A DNA stretch of 64,000 bases from Planotetraspora phitsanulokensis. Lineage in GTDB: Bacteria; Actinomycetota; Actinomycetes; Streptosporangiales; Streptosporangiaceae. Below the pieces are notes generated by a model. It saw only the letters and a program-made list of their open reading frames with translations. It was not told the DNA's origin and ran no database searches. This document shows, piece after piece, positions 1 to 64,000 of the stretch (position 1 is the stretch's first letter; each line of letters opens with the position of its first letter). The stretch covers positions 124,001 to 188,000 of the forward strand of contig NZ_BOOP01000023.1 of assembly GCF_016863295.1 (NCBI RefSeq), written 5' to 3'. The translations under genes were made by a program, and so were the position numbers.

Positions 1-712
1 CGTCCACGCCCTCGCCGGTGTCGCCGCCGGCCCACACCTCGGGCGCACCGATCTGCGACACCGTGTCGCTCAGGTCGGCCTTGACCTTGCCGTCCAGCCA
101 CACCTTGGCGACACCGGCCGCGAACGAGGGCGCGGTGTCCTGTGCGCGGGCCTGCGGGGCGGCGGCGCCTCCAGCGGTGAGGGACTCCCAGAAGTCCGCC
201 GACCGGTCGGCGGCCACCGCCGCCCCCTGGATGCTGTCGAGCGTGCGCACCGTCGTGGCCCCCTCAGGCACCCGCTGGGCGCGCAACTGGACGGCGGCCT
301 TGTACGTGACGATCAGGGGGAGGTGGTCGACGTGGGCGTCGTCGTAGCCGTCGGCCAGTAACAGGGTGATGTTGAACAGCCGCCTGTCGAGCACCCCGGC
401 GGAGACGTACGGCAGCGCGCTCTCCGGGTAGACGTAGGTGTCCGTGCCGACGGTGGTGACGTGGGCGGCGACGGGTTCGCCGTCCGCACCGAGCACCGAG
501 ACGGTGCCGGCAGGCCCGGCGACGACCTTGTCACCGGTGATCAGGGTGATGGTGTGCGATCCGCCGGTGGCGGTCGGCTGGGCGTCTGCGGCGGTTACCT
601 GGGTTCGTGCGGAGGGTTGGGTGGCGGCGTACGTGGGCGGGGTCACCGCGAACAACGCCATGGCCACCGCGGCGGCGAGTAGCCGCGACCCGCGGGAGGG
701 CATGAGTGCCAC
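1..712 (-). CDS. Secreted S8 (subtilisin-like) peptidase, N-terminal part
   Basis: About 236 residues are visible; the gene runs off the left edge. A Sec signal peptide (basic start, then LLAAAVAMALFAVTPPTYA) is followed by a propeptide region containing HTITLITGDKVV, typical of large actinobacterial S8 peptidases. The visible part ends at SQIGAPEVWAGGDTGEGVD, the stretch that in this family lies just before the catalytic-Asp motif (VAVLDTG type), so the catalytic domain is outside the window. The GTG at 712 has AAGGAAG a few bases upstream; an in-frame ATG at 703 is the alternative start. The likely role is an exported protease that matures by removal of the propeptide. The family call rests on the propeptide alone; the triad cannot be checked here. 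Confidence 0.8.
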   Translation of the reverse strand, partial: MALMPSRGSRLLAAAVAMALFAVTPPTYAATQPSARTQVTAADAQPTATGGSHTITLITGDKVVAGPAGTVSVLGADGEPVAAHVTTVGTDTYVYPESALPYVSAGVLDRRLFNITLLLADGYDDAHVDHLPLIVTYKAAVQLRAQRVPEGATTVRTLDSIQGAAVAADRSADFWESLTAGGAAAPQARAQDTAPSFAAGVAKVWLDGKVKADLSDTVSQIGAPEVWAGGDTGEGVD

Positions 713-824
713 GAGCACTTCCTTGACTCAGGTCTTACAGGGGGTACGGCGACGTCACCGGCGGTGAGGGGTTCGAGCGGCCGGGACCGTCCCGGCTCTG
801 AACCGGCTGATTTCGCCACAGGCC

Positions 825-853
825 AATCTGAAGATCTTGATTTGTGGTGTCAA
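825..853 (-). promoter_or_regulatory. Candidate promoter of the S8 peptidase
   Basis: On the minus strand TTGACA (848-853) and CAGATT (825-830) are separated by 17 bp, a good vegetative sigma-70-type spacing. This would give a 5' UTR of about 110 nt. That UTR contains a small GC hairpin, CCGGGAC/GTCCCGG, at 781-795. Confidence 0.5.
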
Positions 854-1002
854 GGAGATGAATGTTGCCTGCGTGTGACATGAACGCACATGTGGCACTA
901 AACGGGCATAGATCGCACAATAACCGGACAAGAATTTTTGACTGCCGGCAAGTCCCCGAGTCGGGGGTGCACGCCGTACGACTCTCGACGGCGCGAAAGG
1001 GC

Positions 1003-1057
1003 GCGCATGATCACCTCCGTGTGAGCAGAGGGCTCACACGAAGGTGCGCGTGATCAG
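1003..1057. repeat. TGATCA-box hairpin, divergent member of the intergenic repeat family
   Basis: GCGCATGATCACC at 1003-1015 is followed by the stem GTGTGAGC (1019-1026), loop AGAGG and GCTCACAC (1032-1039), extended by CACCT/AGGTG. A second box, GCGCGTGATCAG, lies at 1046-1057. The layout of box, hairpin, box resembles the repeats at 6340, 35741 and 63208, but the period is 43 bp rather than 53. It lies just past the gltX stop and may act as its terminator. Confidence 0.5.
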
Positions 1058-1076
1058 ATGAGAGCGCCGAGTGCGC

Positions 1077-2441
1077 TCAGGCCAGCTTGGCCAGGGCGGT
1101 GCGGAGACGGTCGAGGGCGCGTGCCCGGCCGAGGACCTCGATGGACTCGAACAGCGGCAGGCCCACCGTCCGGCCGGTGATCGAGACCCGAACCGGGGCC
1201 TGGGCCTTGCCCAGCTTGAGCCCGTGCTCGGCGCCGACCTCCTCGAGGGCGGTCTTGAGCGACTCCGCGTCCCAGTTGACCGACTCGAGCCGTTCGGCGT
1301 AGCCGGAGATGATCCCCGCCGCGCCCGGCTTCATCGCCTTGTCCCAGGACGCCTGGTCGAAGACGGGCTCCTCGAGGAAGAGGAAGTCGACGTTCGCCGT
1401 GACCTCCGAAAGCACCGCGATCCGGGTCTGGGCCAACTCCGCCACCTTGCCGAACACGCCCCGGTCCCAGGACGGGTCCAGCCACGGCTCACAGCGGGCG
1501 ACGAACACGTCGAGCGGCAACGCCCGGATGTACTCGCCGTTGAAGGCGCGCAGCTTCTTCTCGTCGAAGAACGCCGGCGACTGGTTGACGTCCTCCAGGC
1601 GGAACAGCGGCATCATCTCCGACCAGGGCAGGATCTCCCGGTCGTCGCCGGGGCTCCAGCCGAGCAGCATGAGGTAGTTGACCATCGCCTCCGCGAGGTA
1701 GCCCTCGTCCCGGTAGGACTCCAGGGCGACCTTGTCGCGGCGCTTGGACAACTTCTGCCGCTTCTCGTTGACGATCACCGGCACGTGCGCCCACTGGGGC
1801 GGCTCGGCCCCGAGCGCCTCCCAGAGGAGCTGCTGCTTGGGCGTGTTCGACAGGTGCTCCTCGGCCCGGATCACGCTGTCGATCCGCATCTCCATGTCGT
1901 CGACCACGTTCGCGAGGACGAACAGCGGTGAGCCGTCGCCGCGGACGATCACGAAGTCCTCCATCGCCGAGTTCGGGAACTCGACCCGGCCGCGGACCCT
2001 GTCATCCACGATCGTGACGCCCTCGTCGGGCGTGCGGAACCGCACCGCACCCTCGGTGAGGCCCCGGTCGCGGCAGTAGCCGTCGTAGCCCTGGTGCTCG
2101 GAGCCCGTCCTGGCCTTGACCTCGTCGCGGGTGCAGGTGCAGTGGTAGGCCCTGCCGTCCTTCAGCAGCTTCGCCGCGGCCTCACGATGCTGCTGCTCGT
2201 AGGCCGACTGGAAGTAGGGGCCCTCGAAGTACGGCGAGTCGCCGTTGATGCCGATCCAGGCGAGGGCGGAGATGATCCCCTCGGTCCACTCCGGCCGGTT
2301 GCGCGCCGCGTCGGTGTCCTCGATGCGCAGCACGAAGGTGCCGCCGGACTGCTCGGCGAGCGCCCAGTTGAACAGCGCGGAGCGTGCCCCGCCGACGTGG
2401 AACATGCCGGTGGGCGAAGGGGCGAAGCGCACCCTAGTCAC
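1077..2441 (-). CDS. gltX: Glutamate--tRNA ligase
   Basis: A 454-residue class I aminoacyl-tRNA synthetase that charges tRNA(Glu) in the cytoplasm. Visible motifs are [15 protein letters not shown] (residues 6-20, the HIGH region) and KLSKRRDK (the KMSKS loop). YHCTCTRDE followed by YDGYCRDRG matches the CxC...YxxxC zinc-binding insert of bacterial GluRS. Length is slightly below the usual 465-490. It starts 8 nt inside the end of the upstream FAH-family gene, so the two are co-transcribed; the same pair occurs in mycobacteria (Rv2993c-gltS). Because gatCAB is also in this window, the enzyme is probably non-discriminating and also makes Glu-tRNA(Gln) for amidation. That is an inference from context, not from residues. 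Confidence 0.95.
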
Positions 2442-3204
2442 GTGAGACCACCCGGTTCGTGAGAGTTCCGATTCCTTCGATGCCGACGCTGACCTCGTCG
2501 CCGACGGAAAGCGGGCCGACCCCGGCGGGCGTGCCCGTCAGGATGACGTCGCCCGGCAGCAGGGTCATGAAAGCGGTCACGTGCGCGATGAGCGCCGGGA
2601 TGTCGTGCAGCAGCAGCGACGTGCGCGCACTCTGCCGGAGCTCGCCGTTGACCGAGGTGGTCAGCGCGAGGTCGCTCGGGTCGAGGTCCGTCTCGATCCA
2701 CGGGCCCAGCGGGCAGAACGTGTCGAAGCCCTTGGCCCGCGTCCACTGCCCGTCCTTGGACTGGAGGTCACGGGCGGTCACGTCGTTGGCGCAGGTGTAG
2801 CCGAAGATCACGTCGTACGCCCGCTCGACCGGCACCTCACGGCACAGCCGCCCGATGACCACGGCGAGCTCGCCCTCGAAGTCGACCCGCTCCGTCAGCT
2901 TCTCCGGGTACGCGATGGCCTCGCCCGAGCCGATCACCGACGTGCTCGGCTTGAGGAACACGATCGGCTCCGCCGGAGCCTCGTTGCCCATCTCCTTGGC
3001 GTGGTCGGCGTAGTTGCGGCCGATCGCGACGACCTTGCTCGGCAACATCGGGGCGACCACGCGGACCTCCGCCAGCGGATACCGCTCACCCGTGAGCTGG
3101 ACCCCGCCGAAGGGGTGACCGTCGATCTTGGCGATGACCTGCTCGCCCTCTTCCACCACTCCGAAAGCGACCCCGTCGCCTGTGGAGAACCTCGCGATAC
3201 GCAC
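2434..3204 (-). CDS. Fumarylacetoacetate hydrolase family protein
   Basis: A 256-residue FAH-fold enzyme. Diagnostic segments are [30 protein letters not shown] (E-x-E metal ligands), [26 protein letters not shown] and the C-terminal [11 protein letters not shown]. The family cleaves or isomerises C-C bonds in beta-diketo acids (acylpyruvase, oxaloacetate decarboxylase, 2-hydroxyhepta-2,4-diene-1,7-dioate isomerase); the exact substrate cannot be told from sequence. Start is GTG at 3204, with TAGGCT six bases upstream, so the transcript is probably leaderless. Its 3' end overlaps gltX, a conserved actinobacterial arrangement that suggests a housekeeping role such as oxaloacetate or acylpyruvate clean-up. 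Confidence 0.88.
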
Positions 3205-3210
3205 GTCACG

Positions 3211-3216
3211 AGCCTA
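3211..3216 (-). promoter_or_regulatory. -10 element of leaderless FAH-gltX promoter
   Basis: TAGGCT on the minus strand, followed by six bases and the GTG start at 3204. This places the transcription start at or next to the start codon, and no ribosome binding site precedes it. Confidence 0.45.
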
Positions 3217-3359
3217 GTGCCGATCGACGAGTGGTCACACTCGCATTTGCGCTCGCGGCGAGCCGCCTGCCGGGCCGTGCCGTACGGTCGCCGTAAGGTG
3301 GTCCTTGGTGACCGGACGGTCACCGGCATTACGAGCATCGAGTCGTACGGGGAGTCCAT

Positions 3360-3740
3360 GTGCCTTCGGTCGTGAAGATCAATGTGCTGACGGTGCCCGA
3401 GGAGATGCGCGAGCAACTGGAGAAGCGGTTCGCCAACCGGGCCGGGATGGTCGAGTCCTCCGACGGGTTCGAATGGTTCGAACTGCTGCGGCCCGTCGAC
3501 GGGACGGACCGCTACCTCGTCTACACCCGCTGGCGCAGCGAAGAGGACTTCCAGCGCTGGCAGCAGAGCCAGGCCTTCCAGGCCGGCCACGCCCGGGCGG
3601 CGGCGGAGGCCGGCGCCCAGGGTCACGGCCACGGACAGGCCCAGGGGCAGGGACACGGCCACGGTCAGGGCCCGGCCGCCTCCGGCTCGGAGTTGTGGTC
3701 GTTCGAGGTCGTCGAGAGCGCCGAGCCCCGCAAGTCCTGA
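3360..3740 (+). CDS. IsdG/MhuD-type haem-degrading monooxygenase with His-Gly insert
   Basis: A 126-residue antibiotic-biosynthesis-monooxygenase-fold (ABM) protein. The N-W-H catalytic triad known from IsdG-type haem oxygenases is at matching positions: N8 (VVKIN), W67 (FQRWQQS) and H77 (FQAGHARA). This supports cleavage of haem with release of iron, probably as a dimer. Between the family core and the last beta strand (ELWSFEVVES) there is a low-complexity insert at residues 88-104 made of repeated GHGHGQ and QGQ units, with four histidines that could bind metal or haem. Start is GTG at 3360. It stands alone, convergent with cimA 19 bp away. The core assignment is firm; the role of the insert is unknown. 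Confidence 0.85.
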   Translation: MPSVVKINVLTVPEEMREQLEKRFANRAGMVESSDGFEWFELLRPVDGTDRYLVYTRWRSEEDFQRWQQSQAFQAGHARAAAEAGAQGHGHGQAQGQGHGHGQGPAASGSELWSFEVVESAEPRKS

Positions 3741-3759
3741 CCCCCGCCCCGCACGAAGA

Positions 3760-5334
3760 TCAGACGGTGTGGCCGGCGCGCAGCAGCCCGTACGTCACGG
3801 CCTGCTCGAGCGCCTGCCACGAGGCCTCGATGATGTTCTCGTCGACGCCCACGGTCGCCCAGTCGCCGGTGGCGTCGCTGGAGGTGATCAGCACGCGGGT
3901 GACCGCGTCCGTGCCGAGCGTGCCCTCCAGTATGCGCACCTTGAAGTCGATCAGCTGTACCACCGCGAGCTCGGGGTAGAGCTGCTCGAGGGCCAGCCGT
4001 ACGGCCTTGTCGAGGGCGTTCACGGGGCCGTTGCCCTCGCCCGTGGCGACGATCCGCTCGCCCTTGGCGTGCAGCTTCACGGTGGCCTCGCTGACGATGT
4101 CCCCGGCGGGACGCCGTTCGACGATCACCCGCCACGACTCGACCGAGAAGTGCCGCTTCCGCTCGCCTGAGACCGTGTCGCGGAGCAGGAGCTCGAACGA
4201 CGCGTCCGCCGCCTCGAACGTGTGGCCGCGGGACTCCAGGTCCTTGACCCGGTCGACGAGCTCGCGCGACTGGTCGGAGGTGAGGCGGTAACCCAGCTCG
4301 CGGCCCTTGAGCTCGACCGACGCCCGGCCGGCCATGTCGGAGACCAGCATCCGCATGTCGTTGCCGACCTCCGCGGGGTCGATGTGCTGGTAGAGGTTCG
4401 GGTCCACCTTGATCGCCGACGCGTGCAGCCCCGCCTTGTGCGCGAACGCCGAGGTCCCGACGTACGGCTGGTGCGAGTTGGGGGTGACGTTGGTCACCTC
4501 GGTGATCGCGTGGGCGATGCGGGTCATGTCGCCGAGCGACTGAGCCGGGACGAGGTCGAAGCCCTTCTTGAGCTGAAGGTTGGCCACGACCGTGAACAGA
4601 TTGGCGTTCCCCGACCGCTCGCCGTACCCGTTGGCGCAGCCCTGCACGTGGGTGGCGCCGGCCGCCACGGCGGCGAGAGTGTTGGCCACGGCGCAGCCGG
4701 TGTCGTCGTGGCAGTGGATGCCGATCCGGGCACCCGTGCCCACCGCATCGTGGACGACGTCCGTGAGTTCGTCGGGCAGCATGCCGCCGTTGGTGTCGCA
4801 CAGCGCGATCACCGACGCCCCCGCCTCCGCGGCCGTACGGAGGACCTCCAGCGCGTACGACGGGTTGGACTTGTAGCCGTCGAAGAAGTGCTCGGCGTCG
4901 AGGAAGACGCGCTGGCCCTCCGCGCGCAGGTGGGAGACCGTGTCGCGGATCATCGCGAGGTTCTCCTCGAGTGTCGTCCGGAGGGCCAGCTCAACGTGCC
5001 GGTCGTGGCTCTTGGCGACCAAGGTCACGATCGGCGCGCCGGATTCGCGCAATGCGGCCACCAGTGGGTCGTCGGCGGCCTTCACCCCGGCCCGGCGGGT
5101 CGCGCCGAACGCGGCGAGCTGCGCGTGCTTCAGGTCGAGCTCTGTGCGGGCTCGCCGGAAGAATTCGGTGTCCTTGGGGTTGGCACCCGGCCAGCCGCCC
5201 TCGATGAAGCCGATGCCGAGGGCGTCCAGGTGCCGTGCGACCGCCAGCTTGTCGGCCACCGTGAGGTTGAGCCCTTCCTGCTGGGCGCCGTCACGGAGGG
5301 TCGTGTCGTACACGTGGAAGCCGTCGTCGGCCAT
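3760..5334 (-). CDS. cimA: (R)-citramalate synthase
   Basis: A 524-residue member of the alpha-isopropylmalate/homocitrate synthase family. It joins pyruvate and acetyl-CoA to (R)-citramalate, the threonine-independent entry to isoleucine. The TIM-barrel part carries VYDTTLRDGAQQEGLNLT at the N-terminus, GIHCHDDTGCAVAN with metal-ligand histidines and HVQGCANGYGERSGNAN. Then come HKAGLHASAIKVDPNLYQHI and a C-terminal LeuA-type allosteric domain. FIEGGWPGANPKD and the missing N-terminal extension fit CimA rather than LeuA. Start at 5334 is chosen because AAGGAG precedes it at good spacing; an in-frame ATG lies 27 nt further upstream. A leader peptide and a terminator hairpin precede the gene, so attenuation by branched-chain amino acids is likely. 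Confidence 0.93.
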   Translation of the reverse strand: MADDGFHVYDTTLRDGAQQEGLNLTVADKLAVARHLDALGIGFIEGGWPGANPKDTEFFRRARTELDLKHAQLAAFGATRRAGVKAADDPLVAALRESGAPIVTLVAKSHDRHVELALRTTLEENLAMIRDTVSHLRAEGQRVFLDAEHFFDGYKSNPSYALEVLRTAAEAGASVIALCDTNGGMLPDELTDVVHDAVGTGARIGIHCHDDTGCAVANTLAAVAAGATHVQGCANGYGERSGNANLFTVVANLQLKKGFDLVPAQSLGDMTRIAHAITEVTNVTPNSHQPYVGTSAFAHKAGLHASAIKVDPNLYQHIDPAEVGNDMRMLVSDMAGRASVELKGRELGYRLTSDQSRELVDRVKDLESRGHTFEAADASFELLLRDTVSGERKRHFSVESWRVIVERRPAGDIVSEATVKLHAKGERIVATGEGNGPVNALDKAVRLALEQLYPELAVVQLIDFKVRILEGTLGTDAVTRVLITSSDATGDWATVGVDENIIEASWQALEQAVTYGLLRAGHTV

Positions 5335-5397
5335 TGCTCTGTCTCCTTCGCGGTTGTTCATGGTCGCCGCGCGCGCTTTCCGGGGTTTCCGGCCAAA

Positions 5398-5428
5398 CAA
5401 AAAGACCCCCCACGGACGTGAGAGGTCT
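5398..5428 (-). terminator. Attenuator terminator upstream of cimA
   Basis: On the minus strand a 12-bp stem (AGACCTCTCACG with CGTGGGGGGTCT, two G-U pairs) is followed at once by TTTTTG. It lies between the leader peptide stop (5448) and cimA. A competing upstream pairing, GCGCGCC with GGCGCGC, spans the leader stop and overlaps the foot of the terminator. CTGCT/AGCAG pairs inside the leader ORF. This is the standard layout of ribosome-mediated attenuation. Confidence 0.75.
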
Positions 5429-5447
5429 GCGCGCCGGCGTTGTCCCT

Positions 5448-5489
5448 TTAGCTGGCGCGCCTGCTGATAATGAGCAGACCGAAGCGCAT
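5448..5489 (-). CDS. cimA leader peptide (Leu-Leu-Ile-Ile)
   Basis: A 13-residue ORF, MRFGLLIISRRAS, ending in TAA 20 nt before the terminator stem. The four consecutive branched-chain codons CTG CTC ATT ATC lie in the arm of the first hairpin (CTGCT/AGCAG). Stalling there when Leu- or Ile-tRNA is scarce would free the downstream segment and prevent the terminator forming. AAGG lies a few bases before the ATG as a weak ribosome binding site. The product itself is assumed to have no function. Confidence 0.75.
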   Translation of the reverse strand: MRFGLLIISRRAS

Positions 5490-5650
5490 AGTGCCTTGCA
5501 GTCTGCCATACGACTTCAGCATTTGGCACATCGATCTCGAATGACGAGACGCCGACCGGCTGTGGACACGCCTTTCCGATCGCGGACGGAGGAGGTGATC
5601 ACGACCCCGAGCGTGTCCGAATCTCCACGCTCCGCGGGAGATCGGTTGTC

Positions 5651-5656
5651 TAGGGT
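5651..5656 (+). promoter_or_regulatory. -10 element of leaderless O-methyltransferase promoter
   Basis: TAGGGT, then seven bases, then the ATG at 5664. This spacing places the transcription start on the start codon. Confidence 0.45.
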
Positions 5657-5663
5657 GGTCGTC

Positions 5664-6317
5664 ATGAAGGCTGCCAATTTCATCGACGCCACCGTGGCCG
5701 AGTACGCCGTCTCGCACACCACTCCCCCCGACGACCTCCTGCTCGCCCTGGCGGAGGAGACGCGGCGGGTCACCGGCGGGAGCGCCGGCATGCAGATCAC
5801 CCCCGAGCAGGGCACGCTGCTCACCATGCTCGTCCAGCTCACCGGAGCACGGCAGGCCGTCGAGGTGGGGACCTTCACCGGCTATTCGTCGATCTGCATC
5901 GCCCGGGGCCTGCCGTCCGACGGGCGCCTCCTTGCCTGCGACGTGAGCGACGAGTGGACGTCGATCGCACGGCGCTACTGGGACGAGGCGGGTGTTGCCG
6001 ACAAGATCGAGCTTCGCCTGGGGCCGGCCGCCGAGACCTTGCGGGCGCTGCCCAAGGAGGAGTGGATCGACTTCGCGTTCATCGACGCGGACAAGGCCGG
6101 CTACCCCGTTTACTACGAGGAGGTCCTCGCACGGCTCGTGCCGGGCGGCCTCATCGCCGTGGACAACACGCTGCAGCACGGGAAGATCACCGACGCATCG
6201 TACGGGGGCAACGTCCCGGGGATGCGCGCCTTCAACGACCTCGTCGCGGGCGATCCGCGCGTCCGCACGGTGCTGGTGCCGATCGGCGACGGCCTCACCC
6301 TGGTCCGTAAGGGCTGA
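5664..6317 (+). CDS. Class I SAM-dependent O-methyltransferase (caffeoyl-CoA type)
   Basis: A 217-residue methyltransferase of O-methyltransferase family 3. Motifs are AVEVGTFTGYSSICIARGL (SAM-binding motif I), LLACDVSDEW (acidic motif II), WIDFAFIDADKAGYPVYYE (the divalent-metal Asp cluster) and LIAVDNTLQHGKI. Family members methylate catechol-type hydroxyls using Mg2+ or Ca2+; the physiological substrate is unknown. Start at 5664 gives the family's normal length and fits the TAGGGT hexamer seven bases upstream. It diverges from the cimA leader region and converges on ilvE, with the 53-bp repeats between the two 3' ends. Confidence 0.88.
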   Translation: MKAANFIDATVAEYAVSHTTPPDDLLLALAEETRRVTGGSAGMQITPEQGTLLTMLVQLTGARQAVEVGTFTGYSSICIARGLPSDGRLLACDVSDEWTSIARRYWDEAGVADKIELRLGPAAETLRALPKEEWIDFAFIDADKAGYPVYYEEVLARLVPGGLIAVDNTLQHGKITDASYGGNVPGMRAFNDLVAGDPRVRTVLVPIGDGLTLVRKG

Positions 6318-6339
6318 TCCTGGCCCGCAAGGGCATCTC

Positions 6340-6458
6340 GTGCATGATCACGGCCGGTGGAAGGCCTGGTCGGAGGGCCTTCCATCGAATCCGTGCATGA
6401 TCACGAACAGAAACTGCGCAGGTCGGGGGCGCTCTTCCCGAACCTGTGCATGATCACG
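6340..6458. repeat. Three 53-bp-spaced GTGCATGATCACG boxes
   Basis: The 13-mer GTGCATGATCACG occurs at 6340-6352, 6393-6405 and 6446-6458, exactly 53 bp apart. Between boxes each unit keeps a C[TA]GGTC block at unit position 27 and CGAA[TC]C at position 47, with variable 13- and 14-nt spacers. In the first unit the spacers form an 8-bp stem (GGAAGGCC/GGCCTTCC) with CTGGTC at its loop. The block fills the gap between convergent genes and reaches to 9 nt before the ilvE stop. Related blocks lie at 35741 and 63208. Confidence 0.8.
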
Positions 6459-6467
6459 GGCAGGGGG

Positions 6468-7559
6468 TCAGCAGATCTTGTGGACCCAGTTGTGGGTGTC
6501 GGGGCGGTTGCCGAACTGGATGCCCATCAGCTCCTCGCGGATCTTGAGGGTGACTGGGCCTGGGGTGCCGTCGCCGATGGTCCAGCCGCGGTCGGATCCC
6601 TTGACCGTGCCCACGGGCGTGACGACGGCGGCGGTCCCGCACGCGAAGACCTCCGTGAGCTCGCCCGACTCGCAGGCCGACTGCCAGTCCTCGATGGAGA
6701 TCTTGCCCTCCTCGGCCTTGACGCCGAGCTCGCTCGCCATGGTGAGGATCGAGTCCCGGGTGATGCCGGGGAGCAGGGTGCCGGTCAGGGCCGGGGTCAC
6801 GAGGCGGTCGCCGAAGACGAAGAACAGGTTCATCCCGCCCATCTCCTCGACCCAGCGGTGCTCGAAGGCGTCGAGCCAGACGACCTGGTCGCAACCCTGC
6901 TCGACTGCCTGGCGCTGGGCGACGAAGGCGGCCGCGTAGTTGCCGCCGCACTTGGCGAACCCGGTGCCGCCGGGGGCCGCCCGGGTGTACTCGGTCGACA
7001 GCCAGACCGAGACAGGCTGCACGCCGCCGGAGAAGTACGACGCGGCCGGCGAGGCGATCACCATGTACCGGTAGTTCCGCGACGGGTGGTTCACCCCGAG
7101 CCCGGCCTGTGTGGCGATCATGAAGGGGCGCAGGTAGAGGCTGTGCCCCTCGGTCGTCGGCACCCAGTCACGGTCGGTCTGGACGAGCAGTTCGAGCGAC
7201 TCGACGAACGTCTCCTCGGGCAGTTCCGGCATCGCCATGCGCAGCGCGGACCGGTTGAACCGGGCGGCGTTGGCATAGGGGCGGAACGCCACGATCGACC
7301 CGTTGGCCTGCCGGTAGGCCTTGAGTCCCTCGAACAGCTCCTGGGCGTAGTGGAACACCGAGGTGGCGGGGTCGAGGAGCAGCGGCCCGTACGGCTCGAG
7401 CCGCGCGTCGTGCCAGCCACGCCCCTCGGTCCAGTCGATGGAGACCATGTGGTCGGTGAACGTCTGCCCGAAGCCGGGGCTCGCCAGTACCTGCTCCCGC
7501 TCGGCCACGGTGCGGGCCTGCTGGTTGAGCTGCACGTCGAAGCTGAGCTGGGTGGTCAT
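6468..7559 (-). CDS. ilvE: Branched-chain amino acid aminotransferase
   Basis: A 363-residue fold-type IV PLP enzyme that performs the last step of Leu, Ile and Val synthesis. The Schiff-base lysine is K203 in [14 protein letters not shown]. Other landmarks are [36 protein letters not shown] and [15 protein letters not shown] (phosphate-binding loop). Length and motifs are typical of the actinobacterial type. AAAGAAGG before the ATG is a good ribosome binding site. It lies downstream of leuB on the same strand but beyond a strong hairpin, so it is probably transcribed from its own promoter in the 146-bp gap. Confidence 0.95.
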
Positions 7560-7645
7560 GGCGTGGATCCTTCTTTCTACGTCGTCATCTTCATTGTGCG
7601 ACGAAGCGGCTAACGGAAACCTAGGGCATGCGATGGGTATGAAAA

Positions 7646-7680
7646 AGCGCATGGCGGCCCGAACCGGGCCGCCATGCGCT
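7646..7680 (-). terminator. leuB terminator
   Basis: A perfect 16-bp stem, AGCGCATGGCGGCCCG/CGGGCCGCCATGCGCT, with a 3-nt loop. It lies 26 bp beyond the leuB stop and is followed on the minus strand by TTTTC. Confidence 0.85.
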
Positions 7681-7705
7681 GTGGAAGGGGGTGAGCGGCC
7701 CGGCT

Positions 7706-8755
7706 TCAGCCGGCTACTCGTGCGGCGATGTCGTCGCCGATCTCGCTGGTCTGCCTGCCTGATCCGGCGGTCACCTGACGACCGAGCAGGTCGTCGGCCA
7801 CGGCCCGCTCGACCCGGGCGGCCGCGTCGCCGAGGCCCACGTGGTCGAGGAGCATGGCGACCGACAGGATCGTCGCCGTGGGGTCGGCCTTGCCCTGGCC
7901 CGCGATGTCGGGCGCGCTGCCGTGGACCGGCTCGAACATGGACGGCGTGGTCCTGGACGGGTTGACGTTGCCGCTGGCCGCGAGCCCGATGCCGCCGGCG
8001 ACGGCCGCGCCGATGTCGGTGAGGATGTCGCCGAAGAGGTTGTCGGTGACGATCACATCGAACCGCTGCGGCTGGTTGACGAAGAACATCGATGCCGCAT
8101 CGACGTGGCAGTAGTCGGTCGTGACCTCGGGATACTCGACGCTGACCCGGTCGACCGTGCGGGCCCACAGGTCGCCCGCGAAGGTCAGCACATTGGTCTT
8201 GTGGACCAGGGTGAGCTTGCGGCGCGGACGCGCCTGCGCCTTGTCGAAGGCGTAGCGGACGACGCGCTCGACGCCGAAGGCCGTGTTCAGGGACTCCTGC
8301 GTGGCGATCTCCTGCGGCGTGCCGCGGCGCAGGACGCCGCCGGCCCCCGCGTACAGGCCCTCGGTGCCCTCACGGACGACGATCATGTCGAGGTCCTCGG
8401 GCCGGACGCCGCCGAGGGGGGTCTCCACCCCCGGGTAGAGCTTGACCGGCCGCAGGTTCACGTAGTGGTCGAGCTCGAAACGCAGCCGCAGCAGCAGGTC
8501 GCGCTCCAGGACGCCCGGCGGGACGCTCGGGTCGCCCACCGCGCCGAGCAGGATCGCGTCGAAGCCGCGAAGCTCCTCGAGCACGCCGTCGGGGAGGGTC
8601 TCCCCGCTCAGGTGGTAGCGCTTGGCTCCCAGGTCGTACTCGACCGTCTCCGTCTTGACGCCCGCGGCGTCAAGGACCTTGAGACCTTCGGCGACGACCT
8701 CGCCGCCGATCCCGTCACCGGGGATCACCGCCAGGCGGATGCTGCTCGACTCCAT
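7706..8755 (-). CDS. leuB: 3-isopropylmalate dehydrogenase
   Basis: A 349-residue NAD-dependent oxidative decarboxylase of leucine synthesis. The sequence has [17 protein letters not shown] at the start and [18 protein letters not shown]. Then follow the Asp-rich active site [20 protein letters not shown] and the NAD-binding [15 protein letters not shown]. Length matches the short actinobacterial LeuB. The ATG at 8755 has TAAGGT six bases upstream, so the mRNA is probably leaderless. The gene stands apart from leuA and leuCD, as in mycobacteria, where leuB precedes serA. Confidence 0.95.
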
Positions 8756-8761
8756 GCGTGT

Positions 8762-8767
8762 ACCTTA
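8762..8767 (-). promoter_or_regulatory. -10 element of leaderless leuB promoter
   Basis: TAAGGT on the minus strand, six bases from the leuB ATG at 8755. No ribosome binding site is present between them. Confidence 0.45.
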
Positions 8768-8800
8768 CCGGCTCGTCTCGGAGGTCGAACAACGGTCTCA

Positions 8801-9991
8801 TCATCCGAGCGGCGTCGTGGCCACCGCGCGTTCGAACACGAGATCACGGGCGGTGGTGAGCCCGAAGGCCATCGCTCCGAGGAGCACCGCGTCCGACCCC
8901 AGCGTGGAGCTCTCGATCCGCGGCGGCCGCAGCGCGACGAGCGACTCCAGCCGCGCGGCGACGGGCTCGATCAGCAGGTCGCCCGCCTGCGCCCCGATCC
9001 CCCCGCCCAGGACGACCAACTCGGGGTCGAGCACGGCGGTGACGCCCGCGAGGGCGTGCGCGACGTGGTCGGCCTCGGCGGCGACGACCCTGCCGGCGAT
9101 CTCGTCGCCCGTCCTGGCCGCGTCGAAGACCTCCTTGGCCGTGGCCGCGACCATGCCGAGCCGTCCCGCCGTGGCCACCACCCCGTCGGCGGACGCGACG
9201 GACTCGAACATGCCGCGTCCCGGGTTGACCAGCGGATCTCCCTCACCGACGGGCAGGTAGGAGATCTCACCCGCCGCCCCCTGGGATCCGCGGTAGAGCT
9301 TGCCGTCGATGACGACGCCCATGCCGATCCCGGTGCCGATGGAGACGTAGACGAAGTGGGACACGCCCTGCCCGAGGCCGTAGGCGCCCTCCCCCACCGC
9401 GGCGAGGTCGACGTCGTTCTCCACAACGTACGGCGACTCGGTGACGTCGGCGAGCCGCTCGACCGCGCCCGGCTGCTCCCAGCCGGGGAGATTGGGGGCC
9501 AGCCGCAGGATGCCCGTCTCCTTGTCGTGGATTCCGGGGGTGCCGAAGACGCTGAGCGTGATGTCCCCGCGGGTCATGCCGGCCTCGGCGGTGAGCTGGT
9601 CGACGATCCCCGACAGCTGGGAGAGCACCTCGTCGTAGCTCTCCGCCCGCGACGGCTCGTCCCTGCGCGCGACGATGTCGCCCACCAGGTCGGCGAGCGC
9701 GAGCCGGACGTACGCCCGGCCGATGTCGACCGCCAGCACCGCGCCCGCCTGGGGGCGGATCTCGTACAGCAGGGCGGCGCGGCCCGCGTTGCCGGTCCGC
9801 AGGCCGACCGGGCGGACCAGTCTGGCACGCTCCAGATCGGCGAGCGCCACTGAGATCGTCGGCTTGGACAGCCCGGTGGCCTGGGCGAGCTCGGGCCGGG
9901 AGACCTTGCCGAGCCTGAAGATCTCGCCGAACACCGCCCGCTCGTTCATGACTCTGAGCAGGCTCGTCGTGTTGGCGGTCCCGCCGCCCAT
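8801..9991 (-). CDS. ROK-family transcriptional repressor
   Basis: A protein of 396 residues from the chosen start. An N-terminal winged helix-turn-helix (GEIFRLGKVSRPELAQATGLSKPTISVALADLE) is joined to a ROK sugar-kinase-like domain with AVDIGRAYVRLALADLVG, VSIGTGIGMGVVIDG and GAAGEISYLP. This is the NagC/XylR/Mlc layout. It probably senses a sugar and represses the divergent ABC-sugar operon at 10173; the palindrome at 10117 is a candidate operator. ATG 9991 is chosen since the DNA-binding domain follows directly (GGGTANTTSLLRVMNE); a longer reading to 10069 would run through the promoter region. The cysteine zinc motif of NagC-type proteins is absent. Confidence 0.85.
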   Translation of the reverse strand: MGGGTANTTSLLRVMNERAVFGEIFRLGKVSRPELAQATGLSKPTISVALADLERARLVRPVGLRTGNAGRAALLYEIRPQAGAVLAVDIGRAYVRLALADLVGDIVARRDEPSRAESYDEVLSQLSGIVDQLTAEAGMTRGDITLSVFGTPGIHDKETGILRLAPNLPGWEQPGAVERLADVTESPYVVENDVDLAAVGEGAYGLGQGVSHFVYVSIGTGIGMGVVIDGKLYRGSQGAAGEISYLPVGEGDPLVNPGRGMFESVASADGVVATAGRLGMVAATAKEVFDAARTGDEIAGRVVAAEADHVAHALAGVTAVLDPELVVLGGGIGAQAGDLLIEPVAARLESLVALRPPRIESSTLGSDAVLLGAMAFGLTTARDLVFERAVATTPLG

Positions 9992-10116
9992 ACTCACCAC
10001 GTTCCCAAGGTTGACATACCCGCCGCGGAAGGCGGGCCAGTTGATCATCAGTGGATCGCCCTGCACCATGCGGCCTCCGCGAACGTGATCTTGCTCAACC
10101 CCTAGTCATCCCACCT

Positions 10117-10139
10117 GATAGTAAATTACCTTTCTTATC
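10117..10139. promoter_or_regulatory. Palindromic operator in the ROK/sugar-ABC divergent region
   Basis: The arms GATAGTAAA and TTTCTTATC flank ATTACC-type central bases and match in seven of nine positions. The site is AT-rich in a GC-rich setting, about 35 bp before the substrate-binding-protein ATG. This position and form suit a ROK repressor operator. Confidence 0.5.
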
Positions 10140-10172
10140 AACCCTCGGGGTCATGAGAAAGGATCGTGTCCA

Positions 10173-11261
10173 ATGCGTCGAGGAATGCTGGCCATATCCG
10201 CCGCGGCGCTTCTGCTCGCCGCGGCCTGCGGGAACGGTTCGACCACGGGCGCCGCGAAGCCCGGAGAGGAGGGCGGCGGCGGCAAGACCATCGCCCTCTT
10301 CCTGCCCGAGTCGAAGACGACCCGGTACGAAGCGTTCGACCGGCCGCTGTTCGAGGCCAAGGTGAAGGCGCTCTGCGCGGACTGCAAGCTCCTCTACTCC
10401 AACGCCGACCAGGACGCCACCAAACAGCAGCAGCAGGTCGAGGCCGCCCTGACCCAGGGCGCCGACGTGCTGGTGCTCGACGCGGTCGACGCGGCGGCCG
10501 TGGCCCCGCTGGTCAACCAGGCCAAGCAGAAGAAGGTGCCGGTCATCGCGTACGACCGCCTGATCTCCGGCATCGGCTACGAGTACTACGTGTCGTTCAA
10601 CAACGTCCGGGTCGGCGAGATGCAGGGGCAGGGCCTGCTGGACGCGCTGACCGCCAACGGGACGGTGGACAAGGGTCAGATCGTGATGATCCACGGCTCC
10701 CCCACCGACCCCAGCTCGGCCGACTACAAGAAGGGCGCGCACAACGTCCTCGACGGCAAGGTCAAGATCGGCCGGGAGTTCGACACCCCCGACTGGAGCC
10801 CCGACAAGGCGCAGCAGGAGATGGAGCAGGCCATCACGGCCCTCGGCAGGGACAACATCGTCGGCGTCCTGTCGGCCAACGACGGCATGGCCAGCGGCGC
10901 CATCGCCGCCATGAAGCGCGCGGGCTACAGCGCCATGCCGCCGATCACCGGCCAGGACTCCGAGCTCGCGGCCATCCAGCGCATCCTGAGTGGCGACCAG
11001 TACATGACCATCTACCTCGACATCAGGGCCGAGGCGGAGAAGTCGGCCGAGCTGGCGGTCGCGGTGGCCAAGGGTGAGAAGCCCACGGCGCCCACGACGG
11101 TGAACAACGGCACGGCGAGCGTCCCGTCGTTCCTGCTCGACCCCATCCCCGTCACCGCGGACAAGATCGCCGGAACCATCGTCAAGGACGGCTTCTACAA
11201 GGCGTCCGACATCTGCACGCCGGAGCTCAAGGACGCGTGCGCGAAGGCGGGCATCCAGTAG
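10173..11261 (+). CDS. Sugar ABC transporter substrate-binding lipoprotein (XylF-like)
   Basis: A 362-residue periplasmic-binding-protein-type lipoprotein. The signal peptide MRRGMLAISAAALLLAAAC ends in a lipobox with Cys19 as the lipidation site, followed by a Gly/Ser/Thr linker. The mature part is a type-I sugar-binding fold: KTIALFLPESKTTRYEAFDR, NADQDATKQQQQVEAALTQG, VPVIAYDRLISG and VGVLSANDGMASGAIAAMK, most like the D-xylose-binding proteins. The sugar cannot be fixed from sequence. AAAGGA precedes the ATG. It is the first gene of a four-gene operon (binding protein, ATPase, permease, ROK kinase) with start/stop contacts throughout, opposite its presumed ROK repressor. Confidence 0.9.
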   Translation: MRRGMLAISAAALLLAAACGNGSTTGAAKPGEEGGGGKTIALFLPESKTTRYEAFDRPLFEAKVKALCADCKLLYSNADQDATKQQQQVEAALTQGADVLVLDAVDAAAVAPLVNQAKQKKVPVIAYDRLISGIGYEYYVSFNNVRVGEMQGQGLLDALTANGTVDKGQIVMIHGSPTDPSSADYKKGAHNVLDGKVKIGREFDTPDWSPDKAQQEMEQAITALGRDNIVGVLSANDGMASGAIAAMKRAGYSAMPPITGQDSELAAIQRILSGDQYMTIYLDIRAEAEKSAELAVAVAKGEKPTAPTTVNNGTASVPSFLLDPIPVTADKIAGTIVKDGFYKASDICTPELKDACAKAGIQ

Positions 11262-11981
11262 ATGATCTCCGCGAACAACGTGTCCAAGCGTTACGGCGCG
11301 GTCCAGGCTCTCCAGGAGGTGAGCCTGGACCTGCACCCCGGCGAGGTCGTCGCCCTGGTCGGTGACAACGGGGCCGGCAAGTCGACCCTGGTGAAGGTCA
11401 TCGCCGGCGTGGTCGGCCCCGACTCGGGAGGCGTCGCGATCGACGGCGAGCCGGCGCACATCGGCAACCCGCACGACGCCCAGCGGCACGGCATCTCGAC
11501 CGTCTACCAGGACCTCGCGCTCTGCGAGAACCTCGACGTCGTGGCCAACCTGTTTCTCGGCGCGGAACGCCGGAAGTGGTCGTTGCTGAGCCACATCCGC
11601 ATGGAACGATCCGCGCGCGACCTGCTGACCTCCCTCGACGTGCGCATCCGTGACATCCGGGTGCCCGTGGCCATGCTCTCCGGCGGCCAGCGTCAGTCGG
11701 TGGCCATCGCCCGCGCGCTGATCGGCGAGCCCCGCCTGGTCATCCTGGACGAGCCGACCGCCGCCCTGGGCGTCGAGCAGACCGCCCAGGTCCTCGACCT
11801 CATCAGGCGGCTGCGCGAACGCGGCCTCGCCGTGCTGCTCATCTCCCACAACCTCGCCGACGTGCGCGCGGTCAGCGACCGCGTCGTCGTGCTGCGCCTC
11901 GGCCGCAACGCCGGCGAGTTCCGTACGGCCGACGCCACCCAGGAGTCGATCGTGGCAGCCATCACCGGAGCCGCCGCATGA
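11262..11981 (+). CDS. Sugar ABC transporter ATP-binding protein (single domain)
   Basis: A 239-residue ABC ATPase. Walker A is GDNGAGKST (about residues 34-42), followed by the Q-loop VYQDL, the signature LSGGQRQSVAIARAL, Walker B LVILDEPTAAL and the H-loop LISHNL. It has only one nucleotide-binding domain, whereas classical RbsA/XylG/MglA proteins have two in about 500 residues; a homodimer is expected. GDNGAGKST with Asp in the Walker A is typical of this sugar-importer branch. The ATG follows the TAG of the binding-protein gene with no gap, and the 3' end overlaps the permease start by 4 nt. Confidence 0.92.
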   Translation: MISANNVSKRYGAVQALQEVSLDLHPGEVVALVGDNGAGKSTLVKVIAGVVGPDSGGVAIDGEPAHIGNPHDAQRHGISTVYQDLALCENLDVVANLFLGAERRKWSLLSHIRMERSARDLLTSLDVRIRDIRVPVAMLSGGQRQSVAIARALIGEPRLVILDEPTAALGVEQTAQVLDLIRRLRERGLAVLLISHNLADVRAVSDRVVVLRLGRNAGEFRTADATQESIVAAITGAAA

Positions 11982-13165
11982 ACGCCGCCACCGTCACGCG
12001 CAAGCCGTACACGCCGAAGGAGGCGGTCGAGCGCCTGCGGCACGGGGATCTCGGCGCCTGGCCGGTGGTCGGCGCACTGGTGGCGATCGCCGTCGTCTTC
12101 GGGACGCTCAACGAGCACTTCCTGTCCCCGGAGAACCTCACGAACCTCGCGTTGCAGATGGCGGCGACGGGGACGATCTCGCTCGGCATCATCATGGTGC
12201 TCCTGCTGGGCGAGATCGACCTGTCCGCGGGATCGGTCAGCGGTCTGTGCGCGGTCGTCATGGCCATCCTGTCCGTACGGCAGGGCTGGAACCCGATCCT
12301 GGCGATCGTCGTCGCCCTGGCGGCCGGAGCGCTGGTCGGCCTCCTGCACGGGGTCATGTTCACCCGGCTCAGGATGCCGTCGTTCGTCGTCACGCTCGCC
12401 GGTCTGATCGGCTGGCAGGGCCTGCTGCTCTACCTGCTCGGCGAGGGCGGCATCGTCAACCTGCCCTTCGACGGCTTCGTGGCCAAGCTGAGCGACACGT
12501 GGCTGCCGTCCTGGCTCGCCTGGACGATCGTCGCGCTGCTGGTCCTGGCCTCCGGAGGATCGAGCCTGGTCAACCGGCGGCTGCGGCTCGCGGCGGAGCT
12601 TCCCGTGCCGCCGGTGTGGTGGGCCGCCGTCAAGATCGGCGGTCTGACCGTGGTGCTGGCGGGAGCCGTACTGGTCATGTCGGCGGACCGGGGCGTGCCC
12701 CTCCTGCTGGTGATCTTCGGCACGCTCGTGGTCGCCTTCGACCTCGTGCTGCGGCACACGGCGTTCGGCCGGTGGATGTACGCCGTCGGCGGCAACGTCG
12801 AGGCGGCCAGGCGGGCGGGCATCAGCGTGACCCGGATCCGGGTGCTGGCGTTCGTGTTGTCGTCCACGCTCGCGGCCTTCGGCGGCATCCTGTCGGCGAG
12901 CCGCCTCTCGGCCGTCAACCAGGGATCGGGCGGCAGCGACATCCTCCTCATGGCGATCGCCGCGGCGGTCATCGGCGGAACGTCGCTGTTCGGCGGCCGG
13001 GGGCGGACCTATGCGGCGCTGCTCGGCATCCTGGTCATCCAGTCGATCACGAACGGCATGTTCCTGTTGAGCGTGGACTCCTCCGTCCGGTACATGGTCA
13101 CCGCCGCGGTCCTCGCGCTCGCCGTGGCCATCGACTCGCTCGCCCGGCGCGGCAGCACCACGTGA
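11978..13165 (+). CDS. Sugar ABC transporter permease (XylH-like)
   Basis: A 395-residue integral membrane protein of the RbsC/XylH family with about ten hydrophobic segments. The family signature GEIDLSAGSVSGLCAVVMA is present near residue 75, and the cytoplasmic coupling region reads GRWMYAVGGNVEAARRAGI. It starts in a 4-nt ATGA overlap with the ATPase and ends in a 4-nt GTGA overlap with the ROK kinase, indicating translational coupling. It forms the membrane channel of the importer with the two preceding genes. Confidence 0.92.
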   Translation: MNAATVTRKPYTPKEAVERLRHGDLGAWPVVGALVAIAVVFGTLNEHFLSPENLTNLALQMAATGTISLGIIMVLLLGEIDLSAGSVSGLCAVVMAILSVRQGWNPILAIVVALAAGALVGLLHGVMFTRLRMPSFVVTLAGLIGWQGLLLYLLGEGGIVNLPFDGFVAKLSDTWLPSWLAWTIVALLVLASGGSSLVNRRLRLAAELPVPPVWWAAVKIGGLTVVLAGAVLVMSADRGVPLLLVIFGTLVVAFDLVLRHTAFGRWMYAVGGNVEAARRAGISVTRIRVLAFVLSSTLAAFGGILSASRLSAVNQGSGGSDILLMAIAAAVIGGTSLFGGRGRTYAALLGILVIQSITNGMFLLSVDSSVRYMVTAAVLALAVAIDSLARRGSTT

Positions 13166-14187
13166 GCGGCACCGCGAGGCCGCTCCCCCACGTGCTGGGC
13201 ATCGACTTCGGGGGCACCAAGGTGGCGCTTGCCGTGGCACCGGCGGGTGCCATGGAGGCGCCCTCCGCGTCGGCACCGAGGGCGGTCCCCGGATCGGCCC
13301 TGGAGGTGACGCGCCTGGAGACCCGGGGCGCCGAGGGGGCGGCCGAGGTGGTGCGCCGCACCGTTGCGGCCTGCCGTTCGCTGCTCGCCTCGCGGGCCGG
13401 AGAACTGGTCGCCGTCGGCGTGTCCACCTTCGGCATCGTCCGCGACGACGTCGTACGGCTCGCGCCCAACGTGCCGGGGTGGGAGGGGCTGCCGCTGCCC
13501 GGGCTGCTGCGGGAGGAGTTCGGCGGGACGCCCGTGTTCGTCGCCAACGACGTGAAGGCGGCGACGGCCGCCGAGCTGAGGTGGGGCAACCTCGCGGGAG
13601 TGCGTGACGGGATCTACCTCAACCTCGGCACCGGGCTCGCGGCCGGACTCGTCGTCGACGGCCGGGTGGCCCGGGGGGCGCACGGCGCGGCAGGAGAGAT
13701 CGCCTACCTCGCCCGCCACGCGGACGACCTGCGGATTCCCCGGCACAACGGGGTCACGGCACACGCGCAGGAGGGGCCGGAGCCCGCGGCAGCCCGGGCG
13801 CACCTGGAGGAGTACGTCTCCGGGGTCGCGCTGGCCGAGCGCGGCACCGAACTGCTCGGCAGCCCGGTGACCGCGGCCCAGTTGTTCGACCGCGGCGACG
13901 AGCCACGCGTGCGGACACTGCTCGAGGACGCCCTCGACGCACTGGGGCTCGCCGTGGCCAACCTCTGCGTCGCGCTCGATCCGTCCCGTGTCGTGGTCGG
14001 AGGCGGCATGATGGGCGCGGCCTCGCTGATCATGCCCCGCCTGCGCGAGGCCGTACGGCAGGCCGTGCCGTACCCGCCGGAGGTCGTGCCGGCGCGTTTC
14101 GTCGACGACGCGCCCCTCTACGGGGCGATCGCCCTGGCGCTGGACGGGGACACGCCGACCGGTCAGGCCGTCCGGCCGACCATGTGA
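13162..14187 (+). CDS. ROK-family sugar kinase lacking the zinc motif
   Basis: A 341-residue ROK protein without a DNA-binding domain. VLGIDFGGTKVALAVA is the N-terminal phosphate-binding loop, PVFVANDVKAAT contains the catalytic Asp region, and GIYLNLGTGLAAGLVVDG is the second phosphate-binding motif. HGAAGEIAYLAR matches the sugar-contact region, but the usual CxCGxxGCxE zinc cluster that should follow is absent: the next 45 residues contain no cysteine. Such zinc-less ROK kinases are known, though less common. Start is GTG in a 4-nt overlap with the permease. It most likely phosphorylates the imported sugar; the substrate is unknown. Confidence 0.85.
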   Translation: MSGTARPLPHVLGIDFGGTKVALAVAPAGAMEAPSASAPRAVPGSALEVTRLETRGAEGAAEVVRRTVAACRSLLASRAGELVAVGVSTFGIVRDDVVRLAPNVPGWEGLPLPGLLREEFGGTPVFVANDVKAATAAELRWGNLAGVRDGIYLNLGTGLAAGLVVDGRVARGAHGAAGEIAYLARHADDLRIPRHNGVTAHAQEGPEPAAARAHLEEYVSGVALAERGTELLGSPVTAAQLFDRGDEPRVRTLLEDALDALGLAVANLCVALDPSRVVVGGGMMGAASLIMPRLREAVRQAVPYPPEVVPARFVDDAPLYGAIALALDGDTPTGQAVRPTM

Positions 14188-14214
14188 AGGCGCGCCCCCA
14201 CGGGCCGGTGAAGG

Positions 14215-14325
14215 TCAGCGCTGCGGCGAACCGCCGTTGTCACGCCGGTCGAGGGCGGTCTGCAGCGCGGAGGCGGCCTCGTCTTCCGCGTCTTCTGGCC
14301 GATTCCATGGATACATCTCGTACAT
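14215..14325 (-). CDS. Candidate 36-residue protein, function unknown
   Basis: An ORF of 37 codons beginning MYEMYPWNRPEDAEDEA and ending LDRRDNGGSPQR. Codon use is GC-rich in the third position from about codon 10, and the composition (aromatic start, acidic middle) looks like a real small protein rather than noise. A longer form from ATG 14337 adds four residues; GGAG lies upstream. It sits about 240 nt downstream of palindromes and a possible leader peptide on the same strand, and its stop is 28 bp from the end of the convergent ROK kinase. I do not recognise a characterised family. Confidence 0.5.
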   Translation of the reverse strand: MYEMYPWNRPEDAEDEAASALQTALDRRDNGGSPQR

Positions 14326-14485
14326 GGCGGATCTCATCTCCAGGAAGGAATGCTGGGAGGCGGATTCCGGTCGCGAACCCGGGGCTCATGACTTTCGAGC
14401 TCCGGCGCGGATCACACGCCCTGGAACCGAGAAGCCACTGGCCGGCACGCGCCGCACACCGCGGCGGGTCGCCGGCCTGCCATGA

Positions 14486-14533
14486 TCAGGCCCCGCCGCG
14501 GCAGGTAAGGAGTACGAACACCTGGCGCGTCAT
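14486..14533 (-). CDS. Possible leader peptide with overlapping hairpins
   Basis: A 15-codon ORF, MTRQVFVLLTCRGGA, whose last codons form the left arm of a 10-bp perfect stem (CCGCGGCGGG with CCCGCCGCGG) enclosing a smaller one (GGCCTG/CAGGCC). The right arm can instead pair downstream (CGCCGC/GCGGCG), so two exclusive folds are possible. TAACCT lies 8 nt before the ATG. Size and layout resemble the ilvB leader, but no U-tract follows and no recognisable operon lies downstream. Confidence 0.3.
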   Translation of the reverse strand: MTRQVFVLLTCRGGA

Positions 14534-14560
14534 CACCAGTCAGGTTACCCCAGTATCTTG

Positions 14561-14592
14561 TAGGACGACCTAGCATCTCACTTACTGAGATG
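14561..14592 (-). promoter_or_regulatory. Two adjacent palindromes, probable operator region
   Basis: TAGGACGACCTA (14561-14572) is a palindrome with a 4-nt centre, and CATCTCA-N5-TGAGATG (14574-14592) is a perfect 7-bp inverted repeat. They lie 2 bp apart, just upstream of GATACT/TAACCT-like -10 candidates on the minus strand. The first resembles operators of GntR/FadR-type regulators. The regulator and the target are not identified here. Confidence 0.45.
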
Positions 14593-14684
14593 AAGTCTCA
14601 GGGGCACCACCGGCTTGACCAGGCACATTCGTCACTCCGGCCTCCTGGGTCCCACCTGTAGAAAGACCAGGCCGGGAAACGAAA

Positions 14685-14713
14685 CAGGGAGCCGATCGGC
14701 GATCGGCTCCCTG
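14685..14713 (-). terminator. serA terminator
   Basis: Perfect 13-bp stem CAGGGAGCCGATC/GATCGGCTCCCTG with loop GGC, 42 bp beyond the serA stop. On the minus strand it is followed by TTTCGTTTCC. Confidence 0.85.
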
Positions 14714-14754
14714 CTCGTGTGTTCGGCGGCGGCTCGAGGGCCGCCGGTTCGTGC

Positions 14755-16344
14755 TCAGTCCTCCAGGTCGACCGTACGGCCGCTGTCGGCGCCGATCTCG
14801 GCGCCGATCTGCTCCACGACGTCGGCCGGGATGGCCGAGTCGACGGTGAGCGCGATGAGGGCCTTGCCGCCCTTCACGTTCCGGGAGACCTGCATGGAGG
14901 CGATGTTGACGCCGTGCTCGCCGAGCAGGCGGCCCACGATGCCCACGATGCCGGGACGGTCGGTGTAGGTGTAGAACGCCAGGTGGTCGGTGGGCTCGAT
15001 CTCCATCGCGAAGCCGTTGACCTCGACGATCTTGGTGATCTGCCGGGGACCGGACAGGGTGCCCGAGACCGACACCGTGCGGCCGTCGGCGAGCACGCCC
15101 TTGACGGTGATCACGTTGCGCCAGTCGGGGCTCTCCGAGCTGGTCACCAGCTCGACCACCACGCCGCGGTCCTTGGCGAGGAGCGGCGCGTTGACGTAGG
15201 TCACCGCGTCGGTCACCACGTCGGTGAAGACGCCCTTGAGGGCGGCGAGCTCGAGCACGCGCACGTCCTGGGACGCGATCTCCCCGCGGACGTCGACGTC
15301 GAGGCGGGTCGCCACCTCGCCCGCCAGAGCGGTGAAGATGCGACCGAGCTTCTCGGTGAGCGGCAGCCCCGGCTTGACGTCCTCGGCGACGGCGCCGCCC
15401 TGGACGTTGACGGCGTCCGGGACGAACTCCCCGGCGAGCGCGAGCTTCACGCTGCGGGCGACCTGGGTGCCGGCCTTCTCCTGGGCCTCGTGGGTGGAGG
15501 CGCCGAGGTGGGGCGTCACCACGACCCGGTCGAGCTCGAACAGCGGGCTGTCGGTGCAGGGCTCCTTGGCGAACACGTCGATGCCGGCGCCGGCGACGCG
15601 GCCCTCCTTGATGGCGGCGTAGAGGGCGTTCTCGTCGATGATGCCGCCGCGGGCGACGTTGATCAGACGCACGGTCGGCTTGACCTGGTGCAGCTCGCGA
15701 TCGCCGATGAGACCGATGGTCTCCTTCGACTTCGGCAGGTGCACGGTGATGAAGTCGGCCTGCTCGAGGACCTCTTCGAGGGAGACGAGCTGCACGCCCA
15801 TCTGGGCGGCCCGGGCGGGCTGCAGGTAGGGGTCGTAGGCGATGAGCTCGACGCCGAACGGCTGCAGACGCTGCGCGACCAGCTGGCCGATCTTCCCGAG
15901 GCCGAGGATGCCGACGACCTTGCCGTCGAGCTCGACACCGGTGTACTTGGAGCGCTTCCACTCGCCGTCCTTGAGCGCGGCGTGGCCCTGGGCGACGTTG
16001 CGGGCGCTGGCGAGGATGAGGGCGACGGTGTGCTCGGCGGCGCTGGTGATGTTGGAGGTCGGCGCGTTGACGACCATGACGCCCGCCTTGGTCGCCGCCT
16101 CGACGTCGACGTTGTCGAGCCCGACGCCCGCGCGGGCGACGACCCGCAGCTTCGGCGCCGCGGCCACGGCCTCCGCGTCGATCTGGGTGGCACTGCGGAT
16201 GATCACGGCGTCCACGTCGGCGAGCGCGGGCAGCAACTGCGCCCGGTCCGCGCCGTCGGCATGGCGGACCTCGAAGTCCGCGCCGAGGACGGCGAGCCCC
16301 GCATCGGAGAGCTCTTCTGCGACAAGTACGACAGGCCTGGTCAC
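14755..16344 (-). CDS. serA: D-3-phosphoglycerate dehydrogenase
   Basis: A 529-residue enzyme for the first step of serine synthesis. The N-terminal substrate/NAD domains contain VVGILGLGKIGQLVAQRL (Rossmann), NVARGGIIDENALY (active-site Arg) and VVTPHLGASTHEAQEKAG (catalytic His). An intervening domain and a C-terminal ACT domain (HLAFYTYTDRPGIVGIVGRL, about residues 455-529) follow. This is the long type-1 form found in mycobacteria, where serine feeds back on the ACT and intervening domains. The GTG start at 16344 is preceded by GAAGGA. It is monocistronic, with its own terminator and a promoter-proximal palindrome. Confidence 0.96.
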   Translation of the reverse strand: MTRPVVLVAEELSDAGLAVLGADFEVRHADGADRAQLLPALADVDAVIIRSATQIDAEAVAAAPKLRVVARAGVGLDNVDVEAATKAGVMVVNAPTSNITSAAEHTVALILASARNVAQGHAALKDGEWKRSKYTGVELDGKVVGILGLGKIGQLVAQRLQPFGVELIAYDPYLQPARAAQMGVQLVSLEEVLEQADFITVHLPKSKETIGLIGDRELHQVKPTVRLINVARGGIIDENALYAAIKEGRVAGAGIDVFAKEPCTDSPLFELDRVVVTPHLGASTHEAQEKAGTQVARSVKLALAGEFVPDAVNVQGGAVAEDVKPGLPLTEKLGRIFTALAGEVATRLDVDVRGEIASQDVRVLELAALKGVFTDVVTDAVTYVNAPLLAKDRGVVVELVTSSESPDWRNVITVKGVLADGRTVSVSGTLSGPRQITKIVEVNGFAMEIEPTDHLAFYTYTDRPGIVGIVGRLLGEHGVNIASMQVSRNVKGGKALIALTVDSAIPADVVEQIGAEIGADSGRTVDLED

Positions 16345-16384
16345 TGGTCAGTCCTTCGGAAGTGCGACGGCTCGGACACGCGCG

Positions 16385-16414
16385 AGTCTAGCCGCAGCTT
16401 GTGAAAGCTCTCAC
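16385..16414 (-). promoter_or_regulatory. serA promoter with palindrome
   Basis: TAGACT (16385-16390, minus strand) is a good -10 about 40 nt before the serA GTG. The near-perfect palindrome GTGAAAGCTCTCAC at 16401-16414 overlaps the -35 position and is a candidate operator. Confidence 0.4.
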
Positions 16415-16609
16415 GAGCGATCCGCCATCCGAGACGGAACCCGTGCGGATTCCACGAAGACAGGGGTTGGGCGAACCGGGGGCCGGGGTCTCGTGTGACC
16501 ACAGAGAAGGGTGAGACCTATGCCGATGTAGGCACTAGTGGGTCTGTTTACCCAACTTGGACCGGTCCTATCCGTACCGGGGTCGTCTTGGTATTGAAAG
16601 CACCCAATC

Positions 16610-16637
16610 TTGACGATTAGCCTGCTTAAGCCATGGT
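16610..16637 (+). promoter_or_regulatory. Candidate promoter of the SseB-like gene
   Basis: TTGACG (16610-16615) and CATGGT (16632-16637) are 16 bp apart, giving a start about 15 nt before the ATG at 16659. The same hexamer pair, 18 bp apart, precedes the ilvB leader. The rest of the 314-bp gap (16345-16658) holds the serA promoter and a GGACCGGTCC palindrome at 16559-16568, with no gene. Confidence 0.35.
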
Positions 16638-16658
16638 TCTCTACCTATCGTTCAGCAT

Positions 16659-17522
16659 ATGAGCATCGGGAACCCCTCCCTCGGCGAAGTGCTCGCGCAG
16701 CACGGCGGACCCCAGGAGTTGCTTGCCGCTTTGGCGGAGTGGGGCATCCTGGTGGCCGTCCGGCCCGACCGCTCCGTGGTGCTCGGCACTACCCAGAACG
16801 GCGAGCGCGTTCTGCTCGGCTACACCGGGCCCGCGACCTACGCGCGGCACAACGGGAGCCACTCCCTGTCGGTCTGCGACGCGGACACCATCCTCGACAT
16901 CCAGCGCGTCACCGGAGTCCGGGAGGTCGTCATCGACGCCGCCGGCCCCGCGGCGGCCGCCGTGCCGATCGAGGACCTCCAGCGGTATCTCCGGACGACC
17001 CGCACCGGTCCCACGCCCGCGCTGAACAGGCAGACCACCCCTGTCCCCGCGGCGTACGCCACGGGGGCCATGGCGGCCATCACGAGCGCGCACATGCCGC
17101 GAAGCGCACCCGTCCCGGTCTCCGCCGCCGTGTCGTCGTCGTGGGTGCCCGCGCCGCGGCAGCACCAGCCGGGCGCCGCGCCGGTGGTCGACCCCAGCTA
17201 TCGCCGGACGAACCATCCGATCCTGCCCGCCCTCCGAGTGGCGATCGGCGAGATGCTCCGCGACTTCCCCCTGGTCCACCACGTGTGGATCTCCGAGGCG
17301 CGCACCGCGGCCGGGACGTCGGGGATCATGCTGCACGTCAAGGTGCACACGCCGTCCGCGGACGACATCGTCAAGAGCCTGCACCGCCGGGTCCGGGCCC
17401 AGCTGCCGCAACTCGCGGCCAGCGAGGCGCCCGCGCTCATGGCCCGCGTGGCGGACTCCCAGACCGAGCGCCGGATGATCGAGCTCGGAGCACACGTCGT
17501 CTGCGCCGACGTCACGGACTGA
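16659..17522 (+). CDS. SseB-like domain protein, function unknown
   Basis: A 287-residue soluble protein. Residues 20-110 (LLAALAEWGILVAVRPDRSV, LLGYTGPATYARH, REVVIDAAGP) resemble the SseB N-terminal fold found widely in actinomycetes as a hypothetical protein. A Pro/Ala-rich linker (about 115-175) leads to a C-terminal alpha/beta domain (NHPILPALRVAIGEML, GIMLHVKVHTPSADDIVKSL, ELGAHVVCADVTD). No signal peptide or membrane segment is seen. In Streptomyces, similar SseB proteins sit next to type VII or ribosomal genes, which is not the case here. The domain call is tentative and no enzymatic residues are apparent. Confidence 0.6.
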   Translation: MSIGNPSLGEVLAQHGGPQELLAALAEWGILVAVRPDRSVVLGTTQNGERVLLGYTGPATYARHNGSHSLSVCDADTILDIQRVTGVREVVIDAAGPAAAAVPIEDLQRYLRTTRTGPTPALNRQTTPVPAAYATGAMAAITSAHMPRSAPVPVSAAVSSSWVPAPRQHQPGAAPVVDPSYRRTNHPILPALRVAIGEMLRDFPLVHHVWISEARTAAGTSGIMLHVKVHTPSADDIVKSLHRRVRAQLPQLAASEAPALMARVADSQTERRMIELGAHVVCADVTD

Positions 17523-17594
17523 GCACCGCTCCCGTACCCGGATTGCGATCTAGAAAGTCTTCCGGTCGGGCGCTTGCTCGGCTTGAATTGCGGC

Positions 17595-18986
17595 ATGGTT
17601 TCCGCGGCGGCCAGGCCCCCCTCGAACGTGTCGACCGGTGTGCGCCTCGGGTATGCCGTCGGCTCCTTCTGCTCGGCGAACTTCACGACCATCCCCGGGC
17701 TGCTCCTGCTCTACTACATGACCAACGTGCTCGCGGTGCCGGCGCTGCTCGCGGGCGTCGTGGTCTTCCTCCCCAAGGCCTGGGACCTGATCGCCAACCC
17801 GCTCGTCGGGCAGTGGTCGGACCGCACGACGTCGCGGTGGGGTCCGCGGCGGCCGTGGCTGCTCGCCGGAGCGGCCGTCCTCCCGCTCTTCTTCGCCCTG
17901 ATGTTCATCGGGCCGCCGCTCAAGGGCGTACCGGCCGGGCTCTTCGTGGGCGTGATGTTCCTGATCGCGGCGTCTGGGTTCGCTCTGTACGAGGTGCCGT
18001 ACAAGGCCATGCCGGCGGAGATGACCACCGACTACCACGAGCGGACGTCGCTGCTGCAGTGGCGCATGATCTTCATCGCGGTCTCGATCGGGCTCAGCGG
18101 AATCGTCGCGCCGCTCATCGCCGGTCACACCGTGGACGGCTACCGCGTGATGGGGATCGTCTTCGCCGTCATCCTCCTCGCCGCGATGATCGGCTCGTTC
18201 TACGGCACGGCCCGTGCCCCCTTCACCGGCCAGCAGCAGTCCGCGGGGTCGTTGCGGGCCCAGTTGCGGGCGGCGCGGACCTCGAAGCCCTTCCTCTGGC
18301 TGCTCGGGCTCAGCTCCGCCCAGACCCTCGCCGCCGGGGTGATGCTGGCGGGCGCGCCGTACTTCGCCGCGTACACGCTGGGCGACCCTGACGCGAAGAC
18401 CACGCTCTTCGCCGCTCTCGTCGGGCCCATGCTGGTGACCATGCCCCTGTGGGTGTGGCTGGCCCGCAGGATGGACAAGCGCGGTGCGATGGTCCTCGCC
18501 GGGTCCTTGTTCGCGCTCGGCGACGTGCTGGCCGTCGGGGCCCCCGCCCTCGGCTCGCTGTACGCCCACCTGGCCGTGGTGGTGGTCGGCGTCGGTTACG
18601 CGGGCCTGCAGCTCCTCCAGTTCTCCATGCTGGCCGACGTGATCGCCTACGACGGTGCCGTCAGCGGCGAGCGCAGGGGCGGCGTCTTCACCGGCCTGTG
18701 GACGGCGGCCGAGAACGCGGTCGCCGCCTTCGGCGCGACGATCTACGGCGCGGTCCTGGCGCTGGGCGGTTTCATCTCCTCCGACCCGGAGAACCCGGTG
18801 ACCCAGCCGGAGAGCGCGCACACCGCCGTCATCGTCGGCCTCACCGCCATCCCCGCCGTGATCACCATCCTGGGCGTCTGGATGACCTTCAAGTACGACC
18901 TCTCCGCCGACCGCCTGGCCACGATCACCGCCTCGGAGACGAAGGAGACGAAGGAGACGAAGGAGACGGCGGCGCCCGAGGCCTGA
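17595..18986 (+). CDS. GPH-family sugar:cation symporter (MelB-like)
   Basis: A 463-residue membrane protein with about twelve hydrophobic segments. The glycoside-pentoside-hexuronide signature is present: KAWDLIANPLVGQWSDRTTS between TM2 and TM3, SRWGPRRPWLL and YEVPYKAMPAEMT. It should import a sugar or glycoside with Na+ or H+. The ATG at 17595 is chosen because the first helix follows at normal distance. The C-terminus ends in a hydrophilic tail of repeated Lys-Glu-Thr units (ETKETKETKET) coded by a 9-bp tandem repeat. It lies 72 bp after the SseB-like gene and converges on the FtsX permease 16 bp away, with no terminator visible. Confidence 0.88.
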   Translation: MVSAAARPPSNVSTGVRLGYAVGSFCSANFTTIPGLLLLYYMTNVLAVPALLAGVVVFLPKAWDLIANPLVGQWSDRTTSRWGPRRPWLLAGAAVLPLFFALMFIGPPLKGVPAGLFVGVMFLIAASGFALYEVPYKAMPAEMTTDYHERTSLLQWRMIFIAVSIGLSGIVAPLIAGHTVDGYRVMGIVFAVILLAAMIGSFYGTARAPFTGQQQSAGSLRAQLRAARTSKPFLWLLGLSSAQTLAAGVMLAGAPYFAAYTLGDPDAKTTLFAALVGPMLVTMPLWVWLARRMDKRGAMVLAGSLFALGDVLAVGAPALGSLYAHLAVVVVGVGYAGLQLLQFSMLADVIAYDGAVSGERRGGVFTGLWTAAENAVAAFGATIYGAVLALGGFISSDPENPVTQPESAHTAVIVGLTAIPAVITILGVWMTFKYDLSADRLATITASETKETKETKETAAPEA

Positions 18987-19002
18987 CACCGCCGCCTCGG
19001 CG

Positions 19003-21633
19003 TCAGGCCGGTCTGCGCCGGGGCGCCGGCAGTCGCGACCTGGTGAACACGGCGCAGACGAGCGCGGCCAGCAGCGGCAGCCCGACCACCAGGATCGCGA
19101 TCAGGTTCCACGGAACGACGATCACGGGGAGCACCTGATGTGCCGGCGTCAGGCTCAAGCCGTCCGCGCCGAAGATCCGTTTGGGCGCGTTGCGGGGGAT
19201 CAGTCCCCAACGGACCGCGACCCCCGCCAGGAGACCCGCGACGACTCCCAGCATCGTGCCCGCCAGCGCGATGACCAGGGCCTGGCCGGCTTTCACGTAC
19301 CGCCTCGTACGGGGCGCGGCTCCAACGGCGGACATCACCGCGAAATCGTGTCTCGCCTCCGCCGCGGCAAGTCCTGTGGCGACAAAGGTGACCCCCAGTA
19401 CAAGGACCGCCGCGGCCGCGGCCAGCAGGAGGAGGATCGGCGAGTCGTCCACGGGCTCGGCACCTTCGAGCCGGCCCGTCACCTGAGGACTGAGTTTCTC
19501 CAGATCCGCGAGCAGCCGCCGCGCCGTCCCCGGCGGCACCCGGAAGTCGTCGGGATCCACCACAAGGAGCGTCGTCTCCGTCGCGTAACCATGTTTCGCA
19601 ATCGTCTCAGGTGACACGACGACGTGTGCCCAGCCTCGGCCGCTGGGCCGCACCCCGATGGCCGGCAGGTGCAGCATGGGCATGTCACCCGAGGTCATCC
19701 CCTCGACCTGCAAGAGGTCGACGTCGACCTTCCCGCCGTGGACGACCGTGGGATTCAGCACGACGGCCTTTCCCGAGCGCAGGGCGGCCACGGCCGAGGG
19801 GTCGTCGCGGCCGAGCACATAACGCAGAAGCCGCTCATCACCGACGAGGAGCCCGCCCCTGCCACTGGGATCCACGTTGTCAGCGAAAATCCGCTGATTG
19901 TCGAGCTCCGAGTCCGGCAACCTGTCTTGGGCCTGAAGTGGTTCGCCCGACGCGCTCGTCAGCGTCTTCGCTTCGATGACCGGCACACCGGCAGGGATCG
20001 CGGCACGGACTAACGCGCGGACACGATCCCAAAGCTCTGTGCCCAGATCGTCGCCTCGGATCCACAACGCCCCGGCAGGCCCCTGCGGATAGTCCTCGGG
20101 GACGACCGGCGGTGCCGACAGGCCGCTTCGCCACGCCAGCCCCAACGCGGTGAACAGCGTGACGGCGGTCATCACCGCCGCGACCGCGGGAGTCGTCCGG
20201 GCACGGTTCCTGGCCGCGTCACGCACGGCGAACCTCAGCGGCAACGGCAGCGTCCCCGCCACACGCGCCGCCCTGGCGATCAGCCAGGGCAGCACCGCCA
20301 CCAGGCCGAGCTGGCTGATCAAGGCGGCGCTCACGATCCAGAAGACGCCGGTCCTCGCACCCACCGCCATGCCCGTGACACCGGCGAGAATGAGAACGAG
20401 ACCCAGCACTGGACGGCCCGCCCGGTCACGCCCTGGTGCGCGTCTGCCGGTGAGCACCGCGACCGGATCCGTATGGCTCGCGCCGCGAGCGGGAGCGAGA
20501 GAGGCCAGCAGCCCGGCTGTGGTGCCCATGGCGATGATGATCATCACCGCCGTCCACGGGATCGTGAACCCCCCGGGCCACTTTCCGTACCAGCCTGAGA
20601 ACCACGGTGCAGCCTGAGCCGCCGTACCGATGCCCGCCGCCGCACCGAGCAACGAGGCGGTCACGCCGAAGATCAACCCGTCGGCGCGGGCGACCCCCTT
20701 GATCTGCCGCGGCGAGGCGCCCTGGACGGAAAGCAGGGCGAACTCCCGCGCCCGCCGCCGCTGACCCACGGCGAACGCGGGCCCGGCGAGGAGGACGACC
20801 TCGAGCCACATAATCGCGATCCAGGGGACCAGCTCGAGGTCGGCTCCGCCGACGGAACCGGCTTCCACGACGTTCGACGACGCCGCGGCGCCACTGACGA
20901 CGACCAGACCTCTCGAGTTCAGCCGTGGGACGTCAGCCCAGGACACCGCCGTCGGGGCGTCCACCATCCAGAACGTCGACATTTCAGGCCCTACGGCCTC
21001 GATGGCGCCGTCGGGCAGGCTGCCCGGATAGGCGACGAAGTCGGGCGTCATGCCGTTGGGGAATATCGCCGCTCCCACCACGTGCAACGATGTGCGTCCG
21101 GCGACCAGCGTCTGGCCGATCCGCAGGCCCCTGTCCCTCGCGTCCCTGGAGATGACCACCTCGCCCGGCACCTTCGGCAGCCTCCCGTCCAGTAGGAGAG
21201 AGGTGCCCTGGAAGATCGGATCCCTCAGGTCCGCCTGGCGGACGACGTCCGTGCGATAGCCCTGCGGGGTCAGGTAGCGCAGTTCTCCTTGATCGGCCCG
21301 GACCACACGGCTCTCCGGCCCGAACATCGCGGTGACCTCGGGCGCGGTGAAGGATCGCGCGTGGTCGGGCATCTCGCCGTCCCAGGAGACGCCGCCTTGT
21401 CCGTCCTGGCTCATATGGGTCCAGTCGGGAGAGCCGGACACCACGACGTCTGCACGACCCAAGGGCAGGTCCCCGCCGTAGTCGCCTTCGTACAGGTAGC
21501 CGGCCAACATGGTGGCGAGGCACGTCGCGATGAGGACCGGTAGCGCGATCATGGTGAGGATCAGCGCGCTGCGTTTCTTGGAGCGCCACGCGTTCCTGCG
21601 GGAGATCCGGAGCGCGACTCTGAAAGCGCTCAT
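19003..21633 (-). CDS. FtsX-family ABC transporter permease
   Basis: An 876-residue membrane protein with two FtsX domains. The N-terminal helix (SALILTMIALPVLIATCLATM) is followed by a large external domain. The first FtsX core is AFAVGQRRRAREFALLSVQG to about residue 450, then comes a second external region. The C-terminal FtsX core (ARHDFAVMSAVGAAPRTRR, VIALAGTMLGVVAGLLAG) closes the protein. It overlaps the ATPase gene by 4 nt. Such transporters (MacB/LolCDE-like and actinobacterial peptide-resistance types) move hydrophobic or peptide substrates across or out of the membrane. The PadR regulator in the same operon suggests drug- or envelope-stress-induced export. Confidence 0.88.
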   Translation of the reverse strand: MSAFRVALRISRRNAWRSKKRSALILTMIALPVLIATCLATMLAGYLYEGDYGGDLPLGRADVVVSGSPDWTHMSQDGQGGVSWDGEMPDHARSFTAPEVTAMFGPESRVVRADQGELRYLTPQGYRTDVVRQADLRDPIFQGTSLLLDGRLPKVPGEVVISRDARDRGLRIGQTLVAGRTSLHVVGAAIFPNGMTPDFVAYPGSLPDGAIEAVGPEMSTFWMVDAPTAVSWADVPRLNSRGLVVVSGAAASSNVVEAGSVGGADLELVPWIAIMWLEVVLLAGPAFAVGQRRRAREFALLSVQGASPRQIKGVARADGLIFGVTASLLGAAAGIGTAAQAAPWFSGWYGKWPGGFTIPWTAVMIIIAMGTTAGLLASLAPARGASHTDPVAVLTGRRAPGRDRAGRPVLGLVLILAGVTGMAVGARTGVFWIVSAALISQLGLVAVLPWLIARAARVAGTLPLPLRFAVRDAARNRARTTPAVAAVMTAVTLFTALGLAWRSGLSAPPVVPEDYPQGPAGALWIRGDDLGTELWDRVRALVRAAIPAGVPVIEAKTLTSASGEPLQAQDRLPDSELDNQRIFADNVDPSGRGGLLVGDERLLRYVLGRDDPSAVAALRSGKAVVLNPTVVHGGKVDVDLLQVEGMTSGDMPMLHLPAIGVRPSGRGWAHVVVSPETIAKHGYATETTLLVVDPDDFRVPPGTARRLLADLEKLSPQVTGRLEGAEPVDDSPILLLLAAAAAVLVLGVTFVATGLAAAEARHDFAVMSAVGAAPRTRRYVKAGQALVIALAGTMLGVVAGLLAGVAVRWGLIPRNAPKRIFGADGLSLTPAHQVLPVIVVPWNLIAILVVGLPLLAALVCAVFTRSRLPAPRRRPA

Positions 21634-22385
21634 CGCGCGCTCACCAGGCCGGCCGTGGCCGAATCGACGATCTGCCCGTCCCTGAGGAAGACGACCCGGT
21701 CGGCCCAGCCGGCATACCGAGGCTCATGAGTGACAAGGAGAACCGCCGCACCGGCATCGGCCCTGGCGCGGAGCAGGCGCAGGATGTCATCGCCCGTCGC
21801 GGTGTCGAGCGCACCGGTCGGCTCATCGGCCAGGATCAGCCGCCGCTCCCCCACCAGCGCACGAGCGATGGCCACCCGCTGACGCTGACCTCCGGACAAC
21901 TCGTCAGGGAAACGACCCGCCAGATCCGCGAGGCCGATCTCACCGAGCACAGCCAGAGCCTCCTGCCTCGCCTTCCCCGTACGAACCCCGTCCAATTCCC
22001 TCGGCAACATCACGTTCTCGACAGCCGTCAACGACGGGATGAGATTGAGATCCTGAAAGACATAACCCACACGCCGCCTGCGCAGCGCGGCCAGCCGTGA
22101 CGGCGGCAGGAGGTCAAGGAGCTCCCCCTCCACCATCACCTCGCCGGACGTCGGCCGATCAAGGCCGCCCGCGATGTTGAGCAAGGTGGACTTGCCGGAC
22201 CCCGACGGCCCCATCACCGCGATGAGCTCACCCGCCCGGATCTCCAGGCTGACCTCTTTCAACGCGTGGACGACCTGCGCCCCCTCAACGTGGACACGGC
22301 TGACGTCGGCCAGTTCCACGACGAGATCACGATCTGGATCCTCCTCTGCGGGGGGTGGGACGGGGGACGGATCACGATCGATCAT
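21630..22385 (-). CDS. ABC transporter ATP-binding protein (LolD/MacB type)
   Basis: A 251-residue ATPase. Motifs are GPSGSGKSTLLNI (Walker A), FQDLNLIPSLT (Q-loop), LSGGQRQRVAIARAL (signature), LILADEPTGALD (Walker B) and LVTHEPRYA (H-loop). The YVFQDLNLIPSLTAVENVMLP stretch is typical of the LolD/MacB class that pairs with FtsX permeases. The ATG at 22385 lies in a 4-nt overlap with padR, and the end overlaps the permease start, so all three genes are translationally coupled. Confidence 0.93.
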   Translation of the reverse strand: MIDRDPSPVPPPAEEDPDRDLVVELADVSRVHVEGAQVVHALKEVSLEIRAGELIAVMGPSGSGKSTLLNIAGGLDRPTSGEVMVEGELLDLLPPSRLAALRRRRVGYVFQDLNLIPSLTAVENVMLPRELDGVRTGKARQEALAVLGEIGLADLAGRFPDELSGGQRQRVAIARALVGERRLILADEPTGALDTATGDDILRLLRARADAGAAVLLVTHEPRYAGWADRVVFLRDGQIVDSATAGLVSAR

Positions 22386-22921
22386 TGCTGTTCCTGGGGG
22401 TGCTGGAGGGATCTGCGGGAGAGGAAGGCCTCGCAGTGGTCGAGCCAGCGCAGCTCGGCCTCGGCCTGGAAGATCTTGGAATCGAGAATCAGCGTCTGCG
22501 CGGTGTCGAGCGGACGGTCCAGACCGCGCTTGTTCCGGGTGAGTTCCTGCAGGGTCCGCATGGTCGCGGTCCGTTGAGCCTGAACGACCCGTCCGACGTC
22601 GACTCCGGGGGCGGTGACGGCCATGGCGAGCTTGATGGCGAGCTCGTCACGCGGCCGCTCGGTCTGGGTGATGGGCGTGGCGAACCACCGATCGACCTCG
22701 GCTCGCCCGTCCTGAGTGATCGAGTAGGCGATCCGGCCCTGTTCGTCCTGCTCGCCGGGCGCGACGAGACCGTCCCGCTCCATGCGCGACAACGTCGTGT
22801 AGACCTGGCCGATGTTCAGCGGCCAGGTCGCCCCCGTCGACGCCTCGAACTCGGCGCGCAACTGGTAGCCGTGTCGTGATCCCTGACTGAGCAGAGCGAG
22901 CAATCCGTGTCGGATCGACAT
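22382..22921 (-). CDS. PadR-family transcriptional regulator
   Basis: A 179-residue protein beginning MSIRHGLLALLSQGSRHGYQ, the standard PadR winged-helix start (YQLRAEFEASTGATWPLNIGQVYTTLSRMERDGLV). A C-terminal helical dimerisation region follows (LQELTRNKRGLD, FQAEAELRWLDHCEAFL). The start at 22921 is chosen by family alignment; a reading to 22951 would translate the operator. It is the first gene of the padR-ATPase-permease operon. The palindrome touching its start codon implies autorepression relieved by an inducer, probably the transported compound. Confidence 0.92.
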   Translation of the reverse strand: MSIRHGLLALLSQGSRHGYQLRAEFEASTGATWPLNIGQVYTTLSRMERDGLVAPGEQDEQGRIAYSITQDGRAEVDRWFATPITQTERPRDELAIKLAMAVTAPGVDVGRVVQAQRTATMRTLQELTRNKRGLDRPLDTAQTLILDSKIFQAEAELRWLDHCEAFLSRRSLQHPQEQQ

Positions 22922-22950
22922 GAATACTGAGTATGCATACTCGGTATTCA
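22921..22950. promoter_or_regulatory. PadR operator overlapping the padR start codon
   Basis: A 30-bp inverted repeat with arms TGAATACTGAGTATG and CATACTCGGTATTCA matches in all but one base pair of each arm. Its end is the padR ATG itself. CATACT within it lies 8 nt upstream of that ATG and can serve as the -10, so repressor binding would directly block a leaderless transcript. Confidence 0.75.
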
Positions 22951-23181
22951 TTCGACAAGTCGGCCGAAGAGATCAGGCGACCCCGGCCGGGCGCGCAACC
23001 GCTGGAGAAATCGGTCCAGAGGCCGTCGGGAGGCCGCGCCTGGAGTGGCTGATGTGATCTCTGAGGCGGTCCTACTTGGGCGATATTTCAGAGAGACGAG
23101 CGATTTAGCAGGACAAATGCGGTCTGAGCGCCCCATAATGGCGATTTGCATCCAGCGTCGAACCCCCACTGGAGAAAGATC

Positions 23182-24132
23182 GTGAAGAGAGCGCTCGGAG
23201 CGATCCTGTGCGTCGGGAGTCTCGCGGCCTGTGGCGCCCAGACGACTTCCACCCCCACCGCGGCACCCGTCGCCAACGCGCAGGCCGAGGTCTCCACCAG
23301 CCCCACCCCGACACCGTCCCCGTCTCCCTCCCCCAGCCCGACGGCGGGGAAGAACTGCCGGGTCTTCGCGGGAGTGCCGTCCCGCGGGTCTGACGGGAAG
23401 GTCCGTGCGGCGGGCTCGCGCGCCGGTTGCGTCGACAAGGCGACGTTCCAGGTTCGCGTCTGGAAGGTGCAGCCGGGGAACGACCGGCTGGCGAAGATCG
23501 GCTCGAAGAGCGTCGTGAACTCGAAGCTGACGGTCGCCCTTCCCTGCGCGAACGGCCTGTTCTACACGACCGTCTCCGACCAGAAGGGGCACAGCGGCAC
23601 CTCGAAGCAGATTCGCGTGACCTGCCCCGCGCCTCCCCCGAGCAGCGGATCCTCAGGCGGCTCGACGTCAGGCGGAACCTCCGGGGGCACCTCGGGATCG
23701 GGTGGAACCTCGACGGGTGGCTCTTCCTCGGGCGGCTCCTCCTCCGGCGTCGGCACGGCCGTCGAGCAGGAGGTCGTGCGCCTCACCAACGCCGAGCGCG
23801 CGAAGGCCGGGTGCCGTCCGCTCAAGGCCAACGCGAAGCTCCGCGCCGCCGCGTTCGGCCACTCGTCCGACATGTCGGCGAAGAACTACTTCGACCACGA
23901 CTCCAAGGACGGCAGGACGTTCGTCGACCGCATCAAGGCGGCCGGTTACTCGTTCTCCGCGGCCGCCGAGAACATCGCCAAGGGCTACAGCAGCGCCGCC
24001 GCCGTCGTGAACGGCTGGATGAACAGCTCCGGGCACCGGGCGAACATCCTGAACTGCGCCTATACGGAGATCGGCGTCGGCTACGCCAAGGCCGGCGGCC
24101 CGTACTGGACTCAGGACTTCGGCAAGCCCTGA
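23182..24132 (+). CDS. CAP/SCP-domain secreted lipoprotein
   Basis: A 316-residue exported protein. The GTG start at 23182 has GGAGAAAG at good spacing and gives a lipoprotein signal (KRALGAILCVGSLAAC, lipobox LAAC). Next comes a Ser/Thr/Pro linker (TPTPSPSPSPSPT), an Ig-like or beta-rich region (CRVFAGVPSRG to about residue 150) and a long Gly/Ser/Thr linker. The C-terminal CAP domain has VVRLTNAERAKAGCRPLK, HSSDMSAKNYFDHDS, AENIAKGYS and GWMNSSGHRANILN, with the conserved His and Glu positions. CAP proteins bind lipids or metals or act on the envelope; the specific role is unknown. Confidence 0.85.
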   Translation: MKRALGAILCVGSLAACGAQTTSTPTAAPVANAQAEVSTSPTPTPSPSPSPSPTAGKNCRVFAGVPSRGSDGKVRAAGSRAGCVDKATFQVRVWKVQPGNDRLAKIGSKSVVNSKLTVALPCANGLFYTTVSDQKGHSGTSKQIRVTCPAPPPSSGSSGGSTSGGTSGGTSGSGGTSTGGSSSGGSSSGVGTAVEQEVVRLTNAERAKAGCRPLKANAKLRAAAFGHSSDMSAKNYFDHDSKDGRTFVDRIKAAGYSFSAAAENIAKGYSSAAAVVNGWMNSSGHRANILNCAYTEIGVGYAKAGGPYWTQDFGKP

Positions 24133-24183
24133 CCAAACCATCGGTAAGAGCGGCCCCAAAAAGGAGAGAATGCAGGGATCTTC

Positions 24184-24213
24184 TGGACACTCCGCGCGCG
24201 TGCGTCGGATACT
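24184..24213 (+). promoter_or_regulatory. Leaderless promoter of the DUF1707-FHA gene
   Basis: TGGACA (24184-24189), 18-bp spacer, GATACT (24208-24213), then six bases to the ATG at 24220. Confidence 0.5.
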
Positions 24214-24219
24214 CCAATC

Positions 24220-24756
24220 ATGAGTTCTCCCCCGGTTCGCGCCTCCGACGGGGATCGCGAGCGCGCGCTCAGCGAGCTCCGCGACCGCGCCGCCGAGGGG
24301 CGTCTGTCCATGGAGACCTTCGTCGGCCGTGTCGACATGGCGTTGCGGGCCCGAAGCCGCGGCGAGCTGGACGAGCTGATCGCCGACCTGCCTCACCGCG
24401 GCCGCTGGCGCAGGCGCATCACGGAGGCCGTCGGCTCGGTGTCGGACTTCACCCAGCGGATCGAGGCCGCGTGGCGCCGGCCTCGACTGCCCCGTCTCGC
24501 GCTCCCCGTGGACAGCCGTGCCCGCTACGTCGTCGGCAGGGGAACGGCCTGCGATCTCGTGCTGACCGACCTGACGGTCTCCCGGGTCCACGCCGAGTTG
24601 CGCAAGGACGGCGACGATTCCTGGACGCTGGTCGACCTGGGTTCCATGAACGGGACCAGGCTGAACGGCTGGCGGGTGGCCGGGCCCGCCCGGGTGCGGA
24701 CGGGTGACGAGGTCGCCTTCGGTGACTGCGCCTTCCTGGTGGCCGCGCAGGCCTGA
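24220..24756 (+). CDS. DUF1707-FHA protein
   Basis: A 178-residue protein. Residues 5-60 (VRASDGDRERALSELRDRAA to DELIADLP) are a DUF1707 domain, common at the N-terminus of small actinobacterial envelope and signalling proteins. Residues 95-178 are an FHA domain with YVVGRGTACDLVL, LTVSRVHAEL and DLGSMNGTRLNG, holding the phosphothreonine-binding R, S, H and N residues. It should read out Ser/Thr kinase activity; three such kinases lie at 55500-60969, although a link is only inference. No membrane segment is seen. Confidence 0.9.
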   Translation: MSSPPVRASDGDRERALSELRDRAAEGRLSMETFVGRVDMALRARSRGELDELIADLPHRGRWRRRITEAVGSVSDFTQRIEAAWRRPRLPRLALPVDSRARYVVGRGTACDLVLTDLTVSRVHAELRKDGDDSWTLVDLGSMNGTRLNGWRVAGPARVRTGDEVAFGDCAFLVAAQA

Positions 24757-24852
24757 TCACCCCTCATCCGGGAACAGATACGCATATTTCCGTATTGAGG
24801 TGCCGTCGAGAATTCTCAATGATCGCGAAAGGCCTGTCATTGGGGGTTGATT

Positions 24853-26400
24853 GTGCGGTTGTCACGACGAAGCTCGATCGCGCTCGTTGGTGCGGTTCTC
24901 GTGGCGGGGGTCGCGGGTTCCGGCATTCCGGCGAGCGCTCTCGATCCGGCGCCCGGGGTCAGCGATCTGACGCATGACATCGACCAGATACTCGACGATC
25001 CACGGCTCGCGGTCGCCCAGGCGGGGGTGGTCGTGAAGAGCGCGGAGACGGGCGAGGACCTCTACTCGCTCCAGCCGGGCAAGCTGTTCATCCCGGCGTC
25101 CAACACGAAGCTGGTCACCTCGGCCGCCGCGGTGGAGACGCTGGGCCTGGACTACCGGTTCAGCACGACGGTCCTCGCGACGTCGAAGCCGGGGCGCTCG
25201 GTCAAGGGCGACCTCGTGCTGAAGGGGACGGGCGACCCCACCATGCTCGCCGCCGACTACGACGCGCTCGCCGCGAAGGTCGCCCGGTCGGGGGTCAAGG
25301 AGGTCACCGGCCGTCTGGTCGCCGACGACACCTGGTTCGACGGCGTACGGCTCGGCGCCGACTGGACCTGGGACGACGAGCCGTACTACTACGCGGGACA
25401 GATCTCCGCGCTGACCACGTCGCCCGACACCGACTACGACGCCGGATCGGTGATCGTCTCAGCGGACCCGGGGAGCGCGCCGGGCAAGCCCGCCAAGATC
25501 ACCACCACGCCTCCCACCGACTACCTGAAGATCGTCAACAAGGCGGTCACCGGCACCACCACCAACGCCGACATCACCCGTGAGCACGGCACCAACACCG
25601 TCGTGATCACCGGCACCGTGGCCGACCGGTACGAAGACTGGATCTCGGTGTGGGACCCGACGCTCTACACGGCGTCGCTGTTCCGGGCCGCACTCGCCAA
25701 GCACGGAGTGCTCGTCCACGGTCCCACTGTCCGCGGGGCCGCCCCCAGCGGTGCCACGACGGTGGCCGATCATCGATCGATGCCGCTCGGCGAGCTCCTC
25801 GTCCCGTTCATGAAGCTGAGCAACAACATGCACGCGGAGATCCTCACCAAGGCGATGGGCCGCAAGGTCTCCGGCCAGGGCAGCTGGGCGGCCGGTCTCG
25901 CGGTCACCTCGGCGTTCGCGCAGAACAACGGAGTCCCGACCGCACGGCTGCGCGACGGCTCCGGCCTGTCCAGGATCGACGGCCTGACGCCGTCGGGCAT
26001 CGCCTCGCTGCTCGTGAACCTCAGGGCCAAGCCCTGGTTCACGACCTGGTACGGCGCGCTGCCCGTCGCGGGCGAGAGCGAACGGTTCGTCGGCGGCACC
26101 CTCAGCAGCAGGATGGCGGGCACCGCGGCGGCGGGGAACGTCCACGCGAAGACCGGGTCGCTGACCGGCGTCTCGGCCCTGTCGGGCTACGTGACCAGCG
26201 CCGACGGCGAGCCTCTCGTCTTCTCCGTGATCTCTAACGGATATCTCTCCGGGTCGCCCAAGGACCTGGAGGACCAGATCGCCATCCGGCTGGCCGAGTT
26301 CAAGCGGTCGACCGCGGTCGACGGCGCGTCGGTCCTGAGGAAGAGCCCGCCCGCGAACGGCGACCTCGAGTGTTCGTGGCTCAAGCCCGTCCGGTGCTGA
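24853..26400 (+). CDS. dacB: D-alanyl-D-alanine carboxypeptidase/endopeptidase (S13, PBP4 type)
   Basis: A 515-residue secreted penicillin-binding protein. The signal peptide ends near AGSGIPASALD. Active-site motifs are S83-x-x-K86 in IPASNTKLVTSAAA, the SxN motif in MKLSNNMHAEIL and the KTG motif in VHAKTGSLTGVSALSGYV. It trims or cleaves peptidoglycan peptides outside the membrane. GTG 24853 is chosen because it gives a compact basic n-region after a G-rich ribosome binding site; TTG 24847 is the alternative. A strong hairpin shared with the convergent ilvC follows the stop. Confidence 0.93.
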   Translation: MRLSRRSSIALVGAVLVAGVAGSGIPASALDPAPGVSDLTHDIDQILDDPRLAVAQAGVVVKSAETGEDLYSLQPGKLFIPASNTKLVTSAAAVETLGLDYRFSTTVLATSKPGRSVKGDLVLKGTGDPTMLAADYDALAAKVARSGVKEVTGRLVADDTWFDGVRLGADWTWDDEPYYYAGQISALTTSPDTDYDAGSVIVSADPGSAPGKPAKITTTPPTDYLKIVNKAVTGTTTNADITREHGTNTVVITGTVADRYEDWISVWDPTLYTASLFRAALAKHGVLVHGPTVRGAAPSGATTVADHRSMPLGELLVPFMKLSNNMHAEILTKAMGRKVSGQGSWAAGLAVTSAFAQNNGVPTARLRDGSGLSRIDGLTPSGIASLLVNLRAKPWFTTWYGALPVAGESERFVGGTLSSRMAGTAAAGNVHAKTGSLTGVSALSGYVTSADGEPLVFSVISNGYLSGSPKDLEDQIAIRLAEFKRSTAVDGASVLRKSPPANGDLECSWLKPVRC

Positions 26401-26423
26401 GCCGTACCGGGTGACTGAAAGCG

Positions 26424-26459
26424 CGACGCGGCGCCGCCGAGATCGGCGGCGCCGCGTCG
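26424..26459. terminator. Bidirectional terminator dacB/ilvC
   Basis: A perfect 17-bp inverted repeat, CGACGCGGCGCCGCCGA/TCGGCGGCGCCGCGTCG, with a 2-nt centre between the convergent stops. Confidence 0.85.
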
Positions 26460-26499
26460 TCGCACTGAGTCCGGGCCGGCGCGAGACCGGCGCCGTGGG

Positions 26500-28102
<1,603 letters not shown>

Positions 28103-28154
28103 GCGTTCATCCTCCTCATGGCGCCCTCGGCGCAGGCCCCGTCGCCCCGACCGC

Positions 28155-29900
28155 TCATTCTTCGTTCTCCCACTTCGGCGCCATGTCACGGGCGTACTTG
28201 ATGTCGTCATTGCTCGTGCCGGCCGCGACCATCGGCCAGACCATCGCGTCCTGGTGGACGACGAAGTCGACCACCACGGGCACGTCGTTGATCTCCATGG
28301 CCTTGCGGATGGTGGCGTCGACGTCCTCCGGTCGCTCGCAGCGCAGGCCCACGCATCCGTATGCCTCGGCCAGCTTCACGAAGTCCGGAATCCTCTTGAC
28401 CCTCTGCAGGTCCGTGTTGGAGTAGCGCTCGTCGTAGAACAGCGTCTGCCACTGCCTGACCATGCCGAGGTTACCGTTGTTGATGACCGCGATCTTGACT
28501 GGCACACCTTCGATCGCGCAGGTGGCGAGCTCCTGGTTGGTCATCTGGAAACAGCCGTCGCCGTCGACGGCCCACACCGTGGCGTCCGGCCGCCCCATCT
28601 TGGCGCCCATCGCGGCGGGGACGGCGAAGCCCATCGTCCCCGCGCCGCCCGAGTTGATGAACGAGCCGGGGTTCTCGTAGCCGATGAACTGCGCGGCCCA
28701 CATCTGGTGCTGGCCGACGCCCGCCACGTAGAAGGCGTCCGGCCCGACGATGGCGCTCAGCCGCTCCATGACGTACTGCGGAGCGAGGGATCCGTCGGTG
28801 TACGACTCATAACCGAGTGGATAGGTCTGCTTGTATCCGTTGAGCAGCTGCCACCATTCGGAGTAGTCGCCCTTGCGGCCCTCGTCGTGCTCGTTGCGCA
28901 TGATCGTGACGAGGTCGCCGATCACCTCACGGCAGTCGCCCACGATCGGCACGTCCGCGTGGCGGTTCTTCGAGATCTCCGCCGGGTCGATGTCGGCGTG
29001 GATGACCTTGGCGTTCGGCGCGAAGCTGGACAGCTGACCGGTCACCCGGTCGTCGAACCGCGTGCCCAGCGCGATCAGCAGGTCGGACCGCTGCAGGGCG
29101 CCGACCGCGGCGACGCTGCCGTGCATGCCGGGCATCCCCATGTGCTGGGGGTGGCTGTCGGGGAACGTGCCGCGGGCCATCAGCGTGGTCACGACGGGGA
29201 TCCCGGTCAGCTCGGCGAGCTCGATCAGCTCGGCCGACGCGTGCGCCTTGTGCACGCCGCCGCCCACGTAGAGGACCGGGCGCTTGGCCTCGATCATCAA
29301 CTTGGCGGCCTCGCGGATCTGCTTGGAATGCGGCCGGGTGACGGGACGGTAGCCGGGGAGCTGCATGACCGGCGGCCACGAGAACTCCATCATGTCCTGC
29401 AGCGCGTCCTTGGCGATGTCCACCAGCACCGGGCCAGGACGGCCGGTCGACGCGATGTGGAACGCCTCGGCGATCGTCCTGGGAATGTCCGCGGCCTCGG
29501 TGACGAGGAAGTTGTGCTTGGTGATCGGCATGGTGATGCCGGAGATGTCCGCCTCCTGGAAGGCGTCGGTCCCGATCAGCGGCGTCGGGACCTGACCGGT
29601 GATCGCGACGATCGGCACCGAGTCCATGTAGGCGTCGGCGATCGGCGTGACCAGGTTGGTCGCTCCCGGACCGCTGGTGGCCATGCACACCCCCACCTTG
29701 CCGGTGGCCTGGGCATATCCCTCAGCAGCGTGGCCGGCGCCCTGCTCGTGCCGTACAAGCACGTGCCGGACCTTGACCGAGTCGTAAAGGGGATCGTAGG
29801 CGGGGAGCACTGCGCCGCCCGGGATCCCGAACACCGTGTCGACCCCCACGTGCTCCAGGGCTCGCACGAGAGCCTGGGCACCTGTCATCTGTTCGGTCAT
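28155..29900 (-). CDS. ilvB: Acetolactate synthase large (catalytic) subunit
   Basis: A 581-residue ThDP enzyme of Ile/Val/Leu synthesis. The activator Glu is in [19 protein letters not shown], the FAD region includes [14 protein letters not shown], and the ThDP-Mg2+ motif is [17 protein letters not shown] through [14 protein letters not shown]. Length and motifs are those of the anabolic form; the FAD-binding middle domain is intact. The ATG has AAGGA at good spacing. It is the first structural gene of ilvBNC and is preceded by a leader peptide and attenuator. Confidence 0.97.
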
Positions 29901-29948
29901 CGGCTCGTTCCTTGTGGCTGAGCTTGTCTGCTGGGATTGCTATGGCAT

Positions 29949-29983
29949 AAAAAATGCCCCAATCCGCTGAGCGGAGCTGGGGC
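29949..29983 (-). terminator. ilvB attenuator terminator
   Basis: On the minus strand GCCCCA...TTGGGGC with an inner CCGCT/AGCGG stem is followed by ATTTTTT. It ends about 50 bp before ilvB and starts about 20 bp after the leader peptide stop. Confidence 0.8.
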
Positions 29984-30004
29984 GCGCGCAGGACTGAGAC
30001 TTCG

Positions 30005-30052
30005 TCAGGCTGCGCGCCTGCGAAGTACTACGAGAATCCCATCGCGATGCAT
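30005..30052 (-). CDS. ilvB leader peptide (Ile-Leu-Val-Val-Leu)
   Basis: A 15-residue ORF, MHRDGILVVLRRRAA. Five consecutive branched-chain codons (ATT CTC GTA GTA CTT) are followed by arginines, the pattern of actinobacterial ilvB leaders. It begins six bases after a -10-like CATGGT, so the leader mRNA is probably leaderless. The GCAGGCGCGC segment at its 3' end can pair with downstream GCGCGC before the terminator, giving alternative folds. Confidence 0.8.
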   Translation of the reverse strand: MHRDGILVVLRRRAA

Positions 30053-30058
30053 GGCTAC

Positions 30059-30088
30059 ACCATGTCCGATCCCGAGCCCCCACGTCAA
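30059..30088 (-). promoter_or_regulatory. ilvBNC promoter
   Basis: TTGACG (30083-30088), 18-bp spacer, CATGGT (30059-30064) on the minus strand, then six bases to the leader ATG at 30052. Confidence 0.55.
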
Positions 30089-30120
30089 ATCATCTGGGAC
30101 GGTTATCTCAGCATCCGGGA

Positions 30121-30456
30121 TGTGTTTGATTGCGCTCGCTCCGCTCGCGCGGGCTCGGGGCGCTCTTTTTGGCCGGGTCTTCCCTCGTCACGTCCTCGCT
30201 CGTTCCTCGCTGCGGGCGTTCCTCAGTCCAGATCCCGGCCGCGCCCCTCGCACGATCCTGAAGCTCGATCCTCGCCAGCCATTAGATGGGGAACAAAGTG
30301 GCCTGCGGTGCGCAAGCGTCACGCGAGGGGCGCGGCGGTGCCTGGACTGAGGAGCGAGCGGGGAGCGAGGAACGAGCGACCCCGAGCGACGAGGGAAGGC
30401 GTCGCCAAAAAGAGCGCCCCGAGCCCGCCGAGCCGGAGGCTCGGCAATCAAACACA
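30121..30456. repeat. 336-bp imperfect inverted-repeat element
   Basis: Arms of about 131 and 134 bp (30121-30251 and 30323-30456) enclose a 71-bp centre. Blocks identical in both arms are TGTGTTTGATTG (outer ends), CGGGCTCGGGGCGCTC followed by TTTTTGGC, CTTCCCTCGTC, TCGCTCGTTCCTCGCT, TCCTCAGTCCAG and CGCGCCCCTCGC. No open reading frame of note and no target-site duplication were found. The element fills the space between the ilvB promoter and the 3' end of the GGDEF-EAL gene. Confidence 0.85.
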
Positions 30457-30469
30457 GCGGCTCGGCGAA

Positions 30470-33370
30470 TCACGCCGTGTTCTGGAGGGATGTGCGCATG
30501 AGGGAGTCGACGCCGCGGGCGGCCATGGGGCGGCCGACCAGGTAGCCCTGGCCGCGGGTGCAGCCCATCTCCCGCAGCAGCTCGAGCTGCTCGGGGCGCT
30601 CGATCCCCTCGGCGACGACGATCAGGCCGAGATCATGGCCGAGCCGTACGATCGTGCGGGTCAGCAGCGTGAGGGTCTCGTCCCGCCCCAGGCCGGAGAC
30701 GAACGACGGGTCGATCTTGATCATGTCGACGGGCAGCTGGCGGAGGAACGCCAGCGACGCGTAGCCGGTGCCGAAGTCGTCGATGGCGAGCCGTACTCCG
30801 AGGGCGCGCAGCTGCGACAGCTTGTTGATCGTGTCCTCGGCGTCCTCGACGAGCATCTCCTCAATGACTTCGAGGGTCAGCGCACTGGCGGGCAGCCCGC
30901 TCTCCGCGAGCGCCTGGGAGACGGTCTCGACGAACCGCGGAGCCGTGATCTGACGCAGGGACAGGTTGAGCGACAGGCCGATGTCCAGCGACGAGGCCCG
31001 CCACGCGGCCACCTCATTGCACGCCTCGCGCAATATCCATTCGCTCAGCGGCACGATGAGGCCCGTGTCCTCGGCCGGCCCGAGGAACTGCTCGGGCGGC
31101 ACGAACGCGCTCCCCCGCCACCAGCGGACCAGCGCCTCCACCGCGGTGACGCGGGAGGTCGCCAGGTCGACGACGGGCTGGTACTCGATGGCGAACTGGT
31201 TGTCGAGCAGGGCCCTTTGGAGGTCGGCCGCGATCTCCAGTCGCCGTACGACGTCGGCGTGCATCTGCGCGGCGAACACCTCGACCCGCCTGCCGCCGAG
31301 TTCCTTCGCCCGGGACATCGCGACGTCGGCGTTGCGGAGCAGGTCGCCGGCGGACACGCCGTCCTCGGCGAACGCGACGCCCACGCTGGCGGTGAGGGCC
31401 ATGTCGCGGTCGGCCACCCGGAAGGGCTCGGACGACACCGCCCTTACGAGCCGTTCCGCCAGGTCGATCGCGGTCTGGGCGTCCGACCCGGAGGACACGC
31501 CGCCCTCCAGCAGCACCGCGAACTCGTCGCCGCCCCAGCGGGCCAGCGTGTCGTCGGCCCGTACGGCGGAGCGGAGCCGGCGTGCGGCCTGGCCGAGCAG
31601 GTAGTCGCCGCTCGCGTGGCCGACCGAGTCGTTGACCCCGGTGAAGCCGTCGAGGTCCAGGAAGATCACGGCGGTGCGGCCGGAGCCCCGGCGGGCGAGG
31701 ACCTCCCGGGCGCGCTCCTCGAAGTAGGCCCGGTTGGGCAGGCCCGTGACGCCGTCGTGGAAGGTCAGGTGGGTGACCTGGTTGCGCAGCGCCACCTGGT
31801 CGCTCATGTCGCGGACGCTGACGAGGATCTGGTCCTCGTTCCGGACGTCCCGCGTGGCGACCGACTCGGTCGGCCGCCAGGTGCCGTCCGCCGCCCGTAC
31901 CCGGCAGGCGATCCTGCAGGTCCCGTGCCCGTCGGCCCCGTCCTCGTAGGCGGTCATGCGCCGCAGCAGCGCGTGGATGCCGGGCACGTCCTCGGGGTGG
32001 ATGTAGTCGAACATCGGGCGGCCCTCGAGGTCTTCGGGGCAGTAGCCGTACGTCTCCTGTACGGCTGCGCCGATCTCCCTGATGACGCCGTCGTGATCGC
32101 ACACGAGAACGAGGTCGCCCGCGTTCTCCGCCAACTGGCGCAGTTGCCGCTCGCCGACGTCGACGAGGCGGCGCATGCCCGCGGTCTCGACCAGGAGCAC
32201 GAACAGCCGGCCGAGCAGGACGAGGACGACGGAGGCCGCGACGGCGGACAGGGCCGCGTCCCGGTCGCCGCCGACCGCCTGGACGGCCACGGCGACGGTG
32301 GCGACGGCCACCAGCACGAGCGGTGTGGCGGCCGTGAGCGCGGTCGGCAGGGGCTTGCGGAAGCGCCGCTGGTCGAGCCACGGCGCGACGGCGAGCACGA
32401 GGAAGGCGGCCGGCGCGATCAGGACCGTCACCAGAGGCGGGTCGTCGCCGCTGAGCCGGGCCAGGGCGGTGCTCACCTCGGCCACGGTGACGGCGCCGAG
32501 CACGATCACACCGGCGAGGCCGACGACACGGCCTCCCGAGCGGGCGGCGGCCACGCCCGGCGCAACCGCGCAGGCCGCGAACAGGCAGACGATCGGCAAC
32601 GCCAGGGTGGAGATGAAGGCTCCGGGTTCCTCCGCCTTCTGGAAGGCGGGCCCGAGCAGCAGGACCCAGCCCACCGTGAAGATCGACGCGGCGCCCAGGT
32701 AGGCGTCGGCGGCCTGCCGGAACGCGCTCCTGCTGTAGGCGGAGGGGGTCACGACGGTCCCGCAGCCGATCGCCATCAGCACGGACCCGACGAGAAGCAG
32801 CAGGTCGGCGAAGGTGAGCACGAAGGGGGTGCCGTCGGCCACCGGGCGCAGCCCGATGCCGACGAGCCAGGTCAGGGTGCCCACCGCCAGCCAGCGCGAC
32901 GCGGCGGGCCGCGGCCGTTGCCCCTGCTGGGCGCGGGAGGCGGCCAGGAACAGCGAGATCGCGGCGAGAAGGCCTGCGGCGACGCCGGCCACCGCGGCGA
33001 TCACGGACGAGGAGCCTCCGCTAATCAACGCGGCGGCGAGCCCCACCGCGCCGAGTCCGGCCACGGCGATGAGCGAACCCCTCGGGTTGCGCCTGCCGTC
33101 CACGCGTATCGCCCCTGTGTCCCTTGTCCCTGTAGCCGTCTGTGCAACCGTCTCCGTGGCCGTCGCCTCGCGGTCCTGGCCGGCGGCGTCGGACGTCGGC
33201 GCGTCCGTCTCCACCGTCTCCACCGCCTCCGCCGTCTCCGGTGGCTCCGTTTCCGGCGCCGTCACGTCCGGTGCCGGTGGGTCCGGAGACGGAGCCGTGT
33301 CGTCGTCGTCGTGCCCGGCGGGGTGTGATGTCACTGCCCCTCCCGTCCTCGACGCGGCTTTACTCTCCAT
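30470..33370 (-). CDS. Membrane PAS-GGDEF-EAL cyclic-di-GMP protein
   Basis: A 966-residue protein. An acidic, Pro/Thr-rich cytoplasmic N-terminus (about 1-85) is followed by about eight to ten membrane segments (90-400) and a PAS domain (LRQLAENAGDLVLVCDHDG to FDYIHPEDVPGIHALL). The GGDEF domain has an intact RWGGDEFAVLLEGG. The EAL domain has VEALVRWW, DDFGTGYASLAFLRQLPVD, MIKIDPSFV and VVAEGIERPEQL. Both catalytic signatures look intact, so it may both make and degrade c-di-GMP. The layout of membrane region plus GGDEF-EAL recalls Streptomyces Rmd-type proteins, which are part of developmental control. Its 3' end lies 13 bp from the inverted-repeat element. Confidence 0.92.
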   Translation of the reverse strand: MESKAASRTGGAVTSHPAGHDDDDTAPSPDPPAPDVTAPETEPPETAEAVETVETDAPTSDAAGQDREATATETVAQTATGTRDTGAIRVDGRRNPRGSLIAVAGLGAVGLAAALISGGSSSVIAAVAGVAAGLLAAISLFLAASRAQQGQRPRPAASRWLAVGTLTWLVGIGLRPVADGTPFVLTFADLLLLVGSVLMAIGCGTVVTPSAYSRSAFRQAADAYLGAASIFTVGWVLLLGPAFQKAEEPGAFISTLALPIVCLFAACAVAPGVAAARSGGRVVGLAGVIVLGAVTVAEVSTALARLSGDDPPLVTVLIAPAAFLVLAVAPWLDQRRFRKPLPTALTAATPLVLVAVATVAVAVQAVGGDRDAALSAVAASVVLVLLGRLFVLLVETAGMRRLVDVGERQLRQLAENAGDLVLVCDHDGVIREIGAAVQETYGYCPEDLEGRPMFDYIHPEDVPGIHALLRRMTAYEDGADGHGTCRIACRVRAADGTWRPTESVATRDVRNEDQILVSVRDMSDQVALRNQVTHLTFHDGVTGLPNRAYFEERAREVLARRGSGRTAVIFLDLDGFTGVNDSVGHASGDYLLGQAARRLRSAVRADDTLARWGGDEFAVLLEGGVSSGSDAQTAIDLAERLVRAVSSEPFRVADRDMALTASVGVAFAEDGVSAGDLLRNADVAMSRAKELGGRRVEVFAAQMHADVVRRLEIAADLQRALLDNQFAIEYQPVVDLATSRVTAVEALVRWWRGSAFVPPEQFLGPAEDTGLIVPLSEWILREACNEVAAWRASSLDIGLSLNLSLRQITAPRFVETVSQALAESGLPASALTLEVIEEMLVEDAEDTINKLSQLRALGVRLAIDDFGTGYASLAFLRQLPVDMIKIDPSFVSGLGRDETLTLLTRTIVRLGHDLGLIVVAEGIERPEQLELLREMGCTRGQGYLVGRPMAARGVDSLMRTSLQNTA

Positions 33371-33573
33371 GTCACATGGCCAGTCTGCGCAAGGCGCCTG
33401 ATCCGCACGGCGACAACCGGTGAGTCGTCACCGATCTGATAACCGGCCACGCGCGACGACGTTCACCGTACGCACTACAGGTCACGGAGCAGCCACGTTC
33501 CGGAATCCTTAATGGACCAGTCAGGACCGCCAGTCAAGTGCCTGGTCGCCCGTGTCGTCTCGACGACAAGCAC

Positions 33574-34506
33574 TCAGTAATGACCCGTGATCATGTTAGC
33601 GAGTCTCTCGCCGGTCACGTATCTGGCGACCTGTGTCCGCACGAGTTCTCGCGTCCGCCGTACCGACGCCGGTGAGCTGCCGGCGATGTGCGGGGTGATG
33701 AACACTCCGGGCGCGGTCCACAGGGGATGGTCCGCGGGCAGCGGTTCCGGGGAGGTCACGTCGAGGGCGGCGCGCAGCCGTCCGCTCTCGAGTTCGGCGA
33801 CCAGCGCGTCCGTGTCGACGACGGTGCCCCGCGCCGCGTTCACGAGCACGGCCCCGTCCTTCATCCGCGCGAGGAACCGGGCGTCCACCATGCCCACGGT
33901 GCCGGCCGTCACCGGGACGAGCAGGACGACGACGTCGGCCGAGGGCAGCAGACCGGGGAGTTCGTCCTCCCCGTGGACGCCCTCGCGTGCGGTCCTGGCC
34001 ACGCGGACCACGTCGACCTCGAACCCGGCCAGGCGGCGTTCCACGGCCTCGCCGATCGAGCCGTACCCGACGATCAGAACGGTGGAGCCGTCGAGGACGT
34101 CGGTGTGGTGGTAGGTCCACTCACGCCTGGCCTGGGCCGCGGCGAACCCGGGGAACTCACGGAGCACGGCGATCGCCGCGCCGACGATCCACTCGGCGGT
34201 CCCGGCGTCGTGCACGCCGCGGGCGTTGCAGAGCACCGCCCCCGCCGGGACGTGCGGGAGGTACGGTTCGACGCCCGCGGTCACGGTCTGCAGCACGCGC
34301 AGTCCGGTCATCCGGCCGAGGAGCCCGGGGATGTCGGGCACCGGTACGAGCGGCGGCACCCAGATCTCCACCTCCTCGGGCGGGCCGGGCAACGGTCCCC
34401 GGCCGTCGTAGACGGCGCACTCGATCTCCGGAGGATCATCCGGCAACTCCTTGGGCAGATCGGACAGCACGTCGGCGAGGTCCTGCGAGGCGACCCAGAT
34501 CTTCAC
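33574..34506 (-). CDS. D-isomer-specific 2-hydroxyacid dehydrogenase
   Basis: A 310-residue NAD(P)-dependent oxidoreductase. Motifs are TVLIVGYGSIGEAVERRL (Rossmann), VNAARGTVVDTDALV (active-site Arg region), ALDVTSPEPLPADHPLW and FITPHIAGSSPAS (catalytic His). It belongs to the glyoxylate/hydroxypyruvate reductase-like branch; the substrate is not predictable. The GTG at 34506 fits the domain start (VKIWVASQDLADVL) and has TAGGTT seven bases upstream, so the transcript is probably leaderless. Divergent from the sugar dehydrogenase, with 67 bp between starts. Confidence 0.88.
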   Translation of the reverse strand: MKIWVASQDLADVLSDLPKELPDDPPEIECAVYDGRGPLPGPPEEVEIWVPPLVPVPDIPGLLGRMTGLRVLQTVTAGVEPYLPHVPAGAVLCNARGVHDAGTAEWIVGAAIAVLREFPGFAAAQARREWTYHHTDVLDGSTVLIVGYGSIGEAVERRLAGFEVDVVRVARTAREGVHGEDELPGLLPSADVVVLLVPVTAGTVGMVDARFLARMKDGAVLVNAARGTVVDTDALVAELESGRLRAALDVTSPEPLPADHPLWTAPGVFITPHIAGSSPASVRRTRELVRTQVARYVTGERLANMITGHY

Positions 34507-34573
34507 ATGAACAAACCTAGGGAACCTTCGCCGCGGAACGCGAGTATGGAAGGGACGAGGGAGGTCACGAAAC

Positions 34574-35725
34574 ATGGTGAAGACGGGCCGATACGCACGA
34601 TGGGCGTCGTCGCTGGCGCTGGCCGTGACGATCACGACGATCACGATGGTCACGGCATGCTCGGCCGCGCCGGCGGCGCCGGCGCCCGGCGGCGCCGTAC
34701 CGGAACAGGGCGGGGCCCTGACGCCCGCCCCGCTGGAGGGATCGGCGCCGGCGCGGCCGTCCGGGCAGCCGCGCACGCTGGTCACGGATCTCGCCGTGCC
34801 CTGGGCCATCGCGTTCCTGCCCGGCGGCGACGCGCTCGTGACGGAGCGGGATTCGGCCAAGCTGGTCCGGGTCACCCCGGCGGGGCAGGTCTCGGACGTC
34901 GGGGTGATCGACGGCGTTTCACCGAGCGGGGAGGGCGGGCTCCTCGGCGTGGCCGTGTCCCCGAGCTTCGCGACCGACCACTACGTCTTCGTGTACTTCT
35001 CGGCTGAAGGTGACAACCGGGTGGTCCGCTACCGGTACGACGGCGGCCTGTCCGATCCCGTCCCCCTCGTCACGGGCATCCCGCGGGGATCGATCCACAA
35101 CGGGGGCCGCCTGGCATTCGGCCCCGACGGCAACCTCTACGCGTCGACCGGCGAGACCGGCGAGCGCGGGCTGGCCCAGGACAGGAACTCCCTGGCCGGC
35201 AAGATCCTGCGGATGACGCTGGACGGCAAGCCCGCTCCCGGCAACCCCTTCGGGACCCTGATCTGGTCGTACGGCCATCGCAACGTCCAGGGGCTGGCCT
35301 GGGACTCCGCCGGCCGCATGTACGCCACGGAGTTCGGCCAGAACACCTACGACGAGATCAACCAGATCGAGAAGGGCCACAACTACGGCTGGCCCGACGT
35401 CGAGGGCATGGGCGGGAAGGGCAAGTACACCGATCCGCTGCTCACCTGGTCGACCGCCGAGGCCTCGCCGTCCGGGCTCGCCTACGCCGACGGCTCCCTG
35501 TGGGCGGCGGCGCTGCGCGGCCAGCGGCTGTGGCGGATCCCGCTGAACGGGGAAGGCCGGGTCGGGCGGCCCGAGGCCCTCTACACCGGGGAGTACGGCC
35601 GGCTGCGCGCGGTGACCACCGCCCCCGACGGGACCCTGTGGGTCGGCACCAGCAACAAGGACGGCCGCGGCTCACCTCGCCAGGGCGACGACCGCATCCT
35701 CGTGGTGCCGACCGGGAAGGGCTGA
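34574..35725 (+). CDS. PQQ-dependent-type aldose sugar dehydrogenase lipoprotein
   Basis: A 383-residue lipoprotein. The signal sequence ends in TMVTAC with a lipid-modified Cys, followed by an Ala/Pro/Gly linker. The mature part is a glucose/sorbosone dehydrogenase beta-propeller: TDLAVPWAIAFLPGG, GEGGLLGVAVSPSF, SIHNGGRLAFGPDGNLY (catalytic His), YGHRNVQGLAWD and GHNYGWPDVEG. These enzymes oxidise aldoses on the outer membrane face using PQQ, although many actinobacterial members have no proven PQQ source. GGGAGG precedes the ATG. Its stop is 15 bp from the first repeat box. Confidence 0.88.
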   Translation: MVKTGRYARWASSLALAVTITTITMVTACSAAPAAPAPGGAVPEQGGALTPAPLEGSAPARPSGQPRTLVTDLAVPWAIAFLPGGDALVTERDSAKLVRVTPAGQVSDVGVIDGVSPSGEGGLLGVAVSPSFATDHYVFVYFSAEGDNRVVRYRYDGGLSDPVPLVTGIPRGSIHNGGRLAFGPDGNLYASTGETGERGLAQDRNSLAGKILRMTLDGKPAPGNPFGTLIWSYGHRNVQGLAWDSAGRMYATEFGQNTYDEINQIEKGHNYGWPDVEGMGGKGKYTDPLLTWSTAEASPSGLAYADGSLWAAALRGQRLWRIPLNGEGRVGRPEALYTGEYGRLRAVTTAPDGTLWVGTSNKDGRGSPRQGDDRILVVPTGKG

Positions 35726-35740
35726 GCGGCCAGGCCGGGC

Positions 35741-35806
35741 GTGCATGATCACGCCCGGCATCGGCCCAGGTCAGCGATGATGATCGCGAACCTGCGCATG
35801 ATCACG
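35741..35806. repeat. 53-bp GTGCATGATCACG repeat, second locus
   Basis: Boxes at 35741-35753 (GTGCATGATCACG) and 35794-35806 (GCGCATGATCACG) are 53 bp apart. CAGGTC at unit position 27 and CGAACCT at 47 match the unit at 6393 exactly, while the 13- and 14-nt spacers differ fully; they contain a CATCG/CGATG stem. The second box contains the stop codon of the convergent VanW gene. Confidence 0.8.
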
Positions 35807-37754
35807 AGGGAGGGGCGGGGCAGGTGATCGCGGCTTGGGGGTGGTAGACGGTGGTGAACGACTGGCGGTCCTCGGCCTTGCCGTCCCGCTTGAGGATCCG
35901 CGTCACCTCTGCCGTGAAGCCCGGCTGCTCGGGGACCGGCACGCAGTTCGGACCGCTGCCCTCCACCGGCGCGAGGTGGAGGAACCGGGTCTTTACCGGA
36001 TCGCGGACCTCCACGTCGTACCGCTTGGTGCTCCACAGGGAGACGACCAGCGACGTGTCACTCGCCGAGGCCTGGATCAGCACGCCGTACGGGCTGTCGT
36101 TGGTCCATTTCAGGTCCGGCTCCGGATAGGACACCGCGGCGTCCATCCCGGCCGGATACTGCGGCGTGTAGACGTCGGGCGGCGTGCGCTCGATGTCCCC
36201 AAGCCCGGCGCGGATCACGGCGTTGAGCATCGTGGTCGCGATCTGGGTCATGCCCGCGACGTCCGAGCCGGCCGTGCCCCGGATCTGGGTGGGCATGGCG
36301 GCTCCGCTGAACCCGCCGGCGGCGTCCCGCCTCCCGACGAACTCGTTGAACGAGAACGTCTCCCCCGGCCTGACCAGATGGGTGTCCAGCATGCGGGCGG
36401 CGGCCTGGATGTCGGCGACCCGCGGCTGGCAGCAGGCGTAGGAGGTCGTGAATTCGCCGATCTTCTCCTCGACGCCCATCTTCAGCGCGTCGGTGTCCGT
36501 CACGACCGGCGGAGCGCCGACCAGCGTCACCGGCACGGTACGGCCCCCGCCCTCCATCGCCTTGATCATGTCGACCCCGAGCCGGCCGGTGTCCACCCGC
36601 TTGCCCGCCCGGGCGTGCACCAGGACCGGCTTGCCGTCCTCGATCGTGAACGTGGCGTTCCTGGCTCCGGCCTCGGCGGCGACCAGGCGGTGCTCGAAGC
36701 CGACGGCGGCGGCCGCGGCGTCGAACCGGGGCTTCAGGGATCGGCCCTCGGGCACGAACGACAGGTGCCCGGCCAGGACCGCCGGAGGGAGCTGGACGGA
36801 CTTCGCGCCGAGGGTCAGCGTGATCGGCTCGGCCACCGCATTCTTCGCCCAGGCCACGGCCTGCTGGACGGCGGCCCGGTCGACCTGGGGGACGTCCTTC
36901 ACGGCCGCGGCCATGACCGTGACGTCCGGGCTGAGGTAGGCCCGCTGGATGTCCCGGGCCACGATCGTCTTGTCGATCCCGTTGCCCGGATGCGGATAGA
37001 CCGGTACGGGGACCGTCCCCTTGAATTTGACCCCGCCCTCCTGCGCCGGGTCCTCGAGGGAGGCCCCGACGTCCTTGGCCACGGCGGCCTCCAGCTTGAC
37101 CTGGTCGACCGAGACCACCGGTGTGATCTCACGGCCTCCGAAGATCGACCCCACGACCTCCGCGGGACTGGGGAAGCCGATCGGCGCCTGACCCGCGGTC
37201 GCCTCGGCGTCGAACTGGAGCCCCGCCTCAAGGGGGTCGACGGGAATGCGGTGGGTGCCCTGCCGGACGACGATGGGCGAGCGGGTCTCGGTGTACAGCT
37301 TCTCCTGCAGGCTCAACGCCGCGTCGGACACGGTCTGCCCGCCGATGTCGACGCCGAGGACCATGGTCCCGGGCAGGATCCGGCCGGACATGGAGATCGC
37401 GGGAATCAGATAGGCGAGCAGCAGCAGGAGGACCAGGCCGGCGACCGTGTAGCGGAGCGTCCGCCGTTTCGGCTCGGGTCCCGGTTCGAACGGGGCGGGT
37501 TCCTCGATGATCGTCTTTTCGACCACCGGCCAGAGCTCGACCTTGGCCGCCGGCGGGGGAAGGCTGCTGCCCTGCGCCGAGGCCGACGGCCCGGGCGCGG
37601 ACGGCCCCGGCCGCTCGCCGAAGATGTCGGCGGAGACTCCCGGAGGCAGAGCGGACGCGTTCGACCGGACCGGATGCTTCTTGGGCGGATCGGAGGCGGG
37701 AACGGCCGACAGCGGATCCGTCGGCGGATCAATCGACGCTCCGGCGTTCCGCAC
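35802..37754 (-). CDS. VanW-family membrane-anchored protein
   Basis: A 650-residue protein. A Pro/Ser-rich cytoplasmic region (1-105) is followed by one membrane helix (YTVAGLVLLLLLAYLIPAI) and then a large external part. That part contains one or two YkuD-associated peptidoglycan-binding-type domains (about 135-400) and a VanW domain with FSFNEFVGRRDAAGGFSGA, GMTQIATTMLNAV, YPAGMDAAVSYPEPDLKW and DSPYGVLIQASAS. The name comes from vancomycin clusters, but VanW alone does not confer resistance; the family is common in Gram-positive envelopes and its function is not settled. Upstream DNA carries two ACAACAACGT direct repeats 34 bp apart. The 3' end lies inside a repeat box. Confidence 0.85.
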   Translation of the reverse strand: MRNAGASIDPPTDPLSAVPASDPPKKHPVRSNASALPPGVSADIFGERPGPSAPGPSASAQGSSLPPPAAKVELWPVVEKTIIEEPAPFEPGPEPKRRTLRYTVAGLVLLLLLAYLIPAISMSGRILPGTMVLGVDIGGQTVSDAALSLQEKLYTETRSPIVVRQGTHRIPVDPLEAGLQFDAEATAGQAPIGFPSPAEVVGSIFGGREITPVVSVDQVKLEAAVAKDVGASLEDPAQEGGVKFKGTVPVPVYPHPGNGIDKTIVARDIQRAYLSPDVTVMAAAVKDVPQVDRAAVQQAVAWAKNAVAEPITLTLGAKSVQLPPAVLAGHLSFVPEGRSLKPRFDAAAAAVGFEHRLVAAEAGARNATFTIEDGKPVLVHARAGKRVDTGRLGVDMIKAMEGGGRTVPVTLVGAPPVVTDTDALKMGVEEKIGEFTTSYACCQPRVADIQAAARMLDTHLVRPGETFSFNEFVGRRDAAGGFSGAAMPTQIRGTAGSDVAGMTQIATTMLNAVIRAGLGDIERTPPDVYTPQYPAGMDAAVSYPEPDLKWTNDSPYGVLIQASASDTSLVVSLWSTKRYDVEVRDPVKTRFLHLAPVEGSGPNCVPVPEQPGFTAEVTRILKRDGKAEDRQSFTTVYHPQAAITCPAPPS

Positions 37755-37943
37755 GCCTCGGTCTCCTCCGGCTCAAGGGCAACTCCGTTCAGCCAACCCT
37801 AAAGCCTGCCTTGGAGATATGTCATGAAACAACAACGTTCTGTGTGCCAGAAGCTCGCCGGCACAACAACGTCACCGTTCGGCACACGGCGTTCGCGCCC
37901 GCACACCCGTCATCCAGGCATCATCCAGGCACGAAACCCGCTG

Positions 37944-37975
37944 CGAGCGGCCCGCCGGACGGCGGGCCGCTCGCG
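37944..37975 (-). terminator. gatCAB operon terminator
   Basis: Perfect 14-bp stem GCGAGCGGCCCGCC/GGCGGGCCGCTCGC with loop GGAC, 13 bp past the gatB stop. Confidence 0.85.
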
Positions 37976-37987
37976 GCGGGTGGAGAC

Positions 37988-39496
37988 CTATCCCTCGACT
38001 CCGAGCTTCTCGAGGATGAGCTCGCGGGCCCGGCCGGCGTCGGCCTTGCCGCGGCTGGCCTTCATGACTCCGCCGACCAGGGCGCCCACAGCCGCGATCT
38101 TGCCCGATCGCACCTTGTCCGCCGCGTCGGCGTTGTCCGCCAGCACCTGGTCGATGATCGCGGACAGCTCGCCCTCGTCGTTGACGATCCGCAGGCCCCG
38201 GCTCTCGACGACGGCCTCCGGCGTGCCCTCTCCGGCCAGCACCCCTTCGAGCACCTGGCGGGCCAGCTTGTCGTTGAGCGCCCCCGAGGACACCAGCTCG
38301 GTCACCTTGGCGACGTCGCCGGGCGTGATGGGCAGGTCCGCGAGAGCGGTGCCCGTCTCGTTGGCCCGCCGGGCCAGCTCGCCCATCCACCACTTGCGGG
38401 CGTCGGCGGCCGGGGCGCCGGCGGCGACCGTCGCCTCGACCAGCTCGATGGCGCCGGCGTTGTGCATGGCCGCCATGTCGAGATCGGAGACTCCCCACTC
38501 CGCCTGGAGGCGGGCCCGCCGTACGGACGGCAGCTCGGGCAGCTCGGCCTTCAGCGTCGCCACCCACGCGGGATCGGGCGCGATCGGCACCAGGTCGGGC
38601 TCGGGGAAGTAGCGGTAGTCCTGCGCCTCCTCCTTGGACCGGCCGGACGTGGTCGCCCCGCTGTCCTCGTGGAAGTGACGGGTCTCCTGGATGATCCGCC
38701 CGCCGTCCGCCAGGATCGCCGCCTGACGCTCGATCTCACCCCGGACGGCCCGCTCGACGCTGCGCAGCGAGTTGACGTTCTTGGTCTCGGTACGGGTTCC
38801 CCATTCCGAGGATCCGCGCGGCATCAGGGACACGTTGACGTCGCAGCGCAGCGAGCCCTCCTCCATCCGGACGTCGGAGACGCCGAGGGAGCGCAGGAGC
38901 TCGCGCAGCTCCGTGACGTACGCCCTGGCCACCTCGGGAGCGAGCCGGTCCGTCCCCTCGACGGGCTTGGTGACGATCTCGACCAGCGGGATCCCCGCGC
39001 GGTTGTAGTCGACGATCGAGTAGTCGGCGCCCTGGATGCGGCCGGTGGCCCCGCCCACGTGGGTGGACTTGCCGGTGTCCTCCTCGAGGTGCACCCGCTC
39101 GATCTCCACCCGGACGGTCTTGCCCTCCACCTGGACGTCCAGGTAGCCCTCGGTGCACAGCGGCTCGTCGTACTGGCTGATCTGGTAGTTCTTCGGCATG
39201 TCCGGATAGAAGTAGTTCTTCCGGGCGAACCTGCACCACTCCGCGATCGAGCAGTTCAGCGCGAGGCCGATCCTGATGGTCGACTCGATCGCCTTGGCGT
39301 TGGCCACCGGCAGCGAGCCGGGCAGCGCCAGGCAGACCGGGCACACGTGCGTGTTGGGCGGCGCCCCGAACGTCGTCGAGCAGCCGCAGAACATCTTCGA
39401 CTCGGTGCCGAGCTCGACGTGCGTCTCCAGCCCCAGCACCGGCTCGAAGCGCTCCAGCGCCTCGTCGTACGGCATGAGCGTCTCAGTGCTGCTCAC
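37988..39496 (-). CDS. gatB: Asp/Glu-tRNA(Asn/Gln) amidotransferase subunit B
   Basis: A 502-residue tRNA-binding and kinase subunit. Near the start it has [20 protein letters not shown] and the zinc pair [15 protein letters not shown]; later [32 protein letters not shown] and a C-terminal YqeY-like domain ([16 protein letters not shown]). It activates the misacylated Glu/Asp-tRNA and receives ammonia from GatA. Start is GTG at 39496. It follows gatA after 108 bp. Confidence 0.97.
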
Positions 39497-39604
39497 AGGT
39501 AAGCCCGTCCCTTCACTGCGTTCCTCGCATCGGCGACCCGGTCCGCGCGCACGGGGACCGGAACCGCGAGATCGATGTCGTTGATCATGCGTCGTTCCCT
39601 CCCT

Positions 39605-41095
39605 CTAGAGCGCGGGCGCCTTGGACAGCAGCGGGCCGCCCCACCGGTCGGCGTACGCCTTCTCGACCGCCGCGCCGACGCGGTAGCACCGGTCGTCGCC
39701 GAGCACCGGAGCCATGATCTGCAGGCCGACCGGCAGCCCGTCCTCGTCGGCGAGACCGCACGGCACCGAGATCGCGGCGTTCCCCGCGAGGTTGCTCGGG
39801 ATCGTGCACAGGTCCGCCAGGTACATCGCCATCGGGTCGTCGGCGCGCTCCCCGATCGGGAACGCGGTCGTCGGCGTGGTCGGCGAGATCAGCACGTCCA
39901 CCTGGTGGAAGGCCGCCTCGAAGTCGCGCGAGATCAGCGTGCGGACCTTCTGCGCCTGGCCGTAGTAGGCGTCGTAGTAGCCCGACGACAGGGCGTAGGT
40001 GCCCAGCATGATCCGCCGTTTGACCTCGGGCCCGAAGCCGGCGGCCCGGGTGAGCGCCATGACCTCCTCGGCGCTGCGGGTGCCGTCGTCCCCGACGCGC
40101 AGGCCGTAGCGCATGGCGTCGAAGCGGGCGAGGTTGGACGAGCACTCCGAGGGGGCGATCAGGTAGTACGCCGGGAGCGCGTAGCCGAACGTCGGGCAGG
40201 AGACCTCGACCACCTTGGCCCCGAGGGACTCCAGCAGGTCGACCGTCTCGTGGAACCGCGCGAGCACGCCGGGCTGGTACCCCTCGCCGCCGAACTCCTT
40301 GACCACGCCGATGCGCAGACCGGCGACGTCCGCCTGCCGGGCCGCCTCGACCACCGGCGGGACCGGCGCGTCGATCGAGGTCGAGTCGAACTCGTCGTGA
40401 CCCGAGAACGCCTCCTGCAGCAGCGCCGCATCGAGCACGTTGCGGGCGAACGGGCCCGGCGTGTCGAGTGACGACGCGAACGCGATCAGACCGTACCGGG
40501 ACGACCCCCCGTAGGTCGGCTTCATGCCGACGATGCCGGTGACGGCGGCGGGCTGGCGGATCGAGCCGCCCGTGTCGGTGCCGGTCGACAGCGGCGCCTG
40601 GTAGGAGGCGACGGCCGCCGAGGAGCCGCCCGACGACCCGCCCGGGACCCGGGACAGGTCCCAGGGGTTGTGCGAGGGCCCGTACGCCGAGTTCTCCGTG
40701 GACGAGCCCATCGCGAACTCGTCGAGGTTGGTCTTGCCGAGGATGATCAGCCCGGCCTCGCGGAGGCGGCGGGTCACCGTCGCGTCGTACGGCGGCCGCC
40801 AGCCTTCGAGGATCTTCGACCCGGCGGTCGTCGGCATGTCCTCGGTGGTGAAGACGTCCTTGTGGGCGATGGGCACGCCCGCCAGCGGGCCGAGCTTGTC
40901 GCCCCTGGCGATCCGCTCGTCCACGGTGCGCGCCTGGGCGAGCGCCCGCTCGGCGTCGACGTGCAGGAACGCGGTGACCTTCGAGTCGACCTCGGCGATC
41001 CGGTCGAGATGGGCCTGCGTGACCTCGACGGCGGAGGCCTCCCGGGAGGCGACGAGCCGTCCCAGCTCCGCGGCAGTCTTGTGAACCAGGCTCAT
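39605..41095 (-). CDS. gatA: Asp/Glu-tRNA(Asn/Gln) amidotransferase subunit A
   Basis: A 496-residue amidase-signature enzyme that releases ammonia from Gln. The Ser-cisSer-Lys triad is visible: Lys in [20 protein letters not shown], Ser in [12 protein letters not shown] and [20 protein letters not shown] 41095 is fixed by the 4-nt overlap with the gatC stop and by the standard start [14 protein letters not shown]. Confidence 0.97.
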
Positions 41096-41391
41096 GCTTC
41101 CTCCCCCAGGATCCGCGGCACGCGGAACCGGTCGTCCTCGACGGCGGGCGCGCCCGAGAGCGCCTGCTCCGGCGTCAGGCACGGCCGTACCTCGTCGGGA
41201 CGGAAAACGTTGGTCAGCGGCAGAGCGTGCGAAGAGGGCGGGATGTCTCCGGCCGCGACCTCCGCGACGCGGGCTACCGCGCCGACGATCTGGTCGAGCT
41301 GGGCGGCGAAGTGGTCGAGCTCCCCCTCGTCCAGCGCCAGCCGGGACAGCCGGGCGAGGTGAGCGACCTCATCGCGGGTTATGGCGGACAT
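41092..41391 (-). CDS. gatC: Asp/Glu-tRNA(Asn/Gln) amidotransferase subunit C
   Basis: A 99-residue stabilising subunit: [20 protein letters not shown], a helix-forming middle and the C-terminal [15 protein letters not shown] with [10 protein letters not shown]. The family N-terminus fits ATG 41391; a start at 41412 would add KRVRRL. It is the first gene of gatC-gatA-gatB, so the organism makes Gln-tRNA (and perhaps Asn-tRNA) by transamidation. Confidence 0.95.
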
Positions 41392-41433
41392 GAGTCGTCG
41401 AACCCGTTTCATGGATGGAGATTGGACCTTCCC

Positions 41434-41439
41434 ATCCTA
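41434..41439 (-). promoter_or_regulatory. -10 element of the gatCAB promoter
   Basis: TAGGAT on the minus strand about 40 nt before the gatC start. No clear -35 hexamer was found. Confidence 0.35.
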
Positions 41440-41482
41440 GGGCTCGTCTCCGAGCGCGACCGACCCATCGCGGCCGGGCACG

Positions 41483-43564
41483 TCAATGGGGGGCGAGCCG
41501 CGCCTGGTCGTCGGCGCGGGCGACGAACGCCGGGCTCAGGCGGGAGCGCAGCCAGACGGCCGTCTCCGCGGCGGACATGGGCTTGGCCAGCCACCGGCCC
41601 TGGCCGGCGGGACAGCCCATCTCCCGCAGGATCGCCGCGATCTCCAGGGACTCGACACCCTCGGCGACGGCACGCAATCCCAGGGAGCCGACGAGGTCGA
41701 CGATGGATCGGACGATCTGCTCGTCGTCGTCCGACTCCGCCATCCGCCGGACGAACGAGGCGTCGATCTTGACCTCGGAGACGGGCAGGCGCTGGAGGCG
41801 GACGAGGGACGAGTATCCGGTGCCGAAGTCGTCGAGGGACAGGTGGACGCCCATCTCCGCCAGCGTATTGATGGTGTCGGCGATGTACGCCTGGTCGGTC
41901 ATCAGGACACGCTCGGTGATCTCCAGGCGGATCGCGTCCACCGGCAGGCCGAACTCCCTCAACCCGACCTCAAGCTGCTCGGGCAGGTTGGAGTCGATCA
42001 GGTCGCGCGCTGACACGTTCACCGAGATCGGCACGCCGATGCCCGCCTGCCACCACCGCCCGGCCTGGGCCAGCGCCTTCCTGATGACGTACTGGGTGAT
42101 CTCGCGCATGAGGTAGGACTGCTCGGCGAGCGGGATGAACTCGACGGGCGAGACCGGCCCGCGCAGTGGGTGCCACCAGCGCAGCAGGGCTTCGACGCCC
42201 TCCACCGTGCCGTCGCTCAACCTGACCTTGGGCTGGTAGTGGAGGTCGAGATCTCCTGACTCGATGGCCATCCGCAGGTCGCCGAGCAGGCTCAGCCGCT
42301 CGGGCGAGTTGCGGTCCTTGTCGGCCGCGTAGAACTCCACGCCCGTCCTGTGCTCCTTGGCCAGGTACATCGCCACGTCCGAGCGTTGCAGCAGCAGCTC
42401 GAAGTCGGGCGCGTGGTCGGGGAAGAGCGCGATGCCGATCGAGGCGTCCAGATCGAAGGTCATCCCCTCCAGCCGGACGGGCTGCGTCAGCGCGACCCGT
42501 AACCGCGAGGCGACCTCCTTGGCCGCGTGGGCGTCCCGGATGGACGGCAGGAGCACGGCGAACTCGTCTCCCCCGAGACGGGCGACCATGTCGCCCGGCC
42601 GCACGCTGTGGCTGAGCCGGTGGGCGACGAGCTGGAGCAGGCGGTCCCCGACCGGGTGTCCCAGCGTGTCGTTGACCTCCTTGAACCGGTCGAGGTCGAG
42701 GAGCAGCAGGCCGACGTGCTCGTTCTCGCGCGCCTCGGCGAGCGCCTCCATCGTGTGCAGGATCAGCATCTTCCGGTTCGGCAGGCCGGTCAGCCCGTCG
42801 TGGGTGGCCTGGTGGTCGCGGCGCAGCGACAGCGTGGCGGTGAAGTGCACGGCCGCGAGGGGCGCCACGAACAGCGGCACCAGGGCCGACGAGTGCGACA
42901 TCACCACCGCGACCAGGGGCGCCAGCCCGAGGAGCGCGCCGTAGACGAGGGCCTGCGGGCCGATCGACGCCTTGACGACGCGCAGGATCGGCTTGCGCTC
43001 GTGAAGCGCGACGGCGGAGCAGACCAGCGAGGCCCGGACCACGAAGTAGGCGAACGCCGCCAGGGCGAGGGCCGGGATGTCCATGCCGTCGGGCGTCCAG
43101 GGGGCTTCGGGCCGGGGATGGATGCCGAAGGCGGCGAACGCGACGGCCGCCGCCGTGCAGGCCAGCGTCACCTGCCCGATGTTGAACATCACACGGTGCC
43201 ACGCCCTGCGGCGCAGGCCGCCGCTGACGACCACCGCGACGGCCTGCATCAGCGCGGCCGTCGGCAGGCCGTAGTGCATGAGCACCGCGAAGGTGAACAT
43301 CGCGGACGCCGGGGTGCCGCCGACCAGGGTGGAGGAGGTGACCATGACGGGACGCAGCTCGCCCAGCACGACGAGGACGGCCAACATCCAGAACAGCGGG
43401 GTCCGCGCGGCGTCCGCGAGCTCGCCGACGCCGAGCCGTACCTGTCCCGCGATCAGCGCGGCGAAGCCCAGGACGATGACGGCCGTGAAGTAGCCCCACA
43501 GAGGCGAACCGGGGCGGGGCCCGGTGTCTCGCGCGTCGGCGGGGGCGATCTCAGAAGTCACCAT
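41483..43564 (-). CDS. Membrane GGDEF-EAL cyclic-di-GMP protein
   Basis: A 693-residue protein with about six to eight membrane segments in the first 265 residues (WGYFTAVIVLGFAALIAG, FWMLAVLVVLGEL, LVYGALLGLAPLVAVVM). A GGDEF domain follows (DGLTGLPNRKML, RLGGDEFAVLLPS), then an EAL domain (VEALLRWWHPLRG, ISVNVSARDL, LEITERVLM, DDFGTGYSSLVRLQRLPVSEVKID, VAEGVES). Both active sites appear complete, so it is a bifunctional candidate. There is no PAS domain, in contrast to the larger paralogue at 30470, which lies on the other side of the gatCAB region. ATG 43564 is chosen; an in-frame ATG at 43621 would add 19 residues of unlikely sequence. Confidence 0.92.
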   Translation of the reverse strand: MVTSEIAPADARDTGPRPGSPLWGYFTAVIVLGFAALIAGQVRLGVGELADAARTPLFWMLAVLVVLGELRPVMVTSSTLVGGTPASAMFTFAVLMHYGLPTAALMQAVAVVVSGGLRRRAWHRVMFNIGQVTLACTAAAVAFAAFGIHPRPEAPWTPDGMDIPALALAAFAYFVVRASLVCSAVALHERKPILRVVKASIGPQALVYGALLGLAPLVAVVMSHSSALVPLFVAPLAAVHFTATLSLRRDHQATHDGLTGLPNRKMLILHTMEALAEARENEHVGLLLLDLDRFKEVNDTLGHPVGDRLLQLVAHRLSHSVRPGDMVARLGGDEFAVLLPSIRDAHAAKEVASRLRVALTQPVRLEGMTFDLDASIGIALFPDHAPDFELLLQRSDVAMYLAKEHRTGVEFYAADKDRNSPERLSLLGDLRMAIESGDLDLHYQPKVRLSDGTVEGVEALLRWWHPLRGPVSPVEFIPLAEQSYLMREITQYVIRKALAQAGRWWQAGIGVPISVNVSARDLIDSNLPEQLEVGLREFGLPVDAIRLEITERVLMTDQAYIADTINTLAEMGVHLSLDDFGTGYSSLVRLQRLPVSEVKIDASFVRRMAESDDDEQIVRSIVDLVGSLGLRAVAEGVESLEIAAILREMGCPAGQGRWLAKPMSAAETAVWLRSRLSPAFVARADDQARLAPH

Positions 43565-43766
43565 GAGACTGCCGGAACGGGCAATCTCTGCGCATGGCCA
43601 GAGATTGCTAGATATCGCCATAGGTCAGAAACCCCCCAAGAGGTCACTATGGGAGGGTACGGCCTCTGGGCCACTTCGCGAAACCAGTTGCGCACGGTCC
43701 GTTACGGTAGATTTCCTAAGATCCCCTGATAAAAGCGGCGCAGATTCGCGAAAAAGGGCAGGTTTC

Positions 43767-43788
43767 GGGCAGCCTCAAAGGGCTGCCC
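43767..43788 (-). terminator. ligA terminator
   Basis: 8-bp stem GGGCAGCC/GGCTGCCC with a 6-nt loop, 83 bp past the ligA stop. The rest of the 306-bp gap (43565-43870) is AT-richer, should contain the GGDEF-EAL promoter, and has no gene. Confidence 0.6.
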
Positions 43789-43870
43789 ACCCGGCTTCCT
43801 GCGGTGATTACGTTTGAGGTCCAGCCTTATCGAGCGTGCGACCCGCGACGGTCCATGACGGCGTCGCGGC

Positions 43871-46087
<2,217 letters not shown>

Positions 46088-46206
46088 TCAACGCCCCGAT
46101 GGAAACCGTATCGCCGGCCACCGACATCTTCTCCGACCTCGTCCGCGACGGAAAAGGGCCGGGTCCCTCGTCTCGCGCCGCCGGGGTCGCCCGCCCACTT
46201 GCCCGC

Positions 46207-47316
46207 CTACTCTGACGGGTCGTCCCGCAGGACGCGGGCCGCGTCCCGGCAGGCGGTCAGCGCCGCCTTGGCGTATCGCGGCGAGGCGCCGGCGAGCCCG
46301 CATGCGGGCGTGAGCACGACCTGCCTCGCGAGCTCCGCCGGAGCGAACCCCAGCCGCCGCCACAACTCGAGCGCCGGCTTGGCGATCACTCCGACATCCG
46401 GCAGACGGGCGTCCACACCTGACACGACGCCGAGGAACAGCGCCGTTCCCGCCTCGATCGCCTCGCCGATCACGTCCTCGTCCCGGCGCCGCAACGTCGA
46501 CGCGTCCACGGAGACGCCGCGCGCGCCGGCCGTACGGAGAAGTTCGAAGGGCGTCCCGGGGGCGCAGCAGTGGACGATCGGGAAGGCGCCGCCGGCCTCA
46601 CCGTCAGAGGGACGGCCGGTGTCCGGCACGGCCAGGGCCTCGGAGGCGCCGAGAGCCGCGAGCTCCAGCGGATCCACGGGCTCCGGCTCGCCGGGGGCGA
46701 CGGCCGACAGAACGGTGGCGAGCCGCTCGCGGGCGATCACCGGCTCCACGGCCCGCAGGCGGCCGAACCCCGACGCCGTCGGCACGGTCCCGGCGAGCAC
46801 GCCGGGCAGTCCCGGCTCGTCGAGCTGGACGACGAGACGCGCCCCGGGCACCCGCCCGCGCACGTCGGCGACGTGCCTGACCAGCCCTTCCGCCAGGGAG
46901 TCCGTCAGATCCCGTACGGCTCCCGCGTCGGCGAGCACCTTGTCCCCGTGCCTGAGCTCGATCGCCCCCGCGAGGGTCCACGGCCCGCAGGCCTGGATCT
47001 TCAGGGGGCCCCGGTAGCCCTGCGCGACCTCCTCGAGCCCGTCGAGGTCGCGGATCAGATGGTCGCGGGCCCGCTTCGCGTCCCGTCCCGGCCGGTCGGT
47101 GAACCGCCATCCCGAGGGCTGCACCTCGACGGGCATCTCCACCAGGAGCGCGGCGCCCCTGCCGATCATGTCCGCGCCGACGCCCCGCGCGGGGAGCTCG
47201 GGCAGGTACGGCATGGGCAGTTCGTCGAAGGCCAGGCGCAGGGCGGCGAGGTGATCCTCTTCGGGGTAGGACCCCACGCCCGTGGCCGTGGCCTCGCCCC
47301 ACGGATACTCATTCAC
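46207..47316 (-). CDS. MetE-like cobalamin-independent methionine synthase family protein
   Basis: A 369-residue protein homologous to the C-terminal catalytic barrel of MetE. GVGSYPEEDHLAALRLAF marks the start. Candidate zinc ligands are His and Cys in FPIVHCCAPGTPFELLR and Cys in VVLTPACGLAGASPRYAK. It lacks the MetE N-terminal half, so it cannot be a standard folate-dependent MetE. In mycobacteria the same position next to ligA holds an uncharacterised homologue. A methyltransferase acting on a corrinoid protein or other donor is possible. GTG 47316 is 19 bp from a divergent ATG, and a -10 TAAGCT lies seven bases upstream. Confidence 0.8.
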   Translation of the reverse strand: MNEYPWGEATATGVGSYPEEDHLAALRLAFDELPMPYLPELPARGVGADMIGRGAALLVEMPVEVQPSGWRFTDRPGRDAKRARDHLIRDLDGLEEVAQGYRGPLKIQACGPWTLAGAIELRHGDKVLADAGAVRDLTDSLAEGLVRHVADVRGRVPGARLVVQLDEPGLPGVLAGTVPTASGFGRLRAVEPVIARERLATVLSAVAPGEPEPVDPLELAALGASEALAVPDTGRPSDGEAGGAFPIVHCCAPGTPFELLRTAGARGVSVDASTLRRRDEDVIGEAIEAGTALFLGVVSGVDARLPDVGVIAKPALELWRRLGFAPAELARQVVLTPACGLAGASPRYAKAALTACRDAARVLRDDPSE

Positions 47317-47335
47317 GAGGACTAGCTTAGGGACT
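47317..47335. promoter_or_regulatory. Symmetric divergent leaderless promoter pair
   Basis: The whole gap between two divergent start codons is 19 bp. TAGCTT (47323-47328, plus) is seven bases from the ATG at 47336. TAAGCT (47324-47329, read on minus) is seven bases from the GTG at 47316. The two -10 elements overlap by five bases, and each -35 region must lie inside the opposite gene. Confidence 0.6.
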
Positions 47336-47968
47336 ATGAAACTCACCAAATTGGGCCATGCGTGCTGGCGTCTGGAGAAGAACGGATCGACGATCGTCAT
47401 CGACCCGGGGTCCTTCAGCGGAGAGGGCCTGCTCGACGGGGCGGACGCGGTTCTGATCACCCACGAGCACTTCGACCACGTCGACGAGGGACTGCTGAAG
47501 AGCATGCCTGCCGGCATCGAGGTCTGGACCTGCCAGGCCGTCGCCGACCAGCTCGGTGACATCCCGGCGAAGGTCCAGGTCGTGCGGGACACCGACGCCT
47601 TCACCACGGCGGGGTTCGATGTGAAGGTGATCGGCGAATGGCACGCCGTCAACCTGCCCGGTGTGGATCCCATCCAGAATGTCGGCTTTCTGGTGGACGA
47701 GGAGGTCTTCTACCCGGGCGACGCGCTGACCGTTCCCCAGGTCGACGTGCCCACGCTGCTCGTGCCGACGACCGGGCCGTGGATCAAGCTCGCCGAGACG
47801 ATCCAGTACCTCCGCGACGTGCGCCCGGACCGCGCGTACTCCACGCATGACGGCCTGGCCAACGACATCGGCCTCATGCTGATCGACAACTTCCTGGGCA
47901 TGGCAGCCGACAGCCAGAAGGCCGACATCCGCCGCGTCCCCGTCGGCGAGTCGGTCGAGCTGTCCTAG
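47336..47968 (+). CDS. UPF0173-type metal-dependent hydrolase
   Basis: A 210-residue metallo-beta-lactamase-fold protein. LTKLGHACWRLEKNGSTIVIDPG is the fold's start, LITHEHFDHVDEG is the HxHxDH metal site, and EWHAVNLPG, FYPGDALTVP and YSTHDGLANDIG supply the further ligands. The family is widespread and without an assigned substrate. No signal peptide. The ATG lies seven bases from TAGCTT, implying a leaderless mRNA. It converges on mnmA, with 11 bp between stops. Confidence 0.88.
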   Translation: MKLTKLGHACWRLEKNGSTIVIDPGSFSGEGLLDGADAVLITHEHFDHVDEGLLKSMPAGIEVWTCQAVADQLGDIPAKVQVVRDTDAFTTAGFDVKVIGEWHAVNLPGVDPIQNVGFLVDEEVFYPGDALTVPQVDVPTLLVPTTGPWIKLAETIQYLRDVRPDRAYSTHDGLANDIGLMLIDNFLGMAADSQKADIRRVPVGESVELS

Positions 47969-47979
47969 ACCGCTTCTCC

Positions 47980-49065
47980 CTAGACGGCCGAGGCGATCGT
48001 GGCAGATCCGATCACGGTGTCGCCGTCGTAGAGCACGGCGCCCTGGCCCGGCGCGACGCCGGTGGCCGGGGTGTCGAGCTCGATGTGCAGCAGGTCGCCG
48101 GACAACTGGGCACGGCAGCCGTACACCTCGCCGTGCGCGCGCAGCTGGACCGTGCACCTGATCGGCTCGTACGGCTCGGGCACGTGCCCGTTCCACACCG
48201 GCCGCTCGCCGACGATGCCGCGGACCTCCAAGGCGGCGCGCGGGCCGACCGTGACCGTGTTGGAGACCGGCTCGATCGACAACACGTACCGCGGCCGCCC
48301 GTCGCCGGCCGGGTGGTCGATGCGCAGCCCCTTGCGCTGGCCGACGGTGAACCCGAAGGCGCCCTCGTGGCTGCCGACGACCTGACCTGTGAGCGCGTCG
48401 ACGATCGGCCCCTCCGACGTCCCCAGGCGCTCGGACAGGAACGCGCGGGTGTCGCCGTCGGCGATGAAGCAGATGTCGTGGCTGTCCGGCTTGTCCGCCA
48501 CAGCCAGCCCACGCTCGGCGGCCTCCGCCCGAACCTGGGCCTTGGTGGAGTCGCCCAGCGGGAAGATCGCGTGCGCGAGCTGCTCACGGGTGAGCACGCC
48601 AAGCACGTACGACTGGTCCTTGCCCTCGTCGACGCTGCGCCGCAGCACCCCGTCCGACAGGCGCGCGTGATGGCCGGTGGCGACGGCGTCGAACCCGAGC
48701 GCGAGCGCGCGGTCGAGCACCGCCTCGAACTTGATTTTCTCGTTACAGCGCAGGCACGGGTTGGGCGTGCGGCCCGCGGCGTACTCGTTGACGAAGTCCT
48801 CCACCACGTCGTGATGGAACCGCTCGGCCATGTCCCAGATGTAGAACGGGATGCCGATCACGTCGGCGGCGCGCCGGGCGTCGCGGGAGTCCTCGAGGGT
48901 GCAACAACCGCGGGCCCCGGTCCGGTACGACTGGGGATTGGACGAGAGCGCGAGGTGGATGCCGGTCACGTCGTGCCCCGCCTCGGCGATCCGGGCGGCG
49001 GCGACGGCGGAGTCCACGCCGCCGGACATGGCGGCGAGCACGCGAAGCCTCTGAGTGGAACCCAT
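47980..49065 (-). CDS. mnmA: tRNA-specific 2-thiouridylase
   Basis: A 361-residue enzyme that inserts sulfur at U34 of Glu/Gln/Lys tRNAs. The PP-loop is [20 protein letters not shown]. The two catalytic cysteines are in [15 protein letters not shown] and [11 protein letters not shown], and [14 protein letters not shown] is the conserved tRNA-contact segment. Sulfur should come from the IscS-type desulfurase encoded 1.2 kb away at 50272. TAATCT lies 9 nt before the ATG, so the 5' UTR is very short. Confidence 0.96.
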
Positions 49066-49167
49066 AACACTTCGAGATTACCCGTACGGCGGGGCTGATC
49101 CGCCGCCGCGGACGGCTCTCGCGGCCGCGTTGGCACCGGAGCGGACGACCTGCGAGGATTCGGGGTC

Positions 49168-50208
49168 ATGCGACTGTTCGGGCGCAAGAGCCAGCCGGTC
49201 GACCCGGCTGAGGCCATCGCGGACTTCTGGACCTGGTGGCGGCAGACCCGCCCCGAGATCGACTCCCACATCGAGGCGGAGGACACCGAGGCGCTCGCCG
49301 GGCTCGTCGGCGCCGCCGTCACCGCACTCGACCCGGCCCTCATCTGGGAGATCGCGCCGGGCCTCACGGCACGGCACGCCCTCGTCGTCAGCGCGTCCGG
49401 CGATCCCGAGCTGCGGTCCTTCGCCCACCGGTGGGCGCTGGCCGCCCCTCCGGCGGACGACCAGTGGGAGTTCCATCCGTCCCGCCAGGCCAACCCGAGG
49501 GCGGCCGAGATGTCCGTCGACGTGGCCGGCAGGGAGTTCGGCCTCGACCGGCTGGTGCTGGGCCTGCGTGTTCCGCCGGGCACCGCCCGCGTCGACATTT
49601 CCGCCTTCCACCCGATATTTCCGGATATCGATGATGAGACTCGGCTGGAGACGACCCTTCTCGCCCTCGACTGGCTCCTTGGCGAGGACGAGGTCGCCCG
49701 CTGGGTGGGGGACATCGTCGCGGCCGAGTTCGAGCCCATCGACGCCATCCCCGCGATCCACCTTCCCGCCGTCGTCGCCGACGTCGCCGACGGGGTCAAG
49801 CCCGACCAGTGGGCGATGCTCGAAGGCCAGACGGCACAGGGCGCACGCCTGACGGTGACGGCCCGCCACCCCCTGCGCCCGGTCGACCATCCGCTGTTCG
49901 ACCAGCACATCGCGATCACCCTGCCGTACGAACACGCGGACGGGGACGGGCAGCCGGCCGGAGCGTCCCTGCAGGCGCTGCGCACGTTCGAGGAGCGCCT
50001 GGGCGAGCGGCTCGACAAGCTCGGTTCGGCCGTGCTCGCGGCGCATCTGAGCACCGGGGGCGTGCGGGTGCTCAACGTCTACGCCGACCCGTCGAGCGAC
50101 GCCGCTCCTGTGATCAAGGAACTCGTCTCGGGCTGGGCGGAGGGCCGGGCGCGGGTCGACGTGGCCGACGACCCGTCCTGGAGCGCCGTCGCGCACTTCC
50201 TGACCTGA
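49168..50208 (+). CDS. Conserved hypothetical protein
   Basis: A 346-residue soluble protein starting RLFGRKSQPVDPAEAIADFW and TWWRQTRPEID. It is acidic, has no signal peptide or membrane segment, and shows alternating beta/alpha pattern with HALVVSASGDPELRSFAHRW, LTVTARHPLRPVDHPLFDQH and a C-terminal VRVLNVYADPSSDAAPVIKELVS. The middle and end resemble DUF695-type proteins, but I am not certain. It sits between mnmA (divergent) and iscS (convergent), both sulfur-trafficking genes; whether that is meaningful is unknown. Confidence 0.7.
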   Translation: MRLFGRKSQPVDPAEAIADFWTWWRQTRPEIDSHIEAEDTEALAGLVGAAVTALDPALIWEIAPGLTARHALVVSASGDPELRSFAHRWALAAPPADDQWEFHPSRQANPRAAEMSVDVAGREFGLDRLVLGLRVPPGTARVDISAFHPIFPDIDDETRLETTLLALDWLLGEDEVARWVGDIVAAEFEPIDAIPAIHLPAVVADVADGVKPDQWAMLEGQTAQGARLTVTARHPLRPVDHPLFDQHIAITLPYEHADGDGQPAGASLQALRTFEERLGERLDKLGSAVLAAHLSTGGVRVLNVYADPSSDAAPVIKELVSGWAEGRARVDVADDPSWSAVAHFLT

Positions 50209-50227
50209 CGCGACCGGGCGGTAGCGC

Positions 50228-50269
50228 GGTCTCCGGAGGCCTCGGTCTCCGGAGGCCTCGGTCTCCGGA
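50228..50269. repeat. 16-bp tandem repeat, 2.6 copies
   Basis: GGTCTCCGGAGGCCTC occurs at 50228-50243 and 50244-50259, with a third partial copy GGTCTCCGGA at 50260-50269. It contains the palindromes TCCGGA and AGGCCT. It ends 2 bp from the iscS stop and fills the gap between two convergent genes. Confidence 0.8.
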
Positions 50270-50271
50270 AA

Positions 50272-51441
50272 TCAGCTCCTGGAGACGGAGGTGAGCCCGG
50301 CGCGGCGGGCGCGCTCCACGACCAGTCCGATGACCTCGCCCACCCGCTCCACGTCGGCCATGGTCGAGGTGTGGCCGAGGGAGAAGCGCAACGATCCGCG
50401 GGCGCGGGCGCCGTCCTGTCCCATCGCCAGCAGCACGTGGGACGGCTGCGCCACACCGGCCGAGCAGGCGGACCCGGTCGAACACTCCACTCCCCTGGCG
50501 TCGAGGAGCATCAGCAGCGCGTCGCCCTCGCAGCCGGGGAAGGAGAAGTGGGCGTTGCCCGGCAGGCGCTCGGTGGGATGGCCGTTCACGATGACGTCGG
50601 GGACGGCCTCACGCACCCTGCTGATCAGGTCGTCACGCAGGATGGACAGCCGGTCGGCGGTGTCGGCCCTGCGGTCGACCGCCGAGCGCACCGCGGCCGC
50701 GAACCCCGCGATGGCGGGCGCGTCGAGCGTGCCGGATCGGACGTCGCGCTCCTGACCGCCGCCGTGGAGCACCGGCACCGGATCGACCCCGCGCGCGAGC
50801 AGCAGGGCGCCGACGCCGATGGGACCGCCCACCTTGTGCCCGGAGACCGTCATCGCGTCGACGCCCGACTCCGCGAACGACACGGGCAGCTGGGCGACCG
50901 CCTGCACGGCGTCGGTGTGGAACGGGATGCCGTGCTCGTGCGCGATCGCGGCAAGCTCCTTGATCGGCTGGACGGTTCCCACCTCGTTGTTGGCCCACAT
51001 CACGCTCACCAGGGCGACGTCCGCGGGGTCGCGTTCGATGGCGGCGCGGAGCGTGTCGGGGTGCACGCGCCCGTGCTCGTCGACCTCGAGGAGTTCGACG
51101 GTCGCACCGTGGTTGTCGGCCAGCCAGTGGGCGGGGTCGAGCGCCGCGTGGTGTTCCACCGCGCTGATGAGGATCCTCGGCCGCTTCCTGGCCCAGAACA
51201 ACCCCTTGATCGCCAGGTTGTCCGCCTCGGTTCCGCCCGCGGTGAAGACGACCTCGCTCGGCCGGGCCCCCAGCGCGCTCGCGATCGTCTCCCTGGACTC
51301 CTCCACGACCCGGCGGGTGCGCCGGCCGGTCGCGTGGAGGGATGAGGCGTTGCCCACCTGTCCCAGCTGCGCGGTCATGGCCTCGATGGCCTCGGGAAGC
51401 ATCGGGGTGGTCGAGGCATGGTCCAGATACGCAGTTCCCAC
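50272..51441 (-). CDS. iscS: Cysteine desulfurase
   Basis: A 389-residue fold-type I PLP enzyme that takes sulfur from cysteine. [18 protein letters not shown] marks the start, the PLP lysine is in [18 protein letters not shown], and the mobile-loop catalytic Cys is in [17 protein letters not shown]. This is the IscS/NifS (group I) type. Neighbourhood with mnmA matches mycobacteria, so tRNA thiolation and Fe-S cluster supply are likely roles. Confidence 0.94.
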
Positions 51442-51520
51442 AGCCCCTCCAGATTCCTTACCTCAGCCAACCAAGCGTATCCGGCATGAGGAGACGCTCC
51501 ATCCTCGAATTGGCTACTTA

Positions 51521-51539
51521 ACCGTCCAGACGGTACAGT
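51521..51539 (+). promoter_or_regulatory. TetR operator and -10 of tetR
   Basis: The palindrome ACCGTC-CA-GACGGT (51521-51534) directly abuts TACAGT (51534-51539), which is seven bases from the tetR ATG. The operator thus fills the spacer of a leaderless promoter; autorepression is expected. Confidence 0.65.
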
Positions 51540-51546
51540 AACTGCC

Positions 51547-52038
51547 ATGAGGAGGGACGAGCTACTCGACGCGGCGGAGTGCCTGCTGGAGGACCAGGGG
51601 TCCCAGGGGCTCACGCTGGCCGCCGTGGCCGAGCGCGCCGGCGTCAGCAAGGGCGGTCTCCTCTACCACTTCGCGCACAAGGAAGCCCTGATCAAAGCCA
51701 TGATCGAACGCCTCATCGGCGAGTTCGACGCGATGATCGAGGCCCAGCGCGAGACCACGTACACGCGCGCCTATCTGAAGGCGACCTTCGAGGCCATCGA
51801 GACCGGCAGGCTGAGACGCTGGGCCGTGGTGACGGGAGCGGCGGGCGATCCCGAGCTCCTCGCTCCCCTGCGAGAGGCGATGGCCCGCTGGCATCGGCAC
51901 GGCTTGGACGACGAGCCCGACCCGCGGACGTCCCAGATCGTACGGCTGGCGTGCGAGGGCGTCTGGGAGGTCGCCACCCACTGTCCGGCGATCGTCGACT
52001 ACGCCGCGGTGCGGCAGGGGCTGCTCGCCCTGCTCTGA
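51547..52038 (+). CDS. TetR-family regulator
   Basis: A 163-residue repressor. The helix-turn-helix is RRDELLDAAECLLEDQGSQG with LTLAAVAERAGVSKGGLLYHF, followed by KEALIKAMIERLI. The C-terminal ligand domain is short (TetR_C-type, GRLRRWAVVTGAAGDPELLAPL, ACEGVWEVATHC). It is divergent from iscS and 108 bp upstream of an MFS exporter on the same strand, a usual regulator-efflux pair. Confidence 0.9.
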   Translation: MRRDELLDAAECLLEDQGSQGLTLAAVAERAGVSKGGLLYHFAHKEALIKAMIERLIGEFDAMIEAQRETTYTRAYLKATFEAIETGRLRRWAVVTGAAGDPELLAPLREAMARWHRHGLDDEPDPRTSQIVRLACEGVWEVATHCPAIVDYAAVRQGLLALL

Positions 52039-52056
52039 TTCCCCCCAGTTCTTGGT

Positions 52057-52094
52057 GGTCGCCCCTTCCGGCAATACGGCCGGTCGGGGCGACC
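52057..52094 (+). terminator. Hairpin between tetR and the MFS gene
   Basis: 9-bp perfect stem GGTCGCCCC/GGGGCGACC enclosing a second CCGG/CCGG pairing. There is no U-tract. It may attenuate read-through into the exporter or simply end the tetR transcript. Confidence 0.45.
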
Positions 52095-52146
52095 GGCTTC
52101 TGTCTGCCCGCTTAATCCGACTCGGAAACCCTGAAAGGAACCCGTG

Positions 52147-53346
52147 ATGACCCGCGCCCTGAGGACGGCCCGCAACGGTGCCGTTCTCACGTTCGTCCTG
52201 GCCGGCCTAATGTGCGGAACGTTCACCGTGCGCCTCCCCGCGCTGGCGGAAAGGCTCCAGTTACCGGAGTCCGCCGTCGGCGTCGCCCTGCTCGCCTGGG
52301 GCGTCGGCGCACTGCTGAGCATGCAGGCGATGCGGGTGATCATGGCGAAGGCCGGCAGTCGCGCGGTCCTCAGGATCGCGGCCCCCCTCTGCGCGGTCTC
52401 GCTGGTGCTCGTCGCCTTCGCCCCCACCTTCCCGCTCATGGTGCTGGCCACCGCGGTCTTCGGCATGACCTTCGGCGCGGTGGACGTCGCCATGAACGCG
52501 CAGGGCTCGGCGGTCGAGCAGGCCTACGGCCACTCGCTGATGAGCGGCATGCACGCGGGCTGGTGCGTGGGCGCGATCTCGGCAGGGCTCGTCGGCACCG
52601 TCGCCATCGCGGCCGACCTGTCGCTCACCGCCCACCTGACGGTGATCGGGCTGATCTCCCTGCCCGTCGTGGCAGTTCTGGGCCGCACCTACGTGCCGGA
52701 CCCGGTCGCCGAGCCCGAGCCGGGACACGCCCGGAAGAGGCTGCCCGGCGTGATCTATCTCCTCGGCGCGATCACGTTCGGCGCGTTCATGATCGAGGGC
52801 ATCGTGGCCGACTGGAACGGGCTCTATCTCCTGGACACGCTCGGCGCCCCGGAGGCGGTCGCCGCGCTCGGCTACCCGGCGTTCGAGCTGGGCATGCTGC
52901 TCGGCCGGCTCTCCGGAGACCGGCTCCGCGGCAAGTACGGCGCACGCGGGCTGATCCTGTTCTCCGGCGGCGCGACGGCGACCACGTTCCTGCTCGTCAT
53001 CGCCGCCCCGTCCGCCCTCACCGCCGTGAGCGCCATGATCTTCGTCGGCCTGGCCGTGGCGACGATCTCGCCGATGGCCCTGTCCCTCGCGGGCACGGCG
53101 ACGGCGAACCCCGGTCCGGCGATCGCCCAGGCGGGCGCGATGGGCTACGCGGGCCTGCTGCTCGGCCCGGTCGTGATCGGCGGGCTGTCCTCCATGACCT
53201 CGTTGCGGACCGCCATGGCGACCGCGGTCGTGCTCGGCGTGTTCGTGGCCGGCGCCGCCCGGTTCCTGCCGAAGCCGCTCCCGGTCGTCGTCGAGTCGGA
53301 GACGCTGCTCGAACTGGAGGAGGAGGAGTTGCCGCTGGCCGCCTGA
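52147..53346 (+). CDS. MFS transporter
   Basis: A 399-residue protein with about twelve membrane segments: GAVLTFVLAGLMCGTFTVRL (TM1), GVALLAWGVGALLSMQAMR, FGMTFGAVDVAMNAQGSAVE (TM4, typical of the FucP/YbjJ-like branch of MFS) and ITFGAFMIEGIVADWNGLYL (TM7). The C-terminus is acidic (ETLLELEEEELPLAA). AAGGA precedes ATG 52147. The substrate is unknown; co-location with tetR suggests an exported or signalling compound. Confidence 0.9.
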   Translation: MTRALRTARNGAVLTFVLAGLMCGTFTVRLPALAERLQLPESAVGVALLAWGVGALLSMQAMRVIMAKAGSRAVLRIAAPLCAVSLVLVAFAPTFPLMVLATAVFGMTFGAVDVAMNAQGSAVEQAYGHSLMSGMHAGWCVGAISAGLVGTVAIAADLSLTAHLTVIGLISLPVVAVLGRTYVPDPVAEPEPGHARKRLPGVIYLLGAITFGAFMIEGIVADWNGLYLLDTLGAPEAVAALGYPAFELGMLLGRLSGDRLRGKYGARGLILFSGGATATTFLLVIAAPSALTAVSAMIFVGLAVATISPMALSLAGTATANPGPAIAQAGAMGYAGLLLGPVVIGGLSSMTSLRTAMATAVVLGVFVAGAARFLPKPLPVVVESETLLELEEEELPLAA

Positions 53347-53398
53347 CGGTGACATTTGTCCTGGAGGGCGGCATGGCGGCCGGAGCCCTGCTCACGGA

Positions 53399-53441
53399 AA
53401 AGGGAGCGGCGCCGCACGACATGTGCGGCGCCGCTCCCTTT
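53399..53441. terminator. Bidirectional terminator MFS/etfA
   Basis: A perfect 19-bp stem (AAAGGGAGCGGCGCCGCAC and its complement) with loop GACAT between the convergent stops. A and T runs flank it on both sides, so it can work in either direction. Confidence 0.9.
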
Positions 53442-53462
53442 CGCGCGGTTCCTACGTGCTGC

Positions 53463-54416
53463 CTACTTGCGCTTCTCGATCTCTTCGGTCAACTGGGGGA
53501 CGACCTGGAAGAGGTCGCCCACGACGCCGAAGTCGGCGATCTCGAAGATCGGGGCCTCGGAGTCCTTGTTGATCACGACGATGGTCTTCGACGTCTGCAT
53601 GCCCGCCCGGTGCTGGATGGCGCCGGAGATGCCGGCCGCGATGTACAGCTGCGGCGACACGGTCTTGCCCGTCTGCCCGACCTGGAACTGGTGCGGATAC
53701 CAGCCCGCGTCGGTGGCGGCGCGGGACGCGCCGACCGCCGCGCCGAGCGAGTCGGCCAGCTTCTCGATGATCGCGAAGTTCTCACCGGAGCCGACGCCGC
53801 GGCCGCCGGAGACCACGATCGCGGCCTCGGTGAGCTCGGGACGGGCGCCCCTCTCCTGCTTGACGCGCTCGACGACCTTCGCCGCACGGGCGGAGTCCGA
53901 CAGGGCGATCTCGACCTTCTCCTCGGCGCCCGCGCCGGCCTCGGCGACGGGAGCGGTGGAGTTCGGGCGGACCGCCACGATCGGCGTCCCCTTGGTCACG
54001 CGGCTGCGCACGTTGACGCCGCCACCGAAGATCGACTGGTCGGCGACGAAGCCCTCGCTCAGGCCCACCGCGTCGGTGATCACACCGGAGTCGGTCTTGA
54101 TGGCCAGGCGGCCCGCGATCTCCTTGCCCTCGGCCGTGGCGGCGACGAGCACCGCGGCCGGCGAGGCGTCGGACACGAGCTTGGCCAGCAACTCGGCCTT
54201 CGGCGCCACGACGTGGTCGACGATCTCCTCGCTCGACGCGACGTAGATCTTGGCCGCGCCGTACTCGGCGAGCTTGGCCTTCGCGGCGTCCGTGTACCCG
54301 GGGCCGGCCCAGACGGCTGACGGCTCGCCCAGCGACCGCGCCAGGGTCAGCAGTTCGAGGGTGACCTTCTTGACGTCACCGTCGGCGTGCTCGACGAGCA
54401 CCAGAATCTCACTCAT
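53463..54416 (-). CDS. etfA: Electron transfer flavoprotein alpha subunit
   Basis: A 317-residue FAD-binding subunit. The FAD signature is VSGGRGVGSGENFAIIEKLA followed by GASRAATDAGWYPHQFQVGQ, TGKTVSPQLYIAAGISGAIQH and FGVVGDLFQVVPQLTEEI. It passes electrons from acyl-CoA dehydrogenases to the quinone pool. ATG 54416 begins the family-standard SEILVLVEHADGDVKK. It follows etfB by 11 bp. Confidence 0.96.
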   Translation of the reverse strand: MSEILVLVEHADGDVKKVTLELLTLARSLGEPSAVWAGPGYTDAAKAKLAEYGAAKIYVASSEEIVDHVVAPKAELLAKLVSDASPAAVLVAATAEGKEIAGRLAIKTDSGVITDAVGLSEGFVADQSIFGGGVNVRSRVTKGTPIVAVRPNSTAPVAEAGAGAEEKVEIALSDSARAAKVVERVKQERGARPELTEAAIVVSGGRGVGSGENFAIIEKLADSLGAAVGASRAATDAGWYPHQFQVGQTGKTVSPQLYIAAGISGAIQHRAGMQTSKTIVVINKDSEAPIFEIADFGVVGDLFQVVPQLTEEIEKRK

Positions 54417-54427
54417 CTCGGGGCCCC

Positions 54428-55207
54428 TCAGACGAACTTCTTCGACGCGAGGAACTCGGCGGCCTTCACGCCGCCGTCGCCCTCGTCCTTGACCACGGTG
54501 CCCGCCGCGCGGGGCGGCGCGGCCGCGAATTCCACGACCTCGCTCCACGCGCTCGCCAGGCCGACCTGCTCGGCCGAGATCTCCGCGTCGCCGACGGCGA
54601 GCGTCTCGACCGGCTTCTTCTTGGCGGCCATGATGCCCTTGAAGGACGGGTACCGCGGCTCGTTGATCTTCTCGACCACGGACACGACGGCGGGCAGCGA
54701 CGCCTCAACCCTGTCGAAGCCGTAGTCGGTCACCCGCTGGATCGTGATCGCCGATCCGTTCACCTCGACCTTGTTGGCGAGGGTCAGCTGGGGCGCGCCC
54801 AGCCGCTCGGCCAACATCGCGGCGAGCACGCCGGTGCGGGCGTCGGTCGACTCCGAGCCCAGGATCACCAGGTCGAAGCCGATCTTCTTGAGCGTCTCCG
54901 CCAGTGCGTAGGAGGTGGACAGGGCGTCCGAGCCGTGCAGCGCGTCGTCGCTGAGGTGGACGGCCTTGTCGGCGCCCATCGCGAGCGCCTTGCGGATGGT
55001 CTCGGTGGCCTTGGCCGGGCCCATGGTAAGGACGGTCACCTCACCCCCGTGAGCCTCCTTGAGCCGCAGCGCCTCCTCGACCGCGTACTCGTCGAGCTCG
55101 TTGACGACGCCGTCGGCGGCGTCGCGGTCGAGCGTCTTGTCATCGGACCTCAGCTTGCGCTCGGTCGCCGTGTCGGGGACCTGCTTCACGCAGACGACGA
55201 TGTTCAT
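54428..55207 (-). CDS. etfB: Electron transfer flavoprotein beta subunit
   Basis: A 259-residue AMP-binding subunit: NIVVCVKQVPDTATERKL, VNELDEYAVEEALRLKE and DLVILGSESTDARTGVLAAM, with the beta signature VEASLPAVVSVVEKINEPRYP ahead of FKGIMAAKKKP. GGGGAGG lies upstream of the ATG, at longer than usual spacing. First gene of etfB-etfA; a TACCCGTGGGTA palindrome lies about 155 bp upstream. Confidence 0.96.
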   Translation of the reverse strand: MNIVVCVKQVPDTATERKLRSDDKTLDRDAADGVVNELDEYAVEEALRLKEAHGGEVTVLTMGPAKATETIRKALAMGADKAVHLSDDALHGSDALSTSYALAETLKKIGFDLVILGSESTDARTGVLAAMLAERLGAPQLTLANKVEVNGSAITIQRVTDYGFDRVEASLPAVVSVVEKINEPRYPSFKGIMAAKKKPVETLAVGDAEISAEQVGLASAWSEVVEFAAAPPRAAGTVVKDEGDGGVKAAEFLASKKFV

Positions 55208-55361
55208 GGCCGGTGGCCGACCTCCCCTTTCCGTACGGCTGACGCCGCGGTTTATCGGACGCGCCCGTGGGGGTACGCGCACGTCTTGCAAGACTGCCAG
55301 GAGCTCGTAAGGCTGATGACAGTGGGTGTCCCGGAGTCCTCCCTGGCCCCCAGGCGCCATG

Positions 55362-55373
55362 TTACCCGTGGGT
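55362..55373. promoter_or_regulatory. Palindrome upstream of etfBA
   Basis: TACCC-GT-GGGTA, a perfect inverted repeat in the otherwise gene-free 292-bp stretch 55208-55499. The form suits a TetR-type lipid-metabolism repressor, which is a guess. Confidence 0.35.
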
Positions 55374-55476
55374 AGCTTGGTCGCAAACTTCCGGCCACGG
55401 GCGACGTGACCGTGCTCATACCCGGAAGTCCGCTCCCGCCACGATACCGAACTTTATTCCAGAACCTGCAGCCGCC

Positions 55477-55492
55477 CCGGCCGGTCGGCCGG
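55477..55492 (-). terminator. Possible terminator of the kinase operon
   Basis: CCGGCCG/CGGCCGG inverted repeat with a 2-nt centre, 8 bp past the stop at 55500. There is no U-tract. Confidence 0.4.
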
Positions 55493-55499
55493 TGAGCCG

Positions 55500-56855
55500 T
55501 CAGCTGGCGACGACGAGGGCGATCAGCAGGAACAGGACGGTGCCGACGGCGAGCAGCAGCGTCGTCGTGCTGAAGAGGCTGCTCAGCAGGGCCCAGACGG
55601 CCACGGCGCCGACGCCGCCGATGACGTCGACGAGCACGCGGGAACGCGACCGCGCGAGCAACCCCATCGCCGCGTCGGCCACGACGAAGATGCCGTACAG
55701 CACGAGCAGCAGGAGAGAGACCTCGGGCAGGTACTGCCGTGCCGCGGCGGCGAACAGCCCGACGACCAGGCTCGATCCGATCATCCAGCGCCGGTGCAGC
55801 TTCTGGCGGTGCCGGGCACGCGCGTCGTCGACCGACCGCTTCTTGGCGGTGGGTCGCCATTCCTGGGTCCGCGCCTCGCTGATCCCGCCGCCGGCGGCGG
55901 TCACGTCGGCGTCCCGGTAGTCGAGCGGGTGCCGTCCACGCGGCGGGACCGGCTCGGCGTATCCCTCGGCGTATCCGTTGAAGGGCGGAAGCTCGCCCGA
56001 GTACAGCGGGCCGGGCTGGGCGGACCGCCTGCCCGCGCCACGCGGCTCGGCGGGCTCGGCCACCGCGGGCGCGGCCACCCCGAGACGTGCGGCCAGTTGC
56101 GTCGCGTCCGGCCGCGCGGCCGGATCGGTCCGCAGGCACTCCGCGAGCAGGGGACCGAGCCAGGAGGGGACGCCGGACAGGTCCGGCTCGCGGTGGACGA
56201 CCCGGTAGGCGACCGCCGCCGCCGGTCCCGTCCCGTACGGCTGCCGCCCCGCCGCGGCGAACGCCAGGGTCGCGGCCCAGGCGAAGACGTCGGCCTCCGG
56301 ACCGGCGTCGCGGCCTTCCAGCACCTCCGGAGCCAGGTAGCCGGGCGTGCCGACCACGGCGCCCGACGCCGTGACGGAGGCGGACTCGAGCGCGCAGGCG
56401 ATCCCGAAGTCGATCACATACGGCTCTCCGTCGGAGATGATCACGTTGGCCGGCTTCAGATCCCGGTGGACGACCCCGGCGGCGTGGATCGACCCGAGTG
56501 CCTCCGACAGCCCGCGCGCGAGCCGTACGAGATCGTCGCCCCGGACGGGGCCGTCGGACGCGATCACCGTGCTGAGCGGGCGGCCCTGCACGTATCGGGT
56601 GACGATGTAGGGCCGTGCCCCGGTCAGCGAGGCGTCGAGGACCTCGGCGATGTGGGGTCCGCGCACCCGGCGCATCGTCTCGACCTCGCGGGCGAGCCGG
56701 GTGAGGGCGAAGGCGTCGGAGGCCACATGGGGGTGGAGCACCTTGACCGCGACGGTGTGGCCCCCCGCGTCGAGGGCCAGGTGCACCTCGCCGAATCCGC
56801 CGGACCCCAGCAGGGAGAGCAGACGATAGGAGCCGAGGTCTTCCTGCGAACTCAT
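55500..56855 (-). CDS. Membrane Ser/Thr protein kinase (third of three)
   Basis: A 451-residue PknB-type kinase. The catalytic domain (10-270) has GSGGFGEVHLA (17-27), Lys38 in VAVKVLHPH, HRDLKPAN with Asp132, DFG with Asp149 and APEVLEG. A Pro-containing juxtamembrane region follows, then about three to four C-terminal hydrophobic segments (WMIGSSLVVGLFAAAA, VSLLLLVLYGIFVVADAAM, LLLAVGTVLFLLIALVVAS). No external sensor domain (such as PASTA) is present. ATG 56855 follows GAAGGGAG. Last gene of a three-kinase run. A longer reading in this frame continues upstream to 58139 but overlaps the second kinase and is not real. Confidence 0.92.
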   Translation of the reverse strand: MSSQEDLGSYRLLSLLGSGGFGEVHLALDAGGHTVAVKVLHPHVASDAFALTRLAREVETMRRVRGPHIAEVLDASLTGARPYIVTRYVQGRPLSTVIASDGPVRGDDLVRLARGLSEALGSIHAAGVVHRDLKPANVIISDGEPYVIDFGIACALESASVTASGAVVGTPGYLAPEVLEGRDAGPEADVFAWAATLAFAAAGRQPYGTGPAAAVAYRVVHREPDLSGVPSWLGPLLAECLRTDPAARPDATQLAARLGVAAPAVAEPAEPRGAGRRSAQPGPLYSGELPPFNGYAEGYAEPVPPRGRHPLDYRDADVTAAGGGISEARTQEWRPTAKKRSVDDARARHRQKLHRRWMIGSSLVVGLFAAAARQYLPEVSLLLLVLYGIFVVADAAMGLLARSRSRVLVDVIGGVGAVAVWALLSSLFSTTTLLLAVGTVLFLLIALVVAS

Positions 56856-56896
56856 CCCGCTCCCTTCGCGCCGGTGCGTCCCGTCAGCCGGCCCGT

Positions 56897-58840
56897 TCAG
56901 TTCCAGAAGCTCAGGAACCCGACCCCGAGCCGGTCCAGGAAGTCGCCGACGAGACCGCCCACGAGGTTGCCGACGGTCTCCCTCCCCTGTTGCCGCAGGC
57001 TCGCGATGACCACCGACGGTGCCCGCCACGGCGCCCAGGAGGCGGTCGCGGACATCGCCGTCAGCACGGCGAAGAACGCCAGTGCGCCCACCGCGATCGT
57101 GATGACCATGGCGGCGCCCGGGCTGCGGATGGCGGAGCTCAGCGTCCGCGCGACGGCCTTGCGCGGCGCGCCGCCTCCGGGCAGGAGGAACAACCCGGCC
57201 ACGAAGGCTGCGGCGGCGTACGCGGCCGACCTGTCGGTGCTGAGATCCCCGAGGTAGAAGAGGCCGCCCCACACGCACACGCCGAACATCGCGGCGAGCG
57301 GCACCTGGACCAGGGTCGCGAGCGCGGCCTTGATCAACGCCCACGGGGCGCCGGCCACGGCGATGAGAGGGTCCGCGCCGCTGCTGCCCCGGATGGAGCG
57401 TCGCTCCATGATGCCGTCGAGCAGGTAGTGCACCACGCGCAGGCACACCGACAGGCCGACGGCCACCAGGGCCATGGTCACCGGGAGCAGACAGGTCAGG
57501 GCCACCAGCGCGACGAGCAGGGAGGCCGAGATGAGCGGATGGCTGCCCTTGTACGGAGTCTTCTGCTGGTCCCCCGCCTGCCGGCCCTGCGCGGGGGCGG
57601 CCTGACCGGGCGGCGCGACGTTCGTGCGCGGGTCGGGATATCCGGCCACTCGCTGGTCGGGATGCGGCGGCGGCGCCTGAGCGGCCGGAGGCGGGTAGGC
57701 GGCCGGCTGGTACGGCGCGGGCTGGTAGGGCGGCGGCTGGGCCGGCGTCCCGTAGCCCGGCTGGGCCTGGCCGTACCCCTGCGGCTGCGGCGCGAACGCC
57801 GCCTGGCCCGCCGCGGGCGGCTCGCGGCGCGGGCGCTCCCGCTTGACGTAGTTCACCGGGGGGAGCAGATCGGAGTAGCTGTCGTCGGTGACGTCCGCGC
57901 CCTGCCGCCGGTCCGGGCGTCCCGGCCAGGTGACGTCGTCGTCGAGGACCCTCGTCCCGTCCGTGACGCGCCCGCTGTCCACCGTCGCGCCGAGCACTCT
58001 GGTGCCGCCGTCCTGCGCGTTCTCGTGCAGCACGGTCACGGAGGGATCGAGCGTCTGGGTGAGCCTCAGCAGCGACCCGGCGGAGGGGCGGGTGCCGACC
58101 TCCGTGGCCAGCGCGAGCCTGAGCCAGGCACGCAACCATCCCGGCGCCTGGTCGATGTTCGCCTTGCCCTCGAGGATACGGAAGCAGACCGCCTCGAACG
58201 TGCCCGTGCCGAACGGCGCCTTGCCGGTCGCCGCGAAGAACACCGTGGCCGCCAGAGCGTGCACGTCGGCGGCCTGGGTGATCTCCGAGTCGCGGATGAT
58301 CTCGGGGGCCAGGTATCCGGGGGTGCCGACGAACATCCCCGTCTGGGTGAGCCGGGTGGCGTTGACCAGATGCGCGATGCCGAAGTCGATGACGAGCGGC
58401 TCCCCGCCGACGAGCATCACGTTCGCGGGCTTCAGATCACGATGGATGACGTCGGCGGCGTGAATCGAGGTGAGCGCCTCGCACAGCCCGCGGGCGAGAC
58501 GGATGATCTCCCCGTCCGGCAGCGGCCCGTCCTCCTGCACGGTCTGCTCCAGCGTCCGGCCGGGCGCATACCTGGTCACGATGTACGGCAGGGCGCCGGT
58601 CAGGTCGGCGTCGAGGACCTCCGCCACCCGCCTGCTCCGGACGCGCCGCATGGTCTCGACCTCGCGGGTGAGACGGTCGCGCGCCTTGAGGTCCGAGGCC
58701 ACGTGGGGATGCAGGACCTTGACGGCCACCTCGCGGCCCTCGGCGTCCAGCCCGAGGTGGACGACTCCCATGCCGCCCTCGCCGAGCTGGCGTAACAGCC
58801 GGTAGGGGCCGATCCGTTCCGGAGCCTCAGTAGCCGACAT
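56897..58840 (-). CDS. Membrane Ser/Thr protein kinase (second of three)
   Basis: A 647-residue kinase. The catalytic domain has GEGGMGVVHLG (20-30), Lys41, HRDLKPAN with Asp135, DFG with Asp152 and GTPGYLAPEIIRD. A Thr-rich region with possible autophosphorylation sites (GGTRVLGATVDSGRVTDGTR) leads to a Pro/Tyr/Gln-rich linker (AQPGYGTPAQPPPYQPAPY). Four or five C-terminal membrane segments follow (ISASLLVALVALTCLLPVTM, MVITIAVGALAFFAVLTAM). GGGGGAC precedes ATG 58840. It lies 11 bp after the first kinase. Confidence 0.92.
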   Translation of the reverse strand: MSATEAPERIGPYRLLRQLGEGGMGVVHLGLDAEGREVAVKVLHPHVASDLKARDRLTREVETMRRVRSRRVAEVLDADLTGALPYIVTRYAPGRTLEQTVQEDGPLPDGEIIRLARGLCEALTSIHAADVIHRDLKPANVMLVGGEPLVIDFGIAHLVNATRLTQTGMFVGTPGYLAPEIIRDSEITQAADVHALAATVFFAATGKAPFGTGTFEAVCFRILEGKANIDQAPGWLRAWLRLALATEVGTRPSAGSLLRLTQTLDPSVTVLHENAQDGGTRVLGATVDSGRVTDGTRVLDDDVTWPGRPDRRQGADVTDDSYSDLLPPVNYVKRERPRREPPAAGQAAFAPQPQGYGQAQPGYGTPAQPPPYQPAPYQPAAYPPPAAQAPPPHPDQRVAGYPDPRTNVAPPGQAAPAQGRQAGDQQKTPYKGSHPLISASLLVALVALTCLLPVTMALVAVGLSVCLRVVHYLLDGIMERRSIRGSSGADPLIAVAGAPWALIKAALATLVQVPLAAMFGVCVWGGLFYLGDLSTDRSAAYAAAAFVAGLFLLPGGGAPRKAVARTLSSAIRSPGAAMVITIAVGALAFFAVLTAMSATASWAPWRAPSVVIASLRQQGRETVGNLVGGLVGDFLDRLGVGFLSFWN

Positions 58841-58851
58841 GTCGTCCCCCG

Positions 58852-60969
58852 TCACCGATACCCCGTCCCGTGAAGCTCCGTCAGGCGTTGCTGCACTGAT
58901 TGAACGTCGACCGAACCCCACAAGTCCCCTGCTATTGGTCTACCCGTGAAGCTGGTGAGCGCGACCAGCCCCACCAGGGTCGCGAGGACGCCGGCCCCCC
59001 AGGCCAGCTTCACCGCGGCCGCGCCGCCCGGCACCAGCGATGCGAGCATGCGCCGCATCTGCCGGCCGGGCGCCTGCACCCCCGGCCCCGCGCAGACGAT
59101 CAGCAAGCCTACGGCGACCCCCCAGCTCACCGCGGCGGAAACGGTCATCGATCGCGCCAGGAGTGCGAGCAGCACCGTCACGAACGTCCCCGGCACCGCG
59201 GCGAGCGGCACGAGCAGGGCCGTGACGGCGATCGACTTGATCAGCGCGGCCGGCTCCGCCAGCACGCGGACCACGTCCGCCGCCGCCGCGCCCGCCGGCC
59301 TCTTCCTGCTCAGACGCGGCTGCGCGAGGTCGGCGGCCCTCAGCAGGACGACCGCGGGCAGGGCGACCAGGCACACCCGCATCGGCGCGATCACCGCCAG
59401 GCCCGTCATGGCGATCAGCAGCATCGTGCCGGCCACGCCGTACACCTTGGACTGCCGCAGCGCCATGCCGCCCGTCATCGGGGCGGCCTGGGCGGACGGC
59501 GCCGTGTTGGCCGCGTTCGCCGCGTTCGCCACGCCTGCCATGCCCGGCGCGGCTGCCATTCCCGCTGTTCCCGGCGCGCCCATGGCCGGGGACGCCACAT
59601 GCGGCGCCGCCCGGTACGGAGGGACCCCGTGCGGTGGGGGCGTGTCGCGCGGGGGGACGCGTACGGTCGGCAGGAACGGCGCCGGATGCGGCTGCTGCAC
59701 CCTCGGCGTCTGCTCGTAGGTACTCGGCGGGGTGACCCCGGGGGCCTGCTCGTAGAAGGCCTGGCTGGGCATGGCCGACTCGCGGAGCTCCTCCGAGGTG
59801 ACCCTCCTGGTGGGGATGTCACCCTCCGCCGGAGGCCTGCCCGACGGGCCGGTCCCCCATCCGGGCCGGCCGGGGTCGGCGGGACGGCCGGCCGTCCCGG
59901 TCGGGATGCCCGCCTTGCGCAGGTCCTCCCCCGTCACCCGGACGGTGGGGAACGGGTCGCCGCCGTGCTGGGCGGGACCGTCGTCGAGAAGCGACACGAA
60001 CTCCCCGGCGGGCGCGCCGGACGCCGCCGGAGCGGGCCTCGCGTACCCAGGCTGCACGGCAGCACCGGCAGGGCCGGAGGCGCCCGGCGGCAGGGAGGCG
60101 CCGGTCCTGTCCCACCGGGCCGCCTCGTCGACCTCCGCGACGGTGGAGATCTCGTCGGGCGGGGTGTACTGGGAGCGGCGCGGCGTCAGACGATCGATCC
60201 ACTGGAGCAGTTCGGCCGCCGCGGGGCGCTTCGCGGGGTCCCGGTGGAAGGCGGCCCTCAGCACGGGACGGAGCAGGTCGGGCGCGGCGTCGACGTTCGC
60301 CTTGCCGGACGTGATGTTGAAGAAGATCATCTCCAGCGTGCCCTTGCCGAACGGCGGCTGGCCCGTCGCGGCGTACAGCAGCGTGCCGGCCCAGGCGTGC
60401 ACGTCGACCTCGGACCCGCCCTCCTGGCCTTCGATGATCTCGGGCGCCAGGTATCCCGGGGTGCCGATGAACATCCCGGTCTGCGTCAGCCGGGTGGCGT
60501 CGACAGCCTGGGCGATGCCGAAGTCGATCAGCACCGGCTCCTCGTCGAGCATGAGCACGTTGCCGGGCTTCAGGTCACGATGGATCACTCCGGCGGCGTG
60601 CACGGCGACGAGCGCCTCGGCCACGCCCCGGGCCACCTTGAGCAGGACGTCGAGCGAGAAGGCGCCGTCCTGTTTGACCATCTCGTCGATGGCGCGGCCG
60701 GGCACGTAACGGGTGACGATGTACGGCCGCCGCCCGGTCACGTCGGCGTCGACGACCTCGGCGATGTGCGAGCCGCGGACCCTGCGCATGGTCTCGACCT
60801 CGCGCGACAGCCGCCTGCGCGCGACGTCGTCGCCGGCCACCTCGGGGCGCAGGACCTTGACCGCCACCTGCCTGCCGCGGGCGTCGAGGGCGAGGTGAAC
60901 CACACCCATGCCGCCCTCTCCGAGCCGCTTCAGCAGCCGGTATGGGCCCAGTCGGTCGTCCTGATTCAT
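58852..60969 (-). CDS. Membrane Ser/Thr protein kinase (first of three)
   Basis: A 705-residue kinase. The catalytic domain has GEGGMGVVHLA (17-27), Lys38, HRDLKPGN with Asp132, DFG with Asp149 and GTPGYLAPEIIEG. The long linker holds three similar Thr/Val-Arg motifs, PTVRVTGEDLRKAGIP, PTRRVTSEELRESAMP and PTVRVPPRDTP. These look like repeated phosphorylation or docking sites. Ala/Met-rich and hydrophobic C-terminal segments follow (AGTMLLIAMTGLAVIAPM, VSWGVAVGLLIVCAGPG). It is first in the operon; TATGGT lies 9 nt before the ATG. Confidence 0.92.
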   Translation of the reverse strand: MNQDDRLGPYRLLKRLGEGGMGVVHLALDARGRQVAVKVLRPEVAGDDVARRRLSREVETMRRVRGSHIAEVVDADVTGRRPYIVTRYVPGRAIDEMVKQDGAFSLDVLLKVARGVAEALVAVHAAGVIHRDLKPGNVLMLDEEPVLIDFGIAQAVDATRLTQTGMFIGTPGYLAPEIIEGQEGGSEVDVHAWAGTLLYAATGQPPFGKGTLEMIFFNITSGKANVDAAPDLLRPVLRAAFHRDPAKRPAAAELLQWIDRLTPRRSQYTPPDEISTVAEVDEAARWDRTGASLPPGASGPAGAAVQPGYARPAPAASGAPAGEFVSLLDDGPAQHGGDPFPTVRVTGEDLRKAGIPTGTAGRPADPGRPGWGTGPSGRPPAEGDIPTRRVTSEELRESAMPSQAFYEQAPGVTPPSTYEQTPRVQQPHPAPFLPTVRVPPRDTPPPHGVPPYRAAPHVASPAMGAPGTAGMAAAPGMAGVANAANAANTAPSAQAAPMTGGMALRQSKVYGVAGTMLLIAMTGLAVIAPMRVCLVALPAVVLLRAADLAQPRLSRKRPAGAAAADVVRVLAEPAALIKSIAVTALLVPLAAVPGTFVTVLLALLARSMTVSAAVSWGVAVGLLIVCAGPGVQAPGRQMRRMLASLVPGGAAAVKLAWGAGVLATLVGLVALTSFTGRPIAGDLWGSVDVQSVQQRLTELHGTGYR

Positions 60970-61074
60970 GGCCTAAGCACCATACCGACTAAAACACCGT
61001 CCATGAGTGAACCATCGCGCCACATTCCTAGTAAGCACAACGCCACAGAATGGTAAGTGGTTTCCCCCGAACGG

Positions 61075-61605
61075 TCACAGTGTGAGGGCGACGACCTCCG
61101 CACCGGTCGCCTCGACCAGGGCCTCACCGGAAAGCCCCAGCTTGGAACGGCGAACGCCACTCCCGATCACCACAAATGAACGACGAGTCACATTTTCGTC
61201 AACGAGGACGGGCCAGTCGGCGGGCAGCCCCACGGGGGTGATGCCTCCGTACTCCATCCCGGTGATCGCCACGGCGTCCGCCTGTGGGGCGAACGACGCC
61301 TTGCGGGCGTCCAGGTGCCTGCGGACGACCCCGTTCACGTCGGCACGATCGGTCGCCAGCACCATGACGGCGGCGTAGCGGGTCTCGCCGCCCCGCTTGG
61401 CCGCCACGATCACGCAGTTGGCCGAGTCCTCCAGGGCGACGCCGTACCGCTCGCAGAACGCGGCCGTGTCCGCCAACTCCGCGTCGATCTCCGCCACCGT
61501 GAGACCGGCGCCGGACAACGGGAAGCCGGGTTGCGAGATCGCCTTGGCCACCGGGTCCGCGACGAGGTCGAGCCTGTCGGCGGCGGGAGTCCAGTCGAGC
61601 TGCAT
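61075..61605 (-). CDS. YbaK/ProX-type aminoacyl-tRNA deacylase domain protein
   Basis: A 176-residue protein of the YbaK/EbsC fold, which hydrolyses mischarged tRNAs such as Cys- or Ala-tRNA(Pro). Key segments are SANCVIVAAKRGGETRYAAV (substrate lysine region), ARKASFAPQADAVAITGMEYGG, ITPVGLPADWPVLVDENV and FVVIGSGVRRSKLGLSGEAL. Start 61605 is 1 bp past the upstream oxidase stop, so the two are co-transcribed. The exact substrate is unknown. Confidence 0.88.
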   Translation of the reverse strand: MQLDWTPAADRLDLVADPVAKAISQPGFPLSGAGLTVAEIDAELADTAAFCERYGVALEDSANCVIVAAKRGGETRYAAVMVLATDRADVNGVVRRHLDARKASFAPQADAVAITGMEYGGITPVGLPADWPVLVDENVTRRSFVVIGSGVRRSKLGLSGEALVEATGAEVVALTL

Positions 61606-61606
61606 C

Positions 61607-63163
61607 TCAGCCCTCCTTCAACACGCGCTGGTGCAGTTGCGTGACCACCTTACGGGCGGAGTCGAGGGCCCCGGCCTGCCAGGCGATGAGGTGGGTGAGC
61701 CAGTCCCCGGCGAAGTAGACCCGGCCCGCGGGCTCCTGGAGCAGCGTGAACTCCGCGCCGTAGGAGGGCCACCCGACCCACGCGCCCTCGATGTGGGGCT
61801 GCTTGCGCCATGCGATGGAGACGCTGCTCAGGAGCTCGGTCCGGTACTTGTCGCCGTGGACGCGAATACCCTGCTGGATCGCCCGGCGTTCGCGGTCCGC
61901 GTGTTTCATCGCCGCGTAGGAGTCGGCATCGGCGTTGAGGTTGTAGTAGCCGACCACCAGACCCTGGACGCCGTTGAATCCGTACGACGGATACCAGATG
62001 TGCGAGATGTCCATGTCGGTCTCGGTGATGCCACCGTAGATGCGCTCGTCGGTCTCCCACCATCTACGGCGGTACTCGAGCCCGATCTTGCCCGCGGAGA
62101 GCGGCGTCGGGGTCCGCAGGGCGGCCACGACCCGGGCGTCGAGGTTGCCGGAGGTCCTGGCGAGAATGTGAGGCGGCATGGCCGCGACGCAGTAGTCCGC
62201 CTTGACCGACCCGCCGCCGTGGACCACCTCGACGCCGTCGGGCAGGTTCGTGATCTTCGTGACCTGCGTCGACGTCTGGATGCGGTCCCTGCCCACCGCG
62301 TCGGCGAGCTTGTTCGCGAGGCTGTCCATCCCGCCCACGGGCTGGAACATGGGCATCGCCTGGTCGTAGTCGAAGGGGAAGGCGACCGTGCGGCCGAGGC
62401 CGTAGCGCAGCACCTCGGACATCGGCGGTAGTGGCCCCGGGCTCGTTCCGGCGTCGACGCCCGGGTCCGTCCGGTAGCCCCTGCGGGAGGTCCCCCGGTA
62501 GACGCCATCGTCGGAGAGGCCGCCGAACTCCGACACGAAGTCGAGCAACACCTCCCGGTCCGCCGACGTCACCATCTTGTCGAGCGTCCCCGCGTTCGTG
62601 GCCTTGGCCAGCAGCTCGCTCATGTACCCGTAGGTGTCGGCGCGTGCCATCCGGGTCCGGACGGGGGCCTTCATGCCGCTGTTGAAGGTGTAGCCGTTGG
62701 GATTGTCGTTGACGAACACCTCGACGGGGACGCCCAGCTCACGGCAGTAGTCGAGGGTGAGCATCCACTGGGCGATGCGCGCGGGCCCGGCGTTGAAGTA
62801 GACACCTTCGCCGAACCTGGCCTCCTGCGTCTCCCCGCCCAGCTCGGTGATCTTGTCGCCGCCCCTGATGGTGAAGCTGCGCCCGCCGACCCGGTCGCGC
62901 GCCTCCAGCACCGTGCAGTCGTAGCCGGCCTTGCCGAGCTCGTAGGCGGTCGCGAGGCCCGCGATCCCCGCGCCGAGGATCACGACCTTGGCGGCCGCCT
63001 TGCCGCGTAACGCGAAGTCGGACCGTTGCGGCGGGGCGTAGTCGTCCTCGTGGCGGTCGGGCGCCAGGCCGAGGGCGCCCATGGCCGCGTACATGGCTCC
63101 TGCCCCGCCCGCGACGCCGAGCCCCACCAGCAGGGCCCGCCGTGAGATCGTCCCCTCGCTCAT
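61607..63163 (-). CDS. Tat-exported flavin monoamine oxidase family protein
   Basis: A 518-residue FAD oxidoreductase. A twin-arginine signal (ISRRALLVGLGVAGGAGAMY) precedes the FAD-binding VVILGAGIAGLATAYELGKA and LEARDRVGGRSFTIRGG. The C-terminal FAD contact is RVYFAGDWLTHLIAWQAGALDSARK. Similar to L-amino-acid/monoamine oxidases; the substrate amine is not predictable. Export in folded form with bound FAD is expected. It is followed at once by the YbaK-type gene. Confidence 0.88.
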   Translation of the reverse strand: MSEGTISRRALLVGLGVAGGAGAMYAAMGALGLAPDRHEDDYAPPQRSDFALRGKAAAKVVILGAGIAGLATAYELGKAGYDCTVLEARDRVGGRSFTIRGGDKITELGGETQEARFGEGVYFNAGPARIAQWMLTLDYCRELGVPVEVFVNDNPNGYTFNSGMKAPVRTRMARADTYGYMSELLAKATNAGTLDKMVTSADREVLLDFVSEFGGLSDDGVYRGTSRRGYRTDPGVDAGTSPGPLPPMSEVLRYGLGRTVAFPFDYDQAMPMFQPVGGMDSLANKLADAVGRDRIQTSTQVTKITNLPDGVEVVHGGGSVKADYCVAAMPPHILARTSGNLDARVVAALRTPTPLSAGKIGLEYRRRWWETDERIYGGITETDMDISHIWYPSYGFNGVQGLVVGYYNLNADADSYAAMKHADRERRAIQQGIRVHGDKYRTELLSSVSIAWRKQPHIEGAWVGWPSYGAEFTLLQEPAGRVYFAGDWLTHLIAWQAGALDSARKVVTQLHQRVLKEG

Positions 63164-63207
63164 GCGCGGACCCCGGAACGTCCCCGCCGGCCCAGCCCCT
63201 CATCGGA

Positions 63208-63274
63208 CGCGATCATGCATGCCATTCCCGCACATCCAGCCCCACCAGTCACACCGGCAAGCGTGATCATGTAT
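63208..63274. repeat. 54-bp TGATCA-box repeat, third locus
   Basis: Read on the minus strand, ATACATGATCACG (63274-63262) is followed by ATGCATGATCGCG (63220-63208), 54 bp apart. CTGGTG falls at unit position 27, as CTGGTC or CAGGTC does in the other units. It lies downstream of the M55 peptidase gene on the same strand and upstream of the oxidase gene. Confidence 0.6.
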
Positions 63275-63324
63275 GCCTTCCAGATTCGACCGGCCTCAAC
63301 GCGTTACGCGACCCCGCGCAGCGA

Positions 63325-64000
63325 TCAGCCGTACACCCCGCTGCCGCATGCGATCCGGCCGGCGATGGTGGCGAAGATACCGAAGAGGGACATGATGTCC
63401 CAATAATCGTCTGTGGTGAACTCGGTGTGCCTCGGGCCGACCAGCCTGGTTCCGGGGACGATCGCACAACCGGCCGCGATCGCGGTGGAGTTCCACTCCA
63501 CACCCAGCGTGTACGGCGGGCTCACCTGATAGGGCCGGAAGTCGGACAGCCGGCCGAGGGCCCTGGCCGCGGCCTCACGGATCCGGGCCTGGGCGACGCT
63601 CGGCGGCAGCAGTTCGGCGGAGAACCTGTCGATGCCCTTCTTCACCGCGACCGTCTCGACGTCGCCGAGCACCTCCCGGGCCTCCTCGCACGCCGCCTCG
63701 TCACCGGTGACGAGCACGACGGGCACGCCCAGCGAGCCGGCGAGGCCGGCGACCAGCCGAGTCTCGCCGCAGATCTCACCGTTCAGGTAGACGTTGTGGA
63801 TCTCCTTGCCCATCCACGTGTGGTTGAGCACACCGTGCTGGACACCGGCACGGGCGTGATACCCGGCGAAGCAGGCCGCGTCGAAGTCGCCCGACAGGCC
63901 CTGCCCCATCCGGTGCGGCTTGCCCGGCCCCCTGATCAGCGAGGCCCGCGGGTCGATCAGGTCGATCCGGAGGTTCTTGGTCGATCCGTGCGCGTCGTTG
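63325..64000 (-). CDS. M55-family D-aminopeptidase (DppA-like), partial
   Basis: The C-terminal 224 residues; the start lies beyond the right edge. The visible part opens with NDAHG, the zinc-ligand motif of M55 peptidases, then LRIDLIDPRASLIRGPGKPH, CFAGYHARAGVQHGVLNHTW (second His site), NGEICGETRLVAGLAG and VSPPYTLGVEWNSTAIA. DppA-type enzymes cleave D-Ala-D-Ala-like or other D-amino peptides in the cytoplasm, as decamers. There is no sign of a dpp transporter in the visible part. Confidence 0.88.
   Translation of the reverse strand, partial: NDAHGSTKNLRIDLIDPRASLIRGPGKPHRMGQGLSGDFDAACFAGYHARAGVQHGVLNHTWMGKEIHNVYLNGEICGETRLVAGLAGSLGVPVVLVTGDEAACEEAREVLGDVETVAVKKGIDRFSAELLPPSVAQARIREAAARALGRLSDFRPYQVSPPYTLGVEWNSTAIAAGCAIVPGTRLVGPRHTEFTTDDYWDIMSLFGIFATIAGRIACGSGVYG

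Follow-up and report, generated by a model that had tools for sequence, protein, structure and literature searches.

A 53-bp intergenic repeat family beyond gene ends in Planotetraspora as a candidate array of protein-binding sites

REP/BIME palindromes, which go together with RAYT transposases, occur as hundreds of intergenic units, form inverted pairs and lie near gene ends. The mycobacterial interspersed repetitive units (MIRU) are short intergenic tandem repeats of actinobacteria that are near identical over the whole unit. CRISPR arrays combine a short repeat with a fixed pitch and variable spacers. The stoperators of mycobacteriophages keep one orientation relative to transcription. They are described as asymmetric sites of one protein, scattered over the genome, which are said to terminate elongation (PMC9283540). 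For the DNA uptake sequences of the Neisseriaceae, it is reported that intragenic copies are common, that dialects exist and that inverted pairs are associated with terminators (PMC3630211). The TAACTGA heptamers of the Beggiatoaceae are intergenic direct repeats that lie mostly upstream of start codons; their distribution is patchy and, in the view of its authors, possibly horizontal in origin (PMC4679880).

The repeat considered here was noticed in a window of 64,000 nucleotides of Planotetraspora phitsanulokensis DNA, by which we mean the whole stretch that was analysed (Table 1; genomes and loci are cited by our own G and L labels). As the first-pass annotation of this DNA had described, three exact copies of GTGCATGATCACG begin at 6340, 6393 and 6446, i. 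e. 53 bp apart, between two convergent genes, an O-methyltransferase gene and ilvE. The two further blocks that it named, C[A/T]GGTC and CGAA[C/T]C, are present as well, as CTGGTC and CAGGTC at 6366 and 6419 and as CGAATC and CGAACC at 6386 and 6439. The same layout had been said to recur at 35741 and, reversed, at 63208. The former holds: the boxes at 35741 and 35794 are a 53-bp pair between convergent genes, the second box with one mismatch. The latter holds in part. A minus-strand pair does exist at 63208 and 63262, but its boxes are 54 bp apart with two mismatches each, and it stands between same-direction genes and faces a start codon.

Table 1. Features of the repeat arrays and their flanking genes in the window.
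Feature	Positions	Strand	Remarks
O-methyltransferase gene (PF01596)	5655..6317	+	flanking
Box 1, GTGCATGATCACG	6340..6352	+	array start; without the left part CGAAC
Hairpin GGAAGGCC/GGCCTTCC within unit 1	6359..6383	no strand	site-specific
Middle block CTGGTC, unit 1	6366..6371	+	
Box 2 with left part, CGAATCCGTGCATGATCACG	6386..6405	+	profile score 35.5
Middle block CAGGTC, unit 2	6419..6424	+	
Box 3 with left part, CGAACCTGTGCATGATCACG	6439..6458	+	terminal; profile score 37.2
G-rich tract 3' of the terminal box	6459..6469	+	reaches the ilvE stop codon at 6468
Class IV aminotransferase gene (PF01063), here named ilvE	6468..7559	-	flanking
Box of the second array	35741..35753	+	score 14.9; convergent gap
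Next box of the second array	35794..35806	+	53 bp on; overlaps the facing gene (35802-37526) at its stop codon
Degenerate box ATGCATGATCGCG	63208..63220	-	54 bp from the next box
Degenerate box ATACATGATCACG	63262..63274	-	score 19.8; gap between same-direction genes

A genome-wide count, which the first-pass annotation had called for, gave 189 exact copies of GTGCATGATCACG in the 9.17-Mb draft genome and none of the reversed pattern. Four Planotetraspora congeners hold 505, 583, 654 and 151 exact copies of this 13-mer. Among 297 genomes drawn from the order, ten carry at least 18 copies (five Planotetraspora, G176 with 469, G248 with 29, G254 with 25, G100 with 20 and G172 with 18), and all others six or fewer. 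With a 20-bp profile, trained on the same sequence that was later scanned with it, 353 sites were found at a score of at least 13 in three Planotetraspora genomes (1.65 Mb scanned); at a score of at least 14 there were 343 matches versus none for the reversed profile. The unit derived from 335 copies in four genomes is CGAACCTGTGCATGATCACG-N13-CAGGTC-N14, in which N13 is weakly G/T-biased and N14 contains a weak T.TC, whereupon the next box begins. Same-strand neighbour intervals below 240 bp measured exactly 53 bp in 198 of 226 cases in G000-G002; in G003 this spacing accounted for 136 of 142 intervals and in G176 for 25 of 46, where 52 bp is also frequent. Short spacings of 17-45 bp occur too, genome-wide, and by our reading represent array ends or spacers with an acquired second core. 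A second core, GGCATGATCACGA, was indeed seen in the right spacer of some units, 18 bp before the main box, by which the 53-bp unit is split into 35+18 (G000, G001, G002, G003).

The boxes avoid genes. In 464 kb of DNA that was not selected around matches (400 contiguous kb of G000 C1 and the window), 29 of the 33 profile matches were intergenic and 4 lay inside genes, though 84.6% of this DNA is coding. Among the gaps of at least 30 bp in the G000 sample, those with boxes were 11 of 91 between convergent genes, 22 of 326 between same-direction genes and 2 of 130 between divergent genes. These counts, like the other placement and orientation figures and those for G325 below, rest on gene starts and ends from crude gene callers. 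The proposed placement at gene 3' ends, with enrichment between convergent genes, is confirmed. Terminal boxes have a median distance of 17 bp to the stop codon where they face a 3' end (103 cases) and of 91 bp to the start codon where they face a 5' end (46 cases), with orthologous arrays counted more than once, as they are in the orientation, cluster and unit-copying figures, and with 14 of the 353 matches dropped from the gap-placement analysis because they had no flanking gene on both sides. For arrays between same-direction genes, the median distance is 21-30 bp from the upstream stop codon and 95-136 bp to the next start codon (five genomes). Of the 44 one-armed arrays in such gaps, half (22) follow the direction of transcription and half (22) oppose it (five genomes). 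Together, the stop-proximal position and the balanced orientation indicate an element without regard for strand that either belongs to the upstream gene's end or is excluded from promoters.

Core, pitch, gene-end position and the tolerance of either orientation ask for a reader of double-stranded DNA. Hence we favour, with a probability of roughly 0.5, that a putative sequence-specific protein binds the arrays as double-stranded DNA and perhaps sets up a roadblock or boundary at the ends of genes. Among the options raised at first sight, i. e. a terminator, a structured RNA or tandem protein-binding sites, the last fits best, and neither a structured RNA nor a general or strand-specific terminator is supported. 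The putative protein would make its main contact with the 20-bp box CGAACCTGTGCATGATCACG and a weaker one with the CAGGTC block, and would assemble along adjacent units at the rigid 53-bp pitch. Once bound, the assembly could stop read-through and converging transcription as a roadblock or boundary where genes end; alternatively it might serve as a nucleoid anchor. Since the arrays lie between a gene end and the next promoter and show no strand preference, a role as roadblock or boundary seems most likely.

Comparison between congeners agrees with the earlier proposal of a selected element: core and spacing are conserved and the same intergenic sites are used. Boxes were present at the matching site in 134 of 146 directed comparisons among G000-G003 and absent in 12, whereby presence is over-counted for G001-G003 and part of G000, where the stretches were chosen around matches; for G000 alone, most of whose matched stretch was not selected by hits, boxes were found in 25 of 31 comparisons. 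Differences in core versus spacer amounted to 23/904 versus 426/2411 aligned bases in the pair G002-G003, 27/830 versus 793/2132 in G001-G002 and 55/663 versus 679/1726 in G001-G003. Between congeners the core thus evolves 5-11 times slower than the spacers, albeit the conservation of the boxes is partly ascertained, because the arrays were located through them.

The length from box to box was the same in 55/58 (G002-G003), 44/47 (G001-G002), 32/35 (G001-G003) and 10/11 (G000-G001) orthologous intervals, as expected of tandem binding arrays whose spacing is under selection. Box-free gaps accumulated 0.061 substitutions per base with 0.098 indel events per substitution (48 gaps, G002-G003) and 0.151 substitutions per base with 0.084 indel events per substitution (57 gaps, G001-G002). 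By our estimate, 34% divergence over 40 bp would bring about one indel per interval, so that about a third of the intervals should be unchanged and not 94%. Within array alignments, spacers and unlabelled neighbouring positions showed 0.0038 versus 0.0136 gap events per base in one genome pair, 0.0103 versus 0.0240 in G001-G002 and 0.0062 versus 0.0247 in a third pair. The deficit of indels in the spacers is milder here than against box-free gaps, which tells somewhat against the protein array.

Helical phasing of the arrays is weakly supported: 53 bp is near five turns and odd spacings favour a phase of 10.5 bp (R = 0.44, p about 0.02; 18 distinct spacings from samples), but the genome-wide short spacings, by our own reading of the list, run continuously from 17 to 30 bp without clear phase. 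Several points count against a protein array. The strictness at 53 bp versus 52-54 goes beyond what helical phase alone would need, the pitch of about 37 bp in G325 is near 3.5 turns, and patchiness (287 copies in G384 and one in G340, see below) is odd for an important host function. Moreover, local copying of units could preserve some sequence without function, and the share of boxes in divergent gaps of the small G325 sample (see below) departs from that in Planotetraspora.

Substitutions per base in the spacers exceed those in box-free gaps more than twofold (0.139 versus 0.061 and 0.340 versus 0.151), as seen in orthologous G001/G002/G003 arrays such as L091, L093, L171 and L173. Unlabelled positions in and beside the arrays are fast too (0.120 and 0.307), so rapid change of the spacers is possibly a trait of the region or of the alignment. 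Part of it may be due to local copying of units: identity above 0.7 was found in 18 of 747 unit pairs within an arm and in 20 of 672 between opposite arms, compared with 0.18% of random pairs between clusters. Units are copied between opposite arms about as often as within one (L179, L188, L190 and others), much as strand switching within a palindrome would do. In one case, the array near 9807 of L178, the whole array is inverted relative to its flanks when compared with three congeners (L080, L101 and G000 C1 203478).

Such copying is also what the main rival to the protein array would predict, namely a selfish or neutral dispersed repeat that descends from a past mobile or amplifying element, has outward-pointing ends that resemble terminal inverted repeats, expands through template switching at the locus and is tolerated only where it is harmless, past stop codons and off promoters. 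We regard this as unlikely, though several features speak for it. The arrays do point outward, for neighbour pairs closer than 1500 bp were minus-plus in 34 cases and plus-minus in 4 (G000-G002), and these few are matches 3 bp apart in which one near-palindromic core scored on both strands; yet both strands are occupied in only 52 of the 123 clusters, the remaining 71 being one-armed. The scarcity of boxes in divergent gaps, the patchy distribution over genomes and similar inverted box pairs at differing places in G366 and G254 also suit a selfish repeat. Against it, the arrays keep the same sites in congeners, and no clean insertion was seen in the four aligned cases among seven array clusters with an absent counterpart (the three unaligned clusters are one site seen from three genomes). 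Core and spacing are, furthermore, constrained above the level of box-free intergenic DNA, and a selfish repeat leaves the held spacing unexplained. An origin from phages, viral contigs or plasmids was rejected, as two viral scans and the plasmids gave no matches and the single 24-bp phage match (E 0.5) is attributable to chance. Y1/RAYT transposases were likewise rejected: PF01797 was found in 2 of 16 box-rich genomes (G004, G018) and in 3 of 24 others, with no match in G000-G003.

Quite improbable, in our judgement, is that the arrays are terminators which act through RNA, be it by hairpins that form inside units or from inverted boxes or, in a Rho variant, by a C-rich entry site in the RNA of the gene faced by the array. 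The closeness of terminal boxes to stop codons fits this. So does the G-rich tract on the outer side, which reads as C-rich on the sense strand of the facing gene, but the tract is present beyond terminal boxes also where these face a start codon. Short inverted box pairs in G254, G366 and G443 could form hairpins; the 71 one-armed clusters could not do so by their boxes. A strand-specific 3' element is not supported by the 22:22 orientation, and at the gathering score there was no Rfam match in the window.

The pairing of spacers had been put forward as covarying stems. We measured covariation by pair excess and mutual information and, in a second test, swapped spacers between units. As a general trait the stems did not stand: in 213 non-redundant units it was adjacent columns that coupled most strongly, and no 5-bp helix exceeded a mean z of 1.05, so that there was no general compensatory pairing. 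The mean folding energy of the spacers on the plus strand equalled that of swapped units (-8.38 versus -8.28 +/- 0.13) and was slightly lower on the minus strand (-7.29 versus -6.90 +/- 0.16). What did stand is that spacers pair in some units. Perfect left/right complements of at least 6 nt occurred in 12 of 213 units versus 4.9 +/- 2.1 after swapping, and those of at least 9 nt in 3 units versus 0.1 expected. This small excess of long complements points to real hairpins in a few units, unit 1 of the window included, whose 9-nt stem pairs perfectly.

The unit-1 hairpin recurs at the O-methyltransferase/ilvE site of four congeners and may be a local terminator of these two genes. The O-methyltransferase is 89-93% identical to that of Planotetraspora kaengkrachanensis, P. 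silvatica and P. mira and 81% identical to that of P. thailandica. Among the 40 loci examined, out of 80 O-methyltransferase loci retrieved, the gene faced ilvE in 15. The gap contained boxes, in varying unit numbers, in the four species named; it was box-free in ten loci, of which one is labelled Planotetraspora sp. A-T 1434 and the others are from Microbispora, Sphaerimonospora and Microtetraspora, and one more locus had no gap at all.

The box is not confined to Planotetraspora. In a set of 246 genomes of the class, at least 20 copies of the 12-mer TGCATGATCACG (A variant included) were present in seven, namely G000, G018 (65), G323 (35), G325 (289), G384 (287), G366 (22) and G443 (29), the rest having six or fewer; a survey of the family with one genome per genus added more enriched genera. 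Two genomes of one genus differ as widely as G384 with 287 copies and G340 with one, which makes them a good pair for tracing the responsible gene. In the loci inspected, the lineages share the core and, for the most part, the G-rich outer flank, while inner extension and pitch vary. The inner extension is GGTGGCGGGAT with a pitch of about 37 bp in G325 and, in one array of G443, GGCGAACG with a pitch of 44; the pitch in G323 is 22 bp. In 60 kb of G325 chosen around matches, 15 of 16 boxes were intergenic and 6 of these 15 lay in divergent gaps, where boxes are rarest in Planotetraspora, though the sample is small.

That one 12-mer comes with unrelated inner extensions and periods in different families is as one conserved reader would give. 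Tentatively, and at less than even odds, we propose a novel class of gene-end boundaries on actinobacterial chromosomes, in which a conserved putative protein would read TGCATGATCACG in several families and arrays built up lineage by lineage would insulate neighbouring genes. The word would stay fixed across families and inner extension and pitch would shift with the lineage, and in some lineages the sites would have been multiplied into rigid arrays 3' of stop codons. A native regulatory site in unamplified genomes was considered and rejected: 27 of 30 copies (out of 33 in 17 genomes) lie in open frames of more than 300 bases, albeit open frames are weak evidence in GC-rich DNA, and seven share one coding context, presumably aconitase (L321, L327, L329, L331, L339, L340, L349).

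Two further alternatives fall behind. A signal for DNA uptake or transfer, with dialects as in Neisseria, would account for the 151-654 exact 13-mers per Planotetraspora genome, for lineage-specific extensions on a constant core and for inverted pairs in some lineages. We hold it to be very improbable, since 29 of 33 matches are intergenic, whereas intragenic uptake sequences are common (PMC3630211), and since an uptake model has no use for tandem arrays with a rigid 53-bp pitch. Chance or ordinary short-repeat noise, although 12-mer copies do arise in coding DNA of unamplified genomes (7 of 30 loci in one coding context), is practically nil as an explanation and already refuted by 189 copies versus 0 reversed, by up to 654 copies per genome and by the fixed spacing.

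In our view, the separation of convergent genes and the proteins that organise the chromosome in GC-rich actinobacteria are largely open fields, and the repeat offers a concrete, abundant sequence that can be used as bait. It can also serve as a natural experiment, since a 10-bp core and its spacing persist amid rapidly changing sequence and several families have each amplified one word separately.

The first-pass annotation knew of no described family of this form, and the open-licence literature agrees, having yielded no description of the Planotetraspora 53-bp repeat. In the searchable portion of open-licence full text, the box or its complement appeared only in a list of ArgR sites of S. 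coelicolor and in a fish paper, and a shorter string of the box only in the S. coelicolor ArgR paper and in a M. tuberculosis paper. Interspersed intergenic repeats as such are known; a family with rigid pitch, held core and fast spacers is new as far as the literature searched goes.

How, then, do the Planotetraspora arrays compare with the described systems? With REP/BIME they share intergenic units by the hundreds, inverted pairs and the vicinity of gene ends, but their unit is not a hairpin, their pitch is fixed and there is no link to Y1 transposases. The unit length resembles that of MIRU, but mainly the box and CAGGTC persist from unit to unit. Like CRISPR arrays they have a short repeat, a fixed pitch and variable spacers. 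Unlike in CRISPR arrays, the spacers share the CAGGTC block and a weak consensus at several other columns, few units are found at many loci, and the spacers evolve by substitution in place. The TAACTGA repeats are likewise intergenic, short, direct and patchy, whereas the Planotetraspora repeats are 53-bp units past stop codons (PMC4679880). An over-represented short word with lineage variants on a constant core is also what characterises the Neisseriaceae uptake sequences (PMC3630211); the Planotetraspora arrays differ in being mostly intergenic, in their rigid 53-bp direct repeats and in their second conserved block. The stoperators provide a model for reading the arrays as roadblocks (PMC9283540). 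In contrast to stoperators, the Planotetraspora sites are chromosomal, number in the hundreds, stand in arrays and occur equally in both orientations (22:22).
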